From assembly GCF_030068615.1 (NCBI RefSeq), contig NZ_JASJOC010000009.1:1-64000 (forward strand): a stretch of DNA of 64,000 nt, read 5' to 3'. Source of the DNA: Halostagnicola sp. A-GB9-2. Its GTDB lineage: Archaea; Halobacteriota; Halobacteria; Halobacteriales; Natrialbaceae. Under the pieces are notes generated by a model. That model was not told the DNA's origin. It ran no database searches and saw nothing but the letters and a program-made list of their open reading frames with translations. Both the position numbers and the translations under genes were made by a program. Shown one piece after another: positions 1 to 64,000 of the stretch; within the stretch, counting starts at the first letter, position 1; the number at the start of each line of letters is the position of its first letter.

Positions 1-930
1 TTGCTCGGCGCGGAACTCCTCACGTCGGTGGGCGATGTAGACGGTGTCAGCGAACTTGGTAAGGAAGGAGGCTTCCTCCATGGCGGCGTCGCCGCCGCCG
101 ACGACGAGCATGTCCTCGTCGCGGAAGAACGCCCCGTCGCAGGTCGCACACGTCGAGAGGCCGTAGCCCATGAGTTCGTCCTCGCCGGGAATGCCAAGCG
201 TCCGCGCGCTCGCACCCGAAGCGGCGATTACGGCGTCGGCCGTGTAGACGTCGCCGTTGGTCAACTCGACCCGGAACGGCCTGCTCGAGGCGTCGACGTC
301 GGCGATGATGCCGTTTTTCAGCTCGGCACCGAACTGTTTGGCCTGCTCTTTCATGTTGTTGACCAGTTCGGGGCCGCCGATGCCGTCGGGGAAGCCGGGA
401 TAGTTCGCAACGTCGGTGGTCAGGGTCAACTGGCCGCCGGGTTCGTCGCCCTCGATAACCAGCGGGTCGTTGTCGCCGCGGCCGGCGTAAATCGCCGCCG
501 TCAACCCGGCGATGCCCGTTCCGGCGATGATGAGTTTCCGGTGTTCGACGCCGTCTGCGGCTTCGCCGTCCTCTCGCGGGCTTTGCCCGCTTGAGTGGTT
601 CGCGGAACTCCGTTCCGCACTATCTCCGTTTCGATGTCCCTTCGGCACATCGCCAGTCTCGGTTTCGATTCCCAGTTTCTCGTCGAGTTCGCCGGTTTCG
701 TTGAGCGCGCTGGTGTCGTCCCAGCCGCCGATCAGTTCGTCGTCGATGAACACTTCGGGTGCCGTCTTGCGTCCGTCGGCGCGCTCGATCATCTCCTCGA
801 AAAGCTCCTCATCACCCGTAACGTTGTAGGTCTCGTACTCGACGCCCTTCGCATCGAAGAGGTCCTTTGCCTTCTCACAATACGGGCAGTTCTCCTTGGT
901 GTAGATCTCGACTCGAGGCTCGTCGCTCAT
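1..930 (-). CDS. Glutaredoxin-thioredoxin reductase fusion (partial, 3' end outside window)
   Basis: Flavoprotein disulfide reductase with a fused redoxin. Residues 1-75 are a glutaredoxin domain with the active site CPYC at C15/C18. About 50 residues of polar linker follow. From about residue 130 there is a thioredoxin-reductase FAD domain (AGTGIAGLTAAIYAG), the redox pair CATC at C261/C264, and a NAD(P)-binding motif (VVGGGDAAMEE). The frame is open to base 1, so the C-terminus (at least the end of the nucleotide domain) lies outside. The ATG at 928-930 puts the glutaredoxin fold directly at the N-terminus. The family would pass electrons from NAD(P)H through FAD and the CATC pair, and the fused glutaredoxin is the obvious acceptor (inference). 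The linker is encoded by two perfect hairpins, listed separately. Confidence 0.9.
   Translation of the reverse strand, partial: MSDEPRVEIYTKENCPYCEKAKDLFDAKGVEYETYNVTGDEELFEEMIERADGRKTAPEVFIDDELIGGWDDTSALNETGELDEKLGIETETGDVPKGHRNGDSAERSSANHSSGQSPREDGEAADGVEHRKLIIAGTGIAGLTAAIYAGRGDNDPLVIEGDEPGGQLTLTTDVANYPGFPDGIGGPELVNNMKEQAKQFGAELKNGIIADVDASSRPFRVELTNGDVYTADAVIAASGASARTLGIPGEDELMGYGLSTCATCDGAFFRDEDMLVVGGGDAAMEEASFLTKFADTVYIAHRREEFRAEQ
576..618. repeat. Two adjacent perfect hairpins inside the fusion-protein linker
   Basis: The first is GCGGGC-TTT-GCCCGC (576-590). The second is GCGGAAC-TCC-GTTCCGC (602-618). They are 11 bases apart and both lie in the part of the gene that encodes the unconserved-looking linker between glutaredoxin and reductase domains. 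Related ACTCCGTT-centred elements occur at 43839-43907. Confidence 0.8.
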
Positions 931-1059
931 ACGGTACCGTTGGGACACAACGCCTAAAACGCCTTCTGTTTCCCAGCTTTTCCGGTCTCATCTCTCTTCG
1001 CCACCGGCGGTCGGGACGACGCACTTACGGACTCGAGACCCGATAGCTACGCCATATCG

Positions 1060-1344
1060 ATGACCGCAGATCTCGAGGAAAAGACGAACCGGTATGGCGA
1101 ACTACTGGCCGAAGCGCTAGCGGAAGCGACCGTCGCCCCGCCGGAGGGGACACCGATGGCCGAGGCTGCGGCCGAGTGCTACGAGATGGCCGAATCCTAC
1201 CTCGAGGACGGCACCCACTTTCGCGAGCAGGACGACCTCGTCAACGCCCTGGCCTCGTTTTCCTACGGCCACGCCTGGCTCGACGCCGGTGCTCGAGTCG
1301 GCCTGTTCGACGTTCCGACGGAGGGACATCTCTTTACCGTCTGA
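1060..1344 (+). CDS. DUF357 family protein
   Basis: Small acidic, helical protein of 94 residues, recognised as the archaeal DUF357 family from its whole-length pattern (two helices around KTNRYGELLAEAL and EMAESYLEDGTHF, then a conserved NALASFSYGHAWLDAG segment). The function of the family is not established. The ATG at 1060 has no close upstream gene on the same strand; the neighbouring fusion reductase is divergent, with a 129-bp shared promoter region. Length is typical of the family. The call is firm at family level only. Confidence 0.85.
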   Translation: MTADLEEKTNRYGELLAEALAEATVAPPEGTPMAEAAAECYEMAESYLEDGTHFREQDDLVNALASFSYGHAWLDAGARVGLFDVPTEGHLFTV

Positions 1345-1699
1345 GGTGGATGGTACCGTGTGTGATGCGTAGTACCTGGAAAATCCAAACCGGCAGGGAC
1401 GTTTCCCTGTCGCCGAGTCAGGGGAGTCCATTCGGCGTATTCCAGAGACAGCGCTCAGGTAACGGGTATCGGAGACGAAATCCACACAATCGGTACGGAG
1501 ACGGTACTCATGTGTTGAAATCAGTCGCTTCTGCCGGCCGTTCCCAGTCGGTGGGAGCGACGGCGGTTACTTACCTATAGACCGAACGAAGTTCGTACTA
1601 CGGTGAGTTCGAACGTGAGTCAACGCACACTTGGCGCGGACCGACATCGTTATATCCACCAGGTTGATTGTCTCCCCCGAAACGATCACGTTTGATCAC
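1345..1699. other. Gene-free stretch upstream of tfb
   Basis: No convincing coding frame on either strand; the longest minus-strand frame simply shadows the DUF357 gene. A small hairpin, CGAAC-GAA-GTTCG, lies near 1583-1595. The 3' part leads into the tfb promoter, described separately. Confidence 0.6.
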
Positions 1700-1766
1700 T
1701 ATATAGGCGAAACCTATATAACCAAATCGCCGATCAGTTTATAAAGTAGGCAAAAGCTTTATAAAC
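1700..1766 (+). promoter_or_regulatory. tfb promoter: two inverted repeats each made of paired TATA-like boxes
   Basis: The first inverted repeat is TATATAGG-CGAAA-CCTATATA (1700-1720). The second is GTTTATAAAG (1737-1746) and CTTTATAAAC (1757-1766) with a 10-base spacer. Both are perfect. The last box, at about 1758-1765, is placed for a transcript starting near 1790, giving a leader of roughly 65 nt before the ATG at 1856. The symmetry suggests autoregulation by the TBP/TFB machinery or an additional dimeric operator. Confidence 0.65.
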
Positions 1767-1855
1767 TCTTCGGCCTTACACTATGTTAGCTGCGACGACC
1801 GGGTTTTCTTCTGGTTCCCCCACCCGGGAGTCCCAAGTAACTAACTCGATACACC

Positions 1856-2830
1856 ATGACTGATACATCAATCCGAACGTACTCACGCGAAAGTGAGACC
1901 GAAGAGGAAACGAGTACGAACGCCGAAGAACAGGAGCGCTGTCCGGAGTGTGGTGGACGGGTCGTCTCCGATGCCGAACACGCCGAGACCGTCTGTGAGG
2001 ATTGTGGACTCGTCGTCGAAGAAGACGAGATCGACCGCGGTCCGGAGTGGCGAGCGTTCGACGCCGCCGAGAAAGACGAGAAGTCCCGCGTCGGTGCCCC
2101 GACCACGAACATGATGCACGATCAGGGGCTCTCGACGAACATCGGCTGGCAGGACAAAGACGCCTACGGGAACTCTCTGAGTTCCCGCCAGCGCCAGAAG
2201 ATGCAGCGCCTGCGCACCTGGAACGAACGCTTCCGAACGCGTGACTCCAAGGAGCGAAACCTGAAACAGGCACTCGGCGAGATCGACCGGATGGCCAGCG
2301 CCATCGGCCTCCCGGAGAACGTCCGCGAAACGGCGTCGGTCATCTACCGACGCGCGCTCGAGGAGGACCTCCTCCCCGGACGCTCGATCGAGGGGGTCGC
2401 GACCTCCTCGCTGTACGCCGCCGCTCGACAGGCCGGCACGCCGCGAAGCCTCGACGAGATTTCGGCCGTCAGCCGCGTCGACAAGATGGAGTTAACGCGA
2501 ACCTACCGGTACGTCATCCGGGAGCTCGGCCTCGAGGTGCAGCCGGCCGATCCGGAACAGTACGTTCCCCGGTTTGCCAGCGGACTCGACCTCTCCGAGG
2601 AGACCGAACGGATGGCTCGAGAACTACTCGACGCCGCCCGCGAGGAAGGCGTCCACAGCGGGAAATCTCCTGTTGGACTCGCCGCCGCATCGGTCTATGC
2701 CGCGGCATTGCTGACCAACGAGAAGGTCACCCAGAACGAGGTCAGCGAAGTCGCGAACATCTCGGAAGTAACGATCCGCAACCGTTACAAGGAACTGCTC
2801 GAGGCCTCGGACACGGCGACACCGGCCTAA
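1856..2830 (+). CDS. tfb: Transcription initiation factor TFB (TFIIB homologue)
   Basis: General transcription factor that binds the TBP-TATA complex and the BRE and recruits RNA polymerase. It has 324 residues. After about 28 acidic residues comes the N-terminal zinc ribbon (C29, C32, C47, C50). The B-finger/linker follows (GPEWRAFDAAE, then RVGAPTT). Two cyclin-fold repeats span roughly 125-215 and 220-315, the second holding a helix-turn-helix (TQNEVSEVANISEVTIRNRY). Length and domain order are canonical. Haloarchaea carry several TFB paralogues with different regulons; which one this is cannot be told from the sequence alone. It is monocistronic with its own complex promoter. Confidence 0.97.
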   Translation: MTDTSIRTYSRESETEEETSTNAEEQERCPECGGRVVSDAEHAETVCEDCGLVVEEDEIDRGPEWRAFDAAEKDEKSRVGAPTTNMMHDQGLSTNIGWQDKDAYGNSLSSRQRQKMQRLRTWNERFRTRDSKERNLKQALGEIDRMASAIGLPENVRETASVIYRRALEEDLLPGRSIEGVATSSLYAAARQAGTPRSLDEISAVSRVDKMELTRTYRYVIRELGLEVQPADPEQYVPRFASGLDLSEETERMARELLDAAREEGVHSGKSPVGLAAASVYAAALLTNEKVTQNEVSEVANISEVTIRNRYKELLEASDTATPA

Positions 2831-2965
2831 GACGACGATCCGATCGATCGATGCCGTCGGTAGCGAACCGAACTTTTCCCGTTCGAAATCGACCTCGTAG
2901 CAGAAATATTGTTGCGTCGACATAGCCGAGGAAGTTTTTTCACCCTCGGTGTGCAATACCATGCC

Positions 2966-3145
2966 ATGGACGAGACGTCGATCCAATTGTTGTGTCCTGA
3001 ATGTACGAAAGATTGGCAGCGAACACCGACTGACCTTCCCAACTCTTCGGAGCTCTTTCATTGCCCGAACTGTCACGCCTCGAGACAGACCTCGGAGTTT
3101 ACTCGAACCGACCGCGATCTCCGGACGCTCAAACAGTTAGGATAG
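2966..3145 (+). CDS. Small putative zinc-binding protein (DUF7836-like)
   Basis: A 59-residue protein with two CxxC pairs (CPEC near residue 10, CPNC near residue 33), arranged like a single zinc ribbon with a basic, charged C-terminus. The ATG at 2966 is preferred to an upstream start at 2909 because the extra residues have no ribbon character and the start lies just after a pyrimidine-rich stretch. It resembles the small haloarchaeal putative zinc-binding proteins (DUF7836, from memory). The role is unknown. It is transcribed alone, and a strong hairpin lies about 95 bp downstream. Confidence 0.75.
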   Translation: MDETSIQLLCPECTKDWQRTPTDLPNSSELFHCPNCHASRQTSEFTRTDRDLRTLKQLG

Positions 3146-3240
3146 AGAGTCGTCTCGACTGGACGATGGGCCACTGGCCATCCGTCACCGTCGCCGACGA
3201 GTGGCCCGGCCGCAGTGTCCGTGAAACGGTCGGTGAGTGA

Positions 3241-3270
3241 AGCCGATTAAGACCTTCCTAATCGGCTTTT
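3241..3270 (+). terminator. Perfect 9-bp hairpin followed by T-tract
   Basis: AGCCGATTA (3241-3249) pairs with TAATCGGCT (3259-3267) across a 9-base loop and is followed by TTTT. It sits between two genes on the same strand and is a plausible transcription stop for the small zinc protein, though archaeal termination usually relies on T-tracts alone. Confidence 0.5.
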
Positions 3271-3292
3271 CGCGACTCTTGCTGAGAGTTTT

Positions 3293-3304
3293 GGTGAATT
3301 CACC
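3293..3304. promoter_or_regulatory. 12-bp perfect palindrome, possible operator
   Basis: GGTGAATTCACC lies about 110 bp upstream of the UPF0058 gene and about 75 bp upstream of its TATA-like box. It is a candidate dimer-binding site; nothing else supports it. Confidence 0.3.
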
Positions 3305-3374
3305 TCAACCCGGAATCGTCCAGTATGGAAGACAGCAACTACGCGGACAGGCCCAGTGTGTTAACGTCCCTCAA

Positions 3375-3388
3375 GATAATAATATAAC
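3375..3388 (+). promoter_or_regulatory. TATA-like box of the UPF0058 gene
   Basis: AT-rich ATAATAATATAA about 27-38 bp upstream of the ATG at 3415, the spacing expected for a leaderless haloarchaeal transcript. Confidence 0.5.
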
Positions 3389-3414
3389 CCTGCAGTGGTT
3401 AGAATTGCATGGTT

Positions 3415-3651
3415 ATGAAGAAACAGGAGCTCATTCACCTTCACGGCCTTCTTGCCGAAGTATCGAACCAGTGTGCCGCGTGGGAAGACTGTCAAATTAA
3501 CCTTGACGAATACGAATCGCTTGGTATTCGGCCGACATCAATCCACAAATCAAAGACAGACCACAAGGCCGCTGTTTTCGCAATCGCAGGGGGAATCACG
3601 TACAACATGCGTGAGGAAGAACAAGAAGCAGTCGCTGCAACCGCAGACTGA
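3415..3651 (+). CDS. UPF0058 family protein
   Basis: A 78-residue protein recognised from the family's hallmark N-terminus MKKQELIHLHGLLAEV. The second of two nearby ATGs (3415 rather than 3409) is chosen because family members begin with MKKQEL. The middle contains a long polar segment and the end is acidic. No molecular function is known. It is preceded by a TATA box at leaderless spacing and followed by an AT-richer intergenic region. Confidence 0.85.
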   Translation: MKKQELIHLHGLLAEVSNQCAAWEDCQINLDEYESLGIRPTSIHKSKTDHKAAVFAIAGGITYNMREEEQEAVAATAD

Positions 3652-4092
3652 AGACACGTCGACTCCTCTGAAACTAACTACTCTAGTGACAACGCTGGTG
3701 ACACTGGTTCTGAGTTCCAATCTCGTTCCGATCAGTATCCTCTTGTTCCGATAAGTATCCGCCTGTTATCACACAATATCTCTTTGTGGTTGCCCGTTTC
3801 GTATAATCGTTCCAGGGGCGACTGAACCGCTCGCTGTGCTGATATGGGTCTCCTACTCGCTTAATATCGTCCTTTTCTTGCTCATCGTTGTTCCGTTCGA
3901 ACGGTTTCGAATTACCGACGCTGGATCTGGTCGGTAACACAGTATTTCGGACGAGCGTTCAATACCAACGAAACGTTTTGTGTCGTTTCACGCCCCCTCG
4001 ACGCTTTGGTTTTCTCCAGTTTGTCACAGGACTGAGTCCCCCAATATCACTAGAATTTCACGACGGAACCGTTTCGACGGCGACCCGAAAAA
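3652..4092. other. AT-richer gene-free stretch with a 20-bp tandem repeat
   Basis: There is no believable gene; a minus-strand frame at 3683-3940 has no family resemblance and unusual composition. Two tandem 20-bp units (3725-3744 and 3745-3764, each starting GTTCCGAT) differ at about three or four positions. The region lies between the 3' ends of two convergent genes, so no promoter is required here. Confidence 0.6.
3725..3764. repeat. Two 20-bp imperfect tandem repeats
   Basis: Units GTTCCGATCAGTATCCTCTT and GTTCCGATAAGTATCCGCCT directly abut, downstream of the UPF0058 gene. Confidence 0.8.
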
Positions 4093-4638
4093 TTACTCGA
4101 GCAGCTCTTCGAACTCGGGCAGAACGTCGTCGTCTGCAGCCGCGTCGACTTCGGCGTCGCTCGACTCGTCGTCGTCCTCGGGAACTGGCTCGTCCGTCTC
4201 TTCGTCGTCGCTCGTTTGTGCGGTCTCGTCGTCCGCTAATGCGTCTTCATCCGCCGGCGTTTCGTCGTCGACCGCTTCGCTCTCTTCGTCTTCCTCGTCA
4301 TCGTCCTCGATCACCTCGACGTGGAGAACCTCGAGCGGAATGTTCTCGAGTCGCTGACCGATCTCCTTGCGGGCGATCCGGGAGGCGTGTTCCTCGCGTT
4401 CGACGTTAAACACGGTCATCTCGAGTTCCAGCGCGACGAGCGCTTCGTCGGCGGCGATGAAGGCGGGCTCGAGTTCCTCCCCGGAGGGGGACGTCCGCGT
4501 CCCCATGTTGATTTCGACGTAATTCAGATCAGGGTTCAACATCTCACCGGTCTTCGAGATCCCGATTCGAATGGCCTCGTTCTCCGTCTCGACGTCGTAT
4601 ACGGGCACGGCGGCCTCGACGACAACCCTGCAGTTCAT
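4093..4638 (-). CDS. DUF555 (UPF0212) family protein with acidic tail
   Basis: 181 residues from the ATG at 4636-4638, which gives the family start MNCRVVVEAAVPVYDVET. Residues 1-115 match the archaeal DUF555/UPF0212 family (EAIRIGISKTGEMLNPDL, EINMGTRTSPSGEEL). The remaining 65 or so residues are almost only Asp, Glu, Ser and Ala, a low-complexity acidic tail that is probably disordered. An upstream in-frame start at 4719 is rejected because it adds non-family sequence. Function is unknown. Divergent from the DNA glycosylase gene. Confidence 0.85.
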   Translation of the reverse strand: MNCRVVVEAAVPVYDVETENEAIRIGISKTGEMLNPDLNYVEINMGTRTSPSGEELEPAFIAADEALVALELEMTVFNVEREEHASRIARKEIGQRLENIPLEVLHVEVIEDDDEEDEESEAVDDETPADEDALADDETAQTSDDEETDEPVPEDDDESSDAEVDAAADDDVLPEFEELLE

Positions 4639-4901
4639 ATCGTGATATTGTATAGCCAACAGTATGAAGCTTCGCCCCACGCAAGTCGACTGAGAACCGC
4701 CCGCGGCGGAGTTCGCCACAGATCGTACGGTGTCGTCGTGACGTGGCGAGACTGTCTGCCACCTGCGTCCTCACACACTCGTTCAGTTCGTCGCGCCCGA
4801 GTCAGTTTCCCGTCTCGTCGGAATCGATGCCCGTTCGAATCGCTCGTCGTAACCGACATCGCTTCGAAAGGCCCAAGCCGTCGCTACCGAATTGCGAGGC
4901 A

Positions 4902-5831
4902 ATGGAAACGGGAACGATCCCGATCGCGGAGTGTTCCGGTGGATTCGATCTGTATCGAACGCTCGAGAGCGGACAGAGCTACCTCTGGCGGCGCGAAGAC
5001 GGCGAGATGTACAACGACGACGCCGAACCTGGTCCCGGCCACGACCGCTGGTATTCGACCGTCGTCGACGGCGACGTCATCCGCGTTCGACGCCGCGGCG
5101 GCGATCAACCGGGGGCGGCCGACAATTCGAGCGCCGGCGTCCTCGAGTGGGAGGCGAGCGACGACCGCGAACCGACGATCCGCCGCCTGCTTCGGCTCGA
5201 CGACGACCTCGAGTCGATCGTCGAATCGGCACCGGCAGACCCGTTCCTCGAGGAGGCCTACGAGGCCTACCGCGGCCTCCGACTGGTCGAGGATCCGCCG
5301 TTCGGAACCCTAATCTCGTTTATCTGCTCGGCCCAGATGCGAGTCAGCCGAATTCACGGGATGGTCTCGACGCTCGCCCGAACCTACGGTGACGAGATCG
5401 AGTTCGACGGCGAAACCTATCACGCGTTCCCGCGGCCCGAACAGCTCGCGTCATCAACCGAAGCCGAACTGCGCGACCTCGGACTCGGCTATCGCGCCCC
5501 CTACGTCGTTCGAACGGCCGAAATGGTTGCGAACGGCGACGGCCATCCGGCGGACGCACGCGACCTTGAGTACGAGGACGCTCGCGACCATCTCACCCAG
5601 TTCGTCGGTGTCGGGGACAAGGTTGCGGACTGCGTTCTCCTGTTTTCGCTCGGGTTCGACGAAGCCGTCCCGCTCGACACCTGGATCAAGACCGCGATTG
5701 CCGACTACTATCCCGACTGCGACTGCGGGAACTACGCTGAAACCTCTCGAGCTATTCGGGAACGTTTCGGCGGGAAATACGCCGGCTACGCCCAGACGTA
5801 CGTCTTTCATTACCTCAGAACTGGTGAGTGA
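4902..5831 (+). CDS. ogg: 8-oxoguanine DNA glycosylase (OGG1-like, HhH-GPD)
   Basis: Base-excision repair enzyme removing oxidised guanine. 309 residues from the ATG at 4902, since METGTIPIAECSGGFDLYRT matches the OGG N-terminal domain and the upstream extension does not. It has an N-terminal beta-rich OGG domain (1-125), then a helical HhH-GPD domain. The hairpin FVGVGDKVADC carries the Schiff-base lysine K240, and VPLDTW carries the catalytic aspartate D259. Both key residues of a bifunctional glycosylase/AP-lyase are present. No iron-sulfur Cys cluster is seen, as in OGG1. Transcribed alone, divergent from the DUF555 gene. Confidence 0.9.
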   Translation: METGTIPIAECSGGFDLYRTLESGQSYLWRREDGEMYNDDAEPGPGHDRWYSTVVDGDVIRVRRRGGDQPGAADNSSAGVLEWEASDDREPTIRRLLRLDDDLESIVESAPADPFLEEAYEAYRGLRLVEDPPFGTLISFICSAQMRVSRIHGMVSTLARTYGDEIEFDGETYHAFPRPEQLASSTEAELRDLGLGYRAPYVVRTAEMVANGDGHPADARDLEYEDARDHLTQFVGVGDKVADCVLLFSLGFDEAVPLDTWIKTAIADYYPDCDCGNYAETSRAIRERFGGKYAGYAQTYVFHYLRTGE

Positions 5832-5982
5832 TCTCGGGTGGAGCGCTTCGGATAGTTTCCCTCGAGACGAGGCCATCCTACCGTCTCGAGCGAGCGCTGG
5901 AGGACACTTCCAAGGTATCCGACAGGGTGTCCCTTTCTATAGCGCTGAATCCGTAGTCCTCACCGTCCGAACAGTCACCGTC

Positions 5983-6243
5983 TCACCTGTCTTTTCCGTC
6001 TCGATAATCGTCCCTGCCGGCAATCGCCCAGTACGCCTGCGAGAGGATCGTGATTGCAAATATCGCGCCGAGGACGCCGGTCACGACGAGCGCTTCCGTT
6101 CGACCGATGAGAACCGCGGTCAACCCGTACGCGACGCCGAGAAACAGGATCGAGCCGGCGACGAGTTCGAGCAACTCCCGAATATCGGCTCGAGAACTCG
6201 AGACGTCGAGAAACTCCTCCTCGAGTCGTTCGATCGGTCCCAT
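5983..6243 (-). CDS. Small two-helix membrane protein, unknown function
   Basis: 86 residues: a charged N-terminal helix (1-24), two hydrophobic segments at about 27-46 (ELVAGSILFLGVAYGLTAVL) and 52-74, and a short charged tail. It ends 37 bp before the exonuclease gene's 3' end at 6281 and lies downstream of it on the same strand, so the two may share a transcript. No family is recognised beyond resemblance to small haloarchaeal membrane proteins. Codon use is normal for the genome, supporting a real gene. Confidence 0.65.
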   Translation of the reverse strand: MGPIERLEEEFLDVSSSRADIRELLELVAGSILFLGVAYGLTAVLIGRTEALVVTGVLGAIFAITILSQAYWAIAGRDDYRDGKDR

Positions 6244-6280
6244 CAGCGAAACAGCACCTGATTACGATCGAGGAGCATCA

Positions 6281-7285
6281 TCAGCAGAACTCCTCGAGGG
6301 TCGTCTGATTTCGCTTCAGTGGCCGTGCTCGATAGCCGTAATTCGTCTCGAGGACGTCGGCGAACGCCTCATCGAAGCCGTGGTTCGTGTAGACGACGTC
6401 GGGGTCGACCGCTTCGACGGTCTCGATGAGCTCGTCGTAGTCGCAGTGGTCGGTGAGCGGGAAGGTAACGTCGTAGTTGCCGCGATACAGGAAGCCGTCG
6501 TCGACGGCCCAGCCCGAGAATCCGGCTTTGTGCCCGCTGACCGCTTCGACCGTGCGTTCGACCCAGTCGGCTCTGGCCTGGTTCGACGGGAGCACGACGA
6601 TTTCGTCGCTTAGATCCCGTAACTCGCCGTCTCCGTAGGATCGAGCCGAAAACGAGAGGGAAGTGGCCGCTTCGATAGCGCGGTTGACGCGGTCGATCGA
6701 TTCGGAGACGAGGAGTTCGCGATCCGAGACCTCGCTCGCGAGCCACTGGAGCTTTTGGGCCCGTCCGAGGGAGTAGCCAAACAGGAACAACGGTCGGTCG
6801 GCGGTATCTGTGATCCAGTCGCGGATTTGCGCCTCGAGTTCGGCTTGATCTGGAAACCGGTATTTTGGAAGCCCGTAGGTCGTCTCCATCACCAGCACGT
6901 CGGCCTCGATAGCGTCGGGATCGAACCCCTCGAGATAGGCCCGATCGCGGATCGAAAAGTCGCCCGTGTAACAGTAACGTCGACCGGACGCGTCCTCAAA
7001 CAGGGCCGCTCGAGAGCCGACGACGTGGCCCGCCGGGACGAGGTCGATCGCCGGCGTCGACTCGACGAACGCGAACTCGGCTCCCGAGCGTGCCTTGGCG
7101 ATTTCGGCCGTCTCGGCCGAGCAAACGATCGTTTCCGGTGAGCTGGTCGTCGATCCGAACGTGTGATCGGCGTGGGCGTGGCTCACGATATTGACGTCAC
7201 CGACGGCACTCCGCGCGTCGGCGACGACGTGTGGCTCGCCCTCGAAGTGAATGCCGTCGCGATGTCGAACCGTCACTACGTCCAC
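6281..7285 (-). CDS. MBL-fold exonuclease / mRNA 3'-end processing-like protein
   Basis: 334 residues of the metallo-beta-lactamase/beta-CASP-like group. The zinc motif HAHADH is at residues 36-41. Later elements include the YTGDFSIRDRAYLEG segment with a metal-bridging Asp, METTYGLP, and a C-terminal CDYDELIETV...TNHGF region. These match the family annotated as mRNA 3'-end processing factor or DNA ligase-associated exonuclease. The predicted activity is nucleic-acid phosphodiester hydrolysis; substrate is uncertain. The start is GTG at 7283-7285. The 5' flank carries three 18-bp tandem repeats at 7355-7408. Confidence 0.8.
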   Translation of the reverse strand: MDVVTVRHRDGIHFEGEPHVVADARSAVGDVNIVSHAHADHTFGSTTSSPETIVCSAETAEIAKARSGAEFAFVESTPAIDLVPAGHVVGSRAALFEDASGRRYCYTGDFSIRDRAYLEGFDPDAIEADVLVMETTYGLPKYRFPDQAELEAQIRDWITDTADRPLFLFGYSLGRAQKLQWLASEVSDRELLVSESIDRVNRAIEAATSLSFSARSYGDGELRDLSDEIVVLPSNQARADWVERTVEAVSGHKAGFSGWAVDDGFLYRGNYDVTFPLTDHCDYDELIETVEAVDPDVVYTNHGFDEAFADVLETNYGYRARPLKRNQTTLEEFC

Positions 7286-7354
7286 AGACGGGCTCGAGCA
7301 TCCTTGCCTTGTCGATTTGTTGGTTCTCGAGACTCCATGTTCTCGAGCAGTCGG

Positions 7355-7408
7355 CCAGAAATCGTGTACTCGCCAGAAATCGCGTACCCGTCAGAAATCG
7401 TGTTCACT
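7355..7408. repeat. Three tandem 18-bp repeats between divergent genes
   Basis: Units start at 7355 (CCAGAAATCGTGTACTCG), 7373 and 7391, with three differences in unit 2 or fewer and more in unit 3. They lie in the 234-bp region shared by the divergent exonuclease and phosphate-permease genes, so they could be operators or recombination-prone leader sequence. Confidence 0.8.
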
Positions 7409-7519
7409 GCGGATAGGAACTGAGCGGCGTTAGTCTGTTAGAAACTGATCGATAGGTTATGGAAATGGTTCGGAAAAGGTCCAATACTTACTTCACTGAT
7501 ACAGTCGTATTTTCTGACG

Positions 7520-8701
7520 ATGGTCGAAACTCTTCTGCTGATTGGGATCGTCGCCTCGGTGTTCGTCGGAGTCAACATTGGTGGGTCATCGACCGGGATC
7601 ACGTGGGGACCGTCCGTCGGTGCCGGAATCGTCAAGAAGACAACTGCGGCGGCCGTCATGACCGTCTTCGTCTTTCTCGGCGGAATAACCGTCGGGCAAA
7701 ACGTGATGGAGACACTCAGTGAAGGCATTATTACGACCGATCTGACGCTGGCTGCGGGGGTTGCCGTCCTCTTCTTTATCGGATTGGGCATTCTCGTCGC
7801 CAACATCTTCGGTGTGCCCGTTCCGACATCGATGACGACCGTCGGTGCGATCGCGGGACTCGGATTGGCGACCGGGACCCTCAACTACGTGACCATGGCG
7901 GAGATCATCACCTGGTGGATCGTCACTCCGATCATCGGGTTCTGGGTCGGCGGGGTCATCGGGCGATATCTCTATCCGGCGGTCAATCAGCGGGTCGATA
8001 TCAAGAAATCCGAGGGCCCGCTCCTGATTCTTGACCGACAGGGAACGGTTCCGACGCCCGCGTTCGGTCCGAACACGACCTGGCGGGAACTCGGTACCAC
8101 GACAGTCGTCCTTATTATCGGGTGTTACATGGCGTTTAGCGCTGGGGCGAGCAACGTTCCGAACGCCGCTGCGCCGCTCGTCGGCGAAGCCGGGCTGGAA
8201 GTGACGAACGCAGTCATTATCGCGACGATTGCGATCGGTATCGGTGGGTTCACCATCGCTCGGCGAACGATGGATTCCGTCGGTGGTGAGCTGAGTGACA
8301 TTCCACTACTCGCAGCGCTTTTTGTCATGGTGACCGCGTCGTCGATCACGACCGCCCTTTCGTACATCGGCATCCCAATCAGCCTCGTGATGGCAACGGT
8401 GATGACGATCGTCGGCATCGGCTGGGGTCGGGCGACTCGGCCGATCACCTTCCGCGAAGCCGTCAGTCGCGACAGCGAGGGTGAGGACCGTGAAATCGAA
8501 TTGGGTGCGATCGTCACCGAAGAACAAAAAGACGAACCGACACCGCCGATCGGCGAGGCAGAAACCGAAGAAGTGCTTCACGGAAGTGATCTATTCAACC
8601 CACAGGCGGTGATCAAGTATGTCTCGATGTGGATCATCGGCCCGTCGATGTCGACGATACTGGCCTACGGGTTCTTTGTTCTCGTCCCAGGGGTCACCTG
8701 A
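7520..8701 (+). CDS. PiT-family inorganic phosphate transporter
   Basis: A 393-residue integral membrane protein of the PiT (Pho-4) family, cation-coupled low-affinity phosphate uptake. The two inverted PiT signatures are visible: GVNIGGSSTGITWGPSVGAG near residues 17-36 and GASNVPNAAAPLVGEAG near 210. About ten hydrophobic segments surround an acidic cytoplasmic loop (about 325-360, EGEDREIELGAIV...EAETEEVLHG), and a final helix closes the protein. It is followed after 40 bp by a universal stress protein, a common arrangement for haloarchaeal transporters. Confidence 0.9.
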   Translation: MVETLLLIGIVASVFVGVNIGGSSTGITWGPSVGAGIVKKTTAAAVMTVFVFLGGITVGQNVMETLSEGIITTDLTLAAGVAVLFFIGLGILVANIFGVPVPTSMTTVGAIAGLGLATGTLNYVTMAEIITWWIVTPIIGFWVGGVIGRYLYPAVNQRVDIKKSEGPLLILDRQGTVPTPAFGPNTTWRELGTTTVVLIIGCYMAFSAGASNVPNAAAPLVGEAGLEVTNAVIIATIAIGIGGFTIARRTMDSVGGELSDIPLLAALFVMVTASSITTALSYIGIPISLVMATVMTIVGIGWGRATRPITFREAVSRDSEGEDREIELGAIVTEEQKDEPTPPIGEAETEEVLHGSDLFNPQAVIKYVSMWIIGPSMSTILAYGFFVLVPGVT

Positions 8702-8741
8702 CGGAGGGAAACTTACGTCCCTGGTTGCTGTATCTCGAGAC

Positions 8742-9170
8742 ATGCTTTCGAGCATTCTCGTCCCGATGGACGACTCCGAACCGGCCGGTCACGCCCTAAA
8801 ATACGCGCTTGAAAACCACCCTGACGCCGAGGTCACCGTCCTCCACGTCGTCGGCGCCCCATCGATGATGATGGGCGACGCGGTGGGTCTCACGCTTGAA
8901 GACGACATCAGCGAGGCCGCCGCCGAACGCGCCGAACCCGTCTTCGATCGCGCTCGCGAGATCGCCGACGACCTGGACCGGGGGATCGAGACGATCGTCA
9001 GCGTGGGTCATCCGGCTCGGAACGTCCTCGATCGCGCCGACGATTACGACACGATTGTGATCGGGGCTCACGGTTCGGACCGGAGCCGCGCGTCGCACCG
9101 ATTTCTCGTCGGTAACGTCGCTGAGACGGTATCAAAGCGGTCGTCGGTGCCGGTAACGATCGTTCGCTGA
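8742..9170 (+). CDS. Universal stress protein (UspA family)
   Basis: 142 residues; the ATG at 8742 gives the canonical start MLSSILVPMDDSEPA. The nucleotide-binding signature G-x2-G-x9-G is present in GAHGSDRSRASHRFLVGNVA, so it is an ATP-binding-type Usp. It is 40 bp behind the phosphate permease and probably co-transcribed. By analogy with other transporter-linked Usp proteins it may tune the permease to cell energy state (inference). Confidence 0.92.
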   Translation: MLSSILVPMDDSEPAGHALKYALENHPDAEVTVLHVVGAPSMMMGDAVGLTLEDDISEAAAERAEPVFDRAREIADDLDRGIETIVSVGHPARNVLDRADDYDTIVIGAHGSDRSRASHRFLVGNVAETVSKRSSVPVTIVR

Positions 9171-9287
9171 GCTTCGGTCGGCCCGTACGGTTCGAAGCCG
9201 TCTTCGGCGGACTCTTCGATTCTCCAAAACCCGTTACGTATCCGAAAGAGAGCCGGACTTTTACCCCTCGCTCGCCTCCCATCCAAC

Positions 9288-9566
9288 ATGACAGATCGAA
9301 CTCGAGTGCACGTGTTCGTCTCCGGAACCGTCCAGGGCGTCTACTATCGGGCGACGACTCGAGACACGGCTCGAGACGCCGGGGTCGACGGTTGGGTGAA
9401 GAACTTGAAGGACGGGCGCGTCGAGGCGGTGTTCGAGGGCCCCGAGGACGCCGTCGCGTCGATGGTCGAGTGGTGTCACGAGGGAAGTCCTGCCGCGGAC
9501 GTCAGCGACGTGCAGGCCGAGTTCGAAGAACCCCAGGACGAAGACGGGTTCGAAATTCGGTACTAA
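9288..9566 (+). CDS. acyP: Acylphosphatase
   Basis: 92 residues, hydrolysing acyl phosphates. The family signature VSGTVQGVYYR gives the phosphate-binding arginine R21, and WVKNLKDGRVEAVFEG gives the catalytic asparagine N39. Length and fold pattern are standard. It is 15 bp ahead of the next gene and probably co-transcribed with it. Confidence 0.95.
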   Translation: MTDRTRVHVFVSGTVQGVYYRATTRDTARDAGVDGWVKNLKDGRVEAVFEGPEDAVASMVEWCHEGSPAADVSDVQAEFEEPQDEDGFEIRY

Positions 9567-9581
9567 CGCAACCGATCCACC

Positions 9582-10004
9582 ATGTCCGATTCAGAGCCGT
9601 CGTCGATCCGTTCGCTCGCCGTCGCCGCCGAGGACGTCCTCGACGCGGCGATCTACACTCGAGAAAATCCCGGCACCGCCGTCCTTCGAGCGACGCCGCC
9701 GTTTCACGGCCGGATGCGCGCCCGGCTACACGTGTTTCACGATCCGGAGGCTCGAGTGCCCGACGCGATTCACGTAGCGCCGGCCGATCTCCTCGAGGAC
9801 GAGGTTCTCGAGGCCTACCCCACATTCGGCGAGCAACTCGAGAAGACGGACGGGACCGATCCGGATCGGGTCGGGGAACGACGAGAACGGGAACTCAAAG
9901 CCTGGCGCGACCGCGCCGCGGACGCGATCTGCGAGTCGGTCACAGTCGAGGAGGGCCACGGCGAGGGCCGGAAACACCGCGTCGACGTGAAGCGACTCGG
10001 CTGA
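9582..10004 (+). CDS. Conserved haloarchaeal protein, unknown function
   Basis: 140 residues, no membrane segment and no signal peptide. It contains a hydrophobic core (TAVLRATPPFHGRMRARLHVF) followed by a charged helical half. The acylphosphatase stop is 15 bp upstream, so the two likely form an operon. I recognise it as a type of soluble haloarchaeal hypothetical protein but cannot assign a function. Confidence 0.7.
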   Translation: MSDSEPSSIRSLAVAAEDVLDAAIYTRENPGTAVLRATPPFHGRMRARLHVFHDPEARVPDAIHVAPADLLEDEVLEAYPTFGEQLEKTDGTDPDRVGERRERELKAWRDRAADAICESVTVEEGHGEGRKHRVDVKRLG

Positions 10005-10142
10005 GACTCACCGCTCGAGAACGGAGCCGCGATAGGCGGAGAAGACGGAACCCCCGTTCGACGGCGACACCTCCTCCGTCCCGTACTTTCACTTTCACCG
10101 TGGACGGATCGCTTTCACGTACTATCGCTCCAACTGACTGGT

Positions 10143-10337
10143 ATGAACCAACTCGTAAAGCAGTTCGACGACGAACCGAGCGACCGAGAATCGGTAGTGG
10201 ACTCCGACAGGCCGCGGATCGACGTCAGCGACCTGCAAGCGAAAGGCGTCGAGGAGTTCGTCCGGACGAACGTGAGCACGGATCGCGTCTCGCTCGAACA
10301 CCGCGGGTCGCACACCTATCTCGTCGTCGAAGAGTGA
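10143..10337 (+). CDS. Small haloarchaeal protein, unknown function
   Basis: 64 acidic residues ending in a short beta-like segment (DRVSLEHRGSHTYLVVEE). A CACTTTCACCGTGG-rich, promoter-like region precedes it. Composition and codon use match the neighbours. No motif or family is recognised. Confidence 0.6.
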   Translation: MNQLVKQFDDEPSDRESVVDSDRPRIDVSDLQAKGVEEFVRTNVSTDRVSLEHRGSHTYLVVEE

Positions 10338-10463
10338 TTCTCGCCGTCCGGAAGTCGCTGTCGCCGTCGAGAAGCAACTCTCGGATTCGCCGGGGGAACG
10401 TTCGTTCCGCGCTCGTTTCGGAAAACCGGTACGACTACCCTACCGCGCTCTCGAGTACCACGC

Positions 10464-11186
10464 ATGCGAATCGCACGGCTCGCGACTCCGGACGGACCGG
10501 TCGCTGGACGGTACGAAGACGGCGTGATACATGCAGACGACGGCGAGTACGAGGTGGGCATCGACGGCTCGTTGCTCCCGCCGTCTGTCCCCGACGTGCT
10601 GTACTGCGTCGGTCGGAATTACACGGCGACGCTCGAGCAGATGGCGTACGAACGCCCCGATGAACCGGACTTTTTCATCAAGCCACCGACGGCGTTGCTC
10701 GGCCACGAACAGCCGATTCCGTACCCCTCGTTTACCGACGAACTGACCTACGCGGGCGAGCTCGCGGCCGTCATCGACGTGCGCTGTCGGAACCTCGAGC
10801 CTTCGGAAGTCAACGATGTTGTCCGAGGCTATACGATCATGAACGATATGGACGCGCTCGACCAGGCCGGGCGCAGTGCACGCAAGGCGTTTGACAACTC
10901 CGGCCCGCTCGGACCATGGCTCGAGACTGATCTCGACCCGACGGGGATCGATATGTGGACGGACGTTGCGGGCGAACGTCGACAGGAAGCGAACACGGAA
11001 CTGATGCTGTTCGATCCGTACGAAATCATCTCGCATCTTTCCGAGCGCGTCACGTTCGAACCCGGCGATGTCGTCGCCTTTGGCAGTCCGGCGAATCCGG
11101 GGCTGGTCGAACCCGGCGATACCGTCGAGATAACCTACGAGGGAGTCGGCACGCTGCGGAACACCGTCGTGGACTCGAGTGAGTAG
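10464..11186 (+). CDS. Fumarylacetoacetate hydrolase (FAH) family protein
   Basis: 240 residues. The FAH core is seen as CVGRNYTATLEQMAYERP, FFIKPPTALLGHEQPIPYP, then LTYAGELAAVIDVRCRNL with the metal-binding Glu, and YTIMNDMDALDQ. Family members cleave C-C bonds of 2-oxo acids (fumarylpyruvate, 2-hydroxyhepta-dienedioate) or decarboxylate oxaloacetate using Mg. The exact substrate cannot be told; no aromatic-degradation genes are adjacent. The GPLGPW segment and the C-terminal GDTVEITYEGVGTLRNTV match the family. Confidence 0.88.
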   Translation: MRIARLATPDGPVAGRYEDGVIHADDGEYEVGIDGSLLPPSVPDVLYCVGRNYTATLEQMAYERPDEPDFFIKPPTALLGHEQPIPYPSFTDELTYAGELAAVIDVRCRNLEPSEVNDVVRGYTIMNDMDALDQAGRSARKAFDNSGPLGPWLETDLDPTGIDMWTDVAGERRQEANTELMLFDPYEIISHLSERVTFEPGDVVAFGSPANPGLVEPGDTVEITYEGVGTLRNTVVDSSE

Positions 11187-11319
11187 CTAACTTCGGCGTG
11201 CGCGAGCGTAGCTCGTGTACTCCTCGGACAGCTCACTCCTCGGACAACCCGATTCCAGCGCTGCTAAGTGACAGCTGGTCTCGTTTTCCTCCGTTGTCCG
11301 CCGGAGCAGCCGATACGGA

Positions 11320-11754
11320 TTAGGGCGACAGATTCGAGCCGGAACCGACGCTCGAGGAAAGGAACTGTTGGGTCTCGAGTCCCGTCTGGTACCGTTGGAC
11401 GATCTCTGACTGGTGGTTCGGACAGGCCATAAGCATGATTGCGCCGTCCTGAACCGGGATGAGAGGCCGAGCCGAGCTGTGGGGTGCGAGCCGACAGCCA
11501 GGACAACTGATCCCGCCGGCGGGATGGTGATCCAGGAGATCGGCCGTGTCCTCGCTCGTCAGCCCGCAGACCGAACTGAACCGCTCTACGTGCTCCGCAC
11601 AGCCGATCGCGGGGATCGTAAGCTGATCCAGAAGCAGAAACGAAACGGCCTGCCGGCTCTCGGATTCGAAAGCGGCCCGACACGCCTCACAGTGGACGGC
11701 TGGACGGCCCTCGGAAGACTCCGGGGGTGCTCGAATTCTGCTGGAGACATTCAT
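11320..11754 (-). CDS. Cysteine-rich conserved haloarchaeal protein
   Basis: 144 residues from the ATG at 11754. It has several metal-ligand-like pairs: HCEAC, GCAEH, SCPGC and ACPNH. They suggest one or two zinc sites built from Cys and His. A middle segment (LTIPAIGCAEHVERFSSVCGL) looks structured, and the ends are low in complexity. It is divergent from the YkgJ-type gene, with a 200-bp gap. No function is known. Confidence 0.6.
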   Translation of the reverse strand: MNVSSRIRAPPESSEGRPAVHCEACRAAFESESRQAVSFLLLDQLTIPAIGCAEHVERFSSVCGLTSEDTADLLDHHPAGGISCPGCRLAPHSSARPLIPVQDGAIMLMACPNHQSEIVQRYQTGLETQQFLSSSVGSGSNLSP

Positions 11755-11957
11755 GATATCGACGGATTGCCAGACGGGCAAGTCATGGGATTGCAGCAGG
11801 TCGGGCGAGATCGAACGGTGCCCGCTCTCGGCCCTCTCCGGTTCGTCCTAGTTCTGCACGAATACCGTCCGATCGAGCGAACCTGTCGCGAACTCTCTCG
11901 CTCGAGTCCCGAAGACGTGGAGAAAGGCACTTCCGAACGCACCTCATTTCCTCGAGT

Positions 11958-12491
11958 GTGAGTACCGACACGTCGAACGAGCGAGGAACCGGCCCGCAAC
12001 GAATCGAGGTCTACGACGGTCGAGAGGCGATCGTTGAGTTCGATCCCGACCTCACGTTCGAGTGTGTCGAGGACTGTACCTGGTGTTGTCACCACGGCGT
12101 CTTGCTCTACGACCGAGATTTGATCGAGCTCGCCGCTCGAGCGAACCTCTCGGAGACGACGACCGACTTTCGGGGCGAGAAGTTCGTCACTCGCGAGCAA
12201 AAAGATCGCGAGGAACACGTCGACGAGGACGGCAACGCCTGTGCGTTCCTCCGGGAGGACGGCCTCTGTTCGCTCCACCTCGAGGAGGACTGGAAACCCA
12301 CGCGCTGTTCGGTCTTTCCGCTGGGCGTCTGGCTCGAGGACGGCGACCTCCACGTCGACATCCGCGATTCGGCACACGACCACTGCGAGGGGTTAAACGT
12401 CAGCGACCGGCGCGTTATCGAGAATCTCGAGGCGTTTCTTCCGGAAGTGTTGTGGGACCTCGAGAACCCGGATTCCGAACGAGTCCTGTGA
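11958..12491 (+). CDS. YkgJ-family cysteine-cluster protein
   Basis: 177 residues from a GTG start at 11958. The signature cysteines are CVEDCTWCCHHG near residues 36-47, CAFLREDGLCSLH and PTRCSVFPLGVW, the conserved pattern of the YkgJ (zinc/iron-chelating) family, thought to bind Zn or an Fe-S cluster. The biochemical role is unknown. The start may alternatively be the overlapping GTG two bases earlier; the chosen frame gives MSTDTSNERG. Confidence 0.85.
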   Translation: MSTDTSNERGTGPQRIEVYDGREAIVEFDPDLTFECVEDCTWCCHHGVLLYDRDLIELAARANLSETTTDFRGEKFVTREQKDREEHVDEDGNACAFLREDGLCSLHLEEDWKPTRCSVFPLGVWLEDGDLHVDIRDSAHDHCEGLNVSDRRVIENLEAFLPEVLWDLENPDSERVL

Positions 12492-12553
12492 TCGACGGCG
12501 GTGTGTCTCGCGAATTAGTCCCTTTTGATCGGCTCAGACCTTGTGTAATTGTT

Positions 12554-12596
12554 CATAACGTACTTGGCAGTTCCCGTGGTACGTGATACCGTTATG
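12554..12596 (+). promoter_or_regulatory. Nested inverted repeats covering the start of the alcohol dehydrogenase gene
   Basis: CATAACG (12554-12560) pairs with CGTTATG (12590-12596, containing the start codon), and inside it ACGTAC (12558-12563) pairs with GTACGT (12579-12584). The element could be an operator, or an RNA hairpin that hides the start codon. Confidence 0.45.
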
Positions 12597-13706
12597 CAGA
12601 TTGATGCAGCAGTCGTTAACGAAGAAGGGGGCGCATTCGATATCGAGGGTGTCGAACTCGAGGAGCCACAGGACAACGAAGTGCTGGTTCGGATCGTCGG
12701 CGCCGGCGTCTGCCACACGGATCTGATCGTTAGGGATCAGCTGTATCCGACGCCGTTGCCGGCGGTACTCGGCCACGAAGGGTCCGGCGTGGTCGAGTCG
12801 GTCGGGGACGGCGTCGCGGCCGTCGAGCCGGGAGACCGAGTCGTCCTGAGCTTCGATTACGACGAGGAGTGTTCCAGCTGTCGCGACGGCCACCCGGCTT
12901 ACTGCGAGGACTTCTTCGCCCACAACTTCGGCGGCGCACGACCCGAAGACGGAACGTCGCCGCTCTCTCAGGACGGCGAGACCGTGAGCGGGCGCTTTTT
13001 CGGACAGTCGTCGTTCGCGACGCACGCGATCGCGACCGAACGGAACGTCGTTCCCGTCGAGGACGACGTTCCGCTCGAGTTGCTCGGGCCGCTCGGCTGC
13101 GGGATCCAGACCGGTGCGGGTGCGGTCATCAACTCCCTGGCACCCGAAACCGGCTCTTCGATCGCCATCTTCGGTGCGGGTTCGGTCGGCCTCTCGGCGG
13201 TGATGGCCGCGGAGATCGAGGGCTGTACGGACATCGTCTCGGTCGAATTGAAGGACAACCGTCGCGAGTTGGCCGCGGATCTCGGCGCGACTGAAACCGT
13301 CGATCCGGCGTCGGTCGACGACGCAGTCAAAGCGGTACGCGAACTGACCGACGGTGGAGTCGATTACGCGCTCGAGACGACCGGCGTTCCCGAGGTGGCC
13401 GAACAGACGATCGCCGCGCTCACCCAGCGGGGGACTGTGGGAATCGTCGGTGCCCCGGCGCTCGGGACCGAGGCGAGCTTCGACGTCAACGATCTCATCC
13501 TTAACGGGCGATCGATTACCGGAATCGTCGAGGGCGATTCGAACCCGAAGCAGTTTATTCCCGACCTCATCGAACTTTACCGCCAGGGGAAGTTCCCGTT
13601 CGACGAACTCGTTACCTATTACGAGTTCGACGAGATCGAAGAGGCGGTTGAGGCTTCGGAGAACGGGGAGACGATCAAGCCGGTACTTCGTGTCGGTGAG
13701 ACATAA
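12594..13706 (+). CDS. Zinc-dependent alcohol dehydrogenase (aryl-alcohol dehydrogenase-like)
   Basis: 370-residue MDR-family NAD(P)-dependent alcohol dehydrogenase. Catalytic zinc ligands are C40 (GVCHTD) and H61-E62 (GHEGSG). The Rossmann motif is FGAGSVGLS. Overall similarity is to the benzyl/aryl-alcohol dehydrogenase branch (VRDQLYPTPLPAVLGHEGSGVVESVG). The structural-zinc lobe reads D-x2-C-x2-C-x7-C, so the first of the usual four cysteines is Asp. The ATG at 12594 is preferred to 12549, which adds unrelated residues. It is monocistronic; the substrate is unknown. Confidence 0.9.
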   Translation: MQIDAAVVNEEGGAFDIEGVELEEPQDNEVLVRIVGAGVCHTDLIVRDQLYPTPLPAVLGHEGSGVVESVGDGVAAVEPGDRVVLSFDYDEECSSCRDGHPAYCEDFFAHNFGGARPEDGTSPLSQDGETVSGRFFGQSSFATHAIATERNVVPVEDDVPLELLGPLGCGIQTGAGAVINSLAPETGSSIAIFGAGSVGLSAVMAAEIEGCTDIVSVELKDNRRELAADLGATETVDPASVDDAVKAVRELTDGGVDYALETTGVPEVAEQTIAALTQRGTVGIVGAPALGTEASFDVNDLILNGRSITGIVEGDSNPKQFIPDLIELYRQGKFPFDELVTYYEFDEIEEAVEASENGETIKPVLRVGET

Positions 13707-13847
13707 TATAAAAATTGTTAACTTCTTGTTTTAGCTCGAAACAACTCTGTACTGACTATCTCGACGAGCTGGGAAATTGTGTGGTGGTGAGTGTCACGAT
13801 AACGTGCGACTCAAATGATTTAACTGTCGGCCGACCGTATCGCTAGT

Positions 13848-14132
13848 GTGACTGAAGATACAGGGCGGCGGAACCTCCGCATGCCTAACAACGATGAGGT
13901 GTTCGCTGTCGTTACCGAACATCTCGGTGGAAACCACGTCCGGCTTCGCTGCCAGGATGGTGAAGAGCGTCTCGGCCGGATCCCTGGCCGCATGAAGTAC
14001 CGGACCTGGATTAACGAGGACGATATCGTCGTCGCGGAACCGTGGGACTGGCAGGACGAGAAGGCGACCATCGAATGGCGTTACTCCGGACAGGACGCCG
14101 ATCAGCTCCGTCGCGAAGGCCACATCGACTAA
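13848..14132 (+). CDS. eif1a: Translation initiation factor eIF-1A
   Basis: 94 residues, GTG start. An S1/OB-fold protein of the 30S initiation complex that helps position initiator tRNA. The core [35 protein letters not shown] and [21 protein letters not shown] is diagnostic. Length is usual for haloarchaea. Monocistronic. Confidence 0.97.
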
Positions 14133-14610
14133 TCGATTTATTGCGTCCGTGGTCACACACGGAAGCTTCTTAGCCTCGAGAGACCTCTATCTCCCTCCTT
14201 CGATTCGCCGTTTGCTTTCTGGATCTGCCTCGACCGACAGTCGAATAGCTGTGTGCATGATATTGTCTCCCACAGGTTTATATAGGAGCCGCCCATACGT
14301 AGATATACCGCCGGTCGATAGCAAGTCCGGTGACAGACGTGCAGTGTGTCGCATGTTGAATACCGAACATACCGACACGGGTCGCGCATCCTCGTGGGAG
14401 TAGAGACGTGGCGAGGACTTGAGCTTCCTATTCGCGCGACCCTCTTTTCGATTTCTTGGGTGTCCGTTGACGCGCTACTGGTTGATATCGACGGGTAGTC
14501 CGTTCCGTCGGCGAGCGGCCGTCGGTTGGCTCTTGCGTCATATAATTGTCTCTTGAGCCACGGTATCGCGAACCCGGAACCGTTATTCGACGAGCTACTG
14601 CTTTCCGTAT
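14133..14610 (+). other. Gene-free stretch with an orphan TATA box; possible ncRNA
   Basis: No credible protein-coding frame. A clear TATA-like TTTATATA at 14277-14284 would start a transcript near 14305-14310, yet the next ORF begins 300 bp later. The predicted transcript contains CCGG/CCGG-type pairing near 14312-14331. It may encode a small RNA or a long leader; the evidence is only the promoter-like box and the absence of an ORF. Confidence 0.35.
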
Positions 14611-14958
14611 ATGGCAGACGATATTTCGCTGGACGGCCGAACGCTCGCCGGCGTCGCGAACGACGACGAGGGAGAAGTCGGCGCGGATACGCGCTTTCAC
14701 TTTGAGCAAACGGGAGACCGGATTTACGCGAGCTATTCGGGAGGAGCGGTCGTGGACGGTCACCTGGTCGGGACGTTCGACGGGGATCAGTGGGATATCC
14801 GATACGCGCAGATCAATGCGGACGGCGAGACGGCGACCGGCCACTCGGTCGGCGACGTCGAACTGCTCGAGGACGGGCGCATCAGAGTCGAAGACGAGTG
14901 GAAGTGGGAATCAAAGCCCGGCAGTGGAGAGTCGGTCCTCGAAGAAGTGCTCGAGTGA
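14611..14958 (+). CDS. Conserved hypothetical protein, beta-rich lipocalin-like family
   Basis: 115 residues of a widespread small family (pattern LDGRTLAGVANDDEGEVGADTRFHFEQTGDRIYASYSGG, then DIRYAQINADGETATGHS, ending DEWKWESKPGSGESVLEE). It has been labelled n-acetylglutamate synthase in some bacterial genomes, but nothing in it resembles a GNAT enzyme and I consider that label wrong. Alternating hydrophobic strands suggest a small beta barrel. A promoter-like region precedes the ATG. Confidence 0.75.
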   Translation: MADDISLDGRTLAGVANDDEGEVGADTRFHFEQTGDRIYASYSGGAVVDGHLVGTFDGDQWDIRYAQINADGETATGHSVGDVELLEDGRIRVEDEWKWESKPGSGESVLEEVLE

Positions 14959-15057
14959 CGGCGCCGACGGGTCACCGCGACTCTCCGGTGTTTCGTTCAG
15001 GAAACCCTACGTATGTGTGACCTACCCTTATCAACCAGTCTATACTATCTATTCCCA

Positions 15058-16596
15058 ATGAACCCGTTGGCTGGCGAGTCCGTGGTCGTCGTCGGTGGTG
15101 GTGTCGGCGGGCTGTCGACGGCCTGTTACCTCGCGGATGCAGGGGCCGATGTCCGCGTTCTCGAGAAGAACGAACAGTTCGGCGGCCGGGCGTCGGTGCT
15201 CGAAAAAGACGGCTTCCGGTTCGATATGGGTCCGTCGTGGTACCTGATGCCCGACGTCTTCGAGCGCTTTTTCGGGAAGTTCGATCGAACGCCGACGGAC
15301 TACTACGAACTCACCCACCTCGATCCGCATTATCGGATCTTCTTCAAGGACGGCAACGAGGTGGACATCACGCCGGAGCTTGCAGAGACGAAAGCACTCT
15401 TCGAATCCTACGAGGACGGCGCGGGCGAGGCGTTAGAACGCTACCTCGAGAAATCTCGAGAGAACTACGAGGTCGGGATGAAACACTTCGTCTACAAAGA
15501 CCGAACGCGCTTGCGGGACTACCTCGACCTCGACGTCGCCCGGCAGGCCCGCGGGCTCTCCCTGTTGGGGACGATGCAAGGGCACGTCGAGGACTACTTC
15601 GACCATCCGAAGCTCCAGCAGATCATGCAGTACACGCTGGTGTTTCTCGGCGGCTCTCCGAACAATACCCCCGCGCTGTACAACCTGATGAGTCACGTCG
15701 ATTTCAACCTCGGCGTCTGGTACCCCGAAAACGGGCTCGGCGGGGTGATGGACGGGCTCGTCGAACTCGGTCGGGAACTCGGCGTCACCTACGAAACGAA
15801 TCGCCCAGTAACAGCGATCAAGGGACGCCGCGGCGCGTTTCTGGTCGAGGCTGAGCCGCAGGGAACGGAATCGAACTCGGTCGCCGAGACACTCGAGGCA
15901 GATGGCACACCCGGCACGTTCGAGGCGGATCTCGTGGTGAGCAACGCGGATTACGCACACACCGAACGGGAACTGCTCACGGCCGAACAGCGGGGGTACG
16001 ACGCCAACTACTGGGAGTCCCGAACGTACGCGCCCTCCGCGTTCTTGCTCTATCTCGGTGTCGAGGGTGACATCGACGAACTCGCCCACCACACGCTGGT
16101 CCTCCCGACGGACTGGGACCAGCACTTCGAGCAGATTTTCGACGACCCGGCCTGGCCCGACGATCCCGCCTACTACTGCTGTGTCCCCTCGGAAACGGAC
16201 GACGATGTTGCCCCCGACGGCCACAGCGCCCTGTTCGTCCTCGTTCCGATCGCTCCGGGCCTCGAGGACACGCCCGAACGACGCGACCAGTACCGCGAGC
16301 AGGTGCTCGAGGATATCGCGGCGAACACGGGCGAAGAGCTCCGCGATCGGATCGTCCTCGAGGAACGGTTCAGCGTCGAGGATTTCGCGGACAGGTACAA
16401 TAGCTATCGAGGAACGGCACTCGGGATGGCACACACGCTCCGTCAGACGGCGCTCTTTCGGCCGCCCCATCGGTCGAAAGCCGTCGACGGTCTCTATTTC
16501 ACCGGCTCGTACACGACGCCCGGAATCGGCGTCCCGATGTGTCTCATCAGCGGCGAGTTGACGGCTGAGGCGGTACTCGAGGACTACGGCCGATAG
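15058..16596 (+). CDS. crtD: Carotenoid 3,4-desaturase (CrtI family)
   Basis: 512-residue FAD-dependent carotenoid desaturase. The N-terminal dinucleotide fold is VVVVGGGVGGLSTACYLADAG, followed by the GGRASV substrate motif, and the C-terminal family motif is GLYFTGSYTTPGIGVPMCLISGELTAE. The family includes phytoene desaturase CrtI, but the immediate neighbours are LyeJ and CruF, the arrangement in which this gene is CrtD of bacterioruberin synthesis (established in Haloarcula japonica). It introduces the 3,4 double bonds into the C45/C50 intermediates. The start at 15058 is preferred to 15013 because family members begin just before the GxGxxG strand. Confidence 0.88.
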   Translation: MNPLAGESVVVVGGGVGGLSTACYLADAGADVRVLEKNEQFGGRASVLEKDGFRFDMGPSWYLMPDVFERFFGKFDRTPTDYYELTHLDPHYRIFFKDGNEVDITPELAETKALFESYEDGAGEALERYLEKSRENYEVGMKHFVYKDRTRLRDYLDLDVARQARGLSLLGTMQGHVEDYFDHPKLQQIMQYTLVFLGGSPNNTPALYNLMSHVDFNLGVWYPENGLGGVMDGLVELGRELGVTYETNRPVTAIKGRRGAFLVEAEPQGTESNSVAETLEADGTPGTFEADLVVSNADYAHTERELLTAEQRGYDANYWESRTYAPSAFLLYLGVEGDIDELAHHTLVLPTDWDQHFEQIFDDPAWPDDPAYYCCVPSETDDDVAPDGHSALFVLVPIAPGLEDTPERRDQYREQVLEDIAANTGEELRDRIVLEERFSVEDFADRYNSYRGTALGMAHTLRQTALFRPPHRSKAVDGLYFTGSYTTPGIGVPMCLISGELTAEAVLEDYGR

Positions 16597-16628
16597 CCCA
16601 GTCGAACGGGCATCGACGCTCATCGAAT

Positions 16629-16683
16629 GCCGGAGACAGGACGACTAAACCGAACGCCGGAGATAGGACGACCAAAACCGAAC
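16629..16683 (+). repeat. Two imperfect tandem repeats of 27 and 28 bp in the crtD-lyeJ gap
   Basis: Units 16629-16655 and 16656-16683 both begin GCCGGAGA and end CCGAAC, differing by two substitutions and one inserted A. They lie between the crtD stop and the lyeJ start. Confidence 0.8.
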
Positions 16684-16707
16684 GACGATTCGAAATGACA
16701 AACCGAG

Positions 16708-17616
16708 ATGACGAACGACGATGAACTGGGCGGGAACGCCGAATCAACCCGCTTTGGAAGCCGTGACGGTTCGGGCGGCCCCGAGTCACAGCTTCGGTAT
16801 CTCCTGGCGCTCTCGAGGCCGCGCTTCTGGCTGTACCTCGCGGGGCCGGTCCTCGTGGGAGTCGCCTACGCGGCGGAGTCGGTCGGCGACCTCGTTTCGG
16901 TATCGGTCGTCGTCCTGTTCGGCTACTTTCTGCTCCCGGCGAACGTGTTCCTGTACGGGATCAACGACATCTACGACCGGGACATCGACGCTGCAAATCC
17001 GAAAAAAGCGGACCAAGAAACCCGGTACGAAGGTCAGCGGATCGTCCCCGTCGCCGTCACCGGGTGTGCACTCCTTCCGCTGGTGTTCTTCCCGACGCTT
17101 TCATCCGGGGCGTGGCCGTGGATCGTCCTGTTTCTCGCGCTGGGAGCCGCCTACAGCGCGCCGCCGCTTCGATTCAAAACGACGCCACTCCTCGATTCGC
17201 TTTCGAACGGCCTCTACATCGCCCCCGCCGGAGCGGCGTACGCGGCCGTTGCAGGGGGTCAACCGCCGCTTCTGGCGATTTTGGGCGGCTGGCTCTGGGC
17301 CATGGGCATGCACACCTTTTCGGCGATCCCCGACATCGAACCCGACAGAACGACCGGAATCCGGACGACCGCGACGGTGCTGGGCGAGAAACGGACCTAC
17401 GCCTACTGCGGCGTCTGTTGGCTACTGGCCGCCATCGCTTTCGGCGCACTCGAGTATCGACTCGGACTCCTGATGCTCGTCTATCCGACGCTCGTCGTCG
17501 CCGTCGCAACCGCGAGCGTGGCCGTCGACCGAGCGTACTGGTGGTTCCCCGCGATAAACACCGTCGTCGGCACCGTTCTGACGATGGGCGGGCTTTGGGG
17601 GGTGTTTTATGGCTGA
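16708..17616 (+). CDS. lyeJ: Lycopene elongase / 1,2-hydratase (UbiA-type prenyltransferase)
   Basis: 302-residue membrane prenyltransferase that adds C5 units to lycopene to build the C50 skeleton of bacterioruberin. The two Asp-rich UbiA motifs are present: NDIYDRDID near residue 85-95 and DIEPDRTTGIRTTA near 210. Eight or nine hydrophobic segments are visible. An N-terminal polar extension of about 25 residues precedes the first helix. It overlaps cruF by 8 bp, so translation is coupled. Placement between crtD and cruF supports the assignment over other UbiA enzymes. Confidence 0.92.
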   Translation: MTNDDELGGNAESTRFGSRDGSGGPESQLRYLLALSRPRFWLYLAGPVLVGVAYAAESVGDLVSVSVVVLFGYFLLPANVFLYGINDIYDRDIDAANPKKADQETRYEGQRIVPVAVTGCALLPLVFFPTLSSGAWPWIVLFLALGAAYSAPPLRFKTTPLLDSLSNGLYIAPAGAAYAAVAGGQPPLLAILGGWLWAMGMHTFSAIPDIEPDRTTGIRTTATVLGEKRTYAYCGVCWLLAAIAFGALEYRLGLLMLVYPTLVVAVATASVAVDRAYWWFPAINTVVGTVLTMGGLWGVFYG

Positions 17617-18463
17617 GGAAGCCGGGATGTCAGCGATGCGGGCGGCGACCCAGCGACGACTCGAGGAGATCATCCAGAACAACCGGTTTACGATCGCGGT
17701 GGTGTTTCCGATCGTCGGCGCGCTGACGCTACTCGCCAGTGCGGAGGGGATCCTTCCGGACCCGCTCGCGTACAACCCGCTGTTTATCCTGTTCGGGACG
17801 GCGGTCATGCGCTCGCCGCTCGTGGTCGGGTTGGGTCCCAGAATCGGCTGGCGGGCGCTCGGCCTGCTCGGCCTGTTGACGGCGTACACCTACGCGATCG
17901 AACTCGTCGGCGTCCGAACCGACTGGCCGTACGGAGCCTTCGAGTACACGATTCAGTTGGGCCCGATGCTCTTCGATGAGATCCCGATCGCCCTCCCGCT
18001 GTTCTTCGTCCCGCTCGTCCTCAACGCCTACCTGCTGACGTTGCTCGTGCTCGAGGAGGCCGCCGACAGCGCGCTCGTTCGCCTGCTCGTCGCTATCGCG
18101 GCGGTCGTCGCCGTCGACCTCGTACTCGACCCCGCCGCGGTCGCGATTGGCTTCTGGACGTTCGACCCTGCGGGCGTCTACTACGGCGTCCCCGTTTCGA
18201 ACTACGCCGGCTGGATCCTTTCGGGGACCGTCGCGGTCGTCCTCGTCGATCTGGCGTTCGACCGATCAGCACTCCGGGCTCGAGTGGCCGACTGTGAGTT
18301 CATCCTCGACGATCTGGTGAGCTTCGTGTTGCTGTGGGGGACGATCAACGTTTTCTACGCGAACTGGCTCGCAGCCGGCGTCGCGCTCCTGTTCTGTGTC
18401 GCGCTCTTTCGGACCGAGCGCTACGACCTCGAGATGGTGACGTCGGCGGTTCCCGAGCGGTAG
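17609..18463 (+). CDS. cruF: Bisanhydrobacterioruberin hydratase
   Basis: 284-residue membrane protein of the CruF/DUF422 family, which hydrates the terminal double bonds of bisanhydrobacterioruberin, the last step to bacterioruberin. Family features include TYAIELVGVRTDWPYGAFEY, then FVPLVLNAYL, DLVLDPAAVAIGFWTF and GVPVSNYAGWILSG. There are about seven membrane segments. The first 8 bp overlap lyeJ. A palindromic hairpin follows at 18471-18485, consistent with the end of the operon. Confidence 0.92.
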   Translation: MAEEAGMSAMRAATQRRLEEIIQNNRFTIAVVFPIVGALTLLASAEGILPDPLAYNPLFILFGTAVMRSPLVVGLGPRIGWRALGLLGLLTAYTYAIELVGVRTDWPYGAFEYTIQLGPMLFDEIPIALPLFFVPLVLNAYLLTLLVLEEAADSALVRLLVAIAAVVAVDLVLDPAAVAIGFWTFDPAGVYYGVPVSNYAGWILSGTVAVVLVDLAFDRSALRARVADCEFILDDLVSFVLLWGTINVFYANWLAAGVALLFCVALFRTERYDLEMVTSAVPER

Positions 18464-18470
18464 CGGGAGA

Positions 18471-18485
18471 CTTTCTACTAGAAAG
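18471..18485. terminator. Hairpin between convergent cruF and crtB
   Basis: CTTTCTA-C-TAGAAAG, perfect 7-bp arms, just after the cruF stop. It could serve cruF from the left and crtB from the right. Confidence 0.4.
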
Positions 18486-18580
18486 AGGCGAAGCTATCAG
18501 CTGCGCCGTTCGCTGATATCCTCTCAGGAGATGCCCGAGAACACGCAAATCGCCGGACCAACTCCCCCCACAGAACGACG

Positions 18581-19531
18581 TTAGTGTGTCGGAACGTTCT
18601 CCCCGTGGCCGGGGCCGCGGTGGCTGGTATCGCTCGGCGGCACGGCGGACACCCGCTGGAAGACGGCCTCCGGATCGCGGTTCCAGTGCCAGTGCCAGCG
18701 CGTCTTCGCCAGACACCACAGCTTTCGAGTCGTCGAGAGCGACGGTTCCTCGTTCAACACGTCGTAGTTTTGCGCCCGGATAACGGCGTGATGTTCCGCG
18801 TACAACACCGCCGCGAGCAACACCGGGAGCTGACAGTCCTTCGGAAGGTACCGGATCCCGGCTACGCCCTCGCGGTAGAGCCGTTCGGTTCGCTTCAGTT
18901 CCGACTGCATCACCGAGGCGAACGATTCGGAGAACTCGAGGTTCTCGACCTCCTGTTCGTCGACGCCGTGTTCGTCGAGACTCTCGAGCGGGAGGTAGAT
19001 TCGATTGCGCTCAAGGACGTCCTCGCGAACGTCCCGCAAAAAGTTCGTCATCTGGAACGCTTCCCCGAGTTTCACCGCGTGGGGACGAGCGGTGTCGGCC
19101 TCGTCGGATTCCATGATCGCCGTCATCATCACGCCGACGGATGCGGCCGACCCACGCATGTACTCCTCAAGGTCGTCGTATCGTTCGTACCGGTTCGTCT
19201 CGATATCGGCCTTCATCGCGTCGATGAAGACATCGATCTCGCGATCGGCGATGTCGTAACGCTCACAGAGCTGTCGAAACGCGATGAGCACGTCGTCCTC
19301 GGGCGGTTCCTCGCCGAGGGCCTGCGCTCGGAGCGACTCGAGGCGAGCGGCCTGTTCCGCTGGCGGCGTGCCGTTCGCGTCGTCGACGACCTCGTCGGCG
19401 ATTCGGAAGAACGCGTAGAGCACGTGCGTGGCGTGGCGAACCCGCTCCGGAAGAAATCGCGTCGCGAGATAGAACGTCTTTCCAGTTCGCTTCTGGATCG
19501 CCTTGCCGGCCTCGATGTGTTCCTGTTGCAT
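18581..19531 (-). CDS. crtB: Phytoene synthase
   Basis: 316-residue trans-isoprenyl diphosphate synthase (squalene/phytoene type) that condenses two GGPP to phytoene, the first committed step to the bacterioruberin made by the convergent cluster. Asp-rich motifs are DEVVDD near residue 46-51 and NFLRDVREDV near 163-172. Other family segments are YAFFRIADE and RIYLPLESL. Length is typical. The transcript likely starts about 95 nt upstream, from a TATA box at 19650-19658, and its leader contains three 20-bp tandem repeats. Confidence 0.95.
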   Translation of the reverse strand: MQQEHIEAGKAIQKRTGKTFYLATRFLPERVRHATHVLYAFFRIADEVVDDANGTPPAEQAARLESLRAQALGEEPPEDDVLIAFRQLCERYDIADREIDVFIDAMKADIETNRYERYDDLEEYMRGSAASVGVMMTAIMESDEADTARPHAVKLGEAFQMTNFLRDVREDVLERNRIYLPLESLDEHGVDEQEVENLEFSESFASVMQSELKRTERLYREGVAGIRYLPKDCQLPVLLAAVLYAEHHAVIRAQNYDVLNEEPSLSTTRKLWCLAKTRWHWHWNRDPEAVFQRVSAVPPSDTSHRGPGHGENVPTH

Positions 19532-19559
19532 TCTCTCTTTCTCCCCTGACTCGCGTTCG

Positions 19560-19620
19560 GGCTCTCCCGGTTGGCACCCGGCTCTCCTGGTTCGTCCCCA
19601 GTCTTCCCGGATTGCAACCC
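19560..19620 (-). repeat. Three 20-bp tandem repeats in the crtB leader
   Basis: Units at 19560-19579, 19580-19599 and 19600-19620 (plus-strand form GGCTCTCCCGGTTGGCACCC, with diverged copies). They lie between the predicted crtB promoter and its start codon, about 28 bp upstream of the ATG. Confidence 0.75.
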
Positions 19621-19648
19621 GTCGAGGATGGAGTTCGTACTACAGGAG

Positions 19649-19660
19649 GATATAAAATAG
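19649..19660 (-). promoter_or_regulatory. Predicted crtB promoter TATA box
   Basis: The minus strand reads CTATTTTATATCC, a good haloarchaeal TATA box, about 120 bp upstream of the crtB ATG. Confidence 0.55.
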
Positions 19661-19768
19661 AAACCCCTCACCAGTTGGGGCCGACGGACGTTCCACTCGA
19701 CGTGAACCGATGAGATGTACGCCCTCGACCCGACCGAGACTCGGACGACAATGGCGGTCAGGACCGAT

Positions 19769-20998
19769 TCACTCCTCGAGCAGTTCCTCGGCCAACATCG
19801 GGGTGAACGTCCCGATATCCGTGACCATCCCGATCGCCTGGGCACTGCCGCGATCGAGCAGTTGCGTGACCGTTGCCGGGTTGATATCGACGCAGACGGT
19901 TTTCGTCGTCGAGGGAAGGCAGTTCCCTACGGCGACCGAGTGGAGCAACGTCGAGAGCATCAACACGAGATCTGCTTCGTGGGCTTGCTCGCGAATCGCG
20001 TCCTGGGCCTCGATAGCGTCGGTGATCGTATCCGGTAAGGGCCCGTCGTCGCGGATCGATCCCGCCAGCACGTAGGGAACGTCGTTCTGGATACACTGGT
20101 ACATCACACCCTCCTCGACGATTCCTTCCTCGACGGCCGCTTCGATCCCGCCGACGCGGCCGATCTCGCTGATCGTGTAGATGTGGTGTTTGTGACCCTT
20201 GCGCGGATGCTCGAGGCTCTCCGTGTCGACGCCGAGTGAGGTCCCGTAGAGGTCCCGTTCGAGGTCGTGGACGGCGAAGCCGTTGCCTGCACTCAGCGCG
20301 TCGACGTACCCCTCGCGAACGAGATCCGCAAGGGCGTCCCGGCCGCCCGAGTGGACGATCGCCGGTCCGCAGACGACGAGGACGGTGCCGTCGTTCTCCC
20401 GAACCTCGCGCATCTCGTCTGCGATCTCCTCGATCAGCGAGGCGGAGGGGCGTTCGCTCGAGACGCCGCCTTGCATGAAGCCGAACGAACTCCCGCCGTT
20501 CCGTGGGCGCTCGGGCGGTTCGACCCTGATCCCTGTCTCGCCGGTGACGACAAGATCCCCTTCGTCGACTGCGTTGAGGACCTTCGTGTGGGCCGCGGGT
20601 CCGTCCTCGGTGCGCTCGACGACGAGCGCGCAGTCCATTTCGGGGTCCTCGACCTCGATCCACGCGCCGTCGACCCGGACGAACGTCGGATGGTTCGTGG
20701 TCGAGTAGAACTCCACCGGGACCACCTGATCGTCGGGCGCGGCCTCGAGCGTCGCGTCCCGTGGATCCGCAACAGTTGCCCCGTTTTGATTCAGTTCGTG
20801 GAGGATCGCCCGGAGATCCTCCTCTTCTTCCGCGATGACTCGCATGCGACAATAGGTCTCAGCGTGTTTATGCCGTCCGACGTTGAACTCCTCGACGTCG
20901 AACTCTCCGCCGAGATCCATCACGACCCCGAAACACCGGCCCATCGTCCCCGAGTCGATGATGTGGCCCTCGAGTTCGACCGTTCGCGTCACTGTCAT
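19769..20998 (-). CDS. LOR/SDH-domain protein (TIGR00300 family, archaeal ornithine cyclodeaminase-type)
   Basis: 409 residues from the ATG at 20996-20998 (MTVTRTVELEGHIIDSGTMG, the usual family start; an upstream ATG at 21043 would add 15 residues). Residues 1-100 form the LOR/SDH conserved domain also found in plant lysine-ketoglutarate reductase regulators and cyanobacterial ArgZ/AgrE. The C-terminal part is a Rossmann-like domain (VVCGPAIVHSGGRDAL, GNGFAVHDLERDLYGTSLG, VCVDINPATVTQLLDRGS). Archaeal members have been assigned ornithine cyclodeaminase activity, giving proline from ornithine. That activity is from my memory of the literature and is less certain than the family. Confidence 0.8.
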   Translation of the reverse strand: MTVTRTVELEGHIIDSGTMGRCFGVVMDLGGEFDVEEFNVGRHKHAETYCRMRVIAEEEEDLRAILHELNQNGATVADPRDATLEAAPDDQVVPVEFYSTTNHPTFVRVDGAWIEVEDPEMDCALVVERTEDGPAAHTKVLNAVDEGDLVVTGETGIRVEPPERPRNGGSSFGFMQGGVSSERPSASLIEEIADEMREVRENDGTVLVVCGPAIVHSGGRDALADLVREGYVDALSAGNGFAVHDLERDLYGTSLGVDTESLEHPRKGHKHHIYTISEIGRVGGIEAAVEEGIVEEGVMYQCIQNDVPYVLAGSIRDDGPLPDTITDAIEAQDAIREQAHEADLVLMLSTLLHSVAVGNCLPSTTKTVCVDINPATVTQLLDRGSAQAIGMVTDIGTFTPMLAEELLEE

Positions 20999-21140
20999 TG
21001 CCGGTACTTCGTGGCCGGGCTTCGTCAATGTGTGCGTTCCCATACCGCGGTTCGATCGACCCGATCGGTCAGTCCCGTCTCGCGGCTCTCAACTGAGTAG
21101 TCCACAACTAACGAAGGCCGCTGGTGGGGAACAACGAGTG

Positions 21141-21932
21141 ATGATCTCCGAGCAGGAACTGATCGAGAAGTGGCACACGCACGTGTTTCAATCCGTAGAA
21201 GACGACATCAGGGACCTGCTCGTCGCGTTCCCCGATCGTCGGAACCTATCGATCTCGTTCGAACAGTGTGGAACGGACTACCGCTTCACCGCGCCGTTAC
21301 TGAGCGATCCCGATCGGACCCTCGAGGCCGGTCGAACGGCGCTTGCGCAGTTCGTCGATCAGCGGTTCGACGAACTCGAGACCAACCTCCGCGCGAACGA
21401 ACGGCTCTACTTTCGCCTGCAGGACGTCCCGGACAGCGTCCGCTACCCGCTCACCTCGATCCGCTCGAGTCACCTGAACAGGCTTGTTACCGTCGCCGGA
21501 ACGGTTCGCTCGCTCGAGTCGCCACAACCGCGGGTCGTGACGGCGGTCTTTGAGTGCGATCGGTGCGGCGAGGAGACGACGGTTCCACAGCACGATCGAC
21601 GGCTTCGCGATACGGTCCGCTGTCAGGCCTGCCAAACCGGAACGTCGCTCAGACTCGTTCCCGACTACTGCGAGTACGTCGACGCGCAACTCGTTCAGTT
21701 GACCGACGGCGATCGAACGCTCCCCGTGTCGCTCGAGCACGACCTCACCGGGTCGGTCGAGGCCGGTGACCGCCTCGAACTCGTCACGATTCCGCGAGCG
21801 CGACTCGACAGCGAGACGACCAGAGCCGAAATCGAACTCGAGGCGGTTAGCCTCGATCGACTGCCCCTCGACGAGCACCCCGAAGGGACCGAATCGGCGG
21901 CTCCGGTCCCTGAAACCGATAACACGGTTTGA
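21141..21932 (+). CDS. Stand-alone MCM N-terminal-domain protein (no helicase domain)
   Basis: 263 residues from the ATG at 21141. It matches the N-terminal half of archaeal MCM. A helical A-subdomain (1-90) is followed by RSSHLNRLVTVAGTVRSLES (OB-fold entry), then a C4 zinc finger (ECDRCGEE ... RCQACQTG). The remaining OB strands follow (DYCEYVDAQLVQLTDGDRTLPVS, DLTGSVEAGDRLELVTIPR). The protein stops about where the AAA+ module would begin: no Walker A or B, no arginine finger. A real MCM is about 700 residues. It may bind ssDNA or form rings like the MCM-N hexamer, possibly modulating the replicative helicase (inference). Divergent from the LOR/SDH gene. Confidence 0.85.
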   Translation: MISEQELIEKWHTHVFQSVEDDIRDLLVAFPDRRNLSISFEQCGTDYRFTAPLLSDPDRTLEAGRTALAQFVDQRFDELETNLRANERLYFRLQDVPDSVRYPLTSIRSSHLNRLVTVAGTVRSLESPQPRVVTAVFECDRCGEETTVPQHDRRLRDTVRCQACQTGTSLRLVPDYCEYVDAQLVQLTDGDRTLPVSLEHDLTGSVEAGDRLELVTIPRARLDSETTRAEIELEAVSLDRLPLDEHPEGTESAAPVPETDNTV

Positions 21933-21986
21933 CTTTCATTACTCGGTGGAAAAACCTCTATGCAAGTTCATACCATATCCTCGCGT

Positions 21987-22148
21987 ATGGCTTACGAATC
22001 AGGGACGGTCACGCGGTCGCGCTGTTTGAACTGCGGGTTCGAAGCGGAGGGTGGCTCGACGGAGTGGCGACGACTCGAGGTGCCGAAACTCGGCCGGATG
22101 ACCCAGTGTCCCGAGTGTAAGAGCACGAACGTCATCACCGGCAGATAG
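21987..22148 (+). CDS. Small zinc-ribbon protein
   Basis: 53 residues from ATG 21987 ([18 protein letters not shown]). Two CxxC pairs, CLNC and CPEC, separated by about 30 residues, form a one-zinc ribbon; the sequence ends STNVITGR. The alternative start at 21960 adds nine residues. It is 54 bp behind the MCM-N gene and could be co-transcribed with it. Function unknown. Confidence 0.7.
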
Positions 22149-22276
22149 GCGGCTTCCACCGTCGGCAGGCAGTTTCGTTCGACGTTTCACTCGCCGGTCC
22201 CGCTCGAGGAACCTGCAAGCGCGACGGGCCGCGCTGGCCGGACAGACTCTTGAGTCTCTCGTCCCTAGAGGTGAGT

Positions 22277-22720
22277 ATGGAACCTGAAACAGACGCGAGT
22301 TCGAGCGGCGAGGCCTCGAGCGAGAGCGGCCGCGTTCCGACGGAAAAGAGCGATGAGGAGTGGCGCGAGGAACTCACCGACGAAGCGTACGAGATTCTAC
22401 GCGAGGCTGGAACGGAACCGGCATTCAGCGGCGAATACGTCGACCACAAGGCCGACGGAAGCTACGCCTGCGCCGGCTGCGGAGCAACTTTGTTCGAGTC
22501 GGAGACCAAGTTCGAGTCCGGTTGCGGCTGGCCCAGTTTCTACGACGTTGACGACGCGCGAGTGAAAACTCGAACGGATACCAGCCACGGAATGCGACGA
22601 ACGGAGGTTCTCTGTGCGAACTGCGACGGCCACCTCGGTCACGTCTTCGAAGACGGCCCCGAACCGACGGGGAAACGGTTCTGTATCAATTCCGCGGCAC
22701 TCGAGTTCGAGGACGAGTAG
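22277..22720 (+). CDS. msrB: Peptide-methionine (R)-S-oxide reductase
   Basis: 147 residues from the ATG at 22277. MsrB repairs oxidised methionine (R-sulfoxide). The zinc site CAGC ... CANC and the catalytic cysteine in [13 protein letters not shown] are present, with GCGWPSF and [10 protein letters not shown] typical of the family. About 25 acidic/serine-rich residues precede the domain, a common haloarchaeal extension. Monocistronic by spacing. Confidence 0.95.
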
Positions 22721-22807
22721 GGCCTTCGGATCGTCTGCTCAAACGGCGACGCCGAATATGCAGGCACCATGTTTTCGGACGGCTTTCTCGGACTCCTAGC
22801 TAGTCCA

Positions 22808-23014
22808 ATGTCCTCCGAACGACCAACTGCCGAGGAACTCCGACAGGGAATGACCGTCGAAATCGTGCAGGAAGATACCGACATCGAATCCACCGACCAG
22901 GAGCCGATCCACGGCGAAGTCGGGACGATCTACGGCGACGATCCGGCGGGACCACACGTCAAACTCAAAAGCGGCATCGTCGGCCACGTCCAATCTGTCG
23001 CCGTCGACGAATAG
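22808..23014 (+). CDS. YwbE-like (DUF2196) family protein
   Basis: 68 residues from ATG 22808. The pattern LRQGMTVEIVQEDTD and GEVGTIYGDDPAGPHVKLKSGIVGHV matches the YwbE family, small beta-barrel proteins of unknown role. An upstream in-frame start at 22769 gives unrelated residues and is rejected. It stands between msrB and the YihY-type gene, all on the same strand. Confidence 0.8.
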   Translation: MSSERPTAEELRQGMTVEIVQEDTDIESTDQEPIHGEVGTIYGDDPAGPHVKLKSGIVGHVQSVAVDE

Positions 23015-23095
23015 GCGCGTCGGATGCGAGCGTCTGGTACGGACTCGAACAACTGCTTCTTCGAGACGAGGATATTTCGGTTCCGTCAGTGAAAG

Positions 23096-23956
23096 ATGAC
23101 TATGATCCCCTCGAGCATCCGGACACTCGCTACGGATGTCACGGCCGTCGCACGCGAACGCCAGATCAGCGTCAAGTCCGCCGGGTTGGCCTACCACGCG
23201 TTCAATACGCTCGTTCCCCTCGTTATCCTGTTGCTCGTCGCCGTCACCATACTCGAGTCGCTCGAGGTCGTCCTCGAAGCCCTCGAGACCGCGACCGGGC
23301 TCGAGGGAACGATCGGTCGAGACCAACTCGACGAAGCCGCCGGGGACGGTGCGAATCGAACGCGAGCGGCCCTGCTCGCGCTCGGCATCCTGCTCTGGAG
23401 CGCGGCTCGCCTGTTTCAGGCCGTAAACAGCGCGTTTACGGCAGTCTACGGCTCGAGGCAGTCCCAGTCGTCGATCAAAGCCGCCCTCTCTGCGTCGTTC
23501 GTGACGATTCTCTACGCGTTCTTGCTCACGGTTACCGTTGCGGTGGGCGTCGCGCTCGTCGGGTTCCTCGGCGTCAGCGTCTCGCTCTTTTTCGAGGGAC
23601 CGCTCGCGATGGCGGCGAGCACGATCGCCCTGACGGGGCTGTTGTTCGTCCTGTTCGTCCCGATGTATTACGTGTTTCCCGAACCCGACGTTTCGATTCG
23701 CGAGGTGCTTCCCGGGACGGCGTTTGCCGCCGTAACGTGGTCGATTCTCGCCGTCGGCTTTCGCATCTACGTGTTGACCTCCGAGAGCGTCGCCCTGTTC
23801 GATATCGCGGGTGCGATCTTGCTGGTCCTGACGTGGGTCTACTTCGGCGGCCTCTGTTTGCTTCTGGGCGCGGTTCTCAACGCGGTGCTCGCCGGTCGCG
23901 TCGATCCCGACGACGGCTGGGTTCCGATGTCCGAGGAGTTGGCGAAGACGACCTGA
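23096..23956 (+). CDS. YihY/BrkB-family membrane protein
   Basis: 286 residues, six predicted membrane segments. Hallmarks of the family are SVKSAGLAYHAFNTLVPLVI near the N-terminus, SAARLFQAVNSAFTAVYG, and the C-terminal TWVYFGGLCLLLGAVLNAVLAGR. The family was once called ribonuclease BN in error; it is an integral membrane protein probably involved in transport. The start may also be the ATG six bases later. Confidence 0.9.
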   Translation: MTMIPSSIRTLATDVTAVARERQISVKSAGLAYHAFNTLVPLVILLLVAVTILESLEVVLEALETATGLEGTIGRDQLDEAAGDGANRTRAALLALGILLWSAARLFQAVNSAFTAVYGSRQSQSSIKAALSASFVTILYAFLLTVTVAVGVALVGFLGVSVSLFFEGPLAMAASTIALTGLLFVLFVPMYYVFPEPDVSIREVLPGTAFAAVTWSILAVGFRIYVLTSESVALFDIAGAILLVLTWVYFGGLCLLLGAVLNAVLAGRVDPDDGWVPMSEELAKTT

Positions 23957-24037
23957 CCACAACTTTGGCCCGACTCGAGCTGTGATCCCCCGTCGAGATC
24001 GGTGGTTTCTATCCTCCCGAGCGCGTAGCAACGACGA

Positions 24038-27034
24038 ATGGAGTTTTCAGACCTCATCGACGATATCCACGTGCTCGTCGTCGAGGCGGCCGACGGTCCG
24101 GATAACGATGCGCGTTCGCTCGAGTCGACGCTCGAGAGCGTCGCCGGTGACGTGCCCGTCGAAACCGTCTCGGTCACCCGCGTGGGAACGGTCGCGGATG
24201 CGCTAGAGTGCGTCGAGACGGCAACGACCGAACTCGGCCCCGCTCCCGGAGCTGATCTCGCCCCCGGCGATATCGATTGTATACTTGCCGCCGCAGAACT
24301 TCCCGACGGAACTGGAGTGGAGTTACTCGAGCGGTTGCAACCCGATCGGTCGACGGCACCGGTTATCCTCTCGCCGTCCGAGGGCTCCGAAACGCTGGCG
24401 AGTGCGGCGATCGGTGCCGGCGTTGCCGAATACGTTCCGCGCTCACAATCCGTCGACGAACTTCCCGCGGCCCTCGAGCGAGTGATCGATCGCGAGTCCA
24501 CGCGTCGCCACGCCCGGGCGTCCCGACGCCGCTTCAGGACCATCTTCGACGACCCGGAGACGTACGCCTGGGAACTCACCCTTGACGGGACCGTTGCTCG
24601 AACGAATACGGCCGCACTCGAGGCGATCGATGCGGACCACGCCGAGGTTCGCGGACGGCCGTTCCAGACGACTCCGTGGTGGCGAGTGCAAGACCGCGAA
24701 TCGATCGAAACGGCGTTCGAACGAGCCGCGTCGGGCGAGGTGGTCGAGCGTGAACTGCTCAGTCAGTACAGCGGTGACGGAGCCGACGACGCAACGGACG
24801 CCACGAAACGGGTACTCGAGGTGACGCTTCGCCCCGTTCGCGACGACTCGGGAGCCGTCGTTTCGATAGTTGCCGAGGGAAACGACGTTACCGACCGTAT
24901 CGAACTCGAGAAGGAACTGCGCGAGTCCGAGGAGCTCCATCGAGTGACGCTCAACCACATGACCGATACGGTCCTCATAACGGACGAGTCCGGTGAGTTC
25001 ACGTACGTCTGTCCGAACGTCCACTTCATCTTCGGTTACACCGACGACGAGATTCACGAGATGGGATCGATCGAGGAACTGCTCGGCCCCGATCTGTTCG
25101 ACCGCGAGGAACTCGCGGCCGACGGCGTGTTGACGAACATCGAGTGTACGGCGACGGACAAGAACGGCGACGAACACGCGCTGTTGGTCAACGTTCGCGA
25201 AGTCTCGATTCAGGACGGGACGCTCCTCTACAGCTGTCGCGATATCACCACCCGAAAGCGTCGAGAAGAGGCGCTGACGGCACTGCATAGAACTTCCAGA
25301 CGACTGCTACTGGCGGAAACGCGGGACGAAATCGCCGACATCGTCGTCGAGGATGCCGTCGACGTGCTCGATCTCGAGGCCAACGCCGCGTACCTGTTCG
25401 ATACCGACGAGAGCGCCATCCGACCGGTAGCCGCGACGAAGGAAATGGAGCGCGCGCAGGGCTCGCTCTCCGAACATCGGGCGACGGCCGATTCGATCGT
25501 GGGCCACGCCTTCGTCGAGGGCGAGCGACGGTTTTTCGACGACGTTCGCGAGTCGGAACTGTTGTCGAACGGGGACACGAAGCTTCGCCGCTGTGCGTAC
25601 GTTCCGCTGGGGGAAAACGGCGTCTTCGTCACCGGATCGACGGCCGAGGGAGGGTTCGACGACGTCACTCGAGAGGTGATCGACCTACTCGCGACGACGG
25701 CTGAAGCGGCGCTCGATCGGATCGAGCGCGAGTCTGCGCTCTACGAACAGGAGCGCGAGCTAAAAGATCGAAATCAGCGGTTGACGCGACTCAACCGGAT
25801 CAACGAACTCATTCGAGAGATCGATCAGGCCATGGTTCAGGCCGAGACCCGCGACGAAATCGAAGCGGCTGTCTGCGACCGACTGACGAGCGCGGATCGG
25901 TTCTCCTTCGCCTGGATCGGTGAACTGGACCCCGACGGAACGCGCCTCGAGGCGCGTACACACGACGGCGAGAATCGCGGCTACCTCGATACCGTCACCG
26001 GCCCCGTCGACGGGCAAACGGGAGAACCGGCCAGCGACACCGCACAGTCGGGGACCGTCGCGGTCGTCTCGAACGTCGCAGAGGGGATCCACGAGGAACC
26101 CTGGCGCAAACAGGCGCTCTCCCAGGAGTTCCAGTCCGCGATCAGCGTCCCGCTTTCCTACGACGAGTTCTCCTATGGCGTGCTCGCGGTCTACGCGGAC
26201 CGTTCGGCCGCGTTCGACGAAGTGTCCCGCGCCGTCTTCGAGGAACTGGGCGAAACGATCGCGTCGGCGATCGCCGCCGTCGAACGCAAAAACGCGCTAC
26301 TGACCGTCTCGAGTACGCGCCTCGATCTCGAGGTTGACGACGAGACGTTCGTGTTTCAGCAGCTGGCCAGCCGGGCAAATTGCGAGGTGGCGTTCGACGG
26401 CGGCGTCCGTCAGCACGAGGATGGCTCCGTCGTCTCCGTCTTCGCTTCGATCGACGGCGCTCCGGTCGAGGATGTCGCAGCCGCCGCCGAGGATCTCGTC
26501 TCGGTCGACGACGTGCAGGTTGTCAGCGGCGGTGTCGGCGCGGGCGAATCGTCCGGCCCTGAAGCGCAGGGAGGCGGATCGATCCTCCTCGAGCTTTCGA
26601 TGCCGTTTCTCGCCCTGCGACTCGCGGACCATGGCGTCGTCCTTCGACGGGTACGGGCGACGCCGACCGGTTCGCGGATCGTCGTCGACGTCCCGAACAA
26701 CGTCGATGCGAGAGCGCCGACCCGAATGGTGACGAACAGCTTCGAGTCGGTCGAACTTCGTTCGAAGCAACCCGTCGAACGGACGTCCGCGGGCGACCTG
26801 CGAACGGAACTGCTCGAGGAGTTGACCGAGCGACAGCTCGAAGTCGTCCGGATGGCCTACCACGGCGGGTTTTTCGAATCGCCGCGCGAGCAAACGGGCG
26901 AGGAGATCGCCGACTCGCTCGATATCTCCCCGGCTGCGTTTTACGGACACAACCGAACCGTCCAGCGAAAACTGTTCTCGCTCCTGTTCGACGAAATCGG
27001 CCTCCCGGCGACGGGAACACCTGGGGTTGAATAG
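24038..27034 (+). CDS. Bat-type multi-domain sensor/transcription regulator (PAS-GAF-HTH_10)
   Basis: 998 residues. Residues 1-155 are a degenerate receiver-like domain: the phosphoacceptor region reads DIDCILAAAELPDGTGVELLE with no clear Asp. PAS domains follow at about 160-290 and 295-410, and GAF domains at about 420-565 and 595-745. A bacterio-opsin-activator domain lies at about 760-900, and an HTH_10 DNA-binding domain at about 925-985 (LTERQLEVVRMAYHGGFFESPRE). No histidine-kinase domain. This is a one-component regulator of the bacterio-opsin activator (Bat) family, probably responding to redox, light or small ligands. Target genes are unknown; the crt cluster 5 kb upstream is a natural suspect because Bat regulates crtB in Halobacterium. 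Confidence 0.88.
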   Translation: MEFSDLIDDIHVLVVEAADGPDNDARSLESTLESVAGDVPVETVSVTRVGTVADALECVETATTELGPAPGADLAPGDIDCILAAAELPDGTGVELLERLQPDRSTAPVILSPSEGSETLASAAIGAGVAEYVPRSQSVDELPAALERVIDRESTRRHARASRRRFRTIFDDPETYAWELTLDGTVARTNTAALEAIDADHAEVRGRPFQTTPWWRVQDRESIETAFERAASGEVVERELLSQYSGDGADDATDATKRVLEVTLRPVRDDSGAVVSIVAEGNDVTDRIELEKELRESEELHRVTLNHMTDTVLITDESGEFTYVCPNVHFIFGYTDDEIHEMGSIEELLGPDLFDREELAADGVLTNIECTATDKNGDEHALLVNVREVSIQDGTLLYSCRDITTRKRREEALTALHRTSRRLLLAETRDEIADIVVEDAVDVLDLEANAAYLFDTDESAIRPVAATKEMERAQGSLSEHRATADSIVGHAFVEGERRFFDDVRESELLSNGDTKLRRCAYVPLGENGVFVTGSTAEGGFDDVTREVIDLLATTAEAALDRIERESALYEQERELKDRNQRLTRLNRINELIREIDQAMVQAETRDEIEAAVCDRLTSADRFSFAWIGELDPDGTRLEARTHDGENRGYLDTVTGPVDGQTGEPASDTAQSGTVAVVSNVAEGIHEEPWRKQALSQEFQSAISVPLSYDEFSYGVLAVYADRSAAFDEVSRAVFEELGETIASAIAAVERKNALLTVSSTRLDLEVDDETFVFQQLASRANCEVAFDGGVRQHEDGSVVSVFASIDGAPVEDVAAAAEDLVSVDDVQVVSGGVGAGESSGPEAQGGGSILLELSMPFLALRLADHGVVLRRVRATPTGSRIVVDVPNNVDARAPTRMVTNSFESVELRSKQPVERTSAGDLRTELLEELTERQLEVVRMAYHGGFFESPREQTGEEIADSLDISPAAFYGHNRTVQRKLFSLLFDEIGLPATGTPGVE

Positions 27035-27093
27035 TGAACCCCCACCGGGAAGTTGTGCTAGTAATATAACGGATACTGTTATCCTAATATCCC

Positions 27094-27103
27094 TATTATA
27101 ATT
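27094..27103 (+). promoter_or_regulatory. TATA-like box of the zinc-ribbon/gdh operon
   Basis: TATTATAATT about 45-53 bp upstream of the ATG at 27147, in an AT-rich 110-bp gap after the Bat-type gene. Confidence 0.5.
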
Positions 27104-27146
27104 CTGTACGGACGAACGCCGCGTCTCCGGTTCGTCAGTGATACCT

Positions 27147-27287
27147 ATGAAAGACGTAACTACAGATCCCGACGAGGAATCGACCTACGAGTGTTTCGCC
27201 TGCGGTGCGGTCGCCCGAGCGACGTCCCCGATCGATTGTCCGGAGTGTGGCGCCGAGATGCGGAATCGAGAGATCCCGATCGAGTAA
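27147..27287 (+). CDS. Rubrerythrin-like zinc-ribbon mini-protein
   Basis: 46 residues, too short for many gene finders. Two CxxC pairs (CFAC and CPEC) about 15 residues apart form a rubredoxin-like or rubrerythrin-like knuckle; the end is AEMRNREIPIE. It stops 3 bp before the glutamate dehydrogenase start, so the two are co-transcribed. The same pairing with gdhB is familiar in other haloarchaea. Function unknown; a redox or metal partner of the enzyme is possible (inference). Confidence 0.8.
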   Translation: MKDVTTDPDEESTYECFACGAVARATSPIDCPECGAEMRNREIPIE

Positions 27288-27290
27288 CTC

Positions 27291-28583
27291 ATGTCCTCGG
27301 ACCTTTCATCCGAGCCGCCTCGAGCGCAAGCGGCCGCGAACGAGCCGGAAACGGCGCTCGAGACGGCCAGACGACAACTCGCTCGTGCCGGCTCACAGCT
27401 CGAGATTACCGACGACGTACTCGAGCGGTTGAACCACCCCGCGAAAGTAACCGAGGTCACCGTCCCGGTCGAACGAGACGATGGGAGCGTCGACGTTTTC
27501 ACCGGCTACCGAGCCCAGCACGACAGCGTTCGGGGGCCGTACAAGGGCGGCCTGCGATTTCACCCTGACGTCACTCGAGACGAGTGCGTCGGGCTCTCGA
27601 TGTGGATGACCTGGAAGTGCGCCGTGATGGACCTCCCCTTCGGCGGCGCTAAAGGCGGCGTCGTCGTCGATCCCAAATCGTTAAGCGAGGACGAACGCGA
27701 GCGACTGACCCGCCGGTTCACACAGGAGATCCGGGACGTAATCGGCCCGACGCGGGACATTCCGGCCCCCGACATGGGGACCGACTCGCAGGCGATGGCC
27801 TGGATTATGGACGCCTACAGCATGCAACAGGGCGAGACCATCCCCGGCGTCGTCACAGGAAAGCCGCCCGCGGTCGGCGGCAGCTACGGCCGCGAAGAAG
27901 CGCCCGGACGCAGCGTCGCCATCATCACTCGAGAAACCTGCGAGTACTACGACTCCCCGCTCGAGGACACGACGGTCGCCGTCCAGGGATTCGGTAGCGT
28001 CGGCGCGAACGCCGCCCGCCAGCTCGAGGAGTGGGGCGCGACCGTCGTCGCGATCAGCGACGTCAACGGCGCGATTTACGAACCCGACGGGATCGATGTG
28101 GCGTCGATTCCGGCTCATAACGAGGAGCCCGAGGCGGTCACCGGCAACGCTGACGACGTCATGCCGAACGAGGAACTGCTCGAGTTAGACGTCGACGTGC
28201 TCGTCCCCGCGGCGGTCGGGAACGTCATCACGGAGGCCAACGCCGACGATATTCAGGCCGATCTGGTCGTCGAGGGCGCGAACGGACCGACGACGTTCGC
28301 CGCCGATGCCATCCTCGCTGAGCGCGGAATTCCGGTCGTCCCCGATATCCTCGCGAACGCGGGCGGCGTAACGGTGAGTTACTTCGAGTGGCTTCAGGAT
28401 ATCAACCGCCGCGCGTGGAGCCCCGAGGAGGTCAACGCCGAACTCGAGGCCGAGATGGTAACCGCCTGGAACGCGGTTCGATCGGAGGTCGAGTCTCGAG
28501 ATGTCAGTTGGCGGGACGGGGCCTACATCGTCGCACTGTCACGGATTTCGGAGGCGCACGAGGCTCGAGGTCTCTGGCCATAA
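27291..28583 (+). CDS. gdhB: Glutamate dehydrogenase (Glu/Leu/Phe/Val dehydrogenase family)
   Basis: 430 residues. It catalyses glutamate + NAD(P) to 2-oxoglutarate + ammonia. The substrate-binding signature [18 protein letters not shown] and the active-site lysine motif [14 protein letters not shown] are intact. The nucleotide-binding domain starts near residue 220 ([21 protein letters not shown]). The C-terminal [19 protein letters not shown] is typical. Haloarchaea carry several paralogues (gdhA1, gdhA2, gdhB); the preceding zinc-ribbon gene points to gdhB. Cofactor preference cannot be read with confidence. Confidence 0.93.
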
Positions 28584-28713
28584 TCGCGGCCGCGTACCGA
28601 ACTGAGCGGGGCTTTGAATTCCAGACTCGTCCGTTCCGGCGACCAACCAGTCGCAGAACCACCCACTTACTGACACGACAGCTTTTTGGCTCCGTACCCG
28701 AGCATGGTTGCTA

Positions 28714-29010
28714 ATGACGCTTGCAGACCGTATCGCTACCTTTCGGGCGACTCTCGAGGAGTGGCTCCGCGGACTTTATCACGGCATGCTCTCTCACCCG
28801 GCCTACGAGAAGATTGAGGCCGAAGCCGAGGATCTCGAGGACGAGTTCATGCTGTCGTGTTTCCCGGACGCCTTTGGCGTTCCGTCGCCTGTCTCGTACT
28901 ACACGGCCGAACTACTGCCGTACCTCGAGGACGAGTTCGAGGCCTGGGAGCGTCGACTCTGGGATCGGGCATCGCTCGTCGAACGAAAAGGGCGACAGTA
29001 CCACTTCTGA
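28714..29010 (+). CDS. Conserved haloarchaeal protein coupled to the ArsA/Get3 gene
   Basis: 98 residues from ATG 28714. Soluble, acidic, helical (LEEWLRGLYHGMLSHPAYEKI, then LPYLEDEFEAWERRLWDR), ending in VERKGRQYHF. The stop overlaps the start of the next gene (TGATG), so the two are translationally coupled and probably functionally linked. No family function is known; it could be an adaptor for the ATPase (inference). Confidence 0.75.
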   Translation: MTLADRIATFRATLEEWLRGLYHGMLSHPAYEKIEAEAEDLEDEFMLSCFPDAFGVPSPVSYYTAELLPYLEDEFEAWERRLWDRASLVERKGRQYHF

Positions 29011-29981
29011 TGGACCGGTACGTCTTCTTCGGCGGGAAAGGCGGCGTCGGGAAAACGACCGTTTCCGCCGCCTACGCCTACAAGTGCGCCGAGGCCGGTC
29101 TCGAGACGCTGGTCGTCTCGACCGATCCGGCCCACTCCGTAGGGGATCTCTTCGACCAGCAGTTCGGTGACGACCCGCGGCCCGTCGAGGGCGTCGAGGG
29201 CCTCCACGCCCTCGAGATTGATCCCGAGCAGGAGGTTTCTGAGCACCTGACACAGGTCAAGCGAAACCTCTCCCAGCAGGTTTCAGCGGCGATGGTCAAC
29301 GACATCGACAGACAGATCGAGATGGCCCACGGCACCCCCGGCGCCTACGAGGCGGCGCTGTTCGATCGGTTCGTCGACGTTATGGAGAGCAGCGAGGCGT
29401 ACGATCGGGTTGTCTTCGACACCTCGCCGACCGGCGGCACGCTCCGATTGCTCTCGCTCCCGGACTACCTCGAGGGATGGATCGATCGCCTGATGGCCAA
29501 GCGTCGGCAGAGCATCGACCTCTTCGAGAAGGCGGCGATCGGGAATCAGGAGCCACGTCGGGTGATGGACGGCGACCCCGTACTCGCCCACCTGCAGGAC
29601 CGAAAGGAGTTCTTCGAGACCGCGGGCGAGACGCTCCGAAACGACGCTTCGTTTTTCCTGGTGTTCAACCCCGATTCGCTCTCGATTCGGGAGACGAGCC
29701 GAGCGATCGACGACCTCGCCGAGCAGGGCCTCGAGGTTCGCGGACTGATCGCGAACAGGCTCACTCCCGAGCCGGATCCCGAAGAGGATGGTCGGGGAGC
29801 CCGATACCTTCGCGATCGGGTCGAGACGGAAACCAACCGACTCGAGACGGCCGCGGAGGAGCTATCACCGCCGGTCGTCGCCGAAATCGAGACGCAGGTC
29901 GAGGAGATCAAAGGTGATCGGCTCGCCCGAGTCGCCGAGGCGCTCGAGATCGACGTACCCCCTTACAAAAATAGCGACTAG
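29010..29981 (+). CDS. ArsA/Get3-family ATPase
   Basis: 323 residues, start fixed by the overlapping TGATG. Deviant P-loop FFGGKGGVGKTTV (Lys10 and Lys15), switch I STDPAHSVGDLFDQ, switch II DTSPTGGTLRLLSLP, and adenine-binding NRLTPEP late in the protein. These are the signatures of the ArsA/TRC40/Get3 family. Only one cysteine is visible and no metalloid-binding cysteine triad, arguing against arsenite pumping and for a Get3-like tail-anchored-protein or other targeting role. It is a single-domain (dimer-type) form. Confidence 0.88.
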   Translation: MDRYVFFGGKGGVGKTTVSAAYAYKCAEAGLETLVVSTDPAHSVGDLFDQQFGDDPRPVEGVEGLHALEIDPEQEVSEHLTQVKRNLSQQVSAAMVNDIDRQIEMAHGTPGAYEAALFDRFVDVMESSEAYDRVVFDTSPTGGTLRLLSLPDYLEGWIDRLMAKRRQSIDLFEKAAIGNQEPRRVMDGDPVLAHLQDRKEFFETAGETLRNDASFFLVFNPDSLSIRETSRAIDDLAEQGLEVRGLIANRLTPEPDPEEDGRGARYLRDRVETETNRLETAAEELSPPVVAEIETQVEEIKGDRLARVAEALEIDVPPYKNSD

Positions 29982-30043
29982 TTGTTTCGTTTTGGACGTT
30001 TTCCCCTGAATAGTGGCGCAACTCTACCACTCGCTGTTACCAT

Positions 30044-30062
30044 CCCACATGATTTATGTGGG
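30044..30062. promoter_or_regulatory. Inverted repeat upstream of cstA
   Basis: CCCACAT-GATTT-ATGTGGG, perfect 7-bp arms, ending 28 bp before the cstA ATG. An AT-rich ATAAAATAA and a Shine-Dalgarno-like GGGAGGG (30075-30081) follow. It may be an operator, a leader hairpin, or the terminator of the upstream ATPase gene. Confidence 0.45.
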
Positions 30063-30090
30063 CATAAAATAATCGGGAGGGTAGACACTT

Positions 30091-31938
30091 ATGACAGGGG
30101 TAATTTGGATCGTCGCCACTATAGTCACTCTCTTTACGATTGGCTATATCGGGTACGGGCGATACCTCGAGCGATTCGTCGAACTCGACGACTCGCGCGA
30201 GACGCCCGCACACAAGTATCAAGATGGACAAGAGTACGTCCCGGCGAAGAAACCGGTCTTGCTGGGACACCACTTCTCGAGCATTGCAGGGGGCGCGCCG
30301 ATCGCCGGTCCGATCACAGCGGCGCTCGTCTGGGGTTGGGTCCCGGCCATGCTCTGGGTTGCGATCGGGAACCCGCTGATGGGGGCCGTTCACGACTTCA
30401 TGTCCCTGTCCTCGAGCGTTCGCCATGAGGGGAAATCGATCGGGTACGTGATCGGCCAGTACGTGGGCGAGCGGGGGAAGAACATGTTCCTCTGGTTTGC
30501 TTTCCTGGTGATCATCCTTGTCGTGGCTGTCTTCTCCCTGCTGGTCGCGATCATCCTCGACGCGTATCCGCAGGCGGCGACCGCGAGTATTCTGTACATC
30601 TTCCTCGCGCTTTTGGCTGGCGTCTGGCTCTATCAGCTCGACCTTCCGTTCGTTGCCGGGACGATCGTTTTCGTCGCTGGCGTGTTCGCCAGCGTCTTCG
30701 TCGGGATGGAGTTCCCGATCGCGTTGTTCGAATCCGCCGGGATGCCCGAGAACACGTTCGTTCTCTTGCCAGGTGACGGAATGTGGGTCCCCGGTGCCGC
30801 AGTATTCGACAGCGGGAACGTCGCCGCGTGGATAATCGTCTCGCTCGGCTACGCGTTCGTCGCGAGTATCCTCCCCGTCTGGGTGTTGTTGCAGCCGCGT
30901 GACTACCTCTCTTCGTTCCTGCTTTACTTCGGTGTCGGCGGGGCGTTACTGGCGGTCGTCGTCGGCACCGCACTCGGAACGCCCGACGAGTCCCTGACGA
31001 TCGAACTCCCCGCTTACACCGGGTTCTTCGGCGGGGAACTCGTCGGCGAAGCGATGCCCCTGTTCCCGCTTTTGTTTATCACGATCGCCTGTGGGACGAT
31101 CAGCGGATTCCACTCGCTGGTCTCCTCGGGAACCACGGCGAAACAGCTCAACAAGGAGAGCGACGCCCGCCTGATCGGCTACGGCGGCATGCTCGCGGAA
31201 GGATTACTCGCAGCGACGGCGCTCGCCGCTGTTTCGGTCATCGCGATCACCGATGTCGACGATATCGGCGGTATCGCTGCTGCGCTCCCGAACTTCGCCG
31301 AAGGCGGTGGGCTCCTCCTCACGGGACTCAACATTCCGATTCAGTACGGTGAGGTGTTCATGGCGCTCGTCTTCGTGAGCTTCCTGCTGACCAGTCTCGA
31401 CACCGGACTTCGGCTCGGCCGGTACATGGTCGAGGAACTGATCGCGACGCCCGACTCCTCGGCACAGGAGGTCGTCAAGAACAAGTACGTCAACACGGCG
31501 ATTGCGACGCTGGCCGCGTTTTTGCTCGTCTCGAGCGGCCAGTGGGAGGAACTCTGGCCGCTGTTCGGCGGCGCGAACCAGTTGCTCGCCGCGTTGGCGC
31601 TGTTGACGGCGACCATCTGGCTCGCCAACTGGAAGGACTCGAAACAGCTGTTGAGCACGGGTATTCCGGTCGTCGTGATGATATTCATCACGATTCTCGG
31701 ACTCCTGTGGCTCGCCCTCTACGAGAACCTGTATATGGGTCTGCTTAACTCGGAGTGGATGGCCGAAGCCTCGCTCTTAGAGCAGGTCTCGAGCGGACTC
31801 CGGATGCTACTCGCGTTCATCCTAATCTGGCTCGCGATCGCGATCATCAGACTGGGCTGGTCGAACCTTCAGGAGAATCGAGATAACCTGCTCTCGACGG
31901 ACGAACCGACCAGCGCGACGGGCGAAGACGACGACTAA
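30091..31938 (+). CDS. cstA: Carbon starvation protein A (CstA) family transporter
   Basis: 615-residue membrane protein with about 16 hydrophobic segments. Family hallmarks: GHHFSSIAGGAPIAGPITAA, GNPLMGAVHDFMSL, and later FHSLVSSGTTAKQLNKESDA and TSLDTGLRLGRYMVEEL. CstA/CstA-like proteins import peptides or pyruvate in bacteria; the substrate in haloarchaea is unknown. Preceded by an inverted repeat and a good ribosome-binding sequence (GGGAGGG), which is unusual here because many haloarchaeal mRNAs are leaderless. Confidence 0.93.
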   Translation: MTGVIWIVATIVTLFTIGYIGYGRYLERFVELDDSRETPAHKYQDGQEYVPAKKPVLLGHHFSSIAGGAPIAGPITAALVWGWVPAMLWVAIGNPLMGAVHDFMSLSSSVRHEGKSIGYVIGQYVGERGKNMFLWFAFLVIILVVAVFSLLVAIILDAYPQAATASILYIFLALLAGVWLYQLDLPFVAGTIVFVAGVFASVFVGMEFPIALFESAGMPENTFVLLPGDGMWVPGAAVFDSGNVAAWIIVSLGYAFVASILPVWVLLQPRDYLSSFLLYFGVGGALLAVVVGTALGTPDESLTIELPAYTGFFGGELVGEAMPLFPLLFITIACGTISGFHSLVSSGTTAKQLNKESDARLIGYGGMLAEGLLAATALAAVSVIAITDVDDIGGIAAALPNFAEGGGLLLTGLNIPIQYGEVFMALVFVSFLLTSLDTGLRLGRYMVEELIATPDSSAQEVVKNKYVNTAIATLAAFLLVSSGQWEELWPLFGGANQLLAALALLTATIWLANWKDSKQLLSTGIPVVVMIFITILGLLWLALYENLYMGLLNSEWMAEASLLEQVSSGLRMLLAFILIWLAIAIIRLGWSNLQENRDNLLSTDEPTSATGEDDD

Positions 31939-31958
31939 CTCCGACGCGACTCGAACGA

Positions 31959-32684
31959 CTACAGAAACAGCGCCGACCGAACTCGGCTAACTAATCCGCG
32001 CTTTTTCTCGATGGGACCCCACAGCGAGAATGCACCGCTGATTTCGGTTCGATCGCTCGCAACGATATCCTCTTCGGCGGGTGCAACCACGCAGAGGTGA
32101 ACCTCGTAGTGGCCGTGATAGCCGTACTTCAGGAGCGTTCGATCCGAGAATCCCTCGACGAACGAGCGAACGTCAGTCGGAATCTCGGGGGTGACGAGCA
32201 CGAACGTAAATTCCGTTGCGCGATGTTCGTCGCTCGGGTCGACCCGTTCGTCGGCCAGTTCGTGGCCGAATTCGACCAGTCGCTCGAGGTCGGCGACCGT
32301 CACGCTCGAGCGTCGGTCGCCATAGAGGAACTCGCGCATGTGGTGGTTCGCATACTGCACCGAGGGGTGAAACAGGTGTTTGCTGCTCTCGACGCGGAGT
32401 TCGCCGTAGAGGTCGAAGGACTCCCCACGCTCGCGGACTTCCTTCTCGAGGTCGTAGGTGTGCATCAGCCGGTCGCTGACCCGATCGAGGTACTCATCCT
32501 CCCAGACGGGGACGGCTTCGCGGATTTCGGAGGGAAGTTCGTCGAGATCCTCGCCGAACTCCCCGTCGTCGGCCTCGAAGTCGGAGTTTCCTGCCCCCGC
32601 GTTGGTGCAGTCATCGGTGGTCTGTGCTTGGTCTTCTGGTTTCGATTCCCCGTCTTCGGGACTCGTGCCATGTCGTTCACTCAT
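31959..32684 (-). CDS. Conserved haloarchaeal protein, unknown function
   Basis: 241 residues, soluble, convergent with cstA (20-bp gap). The first 55 residues are low-complexity acidic. The rest alternates helices and strands (EYLDRVSDRLMHTYDLEKEV, ATEFTFVLVTPEIPTDVRSFVEGF, LKYGYHGHYEVHLCVVAP). The C-terminal portion ends with basic residues (KKRGLVSRVRSALFL). It resembles no family I can name. The convergent position beside cstA is not evidence of a link. Confidence 0.7.
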   Translation of the reverse strand: MSERHGTSPEDGESKPEDQAQTTDDCTNAGAGNSDFEADDGEFGEDLDELPSEIREAVPVWEDEYLDRVSDRLMHTYDLEKEVRERGESFDLYGELRVESSKHLFHPSVQYANHHMREFLYGDRRSSVTVADLERLVEFGHELADERVDPSDEHRATEFTFVLVTPEIPTDVRSFVEGFSDRTLLKYGYHGHYEVHLCVVAPAEEDIVASDRTEISGAFSLWGPIEKKRGLVSRVRSALFL

Positions 32685-32885
32685 CGACCGTCACCATCCG
32701 ACGGTTGCTCGAGTCGATTCGTTGCCCCACGACGGTATCCGCTCATGGTGGGTGATACCACGGAGTCACCAAAAACGCGTCGGCGTGTCGTCGCCCGCCG
32801 TTTTGCCCCGAAACTGTCCCCGCTGGTTGCTGAGTCTACAGGAGGCTTAAGACGAACAAGTTCGTACGACAGACCAGAGTAACCG

Positions 32886-33110
32886 ATGACGGACGAACGA
32901 GAGGCCTGTGGCCGCTGTTCGATGTCGACCGCGGTCGATGTCGCGAACGCGGGCCGGAACGAGGACGAGCGCGCCGCCCGTGACCCCTACGCCGGCGACC
33001 GGATCGAAGTCGACGAGGACGAACTCCGTCTCGTGTCGCCAGCCGCCTGGCTTTCGGGCGTCTCGAGTCGACTCAACAGTGCTGTCGATGCCTTCGTTTG
33101 GAAGCGATAA
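32886..33110 (+). CDS. Small haloarchaeal protein, unknown function
   Basis: 74 acidic residues with a CGRC pair near the N-terminus and an amphipathic C-terminus (PAAWLSGVSSRLNSAVDAFVWKR). Convergent with ychF (39-bp gap). No family is recognised; composition fits the genome. Confidence 0.55.
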   Translation: MTDEREACGRCSMSTAVDVANAGRNEDERAARDPYAGDRIEVDEDELRLVSPAAWLSGVSSRLNSAVDAFVWKR

Positions 33111-33149
33111 CAAACCCGCAGTAAACCGACCCTTCAGTTTTTCGCCACC

Positions 33150-34343
33150 TCAGTTCGTCGTCGTCACTTCGATAACGTCCCGCGACTCGACCTCATAATC
33201 CTTGCCGAGCTGTCGGTTCGTCCGACAGTCCGTCGCGTAGAGGAAGCCGTCGCCGATGTCCGAGTGCAGGCTGTAGGCAAAGTCCTCCGCGGTCGAGTTC
33301 GGATCGATCAGGTAGCAGTCGGGAAGCACCTCGCCGCGTTCGTTGCCCAGCCCGTTCGCGCCGCCGGGGAACACCGGGATCACGCCGAGCACGTCGAACA
33401 GGGCCGTCTCGAGAGCCGCCTGAACGCCGGTCGCGCCGTACTCGGAGAGGAACTCCCGAATCTGCTCGAGTCCTTCTTTCTGCGAGCCGGAGACATCATC
33501 CGTAATCTCGAAGTCCTCATCGCCCGGTCGGTAGTCGACGACGCCGGATTTGTCCGCGGACTTGAGCGCCTTTTCGGCGTGGGCGCTGCAGGGAACGATC
33601 GTCAGGTGCTCGTACTCCGAATCGGTCGTAATTTCCTCGTAGTTCTCCTGGGCTTCGGGCGTGTCCATCTTGTTCGCCGCGATCACCATCGGCTTGGTCT
33701 CCTTGCGGATTTCGCGGGCCAGCTCCAGTTTGTCCTCGTCGTCCCACTCCTCGGGCTCGAAGCCGACGTCGACCCGCCGAATTAGGCGTTTGATCTCGTC
33801 TTCGTTGGTCTTGAACGCGCTCATCTGCTCGGCGAGTTCCTCCTCGATGGCGTCGTCCTCGGTCGTGTACCCCGAGGCGTAGCGTTCGATGCCCTTCTCG
33901 AGAACGCCGAGGTACCACTGGTCGAGTTCCTCCTCGAGGAAGGCGATGTCCTTTCGCGGGTCGTGGCCCTCGGTGGGTTCGCCCTCGAGGTCGGTTTCGC
34001 CCGAGAAGTCGACGACGTGGACGAGTACGTCGGTTTCGTTGAGGTCGGTGAGGAACTGGTTGCCCAGGCCCGCGCCCTCGTGTGCACCGGGGATCAGGCC
34101 GGCCACGTCGACGAGTTTCGTCGGGACGAATCGAGTGCCGTGATCGCAGTAGCCGACGTTCGGCGTACACTCCTCGTCGAATTCGGGCGCGGCACACTCG
34201 ACGCGGGCGTAGGCCTCGCCCACGCTGGGATCGATCGTCGTGAACGGATAGGCTCCCTCGGGAACGTCGTTCATGGTCGCGGCGTTGAAAAAGCTCGATT
34301 TACCGACCGATGGTTTCCCCACCAGTCCGATCCGATAACTCAT
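33150..34343 (-). CDS. ychF: YchF/Obg-type GTPase (redox-regulated ATPase YchF family)
   Basis: 397 residues from ATG 34341-34343 (MSYRIGLVGKPSVGKSSFFN, P-loop at residues 9-16). G3 is DVAGLIPGAHEGAGLG and the nucleotide-specificity motif is ANKMDTPEA. The C-terminal TGS domain runs from about residue 330 (PDCYLIDPNSTAEDFAYSLHSDIGDGFLYA). In archaea it is a conserved ribosome-associated P-loop protein of uncertain role. An in-frame upstream extension (to 34415) is rejected. Confidence 0.93.
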   Translation of the reverse strand: MSYRIGLVGKPSVGKSSFFNAATMNDVPEGAYPFTTIDPSVGEAYARVECAAPEFDEECTPNVGYCDHGTRFVPTKLVDVAGLIPGAHEGAGLGNQFLTDLNETDVLVHVVDFSGETDLEGEPTEGHDPRKDIAFLEEELDQWYLGVLEKGIERYASGYTTEDDAIEEELAEQMSAFKTNEDEIKRLIRRVDVGFEPEEWDDEDKLELAREIRKETKPMVIAANKMDTPEAQENYEEITTDSEYEHLTIVPCSAHAEKALKSADKSGVVDYRPGDEDFEITDDVSGSQKEGLEQIREFLSEYGATGVQAALETALFDVLGVIPVFPGGANGLGNERGEVLPDCYLIDPNSTAEDFAYSLHSDIGDGFLYATDCRTNRQLGKDYEVESRDVIEVTTTN

Positions 34344-34707
34344 TGTCCGTTGTGGTCGGCCGGTACCTAAACGGGTTTCTGTCCGCCACTGTCGTGTAAC
34401 GTCACTGCGTACCACGGTTCCCCACTCTCAACGCCCATCCAAAATATCGAATAAACTACTATAATATGTTATTCGAAAGGACTAATTACCATTCTATCAT
34501 GTATACTATTGCAACGTGTTCGATCTGGAAAGTGATGGTGTGAACACGGCGAACGACAGGAAGACGACGCGGGAAGATCGGTCGAAAACGAATCGGCCGA
34601 ACATCCGATCGACGGTGAGAGAATCGTTGTCGGGGGCGTCGAACCGAATCGTTCGTCGAGGCCGGTATCACTTCGACCGAACATCGAACTAACCCGAGTG
34701 GGGGGCT
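34344..34707. other. Gene-free stretch before the SipW/TasA-like locus
   Basis: No credible gene. It contains an AT-rich inverted repeat, TCGAATAA (34447-34454) with TTATTCGA (34469-34476), and the first of several GTATAC hexamers (34501-34506). The region holds the promoters for YchF (leftwards) and for the first DUF7344 gene (rightwards). Confidence 0.6.
34447..34476. promoter_or_regulatory. 8-bp inverted repeat with AT-rich core
   Basis: TCGAATAA and TTATTCGA separated by 14 bases containing ACTACTATAATATG. Possible operator with embedded TATA box. Confidence 0.4.
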
Positions 34708-35319
34708 ATGAGCATTTCAAAACAGTACAATCTGCGTCAGCTGGGGGAACAGCACCGACGGGAGGACGGTAATCTGGTCGACCGGGAAGTCGCCTATCAG
34801 GCGTTGAGCAATAGACGCCGTCGCTTTATCGTTCACTTCCTGTTACGAGAACGGAAACCGATATCGCTCCGAGTGTTATCAAAACAGGTTGCGGCGTGGG
34901 AAAACGCCGTCCCGCGGAAACAGGTCACGTCGAAACAGCGAAAGCGCGTCTACACCGCGTTGCATCAGGCGCACTTACCGAAACTCGATAAGATGGGGAT
35001 CATCGAGTACGACAATCGAGAAATGGTCGCTCACCCGACCGAGAAACTCGGGACGCTTCGGGTCTACATGGATGTCGTTCCCGAGGACGAGATTCCCTGG
35101 AGTGTCTTTTATACGGGTATCGCGCTGATCTTCGGCTCGGGCGCGCTGTTCGGGTGGGCTGGATTCCTCCCCTTCGACGTCCTTCCGGGCTATCTCTGGG
35201 CGCTGATAATCTCTCTGATAATAGTCACGACGGGCCTCTTCAACATCCACAGTGAGTATCGGAATCAGCTCGCAGTAGAGGGCCCGCCGCCGGAAGTTGA
35301 ACGGATCGAACCGTCCTGA
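34708..35319 (+). CDS. DUF7344 membrane-anchored winged-helix regulator, copy 1
   Basis: 203 residues. The N-terminal half is a winged-helix-like DUF7344 domain (REVAYQALSNRRRRFIVHFL, VAAWENAVPRKQVTSKQRKR, HLPKLDKMGIIEYD). Two hydrophobic segments follow at about 133-155 and 160-182, with a short tail. So it looks like a DNA-binding domain tethered to the membrane, facing the cytoplasm. It is a tandem paralogue of the gene at 35622, with a nearly identical DNA core (see findings). It opens the SipW/TasA-like locus and is its likely regulator (inference). Confidence 0.85.
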   Translation: MSISKQYNLRQLGEQHRREDGNLVDREVAYQALSNRRRRFIVHFLLRERKPISLRVLSKQVAAWENAVPRKQVTSKQRKRVYTALHQAHLPKLDKMGIIEYDNREMVAHPTEKLGTLRVYMDVVPEDEIPWSVFYTGIALIFGSGALFGWAGFLPFDVLPGYLWALIISLIIVTTGLFNIHSEYRNQLAVEGPPPEVERIEPS

Positions 35320-35621
35320 TGACTCGAGGGATCGGACGACCACTACGGTCCGTTCGGCTACTATGACCCGTTCGACCGCGTAGTATACACCGAATACGAG
35401 CAGTATACGATCATTGTCGACCAATAGACACTGTTTGTAGCGTCGCAAACACTCTTTGTCGATTCTGCATATAGTGTATACAAAAGTACAACTCTTCCCT
35501 TCTCGAACTCGCGAATGGCAGGTAACGAAACTACTCATCGACACAGCGCTCGGGGTTGTACCGCGTCCGACGGAAGGAATCTGCGTTCGGCCCGCTTCGT
35601 GATCGATGAGGGGGGAGATGA
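35320..35621 (+). promoter_or_regulatory. Gap between the DUF7344 copies, with three GTATAC motifs
   Basis: No gene. GTATAC occurs at 35383-35388, 35403-35408 and 35476-35481; the last is inside GTGTATACAAAAG (35474-35486), repeated exactly at 36523-36535 before the first exported-protein gene. Candidate binding sites for the DUF7344 proteins, though TATA-box function is also possible. Confidence 0.45.
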
Positions 35622-36221
35622 ATGAGTATTACAGAGCAACAGCGACCACGAACACGGTCCCGATCGAGTACCACTCCGATCGATCGGGAAATCGCGTACC
35701 AGGCGTTGAGCAACAGACGGCGACGGTTTACCGTTCACTACCTGATTCAACAGTGGGAGCCGGTCACGCTCCGAACGTTATCCAATCAGGTTGCGGCGTG
35801 GGAAAACGCCGTCCCGCGGAAACAGGTCACGTCGAAACAGCGAAAGCGCGTCTACACCGCGTTACATCAGGCGCACTTACCGAAACTCGATAAGATGGGG
35901 ATCATCGAGTACGACACGAACGAAATGGTTGCCCATCCGACCGACAACATCGAAACGCTTCGGGTCTACATGGATGTCGTTCCCGAGGACGAGATTCCCT
36001 GGAGCGTCTTTTATACGGGTATCGCGCTAAGCTTCGGCTCGAGTGCGTTCCTCGGATGGATCGGGCTAGTTCCGTTCTCCGTGATCCCGGGCGGTGTATG
36101 GGCGGTACTCACCGCATCGATAATCGTCGCCATCGGTACCGTCAACATCTACAGAAACCGCCAGAATCGCCTCGGAAACGAGGGGCCGCCGCCGGAAGTC
36201 GCACACGTCGATCCACCCTGA
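35622..36221 (+). CDS. DUF7344 membrane-anchored winged-helix regulator, copy 2
   Basis: 199 residues with the same plan as copy 1: winged-helix DUF7344 domain, two membrane segments (about 128-152 and 157-178), short tail ending PPPEVAHVDPP. The N-terminal 30 residues differ completely in sequence from copy 1, while residues 55-98 are nearly identical at DNA level. Start ATG at 35622. Duplicated regulator; possible heterodimer with copy 1 (inference). Confidence 0.85.
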   Translation: MSITEQQRPRTRSRSSTTPIDREIAYQALSNRRRRFTVHYLIQQWEPVTLRTLSNQVAAWENAVPRKQVTSKQRKRVYTALHQAHLPKLDKMGIIEYDTNEMVAHPTDNIETLRVYMDVVPEDEIPWSVFYTGIALSFGSSAFLGWIGLVPFSVIPGGVWAVLTASIIVAIGTVNIYRNRQNRLGNEGPPPEVAHVDPP

Positions 36222-36584
36222 TCGTCCCGTTTCTCGTCATTTTGGCTTGTCTGGACACTCGTCACCTCGATTTGTCCGGACGGCATTAGAGTAACGACCC
36301 TGTCCGGATGTCGCCGCTTCGGCCCCGAATGCGGGTGCAATTTGACGGCTCGAGGTATTCTCAGACCGTGTCATAATCGGCTTGCGAGCGGCGTTTTGAA
36401 ACTGGTCCTGTCGCGATTGATTTTCGCGACAGTACACACCGTTTGTCCTCCCGTAGATCCGTTATACGGGCTGTAAACGATGCGTACCGATTCGTACGAT
36501 TTCTTTGTAACATTCACAGCTCGTGTATACAAAAGGAGGTCTCGTCCCTCGCCGAAACTGCGTGAAAACGCAACTGAGAGACAG
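36222..36584 (+). promoter_or_regulatory. Promoter region of the exported-protein operon, with hairpin
   Basis: No gene. A perfect 8-bp hairpin, CTGTCGCG/CGCGACAG (36408-36432, 9-base loop), probably ends the DUF7344 transcript. The 13-bp motif GTGTATACAAAAG (36523-36535) lies about 50 bp before the ATG at 36585 and is followed by GGAGG-like AAAGGAGGT, a strong ribosome-binding sequence. Confidence 0.5.
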
Positions 36585-37124
36585 ATGACGAAAGAAATCC
36601 AACTGACGCGACGGAAGATACTCGCAAGCACAGCACTCATCGGCGGCGCCGGTGCCACCGCAGGCGCAGGCACGTGGGCGTTCTTCAGTGACGAAGAAAC
36701 CAGCGAAGGGAACACGATTTCCGCAGGCACGCTCGAGCTCGACGTGAACGAAGGCGACGGCTTCTCCTACACGTGGGAAAACGCCGCGCCGGGTGACGAG
36801 GAGGAAGTCAGTGTCTCGTTCCAGAACACCGGTTCGATCGACGCCGCGGAGCTGGCGATCGACACCGACGTTTCCGGCGACGAGGATCTCGCGGAGTACA
36901 TCGACCTCGATCTCGAGTACACTAACGGCGACGATCCGGACGGACAGACGCTCGCGGAACTCGCCGACGGCGAACTCTCGCTTGAAGGAATCTCCGCCGG
37001 TGAGGGCGCGAGTATCAGTATCGACGCGACGTTCAACGAGGGGGCGGGCAACGACCTGCAAGGCGCGTCCGTCGAGATCGATCACACGTTCACTCTGCGA
37101 CAGGAACCCGGCGAGGACGGCTGA
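36585..37124 (+). CDS. Exported protein with SipW/TasA-type signal peptide, 1
   Basis: 179 residues from ATG 36585. Its signal sequence is LTRRKILASTALIGGAGATA, with the SipW-cognate motif AGTWAFFSDEETSEGNTISAGTLELDV straddling the cleavage region. The mature part is a beta-rich, very acidic domain (PGDEEEVSVSFQNTGSIDAAELAID, then DDLQGAS-like strands) like camelysin/TasA-family proteins. An upstream in-frame start at 36480 lacks signal-peptide logic. It is followed 25 bp later by its paralogue and then the signal peptidase. Predicted cell-surface or fibre protein (inference). Confidence 0.85.
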   Translation: MTKEIQLTRRKILASTALIGGAGATAGAGTWAFFSDEETSEGNTISAGTLELDVNEGDGFSYTWENAAPGDEEEVSVSFQNTGSIDAAELAIDTDVSGDEDLAEYIDLDLEYTNGDDPDGQTLAELADGELSLEGISAGEGASISIDATFNEGAGNDLQGASVEIDHTFTLRQEPGEDG

Positions 37125-37149
37125 TCGAGCGGCCGCTTTTTCGATACTT

Positions 37150-37893
37150 ATGACAAACGACTCAAATCGAACATTGACGAGGCGGAGTGCGCTGGTCGGA
37201 GTGGCCGGTATCGGACTCGCCTCCGCGGGGGCGGGTGCGGGGACGTTCGCGTACTTCAGCGACGCCGAAACGTCGTCCGGAAACAGCATCCAGGCCGGAA
37301 CAATGGAACTGGACGTCTCGAACGGCTACTCGTTCGAATACGCGTTCAAGGATGTCGCTCCGGGCGATACGACGGCGCAGGCGTACGTCGGCGACGGATG
37401 GGCGAAACGGGACCTCTCGTTCAACGGCGACGCGGTCAACACCGGCAGCGTCGACGCCGCCTGTCTCGCCGTCTACATCGAGCACGAAACGACACCCGGC
37501 GAGGGTCGAGACGGCTCGAGTATGGAGGACGAACTCGAGATCGAGGTCCTCTCCTGGGAGGGGTATGACTACGTCGACGGATTCGAAGTGCTCGGCGAGA
37601 GCGAGGCCGACCTTCCCGGTGACTTCGGATTCGAAGTCGACGGCGACGACTTTTTCGACGTCTTCGAGGCAGGCGAGTCGCTGACGCTCGCCGATCTCTC
37701 GGAGCGGGAGCTCAGGCTCAATCCCTCGCCGCGGACGAACGGTGATCCGTCCTCTGACGGGCGAACGTTCCACTACGACTTCAGGGTCGGCGAAGGGATG
37801 GGCAACGAGTATCAGGGGGCCGAACTGGTCACCGACATCCACTTCGCGCTCTTGCAAGACGAGAGCCAGACGTTCGACGGCACGGTCGGGTAA
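37150..37893 (+). CDS. Exported protein with SipW/TasA-type signal peptide, 2
   Basis: 247 residues from ATG 37150. Signal: LTRRSALVGVAGIGLASAGA followed by AGTFAYFSDAETSSGNSIQAGTMELDVSNG, the same cognate motif as protein 1. The mature domain is larger: an insertion of roughly 60 residues (about 115-180: EDELEIEVLSWEGYDYVDGF, FDVFEAGESLTLADLSERE) interrupts the beta-sandwich pattern, which ends FHYDFRVGEGMGNEYQGAEL. Separated from protein 1 by 25 bp and from the peptidase by 7 bp, so it is in one operon. Confidence 0.85.
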   Translation: MTNDSNRTLTRRSALVGVAGIGLASAGAGAGTFAYFSDAETSSGNSIQAGTMELDVSNGYSFEYAFKDVAPGDTTAQAYVGDGWAKRDLSFNGDAVNTGSVDAACLAVYIEHETTPGEGRDGSSMEDELEIEVLSWEGYDYVDGFEVLGESEADLPGDFGFEVDGDDFFDVFEAGESLTLADLSERELRLNPSPRTNGDPSSDGRTFHYDFRVGEGMGNEYQGAELVTDIHFALLQDESQTFDGTVG

Positions 37894-37900
37894 CACCATC

Positions 37901-38446
37901 ATGAGTAGGGGGATCAGCAAACGACGGGCGCTTCACGTTTCGGGAGTAGTGCTGTTCGTTGCGCTGTTGGTACCGTTTCTCGTGTTCGCAGTGCCCGACG
38001 TCGCCGGGGCCGACGAGAGCTACGTCGTTCTCTCGGACAGCATGAACCCGACGATCGATGCGGGCGACGTCGTGATCGTCCAGGAGCGCGATCCCTTGAG
38101 CATCGAAGAAGGGGACGTACTGACGTTCGACGCGGCTGATCCCGACGAGTTCGATGCGGCCGATGGAACGAGCATCGTCACGCATCGGGTCGTCGACATC
38201 GAGCAGGCGGACGACAGCCTCAAGTTCGTCACGCAGGGCGACGCGAACAACGCCCCGGATAGCTCCGCGGTCGACGAAGAGCAGGTGATCGGGACTGTCG
38301 CGTTTTCGATTCCCTCCATCGGGCGCGTCGTCTCGTTTGCAGGGACCCGAACGGGGCTCGCGCTCTTCGTCGTCGTTCCGTGTGCCTTGCTCGTCGTCAA
38401 CGAACTGTACGAACTCACGGTGAGCGACGAGGGAGGAGAGAGCTGA
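37901..38446 (+). CDS. sipW: SipW/Sec11-type signal peptidase I
   Basis: 181 residues from ATG 37901. Membrane segments lie at about 12-33 and 145-170. The nucleophile is S47 in VLSDSMNPTI. The general base is His, H95 in VTHRVVDI, in place of the bacterial Lys, as in archaeal, ER and SipW-type peptidases. A GDANNAPD motif (114-121) supplies the conserved Asp. It is encoded directly behind two SipW-cognate proteins, as in Bacillus tasA-sipW, so it is presumably their dedicated peptidase. Its stop overlaps the next start (TGATG). Confidence 0.9.
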   Translation: MSRGISKRRALHVSGVVLFVALLVPFLVFAVPDVAGADESYVVLSDSMNPTIDAGDVVIVQERDPLSIEEGDVLTFDAADPDEFDAADGTSIVTHRVVDIEQADDSLKFVTQGDANNAPDSSAVDEEQVIGTVAFSIPSIGRVVSFAGTRTGLALFVVVPCALLVVNELYELTVSDEGGES

Positions 38447-39069
38447 TGGGACGGGTCGCGACCGTATTCAAGCTGCTCGTCCTCTGGGCTGCTGTCCTCA
38501 TGCTTGTGAGTTCCGTTGGCTTCTCGGGGGCGTACTTCAGCGACCAGTCCTCGAGCGACGCCGCGCAGATTACGGTAGCGGAACTCGAGCCGTCGGACGG
38601 AGCCCTCAAATTCACGCCGAAGTCGCTCTCGACAACTAATCAGGGAATCACGACGATCCACCTCGAGCGACCGCCCGATTCTACGATCGATTCCGAGACG
38701 GTCGTCGTGACCGTCGGCGGCGACCCGGTCGATGCACCAGTGCGTACCTGCAATCCGCAAAAATGCCTGTTCGAGCCGACCGCACAGGACATCGTCGACG
38801 CCGGGGGCGTCGGCGAGCCGTTGCTCGTAGTGACGGCCGAACTCGAAAACGGTGCCGAACTCGAGGCCTCGACGACCATCGAGGTCTTCGAACCGCGCGC
38901 CTCGAGCGACGGACCGGATTCGTCCGATTGGAGGGAAGTTGACTCGAGCGCTGGTTCGGCGAACGACGGTACCGACGGCGACCGTGAGACAACTCACGCC
39001 GACGAAAACGCGAGCGATGACGATTCCGAGGAGTCCGCGAGCGTGATCGCGGATCGGCCGCCGCAGTAG
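38446..39069 (+). CDS. Membrane protein with FSD motif and acidic tail, third member of the locus
   Basis: 207 residues. A single N-terminal hydrophobic segment (VFKLLVLWAAVLMLVSSVGF) is followed by SGAYFSDQSSSDAAQITVAEL, an echo of the SipW-cognate motif. A beta-rich ectodomain (about 50-145) contains a Cys pair CNPQKC, and a Ser/Asp/Glu-rich disordered tail of about 55 residues follows. The start overlaps the peptidase stop by one base. It may be a cell-surface anchor or assembly factor for the two exported proteins. Unlike them it lacks a twin-arginine. Confidence 0.75.
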   Translation: MGRVATVFKLLVLWAAVLMLVSSVGFSGAYFSDQSSSDAAQITVAELEPSDGALKFTPKSLSTTNQGITTIHLERPPDSTIDSETVVVTVGGDPVDAPVRTCNPQKCLFEPTAQDIVDAGGVGEPLLVVTAELENGAELEASTTIEVFEPRASSDGPDSSDWREVDSSAGSANDGTDGDRETTHADENASDDDSEESASVIADRPPQ

Positions 39070-39071
39070 GG

Positions 39072-39431
39072 TCAGGGCTCGTCGATGGTGATCGCCTCGA
39101 ACTCCCGCTGGTCCGTGATCGTTCCCGCTCTGATCGCTCGAACGATTCGGATGCCCGCCTGTTTGATGCGATACCCTCCGTCGACTCGTTCGATGAACTC
39201 GACGTCCCGGAGCGTCCGAAAGTGGTAACTGAGGTTACCTGAATCCCGGCTGAAATTGCCCGAGCGTCGCTCGGCGACGCGGTCGGCCAAGTCGGAATAG
39301 GCCAGGAGATCACCTGCGAATTCGTCGGCCGATTGCGTCCGCTCGAGAACATCCAATACGGTGAGCCGGAGGTCGTGACTGAGCACCCGAAACACGTCAC
39401 CGGGCAATTCGTCACCGCACTCTCGGCTCAT
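39072..39431 (-). CDS. Winged-helix transcriptional regulator
   Basis: 119 residues from ATG 39431 (a TTG six bases upstream is less likely). The ArsR-like pattern is VFRVLSHDLRLTVLDVLERT ... SGNLSYHFRTLRDVEFIERVDGGYRIKQAG. It resembles haloarchaeal winged-helix proteins of the DUF7347/ArsR type. Convergent with the SipW locus, with 2 bp between stop codons, hence a plausible local regulator (inference). Confidence 0.85.
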   Translation of the reverse strand: MSRECGDELPGDVFRVLSHDLRLTVLDVLERTQSADEFAGDLLAYSDLADRVAERRSGNFSRDSGNLSYHFRTLRDVEFIERVDGGYRIKQAGIRIVRAIRAGTITDQREFEAITIDEP

Positions 39432-39563
39432 CCACAATCCTGTAAATCGGCACAGTTGAAACTATTGAAGATATACTTCTAATCATGTGTTCTGAAAGTC
39501 ATGACGAGGGTATCACGCCTTGGTATCTTAAGAAGAACCCTTACCAGCAATAGTGAATTTAAC

Positions 39564-39842
39564 CTATCCAACAATTTCTTTCCAGCTCCAGGCGGCGAGT
39601 GCGATCACGGCGAGGGCGATCACGAAGAAGATGCCCCATTGCTGGGTTTCGGTTTCCGCGAAGGGAGCGAAGACATCCACCACACCGGTCGCCTGCATCA
39701 TTCCGATCACGATCGCCAGCAACGTGAATATCGAGACGACGGCGACCCCGATCCAGTTTCGAGCCATCCCCTTGCCCTCCTGCTCGGCCTCCTCCACGTC
39801 ATGCGTCGGTTTTTCGGTCGGCTCTCGATCGGGTTCGGACAT
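39564..39842 (-). CDS. Small two-helix membrane protein, unknown function
   Basis: 92 residues: a charged N-terminus of about 28, hydrophobic helices at about 30-50 and 68-87, and a short end (SWKEIVG). It shares the strand of the methyltransferase gene upstream (67-bp gap). No family is identified. Confidence 0.7.
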   Translation of the reverse strand: MSEPDREPTEKPTHDVEEAEQEGKGMARNWIGVAVVSIFTLLAIVIGMMQATGVVDVFAPFAETETQQWGIFFVIALAVIALAAWSWKEIVG

Positions 39843-39909
39843 GTTCTATCCTATACCGGATAGACGTGAAACAGTTCCACCTGCAGCTTCAGGGTGGAAA
39901 CGCTTCCCT

Positions 39910-40572
39910 TTAGCCGGGTAGCCACCGCTCTCGTGTCCGGTACAGCGTCCCCCGGACGATCGGGTTGACGGGAAAGACGCCGAACTCGAGTCGCTCGAGT
40001 TCCCCGGCCGAAAACTCGTCGCGGCAGACGAATCGTTCGACCGTCTCCCGATTTAACTGACAGCCCCCGGCAAGTCGCTCCCACAGCGGGTTCAACAGGT
40101 TCTGTCCCGCGCCCTGCCAGCCGTCGGCGTGGACGTGTTCGAGAAAGCGGAACTCGCCGCCGGGTTCGAGAACCCGGGCAACTTCCTCGAGTGCGGCGTC
40201 GGGGTCCTGAATCGTACAGAACACGAGTCCGGAGAGTACCACGTCGAAGCTATCGTCGGGATAGGGAAGTGACTCCGCGCGTTCGTCTCGAAGAACCACC
40301 TCGAGTCCGGCCTCGGTCGCGCTACGACTGGCTCGCTTGCGCATGTGCGGATCCGGTTCGACGGCGTGGTACTCGAGGGGTTGTTCGGGGTCGTTCTCCC
40401 GTTCGTCCACGACGTGGGGGAACATGGCTCCGGCACCCGCTCCAACGTCGAGAACACGACCTTCGAGGTCGGTTGCGAGATATCGGCGGTGTGGTGCCAG
40501 TAGCCACTCCATCGGCGAGAGCCCGTCGTACAGCGTCGCAAACAGCGGGTGTGAAATCTCCTCGGTAGCCAT
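39910..40572 (-). CDS. Class I SAM-dependent methyltransferase
   Basis: 220 residues from the ATG at 40572. A TATA-like box at 40604-40611 overlaps the alternative start at 40605, which rules that out. SAM motif I is VLDVGAGAGAMFPHV; the acidic end of strand 2 is AVEPDPHMR; motif IV is DVVLSGLVFCTIQDPDAALEEVARVLEPGGEFRFLEH. The closest known group is the UbiE/METTL7-like small-molecule methyltransferases. Substrate unknown. Confidence 0.88.
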   Translation of the reverse strand: MATEEISHPLFATLYDGLSPMEWLLAPHRRYLATDLEGRVLDVGAGAGAMFPHVVDERENDPEQPLEYHAVEPDPHMRKRASRSATEAGLEVVLRDERAESLPYPDDSFDVVLSGLVFCTIQDPDAALEEVARVLEPGGEFRFLEHVHADGWQGAGQNLLNPLWERLAGGCQLNRETVERFVCRDEFSAGELERLEFGVFPVNPIVRGTLYRTRERWLPG

Positions 40573-40756
40573 CGGCGTGTGGTGGCTCTCGAGGCGAAGT
40601 CGCATATAATTCGGGGTCGACCGTCGTGCTGGGTCTGGTTCTCGGCCGGTAGTGGTCCTCTCGGTTGCTCGCCGACCCGAGCCCGACCGCTCTCGGGAGT
40701 CCGCTGTCTGAAAATCGACGGTGTCTATTTAGTTCTCGTTGGGGTGACCTTTCGGT

Positions 40757-41779
40757 ATGGCTTCACGCGGAGACGGCGCGTACACGTTCGCGGTCTGTCT
40801 CACCCACGATATCGACCGCGTTTACAAAACGCCACAGAACTACCTCTTCAACTGTCTCGAGCAACGAGACCCTCGGGAGCTGACCGGCCTACTCGCCGCG
40901 AAAAACCCCTACTGGCAGTTCGAACGAATTATGGCCCTCGAGTCGATGCTCGGCGTTCGGTCGGCGTTTTACGTCCTCGATGAGCGCCACATTACGGAGC
41001 GACCCAAGTGGGAGTGGGCGACGCTCTCGGGCTGGAGCCGGTACTCCGGCCGGTACGACGTGACCGACCCGCAGCTGGTGTCGACGCTCGAGAGCCTCGA
41101 GAACGGCGGCTGGGAGGTCGGGTTACAGGGATCGTACACGTCGCCGAGAGATCCCGCTCGGCTCCGATACGAGAAAGAGCGCATCGAGGACGCGACGGAA
41201 CGACCCGTTCGCGGGAACCGCCAGCACTATCTCAACCTCTCGAAACCCCAGACCTGGGAGTTCCACCGGGAAATCGGCCTGGACTACGACACCTCGTTGG
41301 CAGACCCGCACAGTCTCGACTTCCAGTACGGCCACGAACTGCGCCGGCCCTTCGACGACGAGTTCGTCGTCTTCCCGTGGACGATAATGGATCAGACGAC
41401 GATGGAGTCCGCGCGGACGATGTCGGGGATCAAGGACAACGTCGAACGGATCCTCGAGGAGGTGCGCGAGGAAAACGGCGTTCTCGTGCTGGACTGGCAC
41501 CAGCGGACGTTCTACGACTCGGACTTCCCCGGCTGGGGGAGCATCTACCGCTGGGCGATCGAACGCGCCCTCGAGATGGGCGCGTGGGTCGGTCCGCCGC
41601 GGGAGTTCTACGATGCGACGAGCCACCCGGACGGAACCGTCGAGGAAACGCTCGAGACACTGGCAAACGATGAAAGTGCCCGAATCGGATCGAACGGCGA
41701 ACGGGTTCGAACGGCGTCGAACGAGATCCGCGACGGTACCGCCCTCGAGGAACCACCGTACACTCAATCGAGCGAATGA
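40757..41779 (+). CDS. Polysaccharide deacetylase family protein
   Basis: 340 residues. NodB-like polysaccharide deacetylase: the first motif is CLTHDIDRVY (metal Asp), followed by GNRQHYL (arginine/histidine site), DYDTSLADP and the late LVLDWHQRTF. No signal peptide is seen, so a cytoplasmic nucleotide-sugar or lipid-linked sugar substrate is likely. The last four bases overlap the formyltransferase start (ATGA), coupling the two. Members of this haloarchaeal group sit in glycan-modification loci. Confidence 0.85.
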   Translation: MASRGDGAYTFAVCLTHDIDRVYKTPQNYLFNCLEQRDPRELTGLLAAKNPYWQFERIMALESMLGVRSAFYVLDERHITERPKWEWATLSGWSRYSGRYDVTDPQLVSTLESLENGGWEVGLQGSYTSPRDPARLRYEKERIEDATERPVRGNRQHYLNLSKPQTWEFHREIGLDYDTSLADPHSLDFQYGHELRRPFDDEFVVFPWTIMDQTTMESARTMSGIKDNVERILEEVREENGVLVLDWHQRTFYDSDFPGWGSIYRWAIERALEMGAWVGPPREFYDATSHPDGTVEETLETLANDESARIGSNGERVRTASNEIRDGTALEEPPYTQSSE

Positions 41780-42690
41780 GCCGCATGGATCCGAGCGGGG
41801 CGGCGGATCGCGAGTGCGAGACGGGTCCCGAAACCGGCCCTCGGCGCGTCTGTATCCTCGCCGATTCCTACCTCGAACGCTGGCAGATCCTGGCCCTCGA
41901 GCGGGCGATCGAGCGAACCGACGTCGAAATTCCGCTCGTCTTCGTCGCGGACCCCGACGACCACGACGTCGATCCCGAAGCTGCCGCGTCGGTCGTCAAC
42001 GGCGGTCTCGGGGTCGACGCGCTCCGGCTGGGCGCGAATCTCCTCGCTCGAGAGCGGGCCTGGACGCTGGTCGTCGCCGAGCGGAAGCTGGCCGAACTGA
42101 TCGGAAACGAAACGCATCCGCTTGAGCACCGACAGCGAGTCGAGGAGGTGGACTGTCTCGAGGAGTCGACGATCCGACGGGTGAGGCCGATTCGGGACGG
42201 CAACTGGAACGAGCTTCCCGAATCGGCCGTCGAAGCCGCCACAGAGCGGTGTGACGTCGTCGTCAGGTTCGGCTTCGGGCTGATTCGCGGCGAGATCCTT
42301 TCGGCGACCGACCACGGCGTGTTGAGTTTCCACCCCGCGGATATCAGGCGGTATCGCGGCCTCGGCCCGCCGAAGGTGTTCGTCGATGGTCGCTCGAGAA
42401 TCGGCGTGACGCTTCAGCGGCTCTCCGAGGAAATCGACGGCGGCGAAATCGTCGCGGAGGATTCGATTCGTATCGACGACTGTCCGACGCTGTGGGACGT
42501 CTACGACCGGGTCCACGAACTCGAGGTCGAGTTGCTCGCGACCGGGATCGAGTCGCTTCGAGATTCGAGCCTCGAGTCGACCGTGCCCGACTCGCTCGGA
42601 CCGTACTACTCGACGAAATCGCGGCGGGAAGTCGGGTTCGCGTTTCGGGCCCTTGCGAAGAACATTCGTGGTCGGGTTGCCAGCTCGTGA
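41776..42690 (+). CDS. Formyltransferase-fold protein coupled to the deacetylase
   Basis: 304 residues. The C-terminal half has the methionyl-tRNA/sugar N-formyltransferase fold: VLSFHPADIRRYRGLGPPKV and SEEIDGGEIVAEDSI, with the catalytic His H186 and Asp D221. The usual Asn of the N-x-H motif is replaced by Ser (S184). The N-terminal part (1-165) is only loosely similar. It overlaps the upstream deacetylase by 4 bp, which points to sequential deacetylation and N-formylation of an amino sugar (inference). Alternative: a formyl-group hydrolase. Confidence 0.8.
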   Translation: MSRMDPSGAADRECETGPETGPRRVCILADSYLERWQILALERAIERTDVEIPLVFVADPDDHDVDPEAAASVVNGGLGVDALRLGANLLARERAWTLVVAERKLAELIGNETHPLEHRQRVEEVDCLEESTIRRVRPIRDGNWNELPESAVEAATERCDVVVRFGFGLIRGEILSATDHGVLSFHPADIRRYRGLGPPKVFVDGRSRIGVTLQRLSEEIDGGEIVAEDSIRIDDCPTLWDVYDRVHELEVELLATGIESLRDSSLESTVPDSLGPYYSTKSRREVGFAFRALAKNIRGRVASS

Positions 42691-43029
42691 CGGGCCTAGC
42701 ACAACTTTTTGGTATTACCGTGTCTGAGCACAAGTACGCGCGTGACCGAAAAAGGACAGGCGACCACTCCGAAGGACCTGCGTGAGAAGTCTACTCTCGA
42801 TCCACCAAGTCTGGGAAACTGACGCAGTCATCACATCCAACGGGGCTGTCCGAGACGCCGGTATTAACACCGTTTGGGAGTAGGGAGTTCATTGCTATCT
42901 CCGGCGGCACTGTCGCTGGCGCTATTTTCAAGGGGTGATTTGGGTATCTAGCGATAGGGCGAACGGCTCCACTCGAACCACGAACACCATAGCAGAACGG
43001 ATTTACGTTCCCGTGGCTTTTGCCCGGAT
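42691..43029. other. Gene-free stretch before eif2b
   Basis: A short start-less frame on the plus strand (about 42790-42940) ends in FIAISGGTVAGAIFKG and looks vaguely protein-like; it could be a gene remnant, but no ATG, family or codon bias supports it. The 3' end holds the eif2b promoter region. Confidence 0.5.
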
Positions 43030-43641
43030 ATGGATTACGAATCGAGTCTCGACCGAGCGATGGAGAACGTCCCCGATATCGGGGGCGACGAAGAACGGTT
43101 ACAGATTCCCGATGCACAGCCACAGAAAGACGGTGCGTTCACCCGCTTTACCAACGTTGGCGAGGTCGCCGACGTGCTCTCTCGAGAGACCGAGCACCTC
43201 CACCGGTTCGTCCAGCGGGAACTGGGAACCAGCGGAAAACTCGAGGGAGGTCGTGCCCGATACAACGGGACCTTCTCCCAGACGGACTTCGACGCCGTGG
43301 TCGATTCCTACGTCGAGGAGTACGTTCTCTGTTCGGAGTGTGGCCTGCCCGACACCCGTCTCGTCCGCGAGGACCGCACGCCGATGCTTCGCTGTGACGC
43401 CTGCGGTGCGTTCCGCCCCGTCACCAAACGCTCCTCGAGCGCCCAGCAACAACAACAGCGCGAGGCCGTAGAAGAGGGCCAGACCTACACCGTCGAGATC
43501 ACTGGCACGGGTCGCAAGGGAGACGGCGTGGCGGAGAAAGGCAAGTACACGATCTTCGTCCCCGGCGCGGAGGAAGGCGACGTGGTCGACATCTACATCA
43601 AGAACATCTCGGGCAACCTCGCGTTCGCCCGTCGAGACTAA
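43030..43641 (+). CDS. eif2b: Translation initiation factor aIF2 subunit beta, with TRAM domain
   Basis: 203 residues. It binds the gamma subunit that carries initiator tRNA. N-terminal helix, then the aIF2-beta core (FTNVGEVADVLSRETEHLHRFVQRELG), the zinc ribbon (CSEC ... CDAC) around residues 100-125, and a C-terminal TRAM domain from about 145 (ITGTGRKGDGVAEKGKYTIFVPG). The TRAM fusion is a haloarchaeal trait. Two 23-bp tandem repeats begin at its stop codon. Confidence 0.95.
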   Translation: MDYESSLDRAMENVPDIGGDEERLQIPDAQPQKDGAFTRFTNVGEVADVLSRETEHLHRFVQRELGTSGKLEGGRARYNGTFSQTDFDAVVDSYVEEYVLCSECGLPDTRLVREDRTPMLRCDACGAFRPVTKRSSSAQQQQQREAVEEGQTYTVEITGTGRKGDGVAEKGKYTIFVPGAEEGDVVDIYIKNISGNLAFARRD

Positions 43642-43686
43642 TCTGTCGGAACCGATCCGTGGGATCTGTCGGAATCGGTCTGTAGG
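43641..43686. repeat. Two tandem 23-bp repeats after eif2b
   Basis: Units 43641-43663 and 43664-43686 start ATCTGTCGGAA and differ in about four positions; the first begins at the last base of the eif2b stop codon. Confidence 0.8.
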
Positions 43687-44027
43687 CTTTTCCAAGCGCC
43701 GTATATCGGTTTCTGGCGGCCGGTTTCGACCGCTAATATTTTGCTCCCGGTAGCACGTTCCCGCCACGGGGTTGGTTCTCCCTCGAGTTCGATGTTACTC
43801 TCCTGTCGTCACTCGAGGCGGACCGCCCCTCGCCGATCGCGGGTCACTCCGTTCGCGGGTCGTTTCTTTCCCCGCTCATCGTTCGAGGGCTTCACTCCGT
43901 TCAGCCCCCGAATCCCCCGCTTACGCCCTCGAGGTGCTCGCGTCGTTCGATCGGTTCCTCTCCGACTCGTCCCGAAGAGCGGCGGCCGACCGCGAAACTA
44001 AAGTCAGCTTGTTCCAGTTACACGCAC
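43642..44027. other. Gap between eif2b and the cobamide operon, rich in short repeats
   Basis: No gene. It holds the 23-bp tandem repeats, a TAATATTTT box near 43734, and two ACTCCGTT-centred elements. The first is a GCGGGTC direct pair (43839-43861). The second is the hairpin GGGCT...AGCCC (43887-43907). Confidence 0.65.
43839..43907. repeat. ACTCCGTT-centred repeat elements
   Basis: 43839-43861 has ACTCCGTT flanked by direct copies of GCGGGTC. 43887-43907 is GGGCT and AGCCC around TCACTCCGTTC. The hairpin at 602-618 shares the AACTCCGTT core. Confidence 0.6.
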
Positions 44028-44675
44028 GTGGGAGTTACGTTCGATCTGTTCGACACGCTCGTGACCGCGACGAAACCCGAGGATCCGGCGGCGGCGGTCG
44101 CCGCGGAACTCGAGGAGCGAGGCGTCGACGTGCCGCCCGACTGGGGCGATGCATACACCGAAATGCACATCGACACACCCGAGGGCGCGGAGGTTCCTCT
44201 CCCGGCCCACGTCGCTCGAGCGCTCGCGAGCCGCGGCGTGGACTGTCCGTCCAACGCCGCCCGACGGGCCGTCGTGGCCGCCTTCGATCCCGACGTCGAG
44301 ACCAGAGACGGCGCTCTCGAGGCTCTCGAAGCCGCTCGAGCGCGCGGCCCGGTCGGTCTCTGTTCGAACTGTAGCGTTCCCGAACTCGTCGGCCGGACGT
44401 TGGTCAGGGCCGACGTGAGTCGGGACGATTTCGACGCCGTCGTGACGAGCGTCGGCTGCGGCTGGCGCAAGCCCGCCCCCGAGATGTTCGAGGTGACCGC
44501 TGATCGACTCGGCGTCGAGCCATCGACACTCGTCCACGTCGGCGACGACCCGGCGACGGACGGCGGTGTCGAGGCTGTCGGCGGAACCGCACTGCTACTC
44601 GGGGGGAACTCGTCTGCGGGCGTCTCGCTCGAGGAGATTCCCCGGCTACTCGAGGAGGATGAACTGTGGGAGTGA
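44028..44675 (+). CDS. HAD-family phosphatase at the head of the cobamide operon
   Basis: 215 residues, GTG start. HAD motifs: FDLFDTLVT (nucleophile D6, acid D9), SNCS (motif II), GWRKPAPEMF (motif III Lys) and HVGDDPATDG (motif IV). It is a cytosolic phosphohydrolase with a cap domain. It is 34 bp ahead of cbiB, the first of six contiguous cobamide genes. None of the genes visible here is CobC or CobZ, so it may dephosphorylate alpha-ribazole-phosphate or adenosylcobalamin-5'-phosphate (inference). Confidence 0.88.
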   Translation: MGVTFDLFDTLVTATKPEDPAAAVAAELEERGVDVPPDWGDAYTEMHIDTPEGAEVPLPAHVARALASRGVDCPSNAARRAVVAAFDPDVETRDGALEALEAARARGPVGLCSNCSVPELVGRTLVRADVSRDDFDAVVTSVGCGWRKPAPEMFEVTADRLGVEPSTLVHVGDDPATDGGVEAVGGTALLLGGNSSAGVSLEEIPRLLEEDELWE

Positions 44676-44709
44676 CTCCCTGTGAGCTCCACTCGAGGGG
44701 GAAACTGCG

Positions 44710-45729
44710 ATGTCCCTGACGACGCCTGCGGTCATCGCGTTGGCGTTCACCTTCGATCTGCTGATCGGCGAACCGCCGAACAAGGTCCATCCGGTCGCGT
44801 GGTTCGGCCGTCTCGTCGGCGCAGTCGACCGGGGTTGGGGCGGCGACGACCGTCGTCAGCGACGAATCGGCGTCGTCATCGCGCTCGTCCTCCCACTCAT
44901 TCCCGTCATACTCGCCGTCCTCGCCGTTTCCGCGGCGACTCTCGTCACTCCCGCACTCGGCGCGCTCGCCGCCGCGCTCGTCCTCTTTTCGGCGACCAGC
45001 CTGCGGCTCCTCCTCGAGCTCACCGGCTCCGTTCTCAAGGCGACGGAGACGGACCCCGAACGAGCCCGCGAGGAACTCCGAGGGCTCGCCGGTCGGGATG
45101 CGGCGGAGTTGTCGCCGGCCCAGATTCGGAGCGGGGCGACCGAAAGCGCCGCCGAAAACCTCTCGGATGGATTTGTCGCGGCGTTGCTTCCGTTCGCGGT
45201 GCTAGCTCCCGTTTCGTTGCCGGCGGCGGCCGGAGCCGCGGCCTGGATCAAGGGCGTCAACACCCTCGACTCGATGCTCGGTTACCGATCGAAGCCGATC
45301 GGAACCGCGAGCGCGCGTCTGGACGATCTCGTCATGTGGGTTCCCGCGCGTGTGACGGCGTTCTGTCTCGCGGTCGCGACGGCCGATCCGGGTGCGCTAC
45401 GTTGCGCTCGTCGCTGGGCTCGCGTTCCGTCCTCGCCCAATTCGGGCTGGCCCATGGCGACGCTCGCCTGCGGCCTCTCGGTTCGACTCGAGAAGCCGGG
45501 CGCGTACGTGCTCAACGACGGTTCCGGGACCGAACTCCCGACCGTCGAAGACGGCGAACGAGCCGTTACAGTGGTGGGAGTCGCCGCTGCTGTCGCCGTC
45601 GGGATCGCCGTTCTCCTGGCGGCAGTATCTGGCGCGATCGGCAACCATGGTGGCATGCTCGTCCTTGAGTCGGCGCTCGAACTCGAAGCAATTACGTTTC
45701 CCTGGGAAAGGGTAGGATATAATGAATAA
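44710..45729 (+). CDS. cbiB: Adenosylcobinamide-phosphate synthase
   Basis: 339-residue membrane protein that attaches (R)-1-amino-2-propanol O-phosphate (supplied through CobD) to adenosylcobyric acid. Diagnostic segments: DLLIGEPPNKVHPVAWFG, SGATESAAENLSDGFVAALL, KGVNTLDSMLGYRS and SPNSGWPMATLACGL. About six to eight hydrophobic stretches. The end overlaps cobS by 8 bp. Confidence 0.95.
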   Translation: MSLTTPAVIALAFTFDLLIGEPPNKVHPVAWFGRLVGAVDRGWGGDDRRQRRIGVVIALVLPLIPVILAVLAVSAATLVTPALGALAAALVLFSATSLRLLLELTGSVLKATETDPERAREELRGLAGRDAAELSPAQIRSGATESAAENLSDGFVAALLPFAVLAPVSLPAAAGAAAWIKGVNTLDSMLGYRSKPIGTASARLDDLVMWVPARVTAFCLAVATADPGALRCARRWARVPSSPNSGWPMATLACGLSVRLEKPGAYVLNDGSGTELPTVEDGERAVTVVGVAAAVAVGIAVLLAAVSGAIGNHGGMLVLESALELEAITFPWERVGYNE

Positions 45730-46480
45730 GTGGATCAGTGCGCTTCGGGGTGCTTTCGCCTTTCTTACCCGGCTTCCCGTCCCGCAAGCCGAGGGCGATT
45801 GGGACGCCTTTCTCTCGAGGCCGTGGACCTTCCCGATCGTTGGATACGTGGTCGGATGGCTGGTTGCAATTCCCGTGCTCCTTTCGGGGTATCTCCCTGC
45901 AGCGGCGGTGGCGTTCGGGTACCTCCTCGCAGTGTATGCGGTGACCGGAATTCACCACCTCGACGGCGTGGCGGATCTGGGCGACGCGCTGGCCGTCCAC
46001 GGCGATGTCGATCGACGTCGGGAAGCGTTGAAAGATACGACGACGGGTGTAGGCGCGATCCTCGCAGTTTCGCTCGTCGCGGCGGGACTCGCGTTCGGCG
46101 GACTCGCGCTGACAGAACTCGACGCGCTCACCGCCGCCGGTATCGTCGTCGTCGCGGAGATCAGCGCGAAACTCGGGATGGCGGCGATGGCCTGCCTCGG
46201 AAGCACGGAATACGAAGGGATGGGCGGGACGCTCACCGGTGCGGTCGGTCCCCTCGGGTTCGGTATCTCCCTGCTCGTCGCTCTCTCTATGATCGGCCTC
46301 ACGTGGCCGACTCCCACTGCGGTCGCGACGGTCGCGGGAGCGCTCTTCGGCGTCGGGCTCGCGTGGTTCCTCGCGGTTCGACATCTCGGTGGTCTCAACG
46401 GCGATATCTTCGGTGCCGCGAACGAAATCGGTCGCGTCGCCGCTATCCACGCCGGGGTGATCGCGTGGATGCTCTTATAA
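45722..46480 (+). CDS. cobS: Adenosylcobinamide-GDP ribazoletransferase
   Basis: 252 residues, membrane enzyme joining adenosylcobinamide-GDP and alpha-ribazole(-phosphate). Hallmarks: AFLTRLPVP, GIHHLDGVADLGDAL (metal-binding Asp/His cluster), KDTTTGVGAI, GLNGDIFGAANEI. It overlaps both cbiB (8 bp) and cobY (16 bp), a tightly coupled set. Confidence 0.95.
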   Translation: MNKWISALRGAFAFLTRLPVPQAEGDWDAFLSRPWTFPIVGYVVGWLVAIPVLLSGYLPAAAVAFGYLLAVYAVTGIHHLDGVADLGDALAVHGDVDRRREALKDTTTGVGAILAVSLVAAGLAFGGLALTELDALTAAGIVVVAEISAKLGMAAMACLGSTEYEGMGGTLTGAVGPLGFGISLLVALSMIGLTWPTPTAVATVAGALFGVGLAWFLAVRHLGGLNGDIFGAANEIGRVAAIHAGVIAWMLL

Positions 46481-47100
46481 TGTGTGGCGGTCAAGGCACT
46501 CGCCTCGAGAGTCCACACGAGAAGCCGCTCCACCCGGTCGACGGGACGGCGATGATCGACCACGTTCGTCGCGCGCTCGAGTCGAGCCGCGTCGAGTCGA
46601 TCTACGCCGCGGTCTCGCCGAACGCGACCGAGACGGCGGCTCACCTCGAGGCCGTCGGTGGGATCGAAACGATCGAGACCGCCGGCGACGGATACGTACC
46701 CGACTTGATGACCGCGCTCGAGTACTCCGAACTAACGCCACCGGTGCTAACCGTAGCCGCGGACCTCCCCGCGCTCGAGGAACCCGTCGTCGACCGACTC
46801 CTCGTGCGCCACGGCGACGATACCGACTCCCGGACGATCTGTGTCCCCGCGGCTTTGAAACGTCGACTGGGCATCCGCATCGACTCGCGACTCGAGGACG
46901 CACCCCACCTGGTGCCGACTGGGGTCAACGTCGTCGGCACCACTTCCCAAGATATGACAGACGTAAGCTACGACCCGCGATTGGCGATCAACGTGAATCG
47001 ACTGGAAGAGACGCGAGTTGCGTCCGAAATTCGATCAGATCGAGCTGGCGAGCGAATTCGATCGGATTGGGTCGGAAAGCGGGGTGACCCGTGCGAGTAG
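46465..47100 (+). CDS. cobY: NTP:adenosylcobinamide-phosphate guanylyltransferase
   Basis: 211 residues. Archaeal CobY replaces bacterial CobU and makes adenosylcobinamide-GDP. The GTG at 46465 gives MDALIMCGGQGTRLESPHEKP, the nucleotidyltransferase signature, and is preferred over an internal ATG at 46480 that would remove MDALI. Other features: LTVAADLPAL and ending RLAINVNRLEE. Overlaps cobS by 16 bp and cobT by 10 bp. Confidence 0.92.
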   Translation: MDALIMCGGQGTRLESPHEKPLHPVDGTAMIDHVRRALESSRVESIYAAVSPNATETAAHLEAVGGIETIETAGDGYVPDLMTALEYSELTPPVLTVAADLPALEEPVVDRLLVRHGDDTDSRTICVPAALKRRLGIRIDSRLEDAPHLVPTGVNVVGTTSQDMTDVSYDPRLAINVNRLEETRVASEIRSDRAGERIRSDWVGKRGDPCE

Positions 47101-48131
47101 TTCTCGCCGCCGGCGGCACCGAAACGGCGCTGATCGACGGCATCAGTGCGGCAGGTGCCACGCCGGAGCTGATGGCACACACGCCGCCCGCGGACGCCGA
47201 AATCGTCGTCTACGGGGAGCCGACGGCATCCCCAGTGACGCCCGTCAGTCCGAACGGCTGTCCGACGCCCGCCGCGATCACGCGAGCCGTCAGGGAAGTC
47301 GTCGGATTCGATCTGACCGTCCTCGACGCGGGACTTCCCGAGTCGACGGCCGCACCGACCGTATCTCTCGAGGCGGCGCCTGGAAACGACATCCGATCCG
47401 CGGAGGCCGTTCCCGACGCGACGGCGATCTACGACCGCGCTCGGGAGTTCGGCGCGAGCCTGCCGGATGACGAAATCCTGGTCGGCGAGACGATTCCCGG
47501 CGGAACGACGACCGCACTCGGCGTCCTGACGGCGCTCGGCGAGCCCTCGAGCGTCTCATCGTCGCTTCCGACGAACCCGATCGAGCGCAAACACGCCGTC
47601 GTCGACGAGGCGCTCGCCGCGAGCGGTCTCGCCGTCGGTGAGTGTGCGGACCAGCCCCTCGAGGCGATTCGACGGGTTGGCGATCCGGTCCAGGCCGCGA
47701 CGATGGGTGTCGCTGCGGGAGCGCTCGAGGCGGAAACGTCGGTGACGCTTGCCGGCGGAACCCAGATGGTGACCGTCGCCGCCGTCTTGGACCACCTCGG
47801 GATCGACGACGAACTATCCCTCGCGACCACGTCGTTCGTCGCCGACGAGCAAGCCGGCTCGCTCGGGGAAGCCTGCTTTCGCTTGAACTGCGAGCTGATC
47901 GTCACCGATCCCGGTTTCGACGACTCGGATCACGTCGCGATGGAACGGTACTGCGCCGGCGAGGCCAAGGAAGGCGTGGCTATGGGCGGCGCGCTCTCGC
48001 TCGTTCCCGATGGGGAGCTTCCGGCAGTCAGAGACCGTCTCGAGGTCGTCTGTGATCGGCTCGGAATCGAGGCGTCAGGTGGCGAGCAACTCTCCTCCGA
48101 GACGGACGAAGGAACGACACATGGATCCTGA
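47091..48131 (+). CDS. cobT: Archaeal CobT-type nicotinate-nucleotide phosphoribosyltransferase (TIGR00303)
   Basis: 346 residues, GTG start overlapping cobY. The TIGR00303/UPF0284 family makes alpha-ribazole-phosphate from nicotinate mononucleotide and a base for the lower ligand. Distinct segments: ILVGETIPGGTTTALGVLTALG, DPVQAATMGVAAGALE, VTLAGGTQMVTVAAVLDHLG and YCAGEAKEGVAMGGAL. The base used (DMB or another) is not visible. Confidence 0.92.
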   Translation: MRVVLAAGGTETALIDGISAAGATPELMAHTPPADAEIVVYGEPTASPVTPVSPNGCPTPAAITRAVREVVGFDLTVLDAGLPESTAAPTVSLEAAPGNDIRSAEAVPDATAIYDRAREFGASLPDDEILVGETIPGGTTTALGVLTALGEPSSVSSSLPTNPIERKHAVVDEALAASGLAVGECADQPLEAIRRVGDPVQAATMGVAAGALEAETSVTLAGGTQMVTVAAVLDHLGIDDELSLATTSFVADEQAGSLGEACFRLNCELIVTDPGFDDSDHVAMERYCAGEAKEGVAMGGALSLVPDGELPAVRDRLEVVCDRLGIEASGGEQLSSETDEGTTHGS

Positions 48132-49185
48132 CTCGGTTCGCGAGGGACAACGAGTTCCCCACGGCGGCGAACCCGACAAAGAAATTCTCGATGCGTCGGC
48201 GAACACGAACCCGTTCGTTCCCAACGGCGTCGAGGAGGTCTACGCGGACGCCCTCGAGGATTCGCGTCGCTACCCCGACGACGAGTATCCCGAGTTCCGG
48301 GCGGCGGCCGCCGAGTACGTCGGTTGCGAGAGCAAGAACGTCGTCCCGACGCCGGGCGGGCTGGCCGCGATTCGGCTCGCGATGGAGACGGCCCTCGAGC
48401 CCGGCGACAGGGTGCTCTTGCCGTACCCGAGCTTCGGAGAATACGCCAGAGAGGTTACGTTACAGGGGGCCGTCCCCGTCTTTGCGCCCCACGACGCGAT
48501 GCTCGAGGCGACGACGAACCTGCTCGAGTCCTGTGCGCTCGCGGTGGTCTGTACGCCGAACAATCCCACGGGGGACGCCGCGGATCCGAACGCGCTCGAG
48601 ACGTTTGCGAACCGCTGTGGGGAGGCCGGGACGACGCTACTCGTCGACGAGGCGTTCCTCGGGTTCACCGATTTCCCCTCCGCAGTCGGCCAACTCCAGC
48701 GGTCGGGCCAGCGCTGGGAACACGTCGTCGTGGCTCGTTCGCTCACCAAACTCTTCGGACTGCCGGGAATCCGGGCCGGCTTCGCGGTGGCCTCGGGAGA
48801 ACACGCAGAACGCCTCGAGACGGCCCGTCGAGCGTGGTCTCTTGGCACGCCAGCGGCTCGCGTCGGCGCGTACTGTCTCGATCAGGATGCGTTCGTCGCG
48901 GAAACACGCGAGCGCGTCGAACGCGAACGCGAGCGGATGCGCGACGCGCTGGAGTCCCGGTTCGACGTGTTTCCGTCGGACGCACCATACCTCCTGTGTG
49001 ACGTCGGCGACGAGGACGTTCCGTCGATCATCGCGAGCGCACGCGATCGCGGTGTCGCGGTCAGGGACGCGACGACGTTTCGGTCGCTCGAGTCCCACAT
49101 TCGGGTCGCGGTGAAAGCTCGAAGACGAAACGATCGAGTGCTCGAGGCGCTGGACGTCGAACCCGCGGAGGGTGTGAGATGGTGA
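48121..49185 (+). CDS. cobD: L-threonine-O-3-phosphate decarboxylase-like PLP enzyme
   Basis: 354 residues from ATG 48121 (an in-frame upstream extension to 48010 overlaps cobT and is rejected). Fold-type I aminotransferase family, close to histidinol-phosphate aminotransferase. The PLP lysine is in SLTKLFGLPGIRAGF; VCTPNNPTGD and DEAFLGF are also visible. In this operon it would make aminopropanol phosphate for CbiB. Overlaps cobT by 11 bp. Confidence 0.9.
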   Translation: MDPDSVREGQRVPHGGEPDKEILDASANTNPFVPNGVEEVYADALEDSRRYPDDEYPEFRAAAAEYVGCESKNVVPTPGGLAAIRLAMETALEPGDRVLLPYPSFGEYAREVTLQGAVPVFAPHDAMLEATTNLLESCALAVVCTPNNPTGDAADPNALETFANRCGEAGTTLLVDEAFLGFTDFPSAVGQLQRSGQRWEHVVVARSLTKLFGLPGIRAGFAVASGEHAERLETARRAWSLGTPAARVGAYCLDQDAFVAETRERVERERERMRDALESRFDVFPSDAPYLLCDVGDEDVPSIIASARDRGVAVRDATTFRSLESHIRVAVKARRRNDRVLEALDVEPAEGVRW

Positions 49186-49192
49186 CGGACGG

Positions 49193-50023
49193 ATGACTGA
49201 CGATCGGATGACCGAGACGACTGCGTTCTATACGACCCGACGAGATGGCGTCCTCCAGCTACACCGGGAGGGTATGGAGTGGCTCTCGAGCGGCGCGAAC
49301 GGCGGTCGGTGGACGACCGATAATGCGTACAACCTCTCGGTTCCCGACGGCTGGCCGCGAACGGACCTCGAGACGTACGTTGCCGACCGACTCGAGCGGG
49401 CCGGATTCGAGGAACGCGGTCCCGCGTTACTGACCGGCGTCGACGTGGCGGACGCTCGCGGTGCTCGGTGCGGATCGGTCGCTGCAGTGGTGACTGCGGG
49501 GATTTCGAACCCGGCCGCGCTCCCGATGGATCCGTCGGGCGGAACGCTCCCACAGGAGGAAAGAGGTGACAAAGGGGACGACGAACCGGTCGGTACCGTG
49601 AATATTCTCCTCGGAACGACCCGGTCGCTTTCCGCCGGCGCGCTCGCGAACCTCCTCACCGTTGCCGCAGAGGCCAAGGCCGCGACGCTCCTCGAGACGA
49701 CGGGATTTCCCGGAACGACCAGCGACGCCGTCATCGTCGGACACGATCCAGCCGGCTCGCAAACCGAGTTCTCCGGAACTGCAACGGCGATTGGAAGCGC
49801 GGCGAGAGCTTGTGTTCGGGATGGGCTTCGCGCCTCGCTCTGCGCACACTACGACGGGAGTGGATTCGAGGATAGCGCTGTCGTCGGTGATCGCGCCGAC
49901 GGTAAAACTGCGGATGCGGCCGCTACCGAAAACGGAACGGCGGTTGGGCTCCCGAACTCGCTCGAAGACGCCAAATATGGGATCTCGACAGATGTCAAAG
50001 CGGATGTCTTTTCTCCGAACTGA
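49193..50023 (+). CDS. cbiZ: Adenosylcobinamide amidohydrolase (salvage)
   Basis: 276 residues. CbiZ cleaves adenosylcobinamide to adenosylcobyric acid so that imported cobinamides can re-enter the pathway at CbiB; archaea need it because CobY cannot use unphosphorylated cobinamide. Typical segments: SSGANGGRWTTDNAYNLSVP, VTAGISNPAALPM and GTATAIGSAARACVRDGLRA. About 45 extra residues at the C-terminus are unconserved. Last gene of the operon; 7 bp after cobD. Confidence 0.92.
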   Translation: MTDDRMTETTAFYTTRRDGVLQLHREGMEWLSSGANGGRWTTDNAYNLSVPDGWPRTDLETYVADRLERAGFEERGPALLTGVDVADARGARCGSVAAVVTAGISNPAALPMDPSGGTLPQEERGDKGDDEPVGTVNILLGTTRSLSAGALANLLTVAAEAKAATLLETTGFPGTTSDAVIVGHDPAGSQTEFSGTATAIGSAARACVRDGLRASLCAHYDGSGFEDSAVVGDRADGKTADAAATENGTAVGLPNSLEDAKYGISTDVKADVFSPN

Positions 50024-50161
50024 CGTCTTTCTCTGGGCTGAGTAGATCGATAACGGGCCCGTTCGGTCGGGAGCCGAGGAACGCCGAGCGTGAGCGGTGA
50101 TGGTCGTGGTACCGTGACCCTCGCAAGGGTTATCCGCAGTGTGGCCCTACATTTGTTTGTA

Positions 50162-50356
50162 ATGGCAAACGGTAACGTTGATTTCTTCAACGACACAGGC
50201 GGCTACGGTTTCATTTCGACGGACGACGCGGACGATGACGTATTCTTCCACATGGAAGACGTTGGCGGTCCGGACCTCGAAGAAGGCACAGAGATCGAAT
50301 TCGACATCGAACAGGCACCGAAAGGTCCCCGCGCGACGAACGTCGTCCGCAACTAA
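50162..50356 (+). CDS. cspA: Cold-shock domain protein
   Basis: 64 residues: an entire single CSD. RNP1 is GYGFIS and RNP2 is VFFHMED, both intact, ending KGPRATNVVRN. Binds single-stranded nucleic acid, probably as an RNA chaperone. The acidic residues between the strands are the halophilic adaptation. The upstream in-frame frame to 50090 is not used. Confidence 0.96.
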   Translation: MANGNVDFFNDTGGYGFISTDDADDDVFFHMEDVGGPDLEEGTEIEFDIEQAPKGPRATNVVRN

Positions 50357-50527
50357 TCTGATTTCCCCGTCGCCTGACGGCGACGCTGAATGACGACTTC
50401 ATTTTTCGACGAACACTACCGATCCGACAGCGATTGCTCTCGTCTAGTGAAGTACCGCGGGTCCGGTGACCCGTGGAACTCTCGTTGCTTTTTCTTTAGA
50501 AGGGGCCGACCTGTCGGATCTCGTGTC

Positions 50528-50911
50528 TTACAGCGAATTCGTATCACGTTCGTCGACCGGGTTCTGAGATCGGTCTTCGAGGTCCTCGAGGTCGCGTTCG
50601 GGATTCGCCTCGTGTAAACCTCCAGCCTGGCCCGTAATCTCTCCGTAGACCGCTTCGCGGGCTTCTTCGGCCGAATCGAACTCCTCGCCCGCCAGCCGAT
50701 CGAACACGCTCCCCAGCGATTCGGTTTCGTTCGGAAGCTCCATCGGATCGCTGCCGTACTCCGAGGCGATTTCCTCGCTGGTAACCGGATACTCGAGTTT
50801 GCCGAGGTGTTCTTTGACGTCCTCGAGGATTGACTCGCTTGTTTCCGCTCGGCTGGCTTTTCGCTCACCGATACTATCCTGTGCACGGTCGCGGTCGGGT
50901 TCCTCGGACAT
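50528..50911 (-). CDS. DUF5789 family protein
   Basis: 127 residues: a conserved block (LEYPVTSEEIASEYGSDPMELPNETESLGSVFDRL, then FDSAEEAREAVYGEI) matches DUF5789, a haloarchaeal family of unknown function. Flanked by charged, low-complexity termini. Convergent with cspA. A GTCTTAC heptamer lies at 50525-50531 by the stop. Confidence 0.75.
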   Translation of the reverse strand: MSEEPDRDRAQDSIGERKASRAETSESILEDVKEHLGKLEYPVTSEEIASEYGSDPMELPNETESLGSVFDRLAGEEFDSAEEAREAVYGEITGQAGGLHEANPERDLEDLEDRSQNPVDERDTNSL

Positions 50912-51232
50912 GCTCGGGCGTATCCGCGGCGCGCTGAAAAACGGTTGGCTGGCGAGCGCGTGGGGGTCAACCGAGACGGCTCCGACTCGCTCCGGAGCCG
51001 ACCGTTGAGCGGATCACCTTCGTCGACCCATCGGCTATTCCCTTCGATATCGAACCCGACGGATCCTCCCTTGCCTCCGACGCCGGTCCGTACAACTATC
51101 CGCGGATAATGTACTCACCCTGCGGTAGCAACCATCATCACACCATCTACCTAGCTACCGCGGGGTCTTTCTCCCCTCGAGGGTGACGTTCTCGAGTGAA
51201 ACATATGTCCGTCTGCGGCGCTTGATTCGCCT
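50912..51232. other. Gene-free stretch before glpA
   Basis: No gene. It contains the shared upstream region of the divergent DUF5789 and GlpA genes; no strong repeat is seen. Confidence 0.5.
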
Positions 51233-52468
51233 ATGAACAGCCGAACGGACGTCCTCGTTATCGGCGGCGGTGCAACCGGCACGGGAATCGCCAGGGACCT
51301 CGCACTCCGAGACGTGGACGTGACGCTGGTCGAGCGCGACGGCCTCGCTTCGGGTGCGTCGGGCCGGTCACACGGCCTTCTTCACAGCGGTGCGCGCTAC
51401 GCCGAAGCCGACGAAGACGGTGCACGAGAATGCCTTCGGGAAAATCGAATTCTGCGAGCAATCGGTGGCGAATGTGTCCGACACACTCGAGGATTGTTCG
51501 TCCAACTTGCCGGCGACGATCCGACGTACTTCGACGAGAAGCGCGCGGCGTGCGAGGAAATCGGCATTCCGACGGAGGTCGTCGACGGAAACGCGATTCG
51601 AGCCGAACTCCCGGAACTCAACCACGAGGTCGAACGGGCCATGTGGGTCCCCGACGGCGTCGTCATCCCCTCGCGTCTGGTCGCCGCAAACGCTGCGGAT
51701 GCGCGCGATCACGGCGCCGAAATCCTGACGCACGCTCCGGTGACGTCGATAACGCTCGAGGAGGATGAACGCGGAGAGACGGAAATAGCGCGGGTTTCGA
51801 TCGGCGGCGACATCGACGGAACGATCGAACCTGCCGTCGTCGTAAACGCCACCGGAGCGTACGCAGGTCAGATCGGTGAGTTTGCGGGCGTCTCCATCGA
51901 GATGCGGCCGACGCGAGGCGTCATGATATCGGTCGAGTACGACGGTCTCGAGCCGGTGCTCAATCGCTGTCGCGATCCGGACGACGGGGATATTATCGTT
52001 CCCCACGACGAGGAGGTCGTCCTCGGCACCACGAGCGTTCCGGTCAGCGATCCCGACGACTACGAACAGGCCGAATGGGAGATCGAAGAGACGATTACGG
52101 AGTGTGCAAAGTTGCTCCCAGACGTCAGCGACCGAACCGCCACCAGAACCTGGTGGGGTGTCAGACCACTGTACGAACCCGACGAAGCGACTCGAGGCGG
52201 CCGCGCAATCTCGAGAGGATCCGTCCGGTTGGATCACGCCGAAGACGGCGTCGAAAACTTCGTCAGTATCGTTGGCGGAAAGCTCACCACGTACAGGGAG
52301 ATGGCCGAAATGACGGCGGACCTACTCTGTGAGAAACTGGGCGTCGACGCGCAGTGTTTGACGGCCGAGGTTCAACTGCCGAACGCGAACGATCCGGCGA
52401 AGCTAGACGAGTACGTTCGGGAGTTCGACGCGCAGGGGCCGACGGATACGGACCTCGTGACTCGGTAA
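51233..52468 (+). CDS. glpA: GlpA-family glycerol-3-phosphate dehydrogenase, lacking the C-terminal BFD domain
   Basis: 411 residues. FAD-dependent glycerol-3-phosphate dehydrogenase, large subunit type. The FAD motif is VIGGGATGTGIARDLALRD, followed by GLASGASGRSHGLLHSGARYA and a conserved VSIVGGKLTTYREMAEM near residue 345. The usual haloarchaeal GlpA has about 570-580 residues with a C-terminal [2Fe-2S] BFD-like domain; this one stops just after GPTDTDLVTR, at the point where that domain begins. No glpB, glpC or glpK is adjacent. It could be a catalytically complete paralogue or an eroded copy. Confidence 0.88.
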   Translation: MNSRTDVLVIGGGATGTGIARDLALRDVDVTLVERDGLASGASGRSHGLLHSGARYAEADEDGARECLRENRILRAIGGECVRHTRGLFVQLAGDDPTYFDEKRAACEEIGIPTEVVDGNAIRAELPELNHEVERAMWVPDGVVIPSRLVAANAADARDHGAEILTHAPVTSITLEEDERGETEIARVSIGGDIDGTIEPAVVVNATGAYAGQIGEFAGVSIEMRPTRGVMISVEYDGLEPVLNRCRDPDDGDIIVPHDEEVVLGTTSVPVSDPDDYEQAEWEIEETITECAKLLPDVSDRTATRTWWGVRPLYEPDEATRGGRAISRGSVRLDHAEDGVENFVSIVGGKLTTYREMAEMTADLLCEKLGVDAQCLTAEVQLPNANDPAKLDEYVREFDAQGPTDTDLVTR

Positions 52469-52871
52469 TTTTCACCGGGATATCGTCACTCGAGGATATT
52501 TATGGGGGTATCGTTTCAGTACGCTTCGTCACGCCTCTCAGGATACTCTCTCGTCAGTGTCAACCAGCGTCTCTCTCGAGGCTCGGAATTGGTCAATGAA
52601 TCGATATAGATCGAATTCGACCTCTTACGCAATTTTGTTAACCCACCTCTACCGATAGAATATGCGGGTGGCGGGATGAATTCGACGGAGTGTTTCCGGT
52701 AACTGGAGAAGACAAATACGCAATACTACGGCCGATACATATACGACAGTTCCCCCAGGAATTGAGCACCATGGGAGCGTATATATCAGGGGAGGACATC
52801 TCTACCGATACTTCTCTTGTATCGACCTTGTTAGTCGAGAGTGGGTATCGCCTTCGAAGGGTGAGTACCGT
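52469..52871. other. AT-richer gene-free stretch after glpA
   Basis: No credible frame on either strand and no trace of a glpA C-terminal domain or glpB. Several AT-rich TATA-like segments (for example near 52736-52745 and 52781-52789) precede the tiny zinc-ribbon gene. Confidence 0.55.
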
Positions 52872-52982
52872 ATGACGACGCAACTCTGTCCGCAGTGTCT
52901 CTACAACGAGAAGAAGGTCAAGAAACCGCCGGATCCGACGCCCGGCACGAAAACGTGCGACAAGTGCGGCGAAGAGTATTGA
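52872..52982 (+). CDS. Tiny zinc-ribbon protein (36 residues)
   Basis: Very short frame with CPQC at residues 6-9 and CDKC at 29-32, spacing typical of a rubredoxin-like zinc knuckle, and a KKVKKPPDPTPG middle. Real small zinc proteins of this size are common in haloarchaea. ATG at 52872, TGA at 52980-52982. Isolated in an intergenic region, so a moderately confident call. Confidence 0.6.
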   Translation: MTTQLCPQCLYNEKKVKKPPDPTPGTKTCDKCGEEY

Positions 52983-53536
52983 TTCTCGAGCGAACGCGTT
53001 TTTGACCGGTGCCCGATGACGAGCTGTCGTCGGACGTAGTTGTTCGTAGCGCCCGATTCCCCGTTCTCCGATCCTATCGGTGTACGTAACAAATCCAAAA
53101 CGAATATCGGAACCTTAGAACAGGGAGAAACGAAGAGACAGTTACTCCTCCGATAACTTCAACTCCTGTTGTTCTCCGGGCGCGTTTTTCGCGGAGCGAC
53201 CGCCGAGGCAGAGGATCGGTGTCGTTTTCGTGATGTGGCAGGCGTCCATCTGGACTCACGGGGTACGCGTCGCGCGAGCCCACGATCTCGGAACGGCCGC
53301 GCTCCGCCCGGGTATCTGTGCTGTCGTCTTCCTCGCCTTTTCGTTGGTGGAGTATCCCGCGGGACATCTCGACTCACTCATCACACACCCTCGGAGCGAC
53401 GAGAATCGTGAACGACGTACAGCCGACAGTATACGATGACGCGTTCGTCGGACAGTCGTCTTCGACCCTCGTACTACCGCTCGCGTGGCCAGCTCAAGCT
53501 GGCCGTTTGTACTTGCTCGAGTGGGCAACTTAGGTG
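52983..53536. other. Gene-free stretch with a perfect hairpin
   Basis: Several frames are open but none has family resemblance; a 69-residue plus-strand frame (53230-53439) has one hydrophobic stretch and is the best of them. GGCCAGCT-CA-AGCTGGCC at 53487-53504 is a perfect 8-bp hairpin. Confidence 0.5.
53487..53504. terminator. Perfect 8-bp hairpin before a small membrane-protein gene
   Basis: GGCCAGCT-CA-AGCTGGCC followed by GTTTGT. It could terminate an upstream transcript. Confidence 0.4.
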
Positions 53537-53539
53537 ATG

Positions 53540-53746
53540 AACGTGCCCACTGATCGGCTCCTGGTCATGATCATTGCGGCGACCGGATTCGCCGTTCTTG
53601 TGGGCGGATGGGTGGGCGGACTCGTCCACGCCGAGGCAACCGGCTGGGAAGAAATCGGGCTCCGTGTCGCAATCGGGATCGTCTTTTTCGCGATCCTTCT
53701 CGGTCTCTGGTCGAAGTACGGCGACATCGAGAAAGGCTCGAGTTGA
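53540..53746 (+). CDS. Small two-helix membrane protein
   Basis: About 68 residues from the second ATG of an ATGATGAAC-like start (MNVPTDRLLVMIIAATGFAVLV). Two hydrophobic helices at about 8-27 and 41-58, with a charged tail WSKYGDIEKGSS. Unknown function. Confidence 0.65.
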   Translation, partial: NVPTDRLLVMIIAATGFAVLVGGWVGGLVHAEATGWEEIGLRVAIGIVFFAILLGLWSKYGDIEKGSS

Positions 53747-53771
53747 GTACGGGTTTTGATTGAAGCGTGGT

Positions 53772-53848
53772 ACGGGCGGCTTCTTGAGTTACTCGTCGTT
53801 TTCGAAGCCGTCTTGGTCGTCCCTGGAAACGGGCGGCTTCTCGAGGTA
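53772..53848. repeat. Pair of imperfect direct repeats, 57 bp apart
   Basis: ACGGGCGGCTTCTTGAGTTAC at 53772 and a copy at 53829 with about two differences. No gene lies here; between two small membrane-protein genes. Confidence 0.6.
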
Positions 53849-54008
53849 CCCATTAGTGAGAACTCGTCGAGAGTACCCCCTCGTTTCGCGTTGAACTCCC
53901 ATATTATAAGTAATTCTGATCAATATCCGGGTGGAGTGAGCATCCTCTATTAGACGTACAGCTGACAAGACCGGAAGAATGATAATCACTCTGTAACGTG
54001 TTCGACCC

Positions 54009-54236
54009 ATGTCGAACGAACTGGACAAGATTTACGCTGATTATGTCGTCCGAACCACCACCGTTGTGGTTGCGACCATTCTTTTTACCACGTCCATCGG
54101 AATTTGGGCGGGTATCGTAAACATGAACGACCTCGGAACCGCAGTGACGTGGGTTTGGCTGGGGATCGGATTTGCCGCTCTCTATTTGCTCTACAGGATA
54201 GCCATCAGCGTGGAGATGCTCAGGCATACCACCTGA
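54009..54236 (+). CDS. Small two-helix membrane protein, unknown function
   Basis: 75 residues. Two hydrophobic segments at about 15-35 (VVRTTTVVVATILFTTSIGI) and 46-63, with short polar ends. Similar plan to the gene at 53540 but no clear sequence similarity. Convergent with the tRNA-Tyr. Confidence 0.65.
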   Translation: MSNELDKIYADYVVRTTTVVVATILFTTSIGIWAGIVNMNDLGTAVTWVWLGIGFAALYLLYRIAISVEMLRHTT

Positions 54237-54366
54237 CGATCGGCGCCGCTCGCACGGTGATCGCTCACCGTTTTCACCCCGTCGGTCGCGACGGAACTCC
54301 GTGGGTCGTGGCTGTCACACGGAAGATAGCATTGGTCGTTTGCCACAGTTCGACGGGAAAGGTAAC

Positions 54367-54446
54367 CCGGCCTTCCCAATTTGAACAGGTGAGAGACGGT
54401 CTCGCTCGTTGCACTCGCGAGCGTGCGACTCTCGTGTTCAAATCGG
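54367..54446. repeat. tRNA T-arm-like inverted repeat next to tRNA-Tyr
   Basis: 54367-54386 matches 17 of 20 bases of the tRNA-Tyr 3' end (54491-54510). ATTTGAACA (54379-54387) pairs with TGTTCAAAT (54435-54443), and GTTCAAATCGG (54436-54446) equals the T-arm in opposite orientation. Confidence 0.65.
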
Positions 54447-54489
54447 CTCAGGATAGACTTCTCACTGCTCACGTTGTTCGCAGGAGAAG

Positions 54490-54563
54490 TCCGCCCTCCC
54501 CGATTTGAACGGGGGGCAAGTCGATCTACAGTCGACTGCTCTACCAGTCTGAGCTAAGGGCGG
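54490..54563 (-). tRNA. tRNA-Tyr (anticodon GUA)
   Basis: 74-nt cloverleaf on the minus strand. Acceptor CCGCCCT/AGGGCGG; D arm GCTC/GAGC; anticodon stem GTCGA/TCGAC with loop CTGTAGA (anticodon GTA); T arm CCCCG-TTCAAAT-CGGGG; discriminator A. No intron, no encoded CCA. A TATA-like stretch (minus strand AACCCTTATG) lies about 30-40 bp upstream. Confidence 0.95.
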
Positions 54564-54686
54564 GCACTCGAATATAGCAGACGAGGCAGACATAAGGGTT
54601 ATCATTCGATGGCTGTGTGACAACCGTCCGACAAAGGCAAATGTTCATATGGACGGGGCTAAAATAGGTATCCGATCGAGACACTC

Positions 54687-55298
54687 ATGAGCAAGATCAC
54701 GTTCCGTGCTGACGACGAGCTCATCGACGAACTCGAGACGTTCGACGCGTCGAAAAGCGAAGTCATGCGCGACGCGCTTCGGACGTACCTCGAGGCCGGT
54801 GAGACGAGTCAGACCCACGACTCCATCACCCAGGCCGAGCCGGCACGGACCGACGCTGCCCATGAGAACGACAGCATCGACGAACTCATTCGAGAGCGCG
54901 TCGATACGCTGCTCGAGGATCGGCTGACTGAGCACCGTCACCGGGAGACACAGGACGTAAACGTCACGGTGGCACTCGAGAACGCACACCAAACGCGTAA
55001 GACACCGAACGCGGTCGAGGACGAACCCGTCGCCGACCATACCGAGCCGCCGCGTCCGACACGAGAGGCAAATCACGGGGGACATCCGTCCGGGGACCAA
55101 CAGTGCGGGCAGTGCGGTGAATCCCTTTCTGGGGAACACGTATACTGTCCAAACTGTGGTGAGAAGGCCTCACACCGCTTGTTCTGTGAATGTGGTGACG
55201 AGCTCCGGTCCGACTGGGCGTTCTGTCCCGGCTGCGGTCGTCGGACGGCCGCAGCTGATGTCCTCGATTCGAACAGCCAACACTCGAGAAATTCGTAA
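54687..55298 (+). CDS. cdrL: CdrL: RHH-type protein with zinc ribbons
   Basis: 203 residues. N-terminal ribbon-helix-helix-like DNA-binding domain (1-37, KITFRADDELIDELETFDA then SEVMRDALRTYL), a coiled/charged middle, and a C-terminal double zinc ribbon (CGQC ... CPNC ... CECG ... CPGC). It precedes cdrS-ftsZ2 in other haloarchaea, where this gene is CdrL. Its role is less clear than that of CdrS; it probably regulates the same division genes. Confidence 0.88.
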   Translation: MSKITFRADDELIDELETFDASKSEVMRDALRTYLEAGETSQTHDSITQAEPARTDAAHENDSIDELIRERVDTLLEDRLTEHRHRETQDVNVTVALENAHQTRKTPNAVEDEPVADHTEPPRPTREANHGGHPSGDQQCGQCGESLSGEHVYCPNCGEKASHRLFCECGDELRSDWAFCPGCGRRTAAADVLDSNSQHSRNS

Positions 55299-55313
55299 TA
55301 CGGAAATTTTCTC

Positions 55314-55459
55314 GTCTTACGGAAGTTTTATTACTCATCAACAGCATGCTATAGTTGCGTAAGACGATCGTCTTACACAGGCCGAATACGCCGGGAAACT
55401 GGCTATACAGGCGGTCTATCGTGTAAGACAAAGCGTCTAACAGGGGCGCACCGTCTTAC
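55314..55459 (+). promoter_or_regulatory. GTAAGAC/GTCTTAC operator array upstream of cdrS-ftsZ2
   Basis: Half-sites: GTCTTAC 55314-55320; perfect 18-bp palindrome GTAAGACGATCGTCTTAC 55359-55376; GTAAGAC 55423-55429 with GTCTAAC 55435-55441 (7-5-7 spacing); GTCTTAC 55453-55459, 17 bp before the cdrS ATG. AT-rich GTTTTATTAC at 55325-55333 is a possible TATA box. These are the best candidate operators for the RHH proteins CdrL and CdrS (autoregulation). Confidence 0.75.
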
Positions 55460-55476
55460 CCAGAGGGAATACAACA

Positions 55477-55656
55477 ATGGAGCGTGTGACACTGCGAATT
55501 CCGGAACAGCAGATCGACGAGGTCGAACAGCTGGTCGACTCAGGCGAGTTTCCGAACCGGAGCGAGGCAATCCGGTCGGCCGTCCGAGAGATGATCAACG
55601 AACAACAAAACGGTCGTCGCGACCAAACAGGCAAACGCGGCTGGGCGAAGGTGTAA
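55477..55656 (+). CDS. cdrS: CdrS: short RHH cell-division regulator
   Basis: 59 residues, too short for a 60-residue cut-off. Start ATG at 55477. Ribbon-helix-helix: strand [19 protein letters not shown], helix 2 SRSEAI-like ([15 protein letters not shown]) and a basic tail ([14 protein letters not shown]). It is 2 bp ahead of ftsZ2, as in Halobacterium and Haloferax, where CdrS regulates cell division and ftsZ2 expression. Dimeric RHH protein binding the repeats upstream (inference from operator symmetry). Confidence 0.93.
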
Positions 55657-55658
55657 CG

Positions 55659-56840
55659 ATGCAGGATATCGTACAAGACGCCCTCGACAACGCCGAAGCC
55701 GAAGCTCGTCAGATGGACGAGTCGATGGACGACGACGAGTTCGGCGATCCGCGGATCGTGATCGTTGGCTGCGGTGGCGCGGGCAACAATACGATCAATC
55801 GCCTGTATAACATCGGTGTCGACGGCGCGGATACCGTCGCGATCAACACCGACAAACAGCACCTGAAGATGATCGAGGCCGACACCAAAATCCTCGTTGG
55901 GAAATCGCTGACCAACGGGCTCGGTGCCGGTGGCGATCCGTCGATGGGTGAACGCGCGACAGAGATGGCCCAGAGCACGATCAAAGAGGTTCTCGGCGAC
56001 GCCGACCTCGTCTTCGTGACCGCCGGCATGGGTGGTGGTACCGGCACGGGTGCCGCCCCCGTCGTTTCGAAAATCGCGAAAGATCAGGGCGCAATCGTCG
56101 TCGGAATGGTCTCGACGCCGTTCAACGTCGAACGTGCTCGGACGGTCAAAGCCGAGGAAGGCCTCGAGAAACTCCGAGAACAGGCCGACTCGATCATCGT
56201 TCTCGATAACAACCGGCTGCTCGATTACGTCCCGAACCTCCCGATCGGCAAGGCCTTCTCGGTGATGGATCAGATCATCGCCGAGACGGTCAAGGGGATT
56301 TCAGAGACGATCACCCAGCCGAGCCTGATCAATCTGGACTACGCGGATATGTCCACGATCATGAATCAGGGCGGCGTCGCGGTGATGCTCGTTGGGGAGA
56401 CACAGGACAAGAACAAGACCCAGGAAGTCGTCAGCGACGCGATGAACCATCCGCTTCTCGATGTCGACTATCGGGGTGCCTCCGGCGGCCTCGTTCACAT
56501 TACCGGTGGACCGGATCTCACACTGAAAGAGGCCGAAGGCATCGCGGACAACATCACCGAACGACTCGAGGCGAGTGCAAACGTCATCTGGGGCGCGCGC
56601 ATTCAGGAGAACTACAAGGGCAAGGTTCGCGTCATGGCCATCATGACTGGCGTCCAGAGCGCCCAGGTTCTCGGCCCGACGACGCAGAAACAGGCGGATA
56701 AGTCCCGACAAAGTATCGAGGGGATAAACGAGGCCGATTTCGATGCGAGCCAGAACGTCGAAAACTCGCATCCCGGCACCCAGAGTGACGGTGGCAGAGA
56801 CAAAGTCGAGCAGAAAAACGGCGTCGACGTCATTCGATAA
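55659..56840 (+). CDS. ftsZ2: Cell-division protein FtsZ2
   Basis: 393 residues. Tubulin/FtsZ GTPase: [13 protein letters not shown] (tubulin signature), nucleotide-binding [16 protein letters not shown] and T-loop 7 region [14 protein letters not shown]. The N-terminal 30 residues are acidic; the C-terminal tail from about 355 is polar. Assignment as FtsZ2 (division constriction in Haloferax) rests on the cdrS-ftsZ2 linkage. It is 2 bp after cdrS, hence co-transcribed. Confidence 0.95.
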
Positions 56841-57031
56841 TCCGTTCGGTCCGTTCTCGTTTCTCGTGTCTTACTCGACAGTGACGAAGACTGACGAGTG
56901 TAGTTCGGCAATCGTTGCTCTTCTGTTAGTCCCTACTCGAACGGCTCAGTTGCTGATTATCCGCGCGCTCGAGAGGACGTGGAGCAAGAAACTGATCTGC
57001 ATAACGAATCGTTTGACCGCTGAACCCGTCC

Positions 57032-57997
57032 TCAGACGAGCGCGTCTAACAACGAACATTTCCGGCAGCGTTCTCGGGTCGTCGTCGATCCGCACTCGAC
57101 GCACTCCCGGAGGTCGGCCCCCTCCTCGTCGTCGCCGTTGTACCGGTTCGCGACGATTCCGGCGAGCTCCTCGTAGCCCGAGAGGATCGAGTGGCGCGTC
57201 CCCGGATGGTTCTCCTCGAGGTCATACAGGAGCTGTTGGATCTCGGCGCGGTAGGCTTCGCTCGAGTGGGGACACTCGGTGATGTGGGCGGGAAGGTCCT
57301 CGAGGTGCGCGTAGAGGGCGACTTCCTTCTCCGGAACGTCTCGAAGCGGCTTGGCCCGTGGGACGAACGCATCCTGATCTTCGCGTTCCGATATCGGCCC
57401 GAGGCTCGCGTCGAAGTGTTTGGCAATCTGGGCGACGTCGCCCTCGAGGAAATTCATCATCGCCGTTTGAGCTTCGTCATCGAGGTTGTGTCCGGTCAGC
57501 ATGAGGTCGGCCCCGAGTTTCTCGGCGTACTCCTCGAGAAGGTCCCGACGGAAGACTCCGCAGTAGGCACAGGCGGCCATGTTTTCGGGGTCGTCCTCGA
57601 CGACGTCGTCCATCTCAACGCCGAACTCCTCGGCGTAGCTGACGACTTCGTGGCGGATATCGAGGTCGTCGGCCAGCTCGATGCAGGCGTCGACGGACTT
57701 GTCGCGGTAGCCTTCGATCCCTTCGTGGATGGTCAATCCGACGAGTTCGATGCGGGGGTCTTCTTCGAAGGTGTCGTAGAGAAGTTGTGTAAGAACGACG
57801 CTGTCTTTGCCGCCGGAAAGGCCGATAACCCACGTTTGCGGGTTTTCGGGCGTGGCGTCGTGGGGAACGAGGTCATCCCGACGAACTCTGCGACGGACGC
57901 GTTTTTCGACCGATTCGCGAAAGTGGGCCTCACAGAGGTGGGCTCCCGAGTACGCGGCGTGCATGACCGAGGGCTCTTCACACCGGTTACACTCCAT
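57032..57997 (-). CDS. ncsA: tRNA 2-thiolation protein NcsA (Ncs6/TtuA family)
   Basis: 321 residues. PP-loop ATPase that thiolates U34 of tRNAs using a SAMP/ubiquitin-like sulfur donor. N-terminal zinc finger CNRC ... CEAHF, the PP-loop SGGKDSVVL near residue 60, CAYCGVFRR and GHNLDDEAQT in the core. The C-terminal zinc ribbon is CVECG ... CRKC. All key residues are present. ATG at 57997. Confidence 0.93.
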   Translation of the reverse strand: MECNRCEEPSVMHAAYSGAHLCEAHFRESVEKRVRRRVRRDDLVPHDATPENPQTWVIGLSGGKDSVVLTQLLYDTFEEDPRIELVGLTIHEGIEGYRDKSVDACIELADDLDIRHEVVSYAEEFGVEMDDVVEDDPENMAACAYCGVFRRDLLEEYAEKLGADLMLTGHNLDDEAQTAMMNFLEGDVAQIAKHFDASLGPISEREDQDAFVPRAKPLRDVPEKEVALYAHLEDLPAHITECPHSSEAYRAEIQQLLYDLEENHPGTRHSILSGYEELAGIVANRYNGDDEEGADLRECVECGSTTTRERCRKCSLLDALV

Positions 57998-58126
57998 TGC
58001 GAGCGCCTAGTCGGTCCGGGTGTATGTCGGTTTCGTCTCTGACGGTGTTCTCGAAACTCCCTGATCCGGTTTCGGACGGTGGCGGCGAAACGTCTATGGG
58101 CCAACACCTCTCACTCTCTCGAGAAG

Positions 58127-58834
58127 ATGGTCATGTACGACCGGTCGGACTCGAGTGGCTACCGGATGATCGATACGTTCGACAACGGCTTCGGCTGGCT
58201 GGCTCATCCTCAGGAAACAGGACTGCGTGCGAGTCACGCGTTCGTCGGTGACGACGGCGACGTCTGGTTGTTCGATCCCCTCGATGCACCCGGTATCGAC
58301 GAGGAAATCGACGCGCTCGGCCACGTCGCCGGTGTCGCAGTCTGTTCGCGGTACCACGCTCGCGATTCGGCGGCGTTTGCACGGCGGTACGACGTTCCCG
58401 TGTACGTCCCCTCGTGGATGGGGCGCGTACCAGAGCGCCTCGAGGTACCACTCGAGTATTACGAGAGCGAGCTCGGTTCGTCCGGATTCACCGTCGGACA
58501 GGTCGGTCCGGTACCCGGGTGGTCCGAAGGCGTCGCCTATCGGGAGAGTGACGACACGCTGTACATCCCCGACTTGCTCGGCACTGCACCGCTGTATACG
58601 GTTGGCCCGGAGCGCCTCGGCGTCTTCCTTCTCTGTCGCCCAACACCGCCGTTCGAGGCGTTTACGGGCCTCGATCCGGCACGGATTCTCGTCGGTCACG
58701 GAACCGGACTCTTCGACGAGCCAGCCGGTGCGCTCGTCACCGCACTGGCGAACGCTCGGCGCGGCTTTCCGCAGGCACTGCTCGAGAACGGTCCGACGCA
58801 ACTTCGCGGGTTGGCCGGGGCGCTCGGCGACTAG
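58127..58834 (+). CDS. Conserved haloarchaeal protein, possible degenerate MBL fold
   Basis: 235 residues from the ATG at 58127. Strands and loops suggest a metallo-beta-lactamase-like layout (GWLAHPQETGLRASHAFVGDDGDVWLFDP; SRYHARDSAAFARRYDVPVYVPSWM; LYIPDLLGTAPLY; ILVGHGTGLF), but the HxHxDH motif is missing, leaving a YHARD at the corresponding place. It may bind a different metal set or be non-catalytic. Function unknown. Confidence 0.7.
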   Translation: MVMYDRSDSSGYRMIDTFDNGFGWLAHPQETGLRASHAFVGDDGDVWLFDPLDAPGIDEEIDALGHVAGVAVCSRYHARDSAAFARRYDVPVYVPSWMGRVPERLEVPLEYYESELGSSGFTVGQVGPVPGWSEGVAYRESDDTLYIPDLLGTAPLYTVGPERLGVFLLCRPTPPFEAFTGLDPARILVGHGTGLFDEPAGALVTALANARRGFPQALLENGPTQLRGLAGALGD

Positions 58835-58881
58835 TCGGTCATCGGGCCCCTCGGAACGTGGTGTTCGGGTGCTGATACCGA

Positions 58882-59601
58882 TCAGGCCGGAACCGTTGGG
58901 CGGTCCTCGACGGCTTCGGCCCCGTCTTTCAGGGAGGCGATGAGGGTATCGATGTAGCGTTCTCGAGGGCGGGAGGAAAACAGTTCGTGACCGCCGCTGT
59001 AGAGGACGACATGTTCGGACGGCACCCGTTCGCCGATCGGTCGAAGGCTGATGACGGGGTCACGGAGCGAACAGAAGACGACGGCGTCGTGGTCGATCGT
59101 GAGCAACTCCTGTTGTGCTCGTCGCGTCTCCCGGATGAACGCCGGTGAGACCCATTCGGGAGTCGTGGCGATCTGGTGGTCCGTCGCGAGGCTTCCGAGT
59201 TCGGTCTTTCCCATGCCACCGAAGGGAACGAACGGGAAGCTCGTCGGGATTTTCTCGATCATGTCGAGGGCGAATTCGGGGTGATCTTCGCTGTAGCCCC
59301 ACCAGGGGCTGAGATAGACGTGGTTTTCCGCCCCGTCGAGAGCCTGTCCGATGAGCGCGCCCGCACTGTGGCCGAGCAGCTGGTAGCCGTCCAGGTCGAT
59401 CACGTACTCGACGATCGGCTCGAGCCAGTCGGCTTTGAAGTCATCGATGTTCGTCGGGGGTTCGAAGGCGTGGATTCGAAAACCGGCGTCCGCAAGCTTT
59501 CCGATGAGCCAGCTCACGTTCTCGTGGGTCCAGCGATTCCCCCAGCCCATGATGAAGACCAGGTCGTCGTCGCTGCCCTCGTTGAAGATCCGATGTCTCA
59601 T
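58882..59601 (-). CDS. Alpha/beta hydrolase family protein
   Basis: 239 residues from the ATG at 59601. Nucleophile elbow LLGHSAGALIG (Ser) and a late GGHELF (His) with CSLRDPVISLRP upstream, the pattern of an alpha/beta hydrolase. N-terminal MRHRIFNEGSDDDLVFIMGWGNRWTHEN places the first strand and oxyanion region. Cytosolic, probably an esterase or lipase-like enzyme. An upstream extension to 59730 is rejected. Confidence 0.85.
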   Translation of the reverse strand: MRHRIFNEGSDDDLVFIMGWGNRWTHENVSWLIGKLADAGFRIHAFEPPTNIDDFKADWLEPIVEYVIDLDGYQLLGHSAGALIGQALDGAENHVYLSPWWGYSEDHPEFALDMIEKIPTSFPFVPFGGMGKTELGSLATDHQIATTPEWVSPAFIRETRRAQQELLTIDHDAVVFCSLRDPVISLRPIGERVPSEHVVLYSGGHELFSSRPRERYIDTLIASLKDGAEAVEDRPTVPA

Positions 59602-59698
59602 ACCCGGTCGTTCGTCGGGCGGAACCAAAAATCTGCGCTCTTGACACAAGCGGTTGTGGATCGATCCTCGAGAACACGGGACCTGCGACACTATTCTC

Positions 59699-59965
59699 CT
59701 ATGGGAACAGATCAAGGAGAATAGCGGCACCGAGAGCTCCGACGGCCATCATCGCCCCGCCGATCGCGAGGGCCGGTGTCGTTCCTCCGTCGATCACGAT
59801 GAACGCACCGACGGAAAAGAAACTGAATGCGAACGCGAGCAAAACTACCGTTCCGATGACGCTCAACAGGGCGTCTTCGATGGCGCGTCGAAGGATCTCG
59901 TACTGTCGACGATTCTCGAGGGCGCGGTCATCTCCACCGTCGTCTGGAGGGACTGACTCGTCCAT
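59699..59965 (-). CDS. Small two-helix membrane protein
   Basis: 88 residues, ATG at 59963-59965. Charged helix (1-30), membrane segments at about 34-56 and 63-84. A TATA-like ATATAAAG (plus strand 59988-59995) about 23-30 bp upstream of the start fits a leaderless transcript. Function unknown. Confidence 0.65.
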   Translation of the reverse strand: MDESVPPDDGGDDRALENRRQYEILRRAIEDALLSVIGTVVLLAFAFSFFSVGAFIVIDGGTTPALAIGGAMMAVGALGAAILLDLFP

Positions 59966-60111
59966 CAATGGATTTTCAGACTGATTGATATAAAGCCCTT
60001 CTGTCCAGTGTTTCCGGGGACTCCCTTTGCCCGGAACGAGCTTTTCTTCGTGTCGGGATCCCTCGAGCGCGCGAGGAAACGATTTTGCGCGTCGAGCCCC
60101 TACAAGGCGTA

Positions 60112-60774
60112 ATGACTGGATTTGACCGCTCTACGGCGGTCGATCGACTCGAGGAAGTCGTCGATACCGTCGAGGACGAGCTCATGCCGGTTCCCGTCCG
60201 CGAGGTGTGGGCGTTCGGGGACGTGGCGCTGGGACTCGATCCCGTCGAACGGCTCGATATCTACCTCACGAAAGATGTTCTCATGCGTGAAAATTCGGGC
60301 CAGGGGCCGTCGGTCGAGGGCAACGAGGGCTCGTACGACGTCGACGGCGTCGGCAAGTCGGTTCGCACCGAGTGGGCGGAGGAGTACCCCCAATTCCTTC
60401 GCGCGAACCGGAACGGTCACGCCGCACCTGAAAAGTGCCTCGCGGCTCACCTGCTCCCGTCGGACGAACCGGTTCACCTCGAGGTGTGTAATACGGCCTT
60501 CGAGGACAACGTCACGCAACGTCTTCGGGGAGCGAAGCTTCGAGAGGACTACACCCAGTTGCTCGATCCGCGGGGCGTCTGTCTCTGGGTCGACGGCACG
60601 CGAAGCGACGAAGCGTTTCGGAAACTCCGCGAGAGCGATCTCGCGCTCCCGACGCTCTCGTCGGCCCTCGAGATGCTCGGCATGGACGAGCCGGAGGCGG
60701 GCGAAGCCGCACAGACAGTCCACGAGTGGCGCGCCGACCAGGAGGGCGTGACGATCCGCGGTGACGTCGTCTGA
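60112..60774 (+). CDS. Conserved haloarchaeal protein (DUF7095-like)
   Basis: 220 residues from ATG 60112 (MTGFDRSTAVDRLEEVVDTV). Acidic, soluble; VWAFGDVALGLDPVERLDIYLTKDVLM and GVCLWVDGTRSDEAFRKLRES are the most structured parts, and AAPEKCLAAHLLP contains a conserved-looking Cys. Known only as a haloarchaeal family (DUF7095 from memory). No function is known. Confidence 0.75.
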   Translation: MTGFDRSTAVDRLEEVVDTVEDELMPVPVREVWAFGDVALGLDPVERLDIYLTKDVLMRENSGQGPSVEGNEGSYDVDGVGKSVRTEWAEEYPQFLRANRNGHAAPEKCLAAHLLPSDEPVHLEVCNTAFEDNVTQRLRGAKLREDYTQLLDPRGVCLWVDGTRSDEAFRKLRESDLALPTLSSALEMLGMDEPEAGEAAQTVHEWRADQEGVTIRGDVV

Positions 60775-60880
60775 GCCGAGTCGTCGATCGTTCAACCGGG
60801 TTCTCTTCGCTGTCGTCCGTTCCGAGTCGGACATATCCGCGTGACGAAACGTCTTTGCCGTGGCTCTCTGATCTGTGCGT

Positions 60881-61072
60881 ATGAGCAGTGCATCGTCGAT
60901 GGTCGGAAGAATACTCACGCCGCGAGTCGCGCTGTTTGCGAACGTCGGTCTCGTCGTCACCGGTTCCGTCCTCGGACTGTTAGGACTGATCGATCCCGTC
61001 TCGGGCATTCTGATCGTCGTTATCGGATTTCTCGGTGTCCTCGCCTCCCTGTCGGGCTATCGAGAGGAGTAG
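60881..61072 (+). CDS. Small two-helix membrane protein
   Basis: 63 residues: two hydrophobic helices at about 16-36 and 39-57, ending SGYREE. ATG at 60881. Its stop is 4 bp from the 3' end of the convergent methyltransferase gene. Unknown function. Confidence 0.65.
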   Translation: MSSASSMVGRILTPRVALFANVGLVVTGSVLGLLGLIDPVSGILIVVIGFLGVLASLSGYREE

Positions 61073-61076
61073 TTGA

Positions 61077-61982
61077 TTATCGGTCGTCGGCGCGCCCGAC
61101 CGTAACGTAAAACGGAACGCGCTCCGATCGCCGATACGCTTCCGTCTGCATCTGGTCGATCACGCGCCGTCCCATCTCCCGCCAGGAGCTTCTGAGGTCG
61201 CCGTATTCCGCTTCGGTCAACTCACCGGCAAGGAGGGTTTCTCTATCGTCCGCCAGTCCAGCACCCGTCGCTTTCCGACGGGCGACGGTAAGTGCGTGTT
61301 CCTCGTAAGGAGGAGAAATCGTCCGAACGTGGTCATACGATCGCGTTTCGCACACCTCGAGGCCCGCAGACTCGAAGGCCTCGTTCGCGTCGCTACCCAG
61401 TGTAACGTCGGTTCCGACGCCGTCGAGGTAGGCTTGACGCGCCCGTTGCTCGAGTCGTTCTTCGCGGTCGACGCTCGAGGCGATTTCGACGGCTGCGTTG
61501 TCGGGTTCGATCGCCGCGACGAGGTCGTTCGAGACGCGGGCGAACTCTGAAACCGCCGCGGCCGGATCCGGGAGGTTGATCAACAGCGCCTGACAGACGA
61601 CCAGGTCGAACGTATCGTCTGGAAACGGAAGTTCGAGGGCGTTCCCGGCGACCGCCGAAACGCCGTTTCTTGTTCGGGCGGTCTCGAGGAGCGTCGAATC
61701 GACGTCACAGCCGATTACGGTCCCCGGAGACTCGGCTGCGAGGACTCGACTCAACTCGCCGGTTCCACAGCCGACGTCCAGAATTCTCTCTCGCGACTCG
61801 AGGGCCAGCGGAGCGAGCGCGTCTCGAGAATCGTCCCACATCCCCTCGCGGGTTCGACGCAGGTACTCGGCTGCAAACTCGCGCACGAATGGATACTGCG
61901 GCGTCTCGAGTAAAAGCGGGTCGGTTCGGACCGGATGCGCTTTCGCGACCGTGGCACTCGAACACTTCTTACGACCTGGCAT
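61077..61982 (-). CDS. Class I SAM-dependent methyltransferase
   Basis: 301 residues from the ATG at 61982. Motif I ILDVGCGTGELSRVLAAE, acidic strand-2 end VIGCDVDSTLLETAR, and motif IV/V DDTFDLVVCQALLINLPDPAAAVSEFARV. The C-terminal 120 residues are a helical cap (EERLEQRARQAYLDGVG). Likely a small-molecule methyltransferase; substrate unknown. Confidence 0.88.
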   Translation of the reverse strand: MPGRKKCSSATVAKAHPVRTDPLLLETPQYPFVREFAAEYLRRTREGMWDDSRDALAPLALESRERILDVGCGTGELSRVLAAESPGTVIGCDVDSTLLETARTRNGVSAVAGNALELPFPDDTFDLVVCQALLINLPDPAAAVSEFARVSNDLVAAIEPDNAAVEIASSVDREERLEQRARQAYLDGVGTDVTLGSDANEAFESAGLEVCETRSYDHVRTISPPYEEHALTVARRKATGAGLADDRETLLAGELTEAEYGDLRSSWREMGRRVIDQMQTEAYRRSERVPFYVTVGRADDR

Positions 61983-62053
61983 CCAATCCCCGCTCTGATC
62001 GTGCCTGCGGATTCGCGCCAAACCTATTTCCCTTTGATTGATGGGTATCCTCT

Positions 62054-62302
62054 ATGGGCGATACGACCTCCTACGAAGACGAAATCTCACGGGAAGAAGC
62101 ATCGGACCTGGTACAGGAACTGGCTCGAGAACTGCGAAACGACGACGTTGCGGAGATTCGAATCGGAAACAAGATGGTTGCGCTGTCGCCGGCATCGTCG
62201 ATCGAGTACTCCATCGAGGCTCAGGAGCGGTCGCCGATGCTCAGCGGCGCTCGAGAAGAGATCACGCTCGAGTTAGCCTGGGAAGTCGCGGAAGATACCT
62301 GA
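62054..62302 (+). CDS. Amphi-Trp domain protein
   Basis: 82 residues. The amphi-Trp domain pattern IRIGNKMVALSPASSIEYSIEAQER ... REEITLELAWEV is present. A small beta domain of unknown role, common in haloarchaea. Independent of the divergent methyltransferase. Confidence 0.8.
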   Translation: MGDTTSYEDEISREEASDLVQELARELRNDDVAEIRIGNKMVALSPASSIEYSIEAQERSPMLSGAREEITLELAWEVAEDT

Positions 62303-62380
62303 GAAAATCGCGGGCGGCGGTTCGCGGTTCCGCTCTGCGGTCGGGGTGTGACCCGGGCGAGCGAGAACGCTGTTCGGCCC

Positions 62381-63250
62381 TTATTCTTCGCGCAGTTCTT
62401 TGACTTTCTGGATGTTCCACGCGAAGCCCCGGCCGTCTTCGGTGGGCGTCTCGAGTGCGAACGGAAGCGCTCGCAGATCGGGGTGGTTGACGATTGCCTT
62501 CATCCCGTCCTCGCCGATGTACCCCTCGCCGATGTGGGCGTGTTCGTCCTTGTGCGTCCCGACATCGTGTTTCGAGTCGTTGAGGTGGAGGTACTCGAGG
62601 TACTCGAGGCCGACCTCGTCGTCGAACCGCCCGATCGTCTCGTCGACGGCCTCCGGCGTCGTGAGGTCGTTGCCCGCGACGAGCGTGTGGGCGGTGTCGA
62701 TACAGATGCCGATATCCGTCTCGGTGCGGTCGATAATGCCCGCGAGGTGCTCGAACTCGCCGCCGAGTTTCGTGCCGCTTCCCGCGTCGGATTCGATGAG
62801 AATCGTCACGTCCTCGGGAACGTCGAGGTCGTCGATGACGCCCGCGGCGTTGTCGAGACCGCCTTCGACGCCAGCGCCGGTGTGTGCGCCCAGATGGACG
62901 TTTACGTACGGAATATCGAGCCGCTCGGCCGCGTCGAGTTCGGCCTGCATGCTCTCTTTTGACTTTCGGCGGAGGTCCTCTTTGGGCGTACAGAGGTTGA
63001 CGAGGTACGCCGAGTGGATCACCCACGGCCCCTCGAGCTTTTCGTCGGTCGCTTCTTGGAACCCCTCGGCGGCGTCCTCGCCGATTTCGGGTTGAGCCCA
63101 GACCTGTGGTGAGGTTGTAAAGACCTGTCCGCAGTTGCCGCCGAAGGCGAGTTGACGGTGAACCGCGTTCCGAATGTCACTGTAGGGTGGAGTCTCTTCG
63201 TCTGAGGAAACACGCGAACCGGAAATCGAAACGTGTGCGCCGACCTTCAT
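62381..63250 (-). CDS. nfo: Deoxyribonuclease IV (endonuclease IV)
   Basis: 289 residues. AP endonuclease of base-excision repair using three zinc ions. Family segments: [10 protein letters not shown] at the start, [70 protein letters not shown] and the final [11 protein letters not shown]. The His/Glu/Asp zinc ligands are all there. With the OGG1-like glycosylase at 4.9 kb this window holds two steps of oxidised-base repair. Confidence 0.96.
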
Positions 63251-63338
63251 GGATTCTCATCAGTACCGAGCCGTGATAGGTATAACGAACCGATGTCGGC
63301 GCTTTGCTCTGCTATCGATAGCCATCGGCTGTACTGTC

Positions 63339-64000
63339 TCAGTGCTCGCTTTTCTCGAGCACGTCCCGATTTCGAACCCACGAGTCCGCCCCGAATTTTC
63401 GTGTGGCCAGTTCGTCTGCGGCCTCGAGTTCGGCGTCGCGCCACGTCCCTTCCTCGGCGCCACACCATTCGCCGAGGCTCTCGGCGAGGGTCTCGACGGC
63501 CTCCTCGCGGTCGAGGCCCGCCTGTTCGCGGATGCTCGTCACGCGATCGGTGAACGTCGCCGCCTCGAGATCGGTGTCGAACACGCCGACGTGGCGTTCG
63601 GGCTCGAGGTCGTAGCTCACGGAGCCGTGCTGGATGACGACGTCTCGTTGTCGGTACTGGGCGTTGCCACTGATCTTGGCTCCGTCGACGACGATGTCGT
63701 GGGCCGGATGAATATCCCGCAAATAACACGACGGCTGGTAGATCGCCTCGCGTTCGGTGCTCGCGAAGTCGGCGTCGACACCCATTCGGGAGAACGCCTC
63801 GAGGATCGGTTCACAGAACAGGGCGTAACAGTCCATGAGGTCCCCGGGGACCTCCTCGGCGGGGGCGACGATCGTATAGGAGATGTCGGCGACCGAATCG
63901 TGGTAGATGCCGCCGCCGCCGGTCTGTCGACGCGTCACATCGACCCCGTTTTGCTCGCACCACTCCCAGTCGACCGACTCGGCGTCCTGACGATACCCCA
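63339..64000 (-). CDS. Lipoate-protein ligase A / octanoyltransferase family protein (partial, N-terminus outside window)
   Basis: At least 220 residues, cut at base 64000. RRQTGGGGIYHD (Gly-rich loop), then DGAKISGNAQYRQRDVVIQHGS with the catalytic lysine are the hallmarks of the LplA/LipM family that attaches lipoate or octanoate to dehydrogenase subunits. The C-terminal 60 residues form the helical part of a two-lobed protein. Which exact reaction cannot be decided without the start. Confidence 0.85.
   Translation of the reverse strand, partial: GYRQDAESVDWEWCEQNGVDVTRRQTGGGGIYHDSVADISYTIVAPAEEVPGDLMDCYALFCEPILEAFSRMGVDADFASTEREAIYQPSCYLRDIHPAHDIVVDGAKISGNAQYRQRDVVIQHGSVSYDLEPERHVGVFDTDLEAATFTDRVTSIREQAGLDREEAVETLAESLGEWCGAEEGTWRDAELEAADELATRKFGADSWVRNRDVLEKSEH

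Follow-up and report, generated by a model that had tools for sequence, protein, structure and literature searches.

Does a group of genes in Halostagnicola sp. A-GB9-2 form a TasA-SipW fibre system of haloarchaeal type that is complete in itself? The genes lie in a 64,000-nucleotide stretch of DNA that was analysed as a whole (hereafter, the window). From the DNA alone, a first-pass annotation had described two proteins with SipW-type signal peptides, a Ser-His signal peptidase, a third membrane protein and three winged-helix genes, and had interpreted them as a surface-fibre or secretion module with a dedicated peptidase and membrane-tethered regulators that would sense the surface or export state. 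Each of these genes was found in its place, with the motifs attributed to it. The interpretation as a whole is partly supported: it held for the dedicated peptidase and the regulators of the module, while fibre formation by the products of 36585-38446 is suggested by predicted fold and interface residues. We consider it likely that the locus is indeed such a system, and it is probably a compact, lineage-variable haloarchaeal gene set for exporting, trimming and assembling TasA-like surface or matrix fibres. What the analysis shows directly is homology, a TasA-like predicted fold, conservation of residues at the interface and in the catalytic site, a gene set kept in other haloarchaea, and co-occurrence across genomes.

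Two TasA-like substrates and a signal peptidase

The two substrate genes are found on the forward strand at 36585-37124 (substrate 1) and 37150-37893 (substrate 2). Both products have RR signal peptides with the SipW-type motif previously read in them, AFFSDEETSEGN and then AGTLELDV in substrate 1, AYFSDAETSSGN and then AGTMELDV in substrate 2. Cleavage is predicted between AGTWA and FFSDEETS in the former and between AGTFA and YFSDAETS in the latter. Both exceed the curated cut-off of PF12389 (7.5e-14 and 5.5e-8; 52.4 and 33.3 bits against 22.5) and that of TIGR04088, the model for SipW-type signal peptides (29.8 and 36.5 bits against 19). Since they are also the sole TIGR04088 matches in the whole 4.68-Mb genome, a chance origin of the motifs can be dismissed. 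Both contain the cleavage-site Ala and an aromatic P2' residue, the feature to which a published account attributes the SipW dependence of TasA (PMC10269814). Substrate 2 is 43% identical to substrate 1 in the mature region. Substrate 1 gives a profile match to TasA, and in sequence it also matches AbpX, an archaeal bundling protein (E 7e-4).

The Pfam name of PF12389, Peptidase_M73, might be taken to mean that the substrates, which do match this family, are camelysin-type metallo-endopeptidases. However, the HExxH zinc motif is absent from both, which speaks against an identity as M73 metalloproteases, and CalY of Bacillus cereus, although annotated as camelysin, is a filament protein; an enzymatic role has virtually no chance of being correct.

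An AlphaFold model was obtained for mature substrate 1, to which the fold result applies; built from a four-sequence alignment, it is of only medium confidence, with a mean pLDDT of 73. Its best Foldseek match in the PDB was TasA (5of2; E 5e-5, prob 1.00, TMq 0.66), with further matches to TasA 5of1 and to the TasA fibre 8aur (prob 1.00). The predicted fold is thus the TasA jelly roll, and not one unrelated to TasA and camelysin. In TasA, residues F29, P62 and Q232 form what is called the "proline box", at the interface between protomers (PMC10151520). Among 22 haloarchaeal relatives the equivalent residues are F2, present in at least 90%, and P37 and Q141, both invariant.

The peptidase gene (37901-38446, forward strand) starts 7 bp past the stop of substrate 2 and encodes a SipW-type S26B enzyme that scores 106 bits against the archaeal-type signal peptidase model TIGR02228 (cut-off 51.85). 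Besides S47 and H95, which had been recognized from the outset, it has D114 and N116, and these four residues are the same in all 35 sequences compared. The Bacillus SipW equivalog NF046067 was matched at 92.5 bits, far below its cut-off of 190, and the TasA equivalog NF046066 at 30.2 bits, far below its cut-off of 450; the window proteins are therefore relatives, not orthologues, of SipW and TasA. Of 100 related genomes, 31 contain the peptidase together with substrates, 63 lack both and 6 are discordant (Fisher p ~2e-19, a value that ignores the kinship of the genomes). This co-occurrence, the invariant catalytic residues and the cleavage motifs strongly support the claim that the peptidase is dedicated to its neighbours.

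The protein encoded behind the peptidase

The stop codon of the peptidase gene is overlapped by the ATG (38446) of a gene at 38446-39069, also on the forward strand. Its product had been taken for a third membrane protein with an FSD motif. Motif and overlap are as described, but an ordinary membrane protein is less likely than a processed, secreted or anchored helper. The protein combines a hydrophobic start, the sequence SGA|YFSDQSSSD, a putative beta domain (Ig-like in a low-confidence model) and an acidic tail. Searches of Pfam and NCBIfam gave no family match and no sequence homology to TapA or CapP, and a fold search with the low-confidence model was uninformative. Position and motif are conserved in 31 of 37 SipW loci: in these, a small protein follows the peptidase gene, nearly always overlapping it (control ORFs, 5%), with a hydrophobic start and an FSD-like motif; in most cases its tail is acidic. 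We regard the FSD protein as a conserved third component of the cassette and a TapA/CapP-like candidate. Its conservation had been missed in the first-pass annotation.

The substrates might instead be TasA-fold proteins that do not polymerise, secreted or bound to the surface (S-layer-associated, adhesive or in vesicles) and merely matured by the peptidase. Their relatives vary widely in size and have inserted domains, including vWA, as adhesins do. Such proteins would, however, hardly account for the conservation of the TasA subunit-interface residues across haloarchaeal relatives, or of a donor-strand-like partner beside the peptidase, and we consider this reading unlikely.

Winged-helix genes and promoter elements

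Upstream of the substrates, the forward-strand genes at 34708-35319 and 35622-36221 encode DUF7344 winged-helix proteins, candidate regulators 1 and 2 (PF24035, 1.9e-27 and 6.2e-29). The paired membrane helices ascribed to them are present in each, and in regulator 1 they correspond to hydrophobic segments 133-151 and 162-180 at the C-terminal end. Of 39 peptidase genes, 38 have genes for such membrane winged-helix proteins no more than 12 kb away, and with so conserved a neighbour there is good support for calling these proteins membrane-tethered regulators of the module. DUF7344 genes are common in haloarchaea, and the genome of the window has about 23 homologues, many of them beside other loci, so that the two genes might be bystanders controlling something else. 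This is quite improbable, given that 72 DUF7344 genes were counted within 12 kb of the 39 peptidase genes, where only some 0.12 per gene would be expected. Moreover, the closest homologue of regulator 2 outside the genus (66%) is also part of a cassette locus, and another DUF7344-2TM gene adjoins the genome's second signal peptidase of non-housekeeping type. With the DUF7344 proteins as regulators, the cassette provides a testable function for a large haloarchaeal family to which none has been assigned and on which the literature searched offered no paper. Haloarchaeal type IV pilus loci, in which the membrane-bound transcription regulator arCOG00381 is encoded beside pilus genes (PMC4858521), offer a precedent for membrane-bound regulators, but their assembly machinery is different (type IV pilin).

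A promoter- or operator-like element, CGTGTATACAAAAGG, is found on the forward strand at 36522-36536, roughly 50 nt ahead of substrate 1, and an element of the same kind, GTGTATACAAAAG, at 35474-35486, upstream of regulator 2; both are conserved in related loci (L027, L057 and L059). Two further GTATAC palindromes, AGTATACACC and CAGTATACGA, lie upstream of regulator 2 (35383-35408), and GTATAC recurs upstream of regulator 1 (34501-34506). As putative DUF7344 binding sites at the cassette promoter, these clustered elements are only suggestive. Just before substrate 1 there is also a leader hairpin, TGCGT-GAAA-ACGCA (36559-36572), which in the sister species has a longer perfect stem.

The reverse-strand gene at 39072-39431 is, as had been described, a convergent winged-helix gene, but one whose truncation went unnoticed: it is a DUF7347 gene (PF24038, 4.6e-18) encoding 119 aa, compared with about 320 aa in the sister species, where it is full-length (L027 and L057). 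Another genome of the genus, also from a sister species (G003), lacks the cassette and retains a piece of the DUF7347 gene as a scar, and thus points to loss of the cassette. A mobile insertion was considered, but no border repeats were evident.

Distribution, mechanism and known counterparts

The gene set is not peculiar to the window. A search of other haloarchaeal genomes, as the first-pass annotation had proposed, found it kept in many genera, in some of them on plasmids. A scan of genome contigs for relatives returned a single one, from Halostagnicola sp. A56; no viral contigs with relatives of substrate 1 were found. TIGR04088 also has matches in H. volcanii.

We infer that the substrates are exported by Tat, cleaved and polymerised, that the FSD protein acts as a helper, and that the DUF7344 proteins regulate the cassette in response to a signal. 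The two membrane-anchored winged-helix regulators would control the cassette, and the two TasA-like subunits would carry twin-arginine (probably Tat) signal peptides that keep them held in the membrane. The dedicated SipW-type peptidase would then cut between A and (F/Y)FSD, freeing an N-terminal strand that could be inserted into the neighbouring subunit by donor-strand exchange, so that a fibre is built at the surface or in the matrix. With its donor-strand-like start and no TasA domain, the FSD protein encoded in overlap with the peptidase might start, chaperone or anchor this fibre in the manner of TapA/CapP in Bacillus.

The tapA-sipW-tasA operon of Bacillus subtilis likewise combines a TasA-fold subunit, a SipW-type peptidase, a matching cleavage motif and an accessory SipW-motif protein overlapping sipW. 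The window differs in having two subunits, RR (Tat-like) signal peptides, an accessory protein that shows no sequence relationship and is encoded behind the peptidase, and membrane-anchored DUF7344 regulators where Bacillus has SinR. The B. cereus sipW-tasA/capP/calY genes also encode two camelysin subunits and a helper; that helper has a beta domain and a disordered tail, and SipW processes all three proteins. Sequence comparison found no link between the helpers, and gene order and regulators differ. AbpA of Pyrobaculum and AbpX of Pyrodictium, which form bundling pili, are archaeal TasA-like donor-strand fibres of hyperthermophilic crenarchaea; for these, a linked set of peptidase, helper and DUF7344 genes is unreported in the literature searched. 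The cassette represents an archaeal, laboratory-testable counterpart of the Bacillus biofilm-fibre operon, complete with peptidase, two subunits, helper candidate and regulators, in haloarchaea that are open to genetic work. It suggests that Bacteria and Archaea share the logic of helper plus peptidase known from the matrix fibres of Bacillus.

More tentatively, and with considerable doubt, we suggest a widespread haloarchaeal fibre system in which pre-folded TasA-like subunits would be exported by Tat, SipW cleavage would switch on polymerisation, a donor-only helper would start or cap fibres and DUF7344 regulators would read subunit export. Many members, but not the cassette of the window, have a leader RNA in front of every later subunit gene; it might set subunit proportions by being processed by RNase P/tRNase Z or by hiding the ribosome site. 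This leader, found before later substrate genes in other haloarchaea, resembles a tRNA T-arm. Covariance-model searches returned nothing credible in the window or the sister cassettes and, in the genome of the window, no match beyond a partial one of 21 nt; neither the window region nor the leader RNAs of three loci had a match in Rfam. The T-arm-like leader is apparently undescribed so far and raises a separate question, that of tRNA mimicry in mRNA control.

Gene content and distribution of the cassette

All genes placed by the first-pass annotation between 34708 and 39431 were confirmed. Two DUF7344 winged-helix proteins (regulator 1, 34708-35319; regulator 2, 35622-36221; both + strand), each with two C-terminal hydrophobic helices, precede substrate 1 (36585-37124, +) and substrate 2 (37150-37893, +), both of which carry SipW-type signal peptides and exceed the curated cut-offs of PF12389 (camelysin/TasA family) and TIGR04088 (SipW-type signal peptide). 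The signal peptidase gene (37901-38446, +) lies 7 bp behind substrate 2 and passes the archaeal-type model TIGR02228; its stop is overlapped by the ATG of the FSD-motif protein (38446-39069, +). The convergent winged-helix gene (39072-39431, - strand) is indeed present and belongs to DUF7347, but is a truncated version of 119 aa, versus ~320 aa in the sister species, where a GNAT gene precedes it.

The interpretation of this locus as an export cassette of the TasA/SipW type in haloarchaea, probably fibre-forming and equipped with membrane-anchored regulators, is largely right, although polymerisation, Tat export, helper function and the signal that the regulators may sense are what we infer. 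The TasA/SipW-type kind is already known, and the cassette is a variant of it; a specialist would be surprised by its linkage to DUF7344, by the conserved partner whose gene overlaps that of the peptidase, and by the RNA leaders that relatives carry. In the window's genome (4.68 Mb) TIGR04088 matches at this locus only, and archaeal-type signal peptidases occur in three places. A second signal-peptidase locus (L026:6086-9411; G000 contig C36) consecutively encodes a DUF5305 protein, a 525-aa peptidase and a DUF7344 protein with two helices.

Among 100 related genomes, TIGR04088 is present in 36 and close relatives of the window peptidase in 32; 31 have both and 63 neither (Fisher p ~2e-19, uncorrected for relatedness of the genomes). 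This co-occurrence, the cleavage motifs described below and the invariance of S47, H95, D114 and N116 in 35/35 peptidase sequences strongly support the idea of a dedicated peptidase. The distribution is patchy even inside single genera, and cassettes are plasmid-borne in Natrarchaeobaculum, Natronorubrum, Halobellus and other genera. The gene order is conserved, as expected, in three sister genomes, each likewise next to YchF: L027 (Halostagnicola sp. A56), L057 and L059, the last of which probably represents the same strain as L027. Another member of the genus, G003, has no segment equivalent to window 34417-39580. Here, ~32 bp of the DUF7347 3' end are retained in the interval (L104) that separates YchF from the counterpart of window 39580, a remnant that points to loss of the cassette.

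Substrates, cleavage and the overlapping partner

As anticipated, mature substrate 1 was modelled by AlphaFold2, from an alignment of four sequences, as a TasA-like beta sandwich (mean pLDDT 73; first eight residues unconfident). Against the PDB this model scores highest with the TasA structures 5of2 (E 5e-5, prob 1.00, TMq 0.66) and 5of1, and the cryo-EM TasA fibre 8aur also gives prob 1.00. By sequence, the archaeal bundling protein AbpX matches substrate 1 (E 7e-4), and TasA matches the four-sequence substrate profile (E 0.0016). TasA residues F29, P62 and Q232 make up the proline box at the contact between protomers, which is reported to be better conserved than any other part of alignments of TasA and camelysins (PMC10151520). 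Their counterparts in mature substrate 1, read from profile alignments, are F2, P37 and Q141, the F29-F2 pairing needing a two-residue N-terminal extension. All 22 haloarchaeal substrates compared have P37 and Q141, and F2 is kept in at least 90% of them; no other sequence evidence in this analysis speaks as strongly for donor-strand fibres, though it stops short of demonstrating polymerisation itself. The fold match, the proline box in these 22 substrates and the conserved gene set favour the suggested surface-fibre or secretion module, the fibre part being probable. Some TasA-like subunits contain an inserted vWA domain, as in fibre-borne adhesins (L079:9597-11399:-, L079:11432-13159:-, L072:10837-12990:+, L061:11008-13131:+), and a 972-aa relative in L084 contains PKD/Ig domains.

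Two aromatic residues come directly after the Ala of the predicted cleavage site (AGTWA|FFSD, AGTFA|YFSD, SGA|YFSD). An aromatic P2' residue is reported to make TasA a poor substrate for E. coli's general signal peptidase and to tie it to SipW (PMC10269814). A strict twin-arginine motif occurs in 91/101 substrate starts; since selection of the starts itself required two basic residues, this figure speaks to RR versus other basic pairs and not to overall frequency. We therefore only infer that the folded subunit is exported by Tat, its N-terminal strand being freed only by cleavage.

A same-strand gene adjoins the peptidase in 35/37 cases, overlapping or abutting it in 32/37. For 31/37 peptidase genes this neighbour encodes a hydrophobic start followed by A-x-(F/L)-(S/T)-(D/A), with two more near misses; among control ORFs that also begin with a hydrophobic stretch, only 6/116 carry the motif. 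This downstream gene is a conserved component of the cassette. Most of these proteins continue as Asp/Glu-rich acidic tails and have no TasA domain. Positional counterparts are annotated as "TasA family protein" (Halobellus plasmid) and "SipW-dependent-type signal peptide-containing protein" (Natrarchaeobaculum). In B. subtilis the N terminus of TapA is donated to TasA, and tapA overlaps sipW (PMC10151520) just as the partner gene overlaps its peptidase gene; CapP of B. cereus, a CalY chaperone, combines a beta-rich N-domain with a disordered anchoring tail (PMC13082335). By analogy with TapA/CapP, we propose that the partner may start, cap or anchor the fibre as a strand donor. Pfam and NCBIfam gave no match to a known family for the window's version, and its model is of low confidence (pLDDT 66).

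Probable DUF7344 regulators

Around TIGR04088 hits, a DUF7344 gene lies within 12 kb of 38/39 peptidase genes (72 such genes in all; 0.12 expected per peptidase gene from the density in the window's own genome); the sole exception is a cassette split across two retrieved pieces. Hydropathy indicates two membrane helices in 62 of 81 such DUF7344 genes. The claim of membrane-tethered regulators is thus upheld as to association, and regulation itself is suggested by the linkage. A literature search on DUF7344 found no paper. A precedent for a membrane-bound regulator beside surface-fibre genes is arCOG00381, which adjoins haloarchaeal type IV pilin genes (PMC4858521).

The closest relative of regulator 2 outside the genus (66% identity, G015) is itself inside a cassette locus; further relatives have ~46% identity or less. 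Regulators 1 and 2 are 84% alike over their core (34778-35207 versus 35679-36110) and 77-80% alike to their own orthologues, and this greater closeness of the paralogues suggests gene conversion between them. The neighbours of other DUF7344 two-helix genes in the window's genome (L097, L099, L100) include surface-polysaccharide-like genes, a DUF1616-like membrane protein and a secreted one.

DNA elements and RNA leaders

The 64-kb window contains 10 GTATAC sites against 8.4 expected, and 5/10 fall within 2 kb of the locus. Across the 14-18 kb of locus in L027, L057 and L059, GTATAC is confined to positions upstream of regulator 2 or substrate 1, in the contexts AGTATACGA and GTGTATACAAAAG, the latter of which may be no more than the core promoter. 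Other genera usually have another element, GACGT-N8-(A/G)TAACTA, before the first substrate gene. Its 15 matches in 43 loci (including L061, L068, L079, L082 and L092) apparently all precede substrate genes, in most cases the one that opens the cluster; it is possibly an operator or an unusual promoter.

In many other haloarchaeal cassettes GGCGG-TTCGACT-CCGCC-GGTGGG stands in front of the later substrate genes (L079, e.g. L079:13083-13196:-; L072, L092, L088, L062 and others). The sequence reads as a perfect hairpin of T-arm type, with a tRNA T-loop and an acceptor-like 3' strand, and is usually accompanied by a CCCC..GGGG hairpin near the ribosome site. The leader is absent from the window's genome, and scans of three loci against Rfam matched no family. 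In 101 upstream regions, not selected for the leader, a perfect 5-bp stem surrounds 28/32 TTCGAnT, and 29/32 sit 31-43 nt before the ATG; the control on reversed sequences gave none. The T-stem covaries (18 double-changed cells versus 6 in shuffles, a result favoured by preselection of stems for pairing), and the acceptor-like strand has a full 6-nt upstream partner in 15/41 versus 9% in swapped controls.

A covariance model searched against 61 whole genomes scored 37 bits or more in 26 places, the next best match being partial (31.8 bits). Of the 26, 22 fall within TIGR04088 loci; the other 4 belong to two sister loci, so that in this search the leader is specific to these two kinds of locus. 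The sister loci, L106 and L107, combine tandem GTGAFTSV..ADR exported proteins (which we take to be DUF1102-like), a DUF7344 gene with two helices and the T-arm leader; L107 also has a SipW-like peptidase. In Haloferax both RNase P and tRNase Z cleave tRNA-like elements of engineered design (PMC4946936), so processing of polycistronic mRNA is a possible role of the leader; another possibility is a ribosome-site switch.
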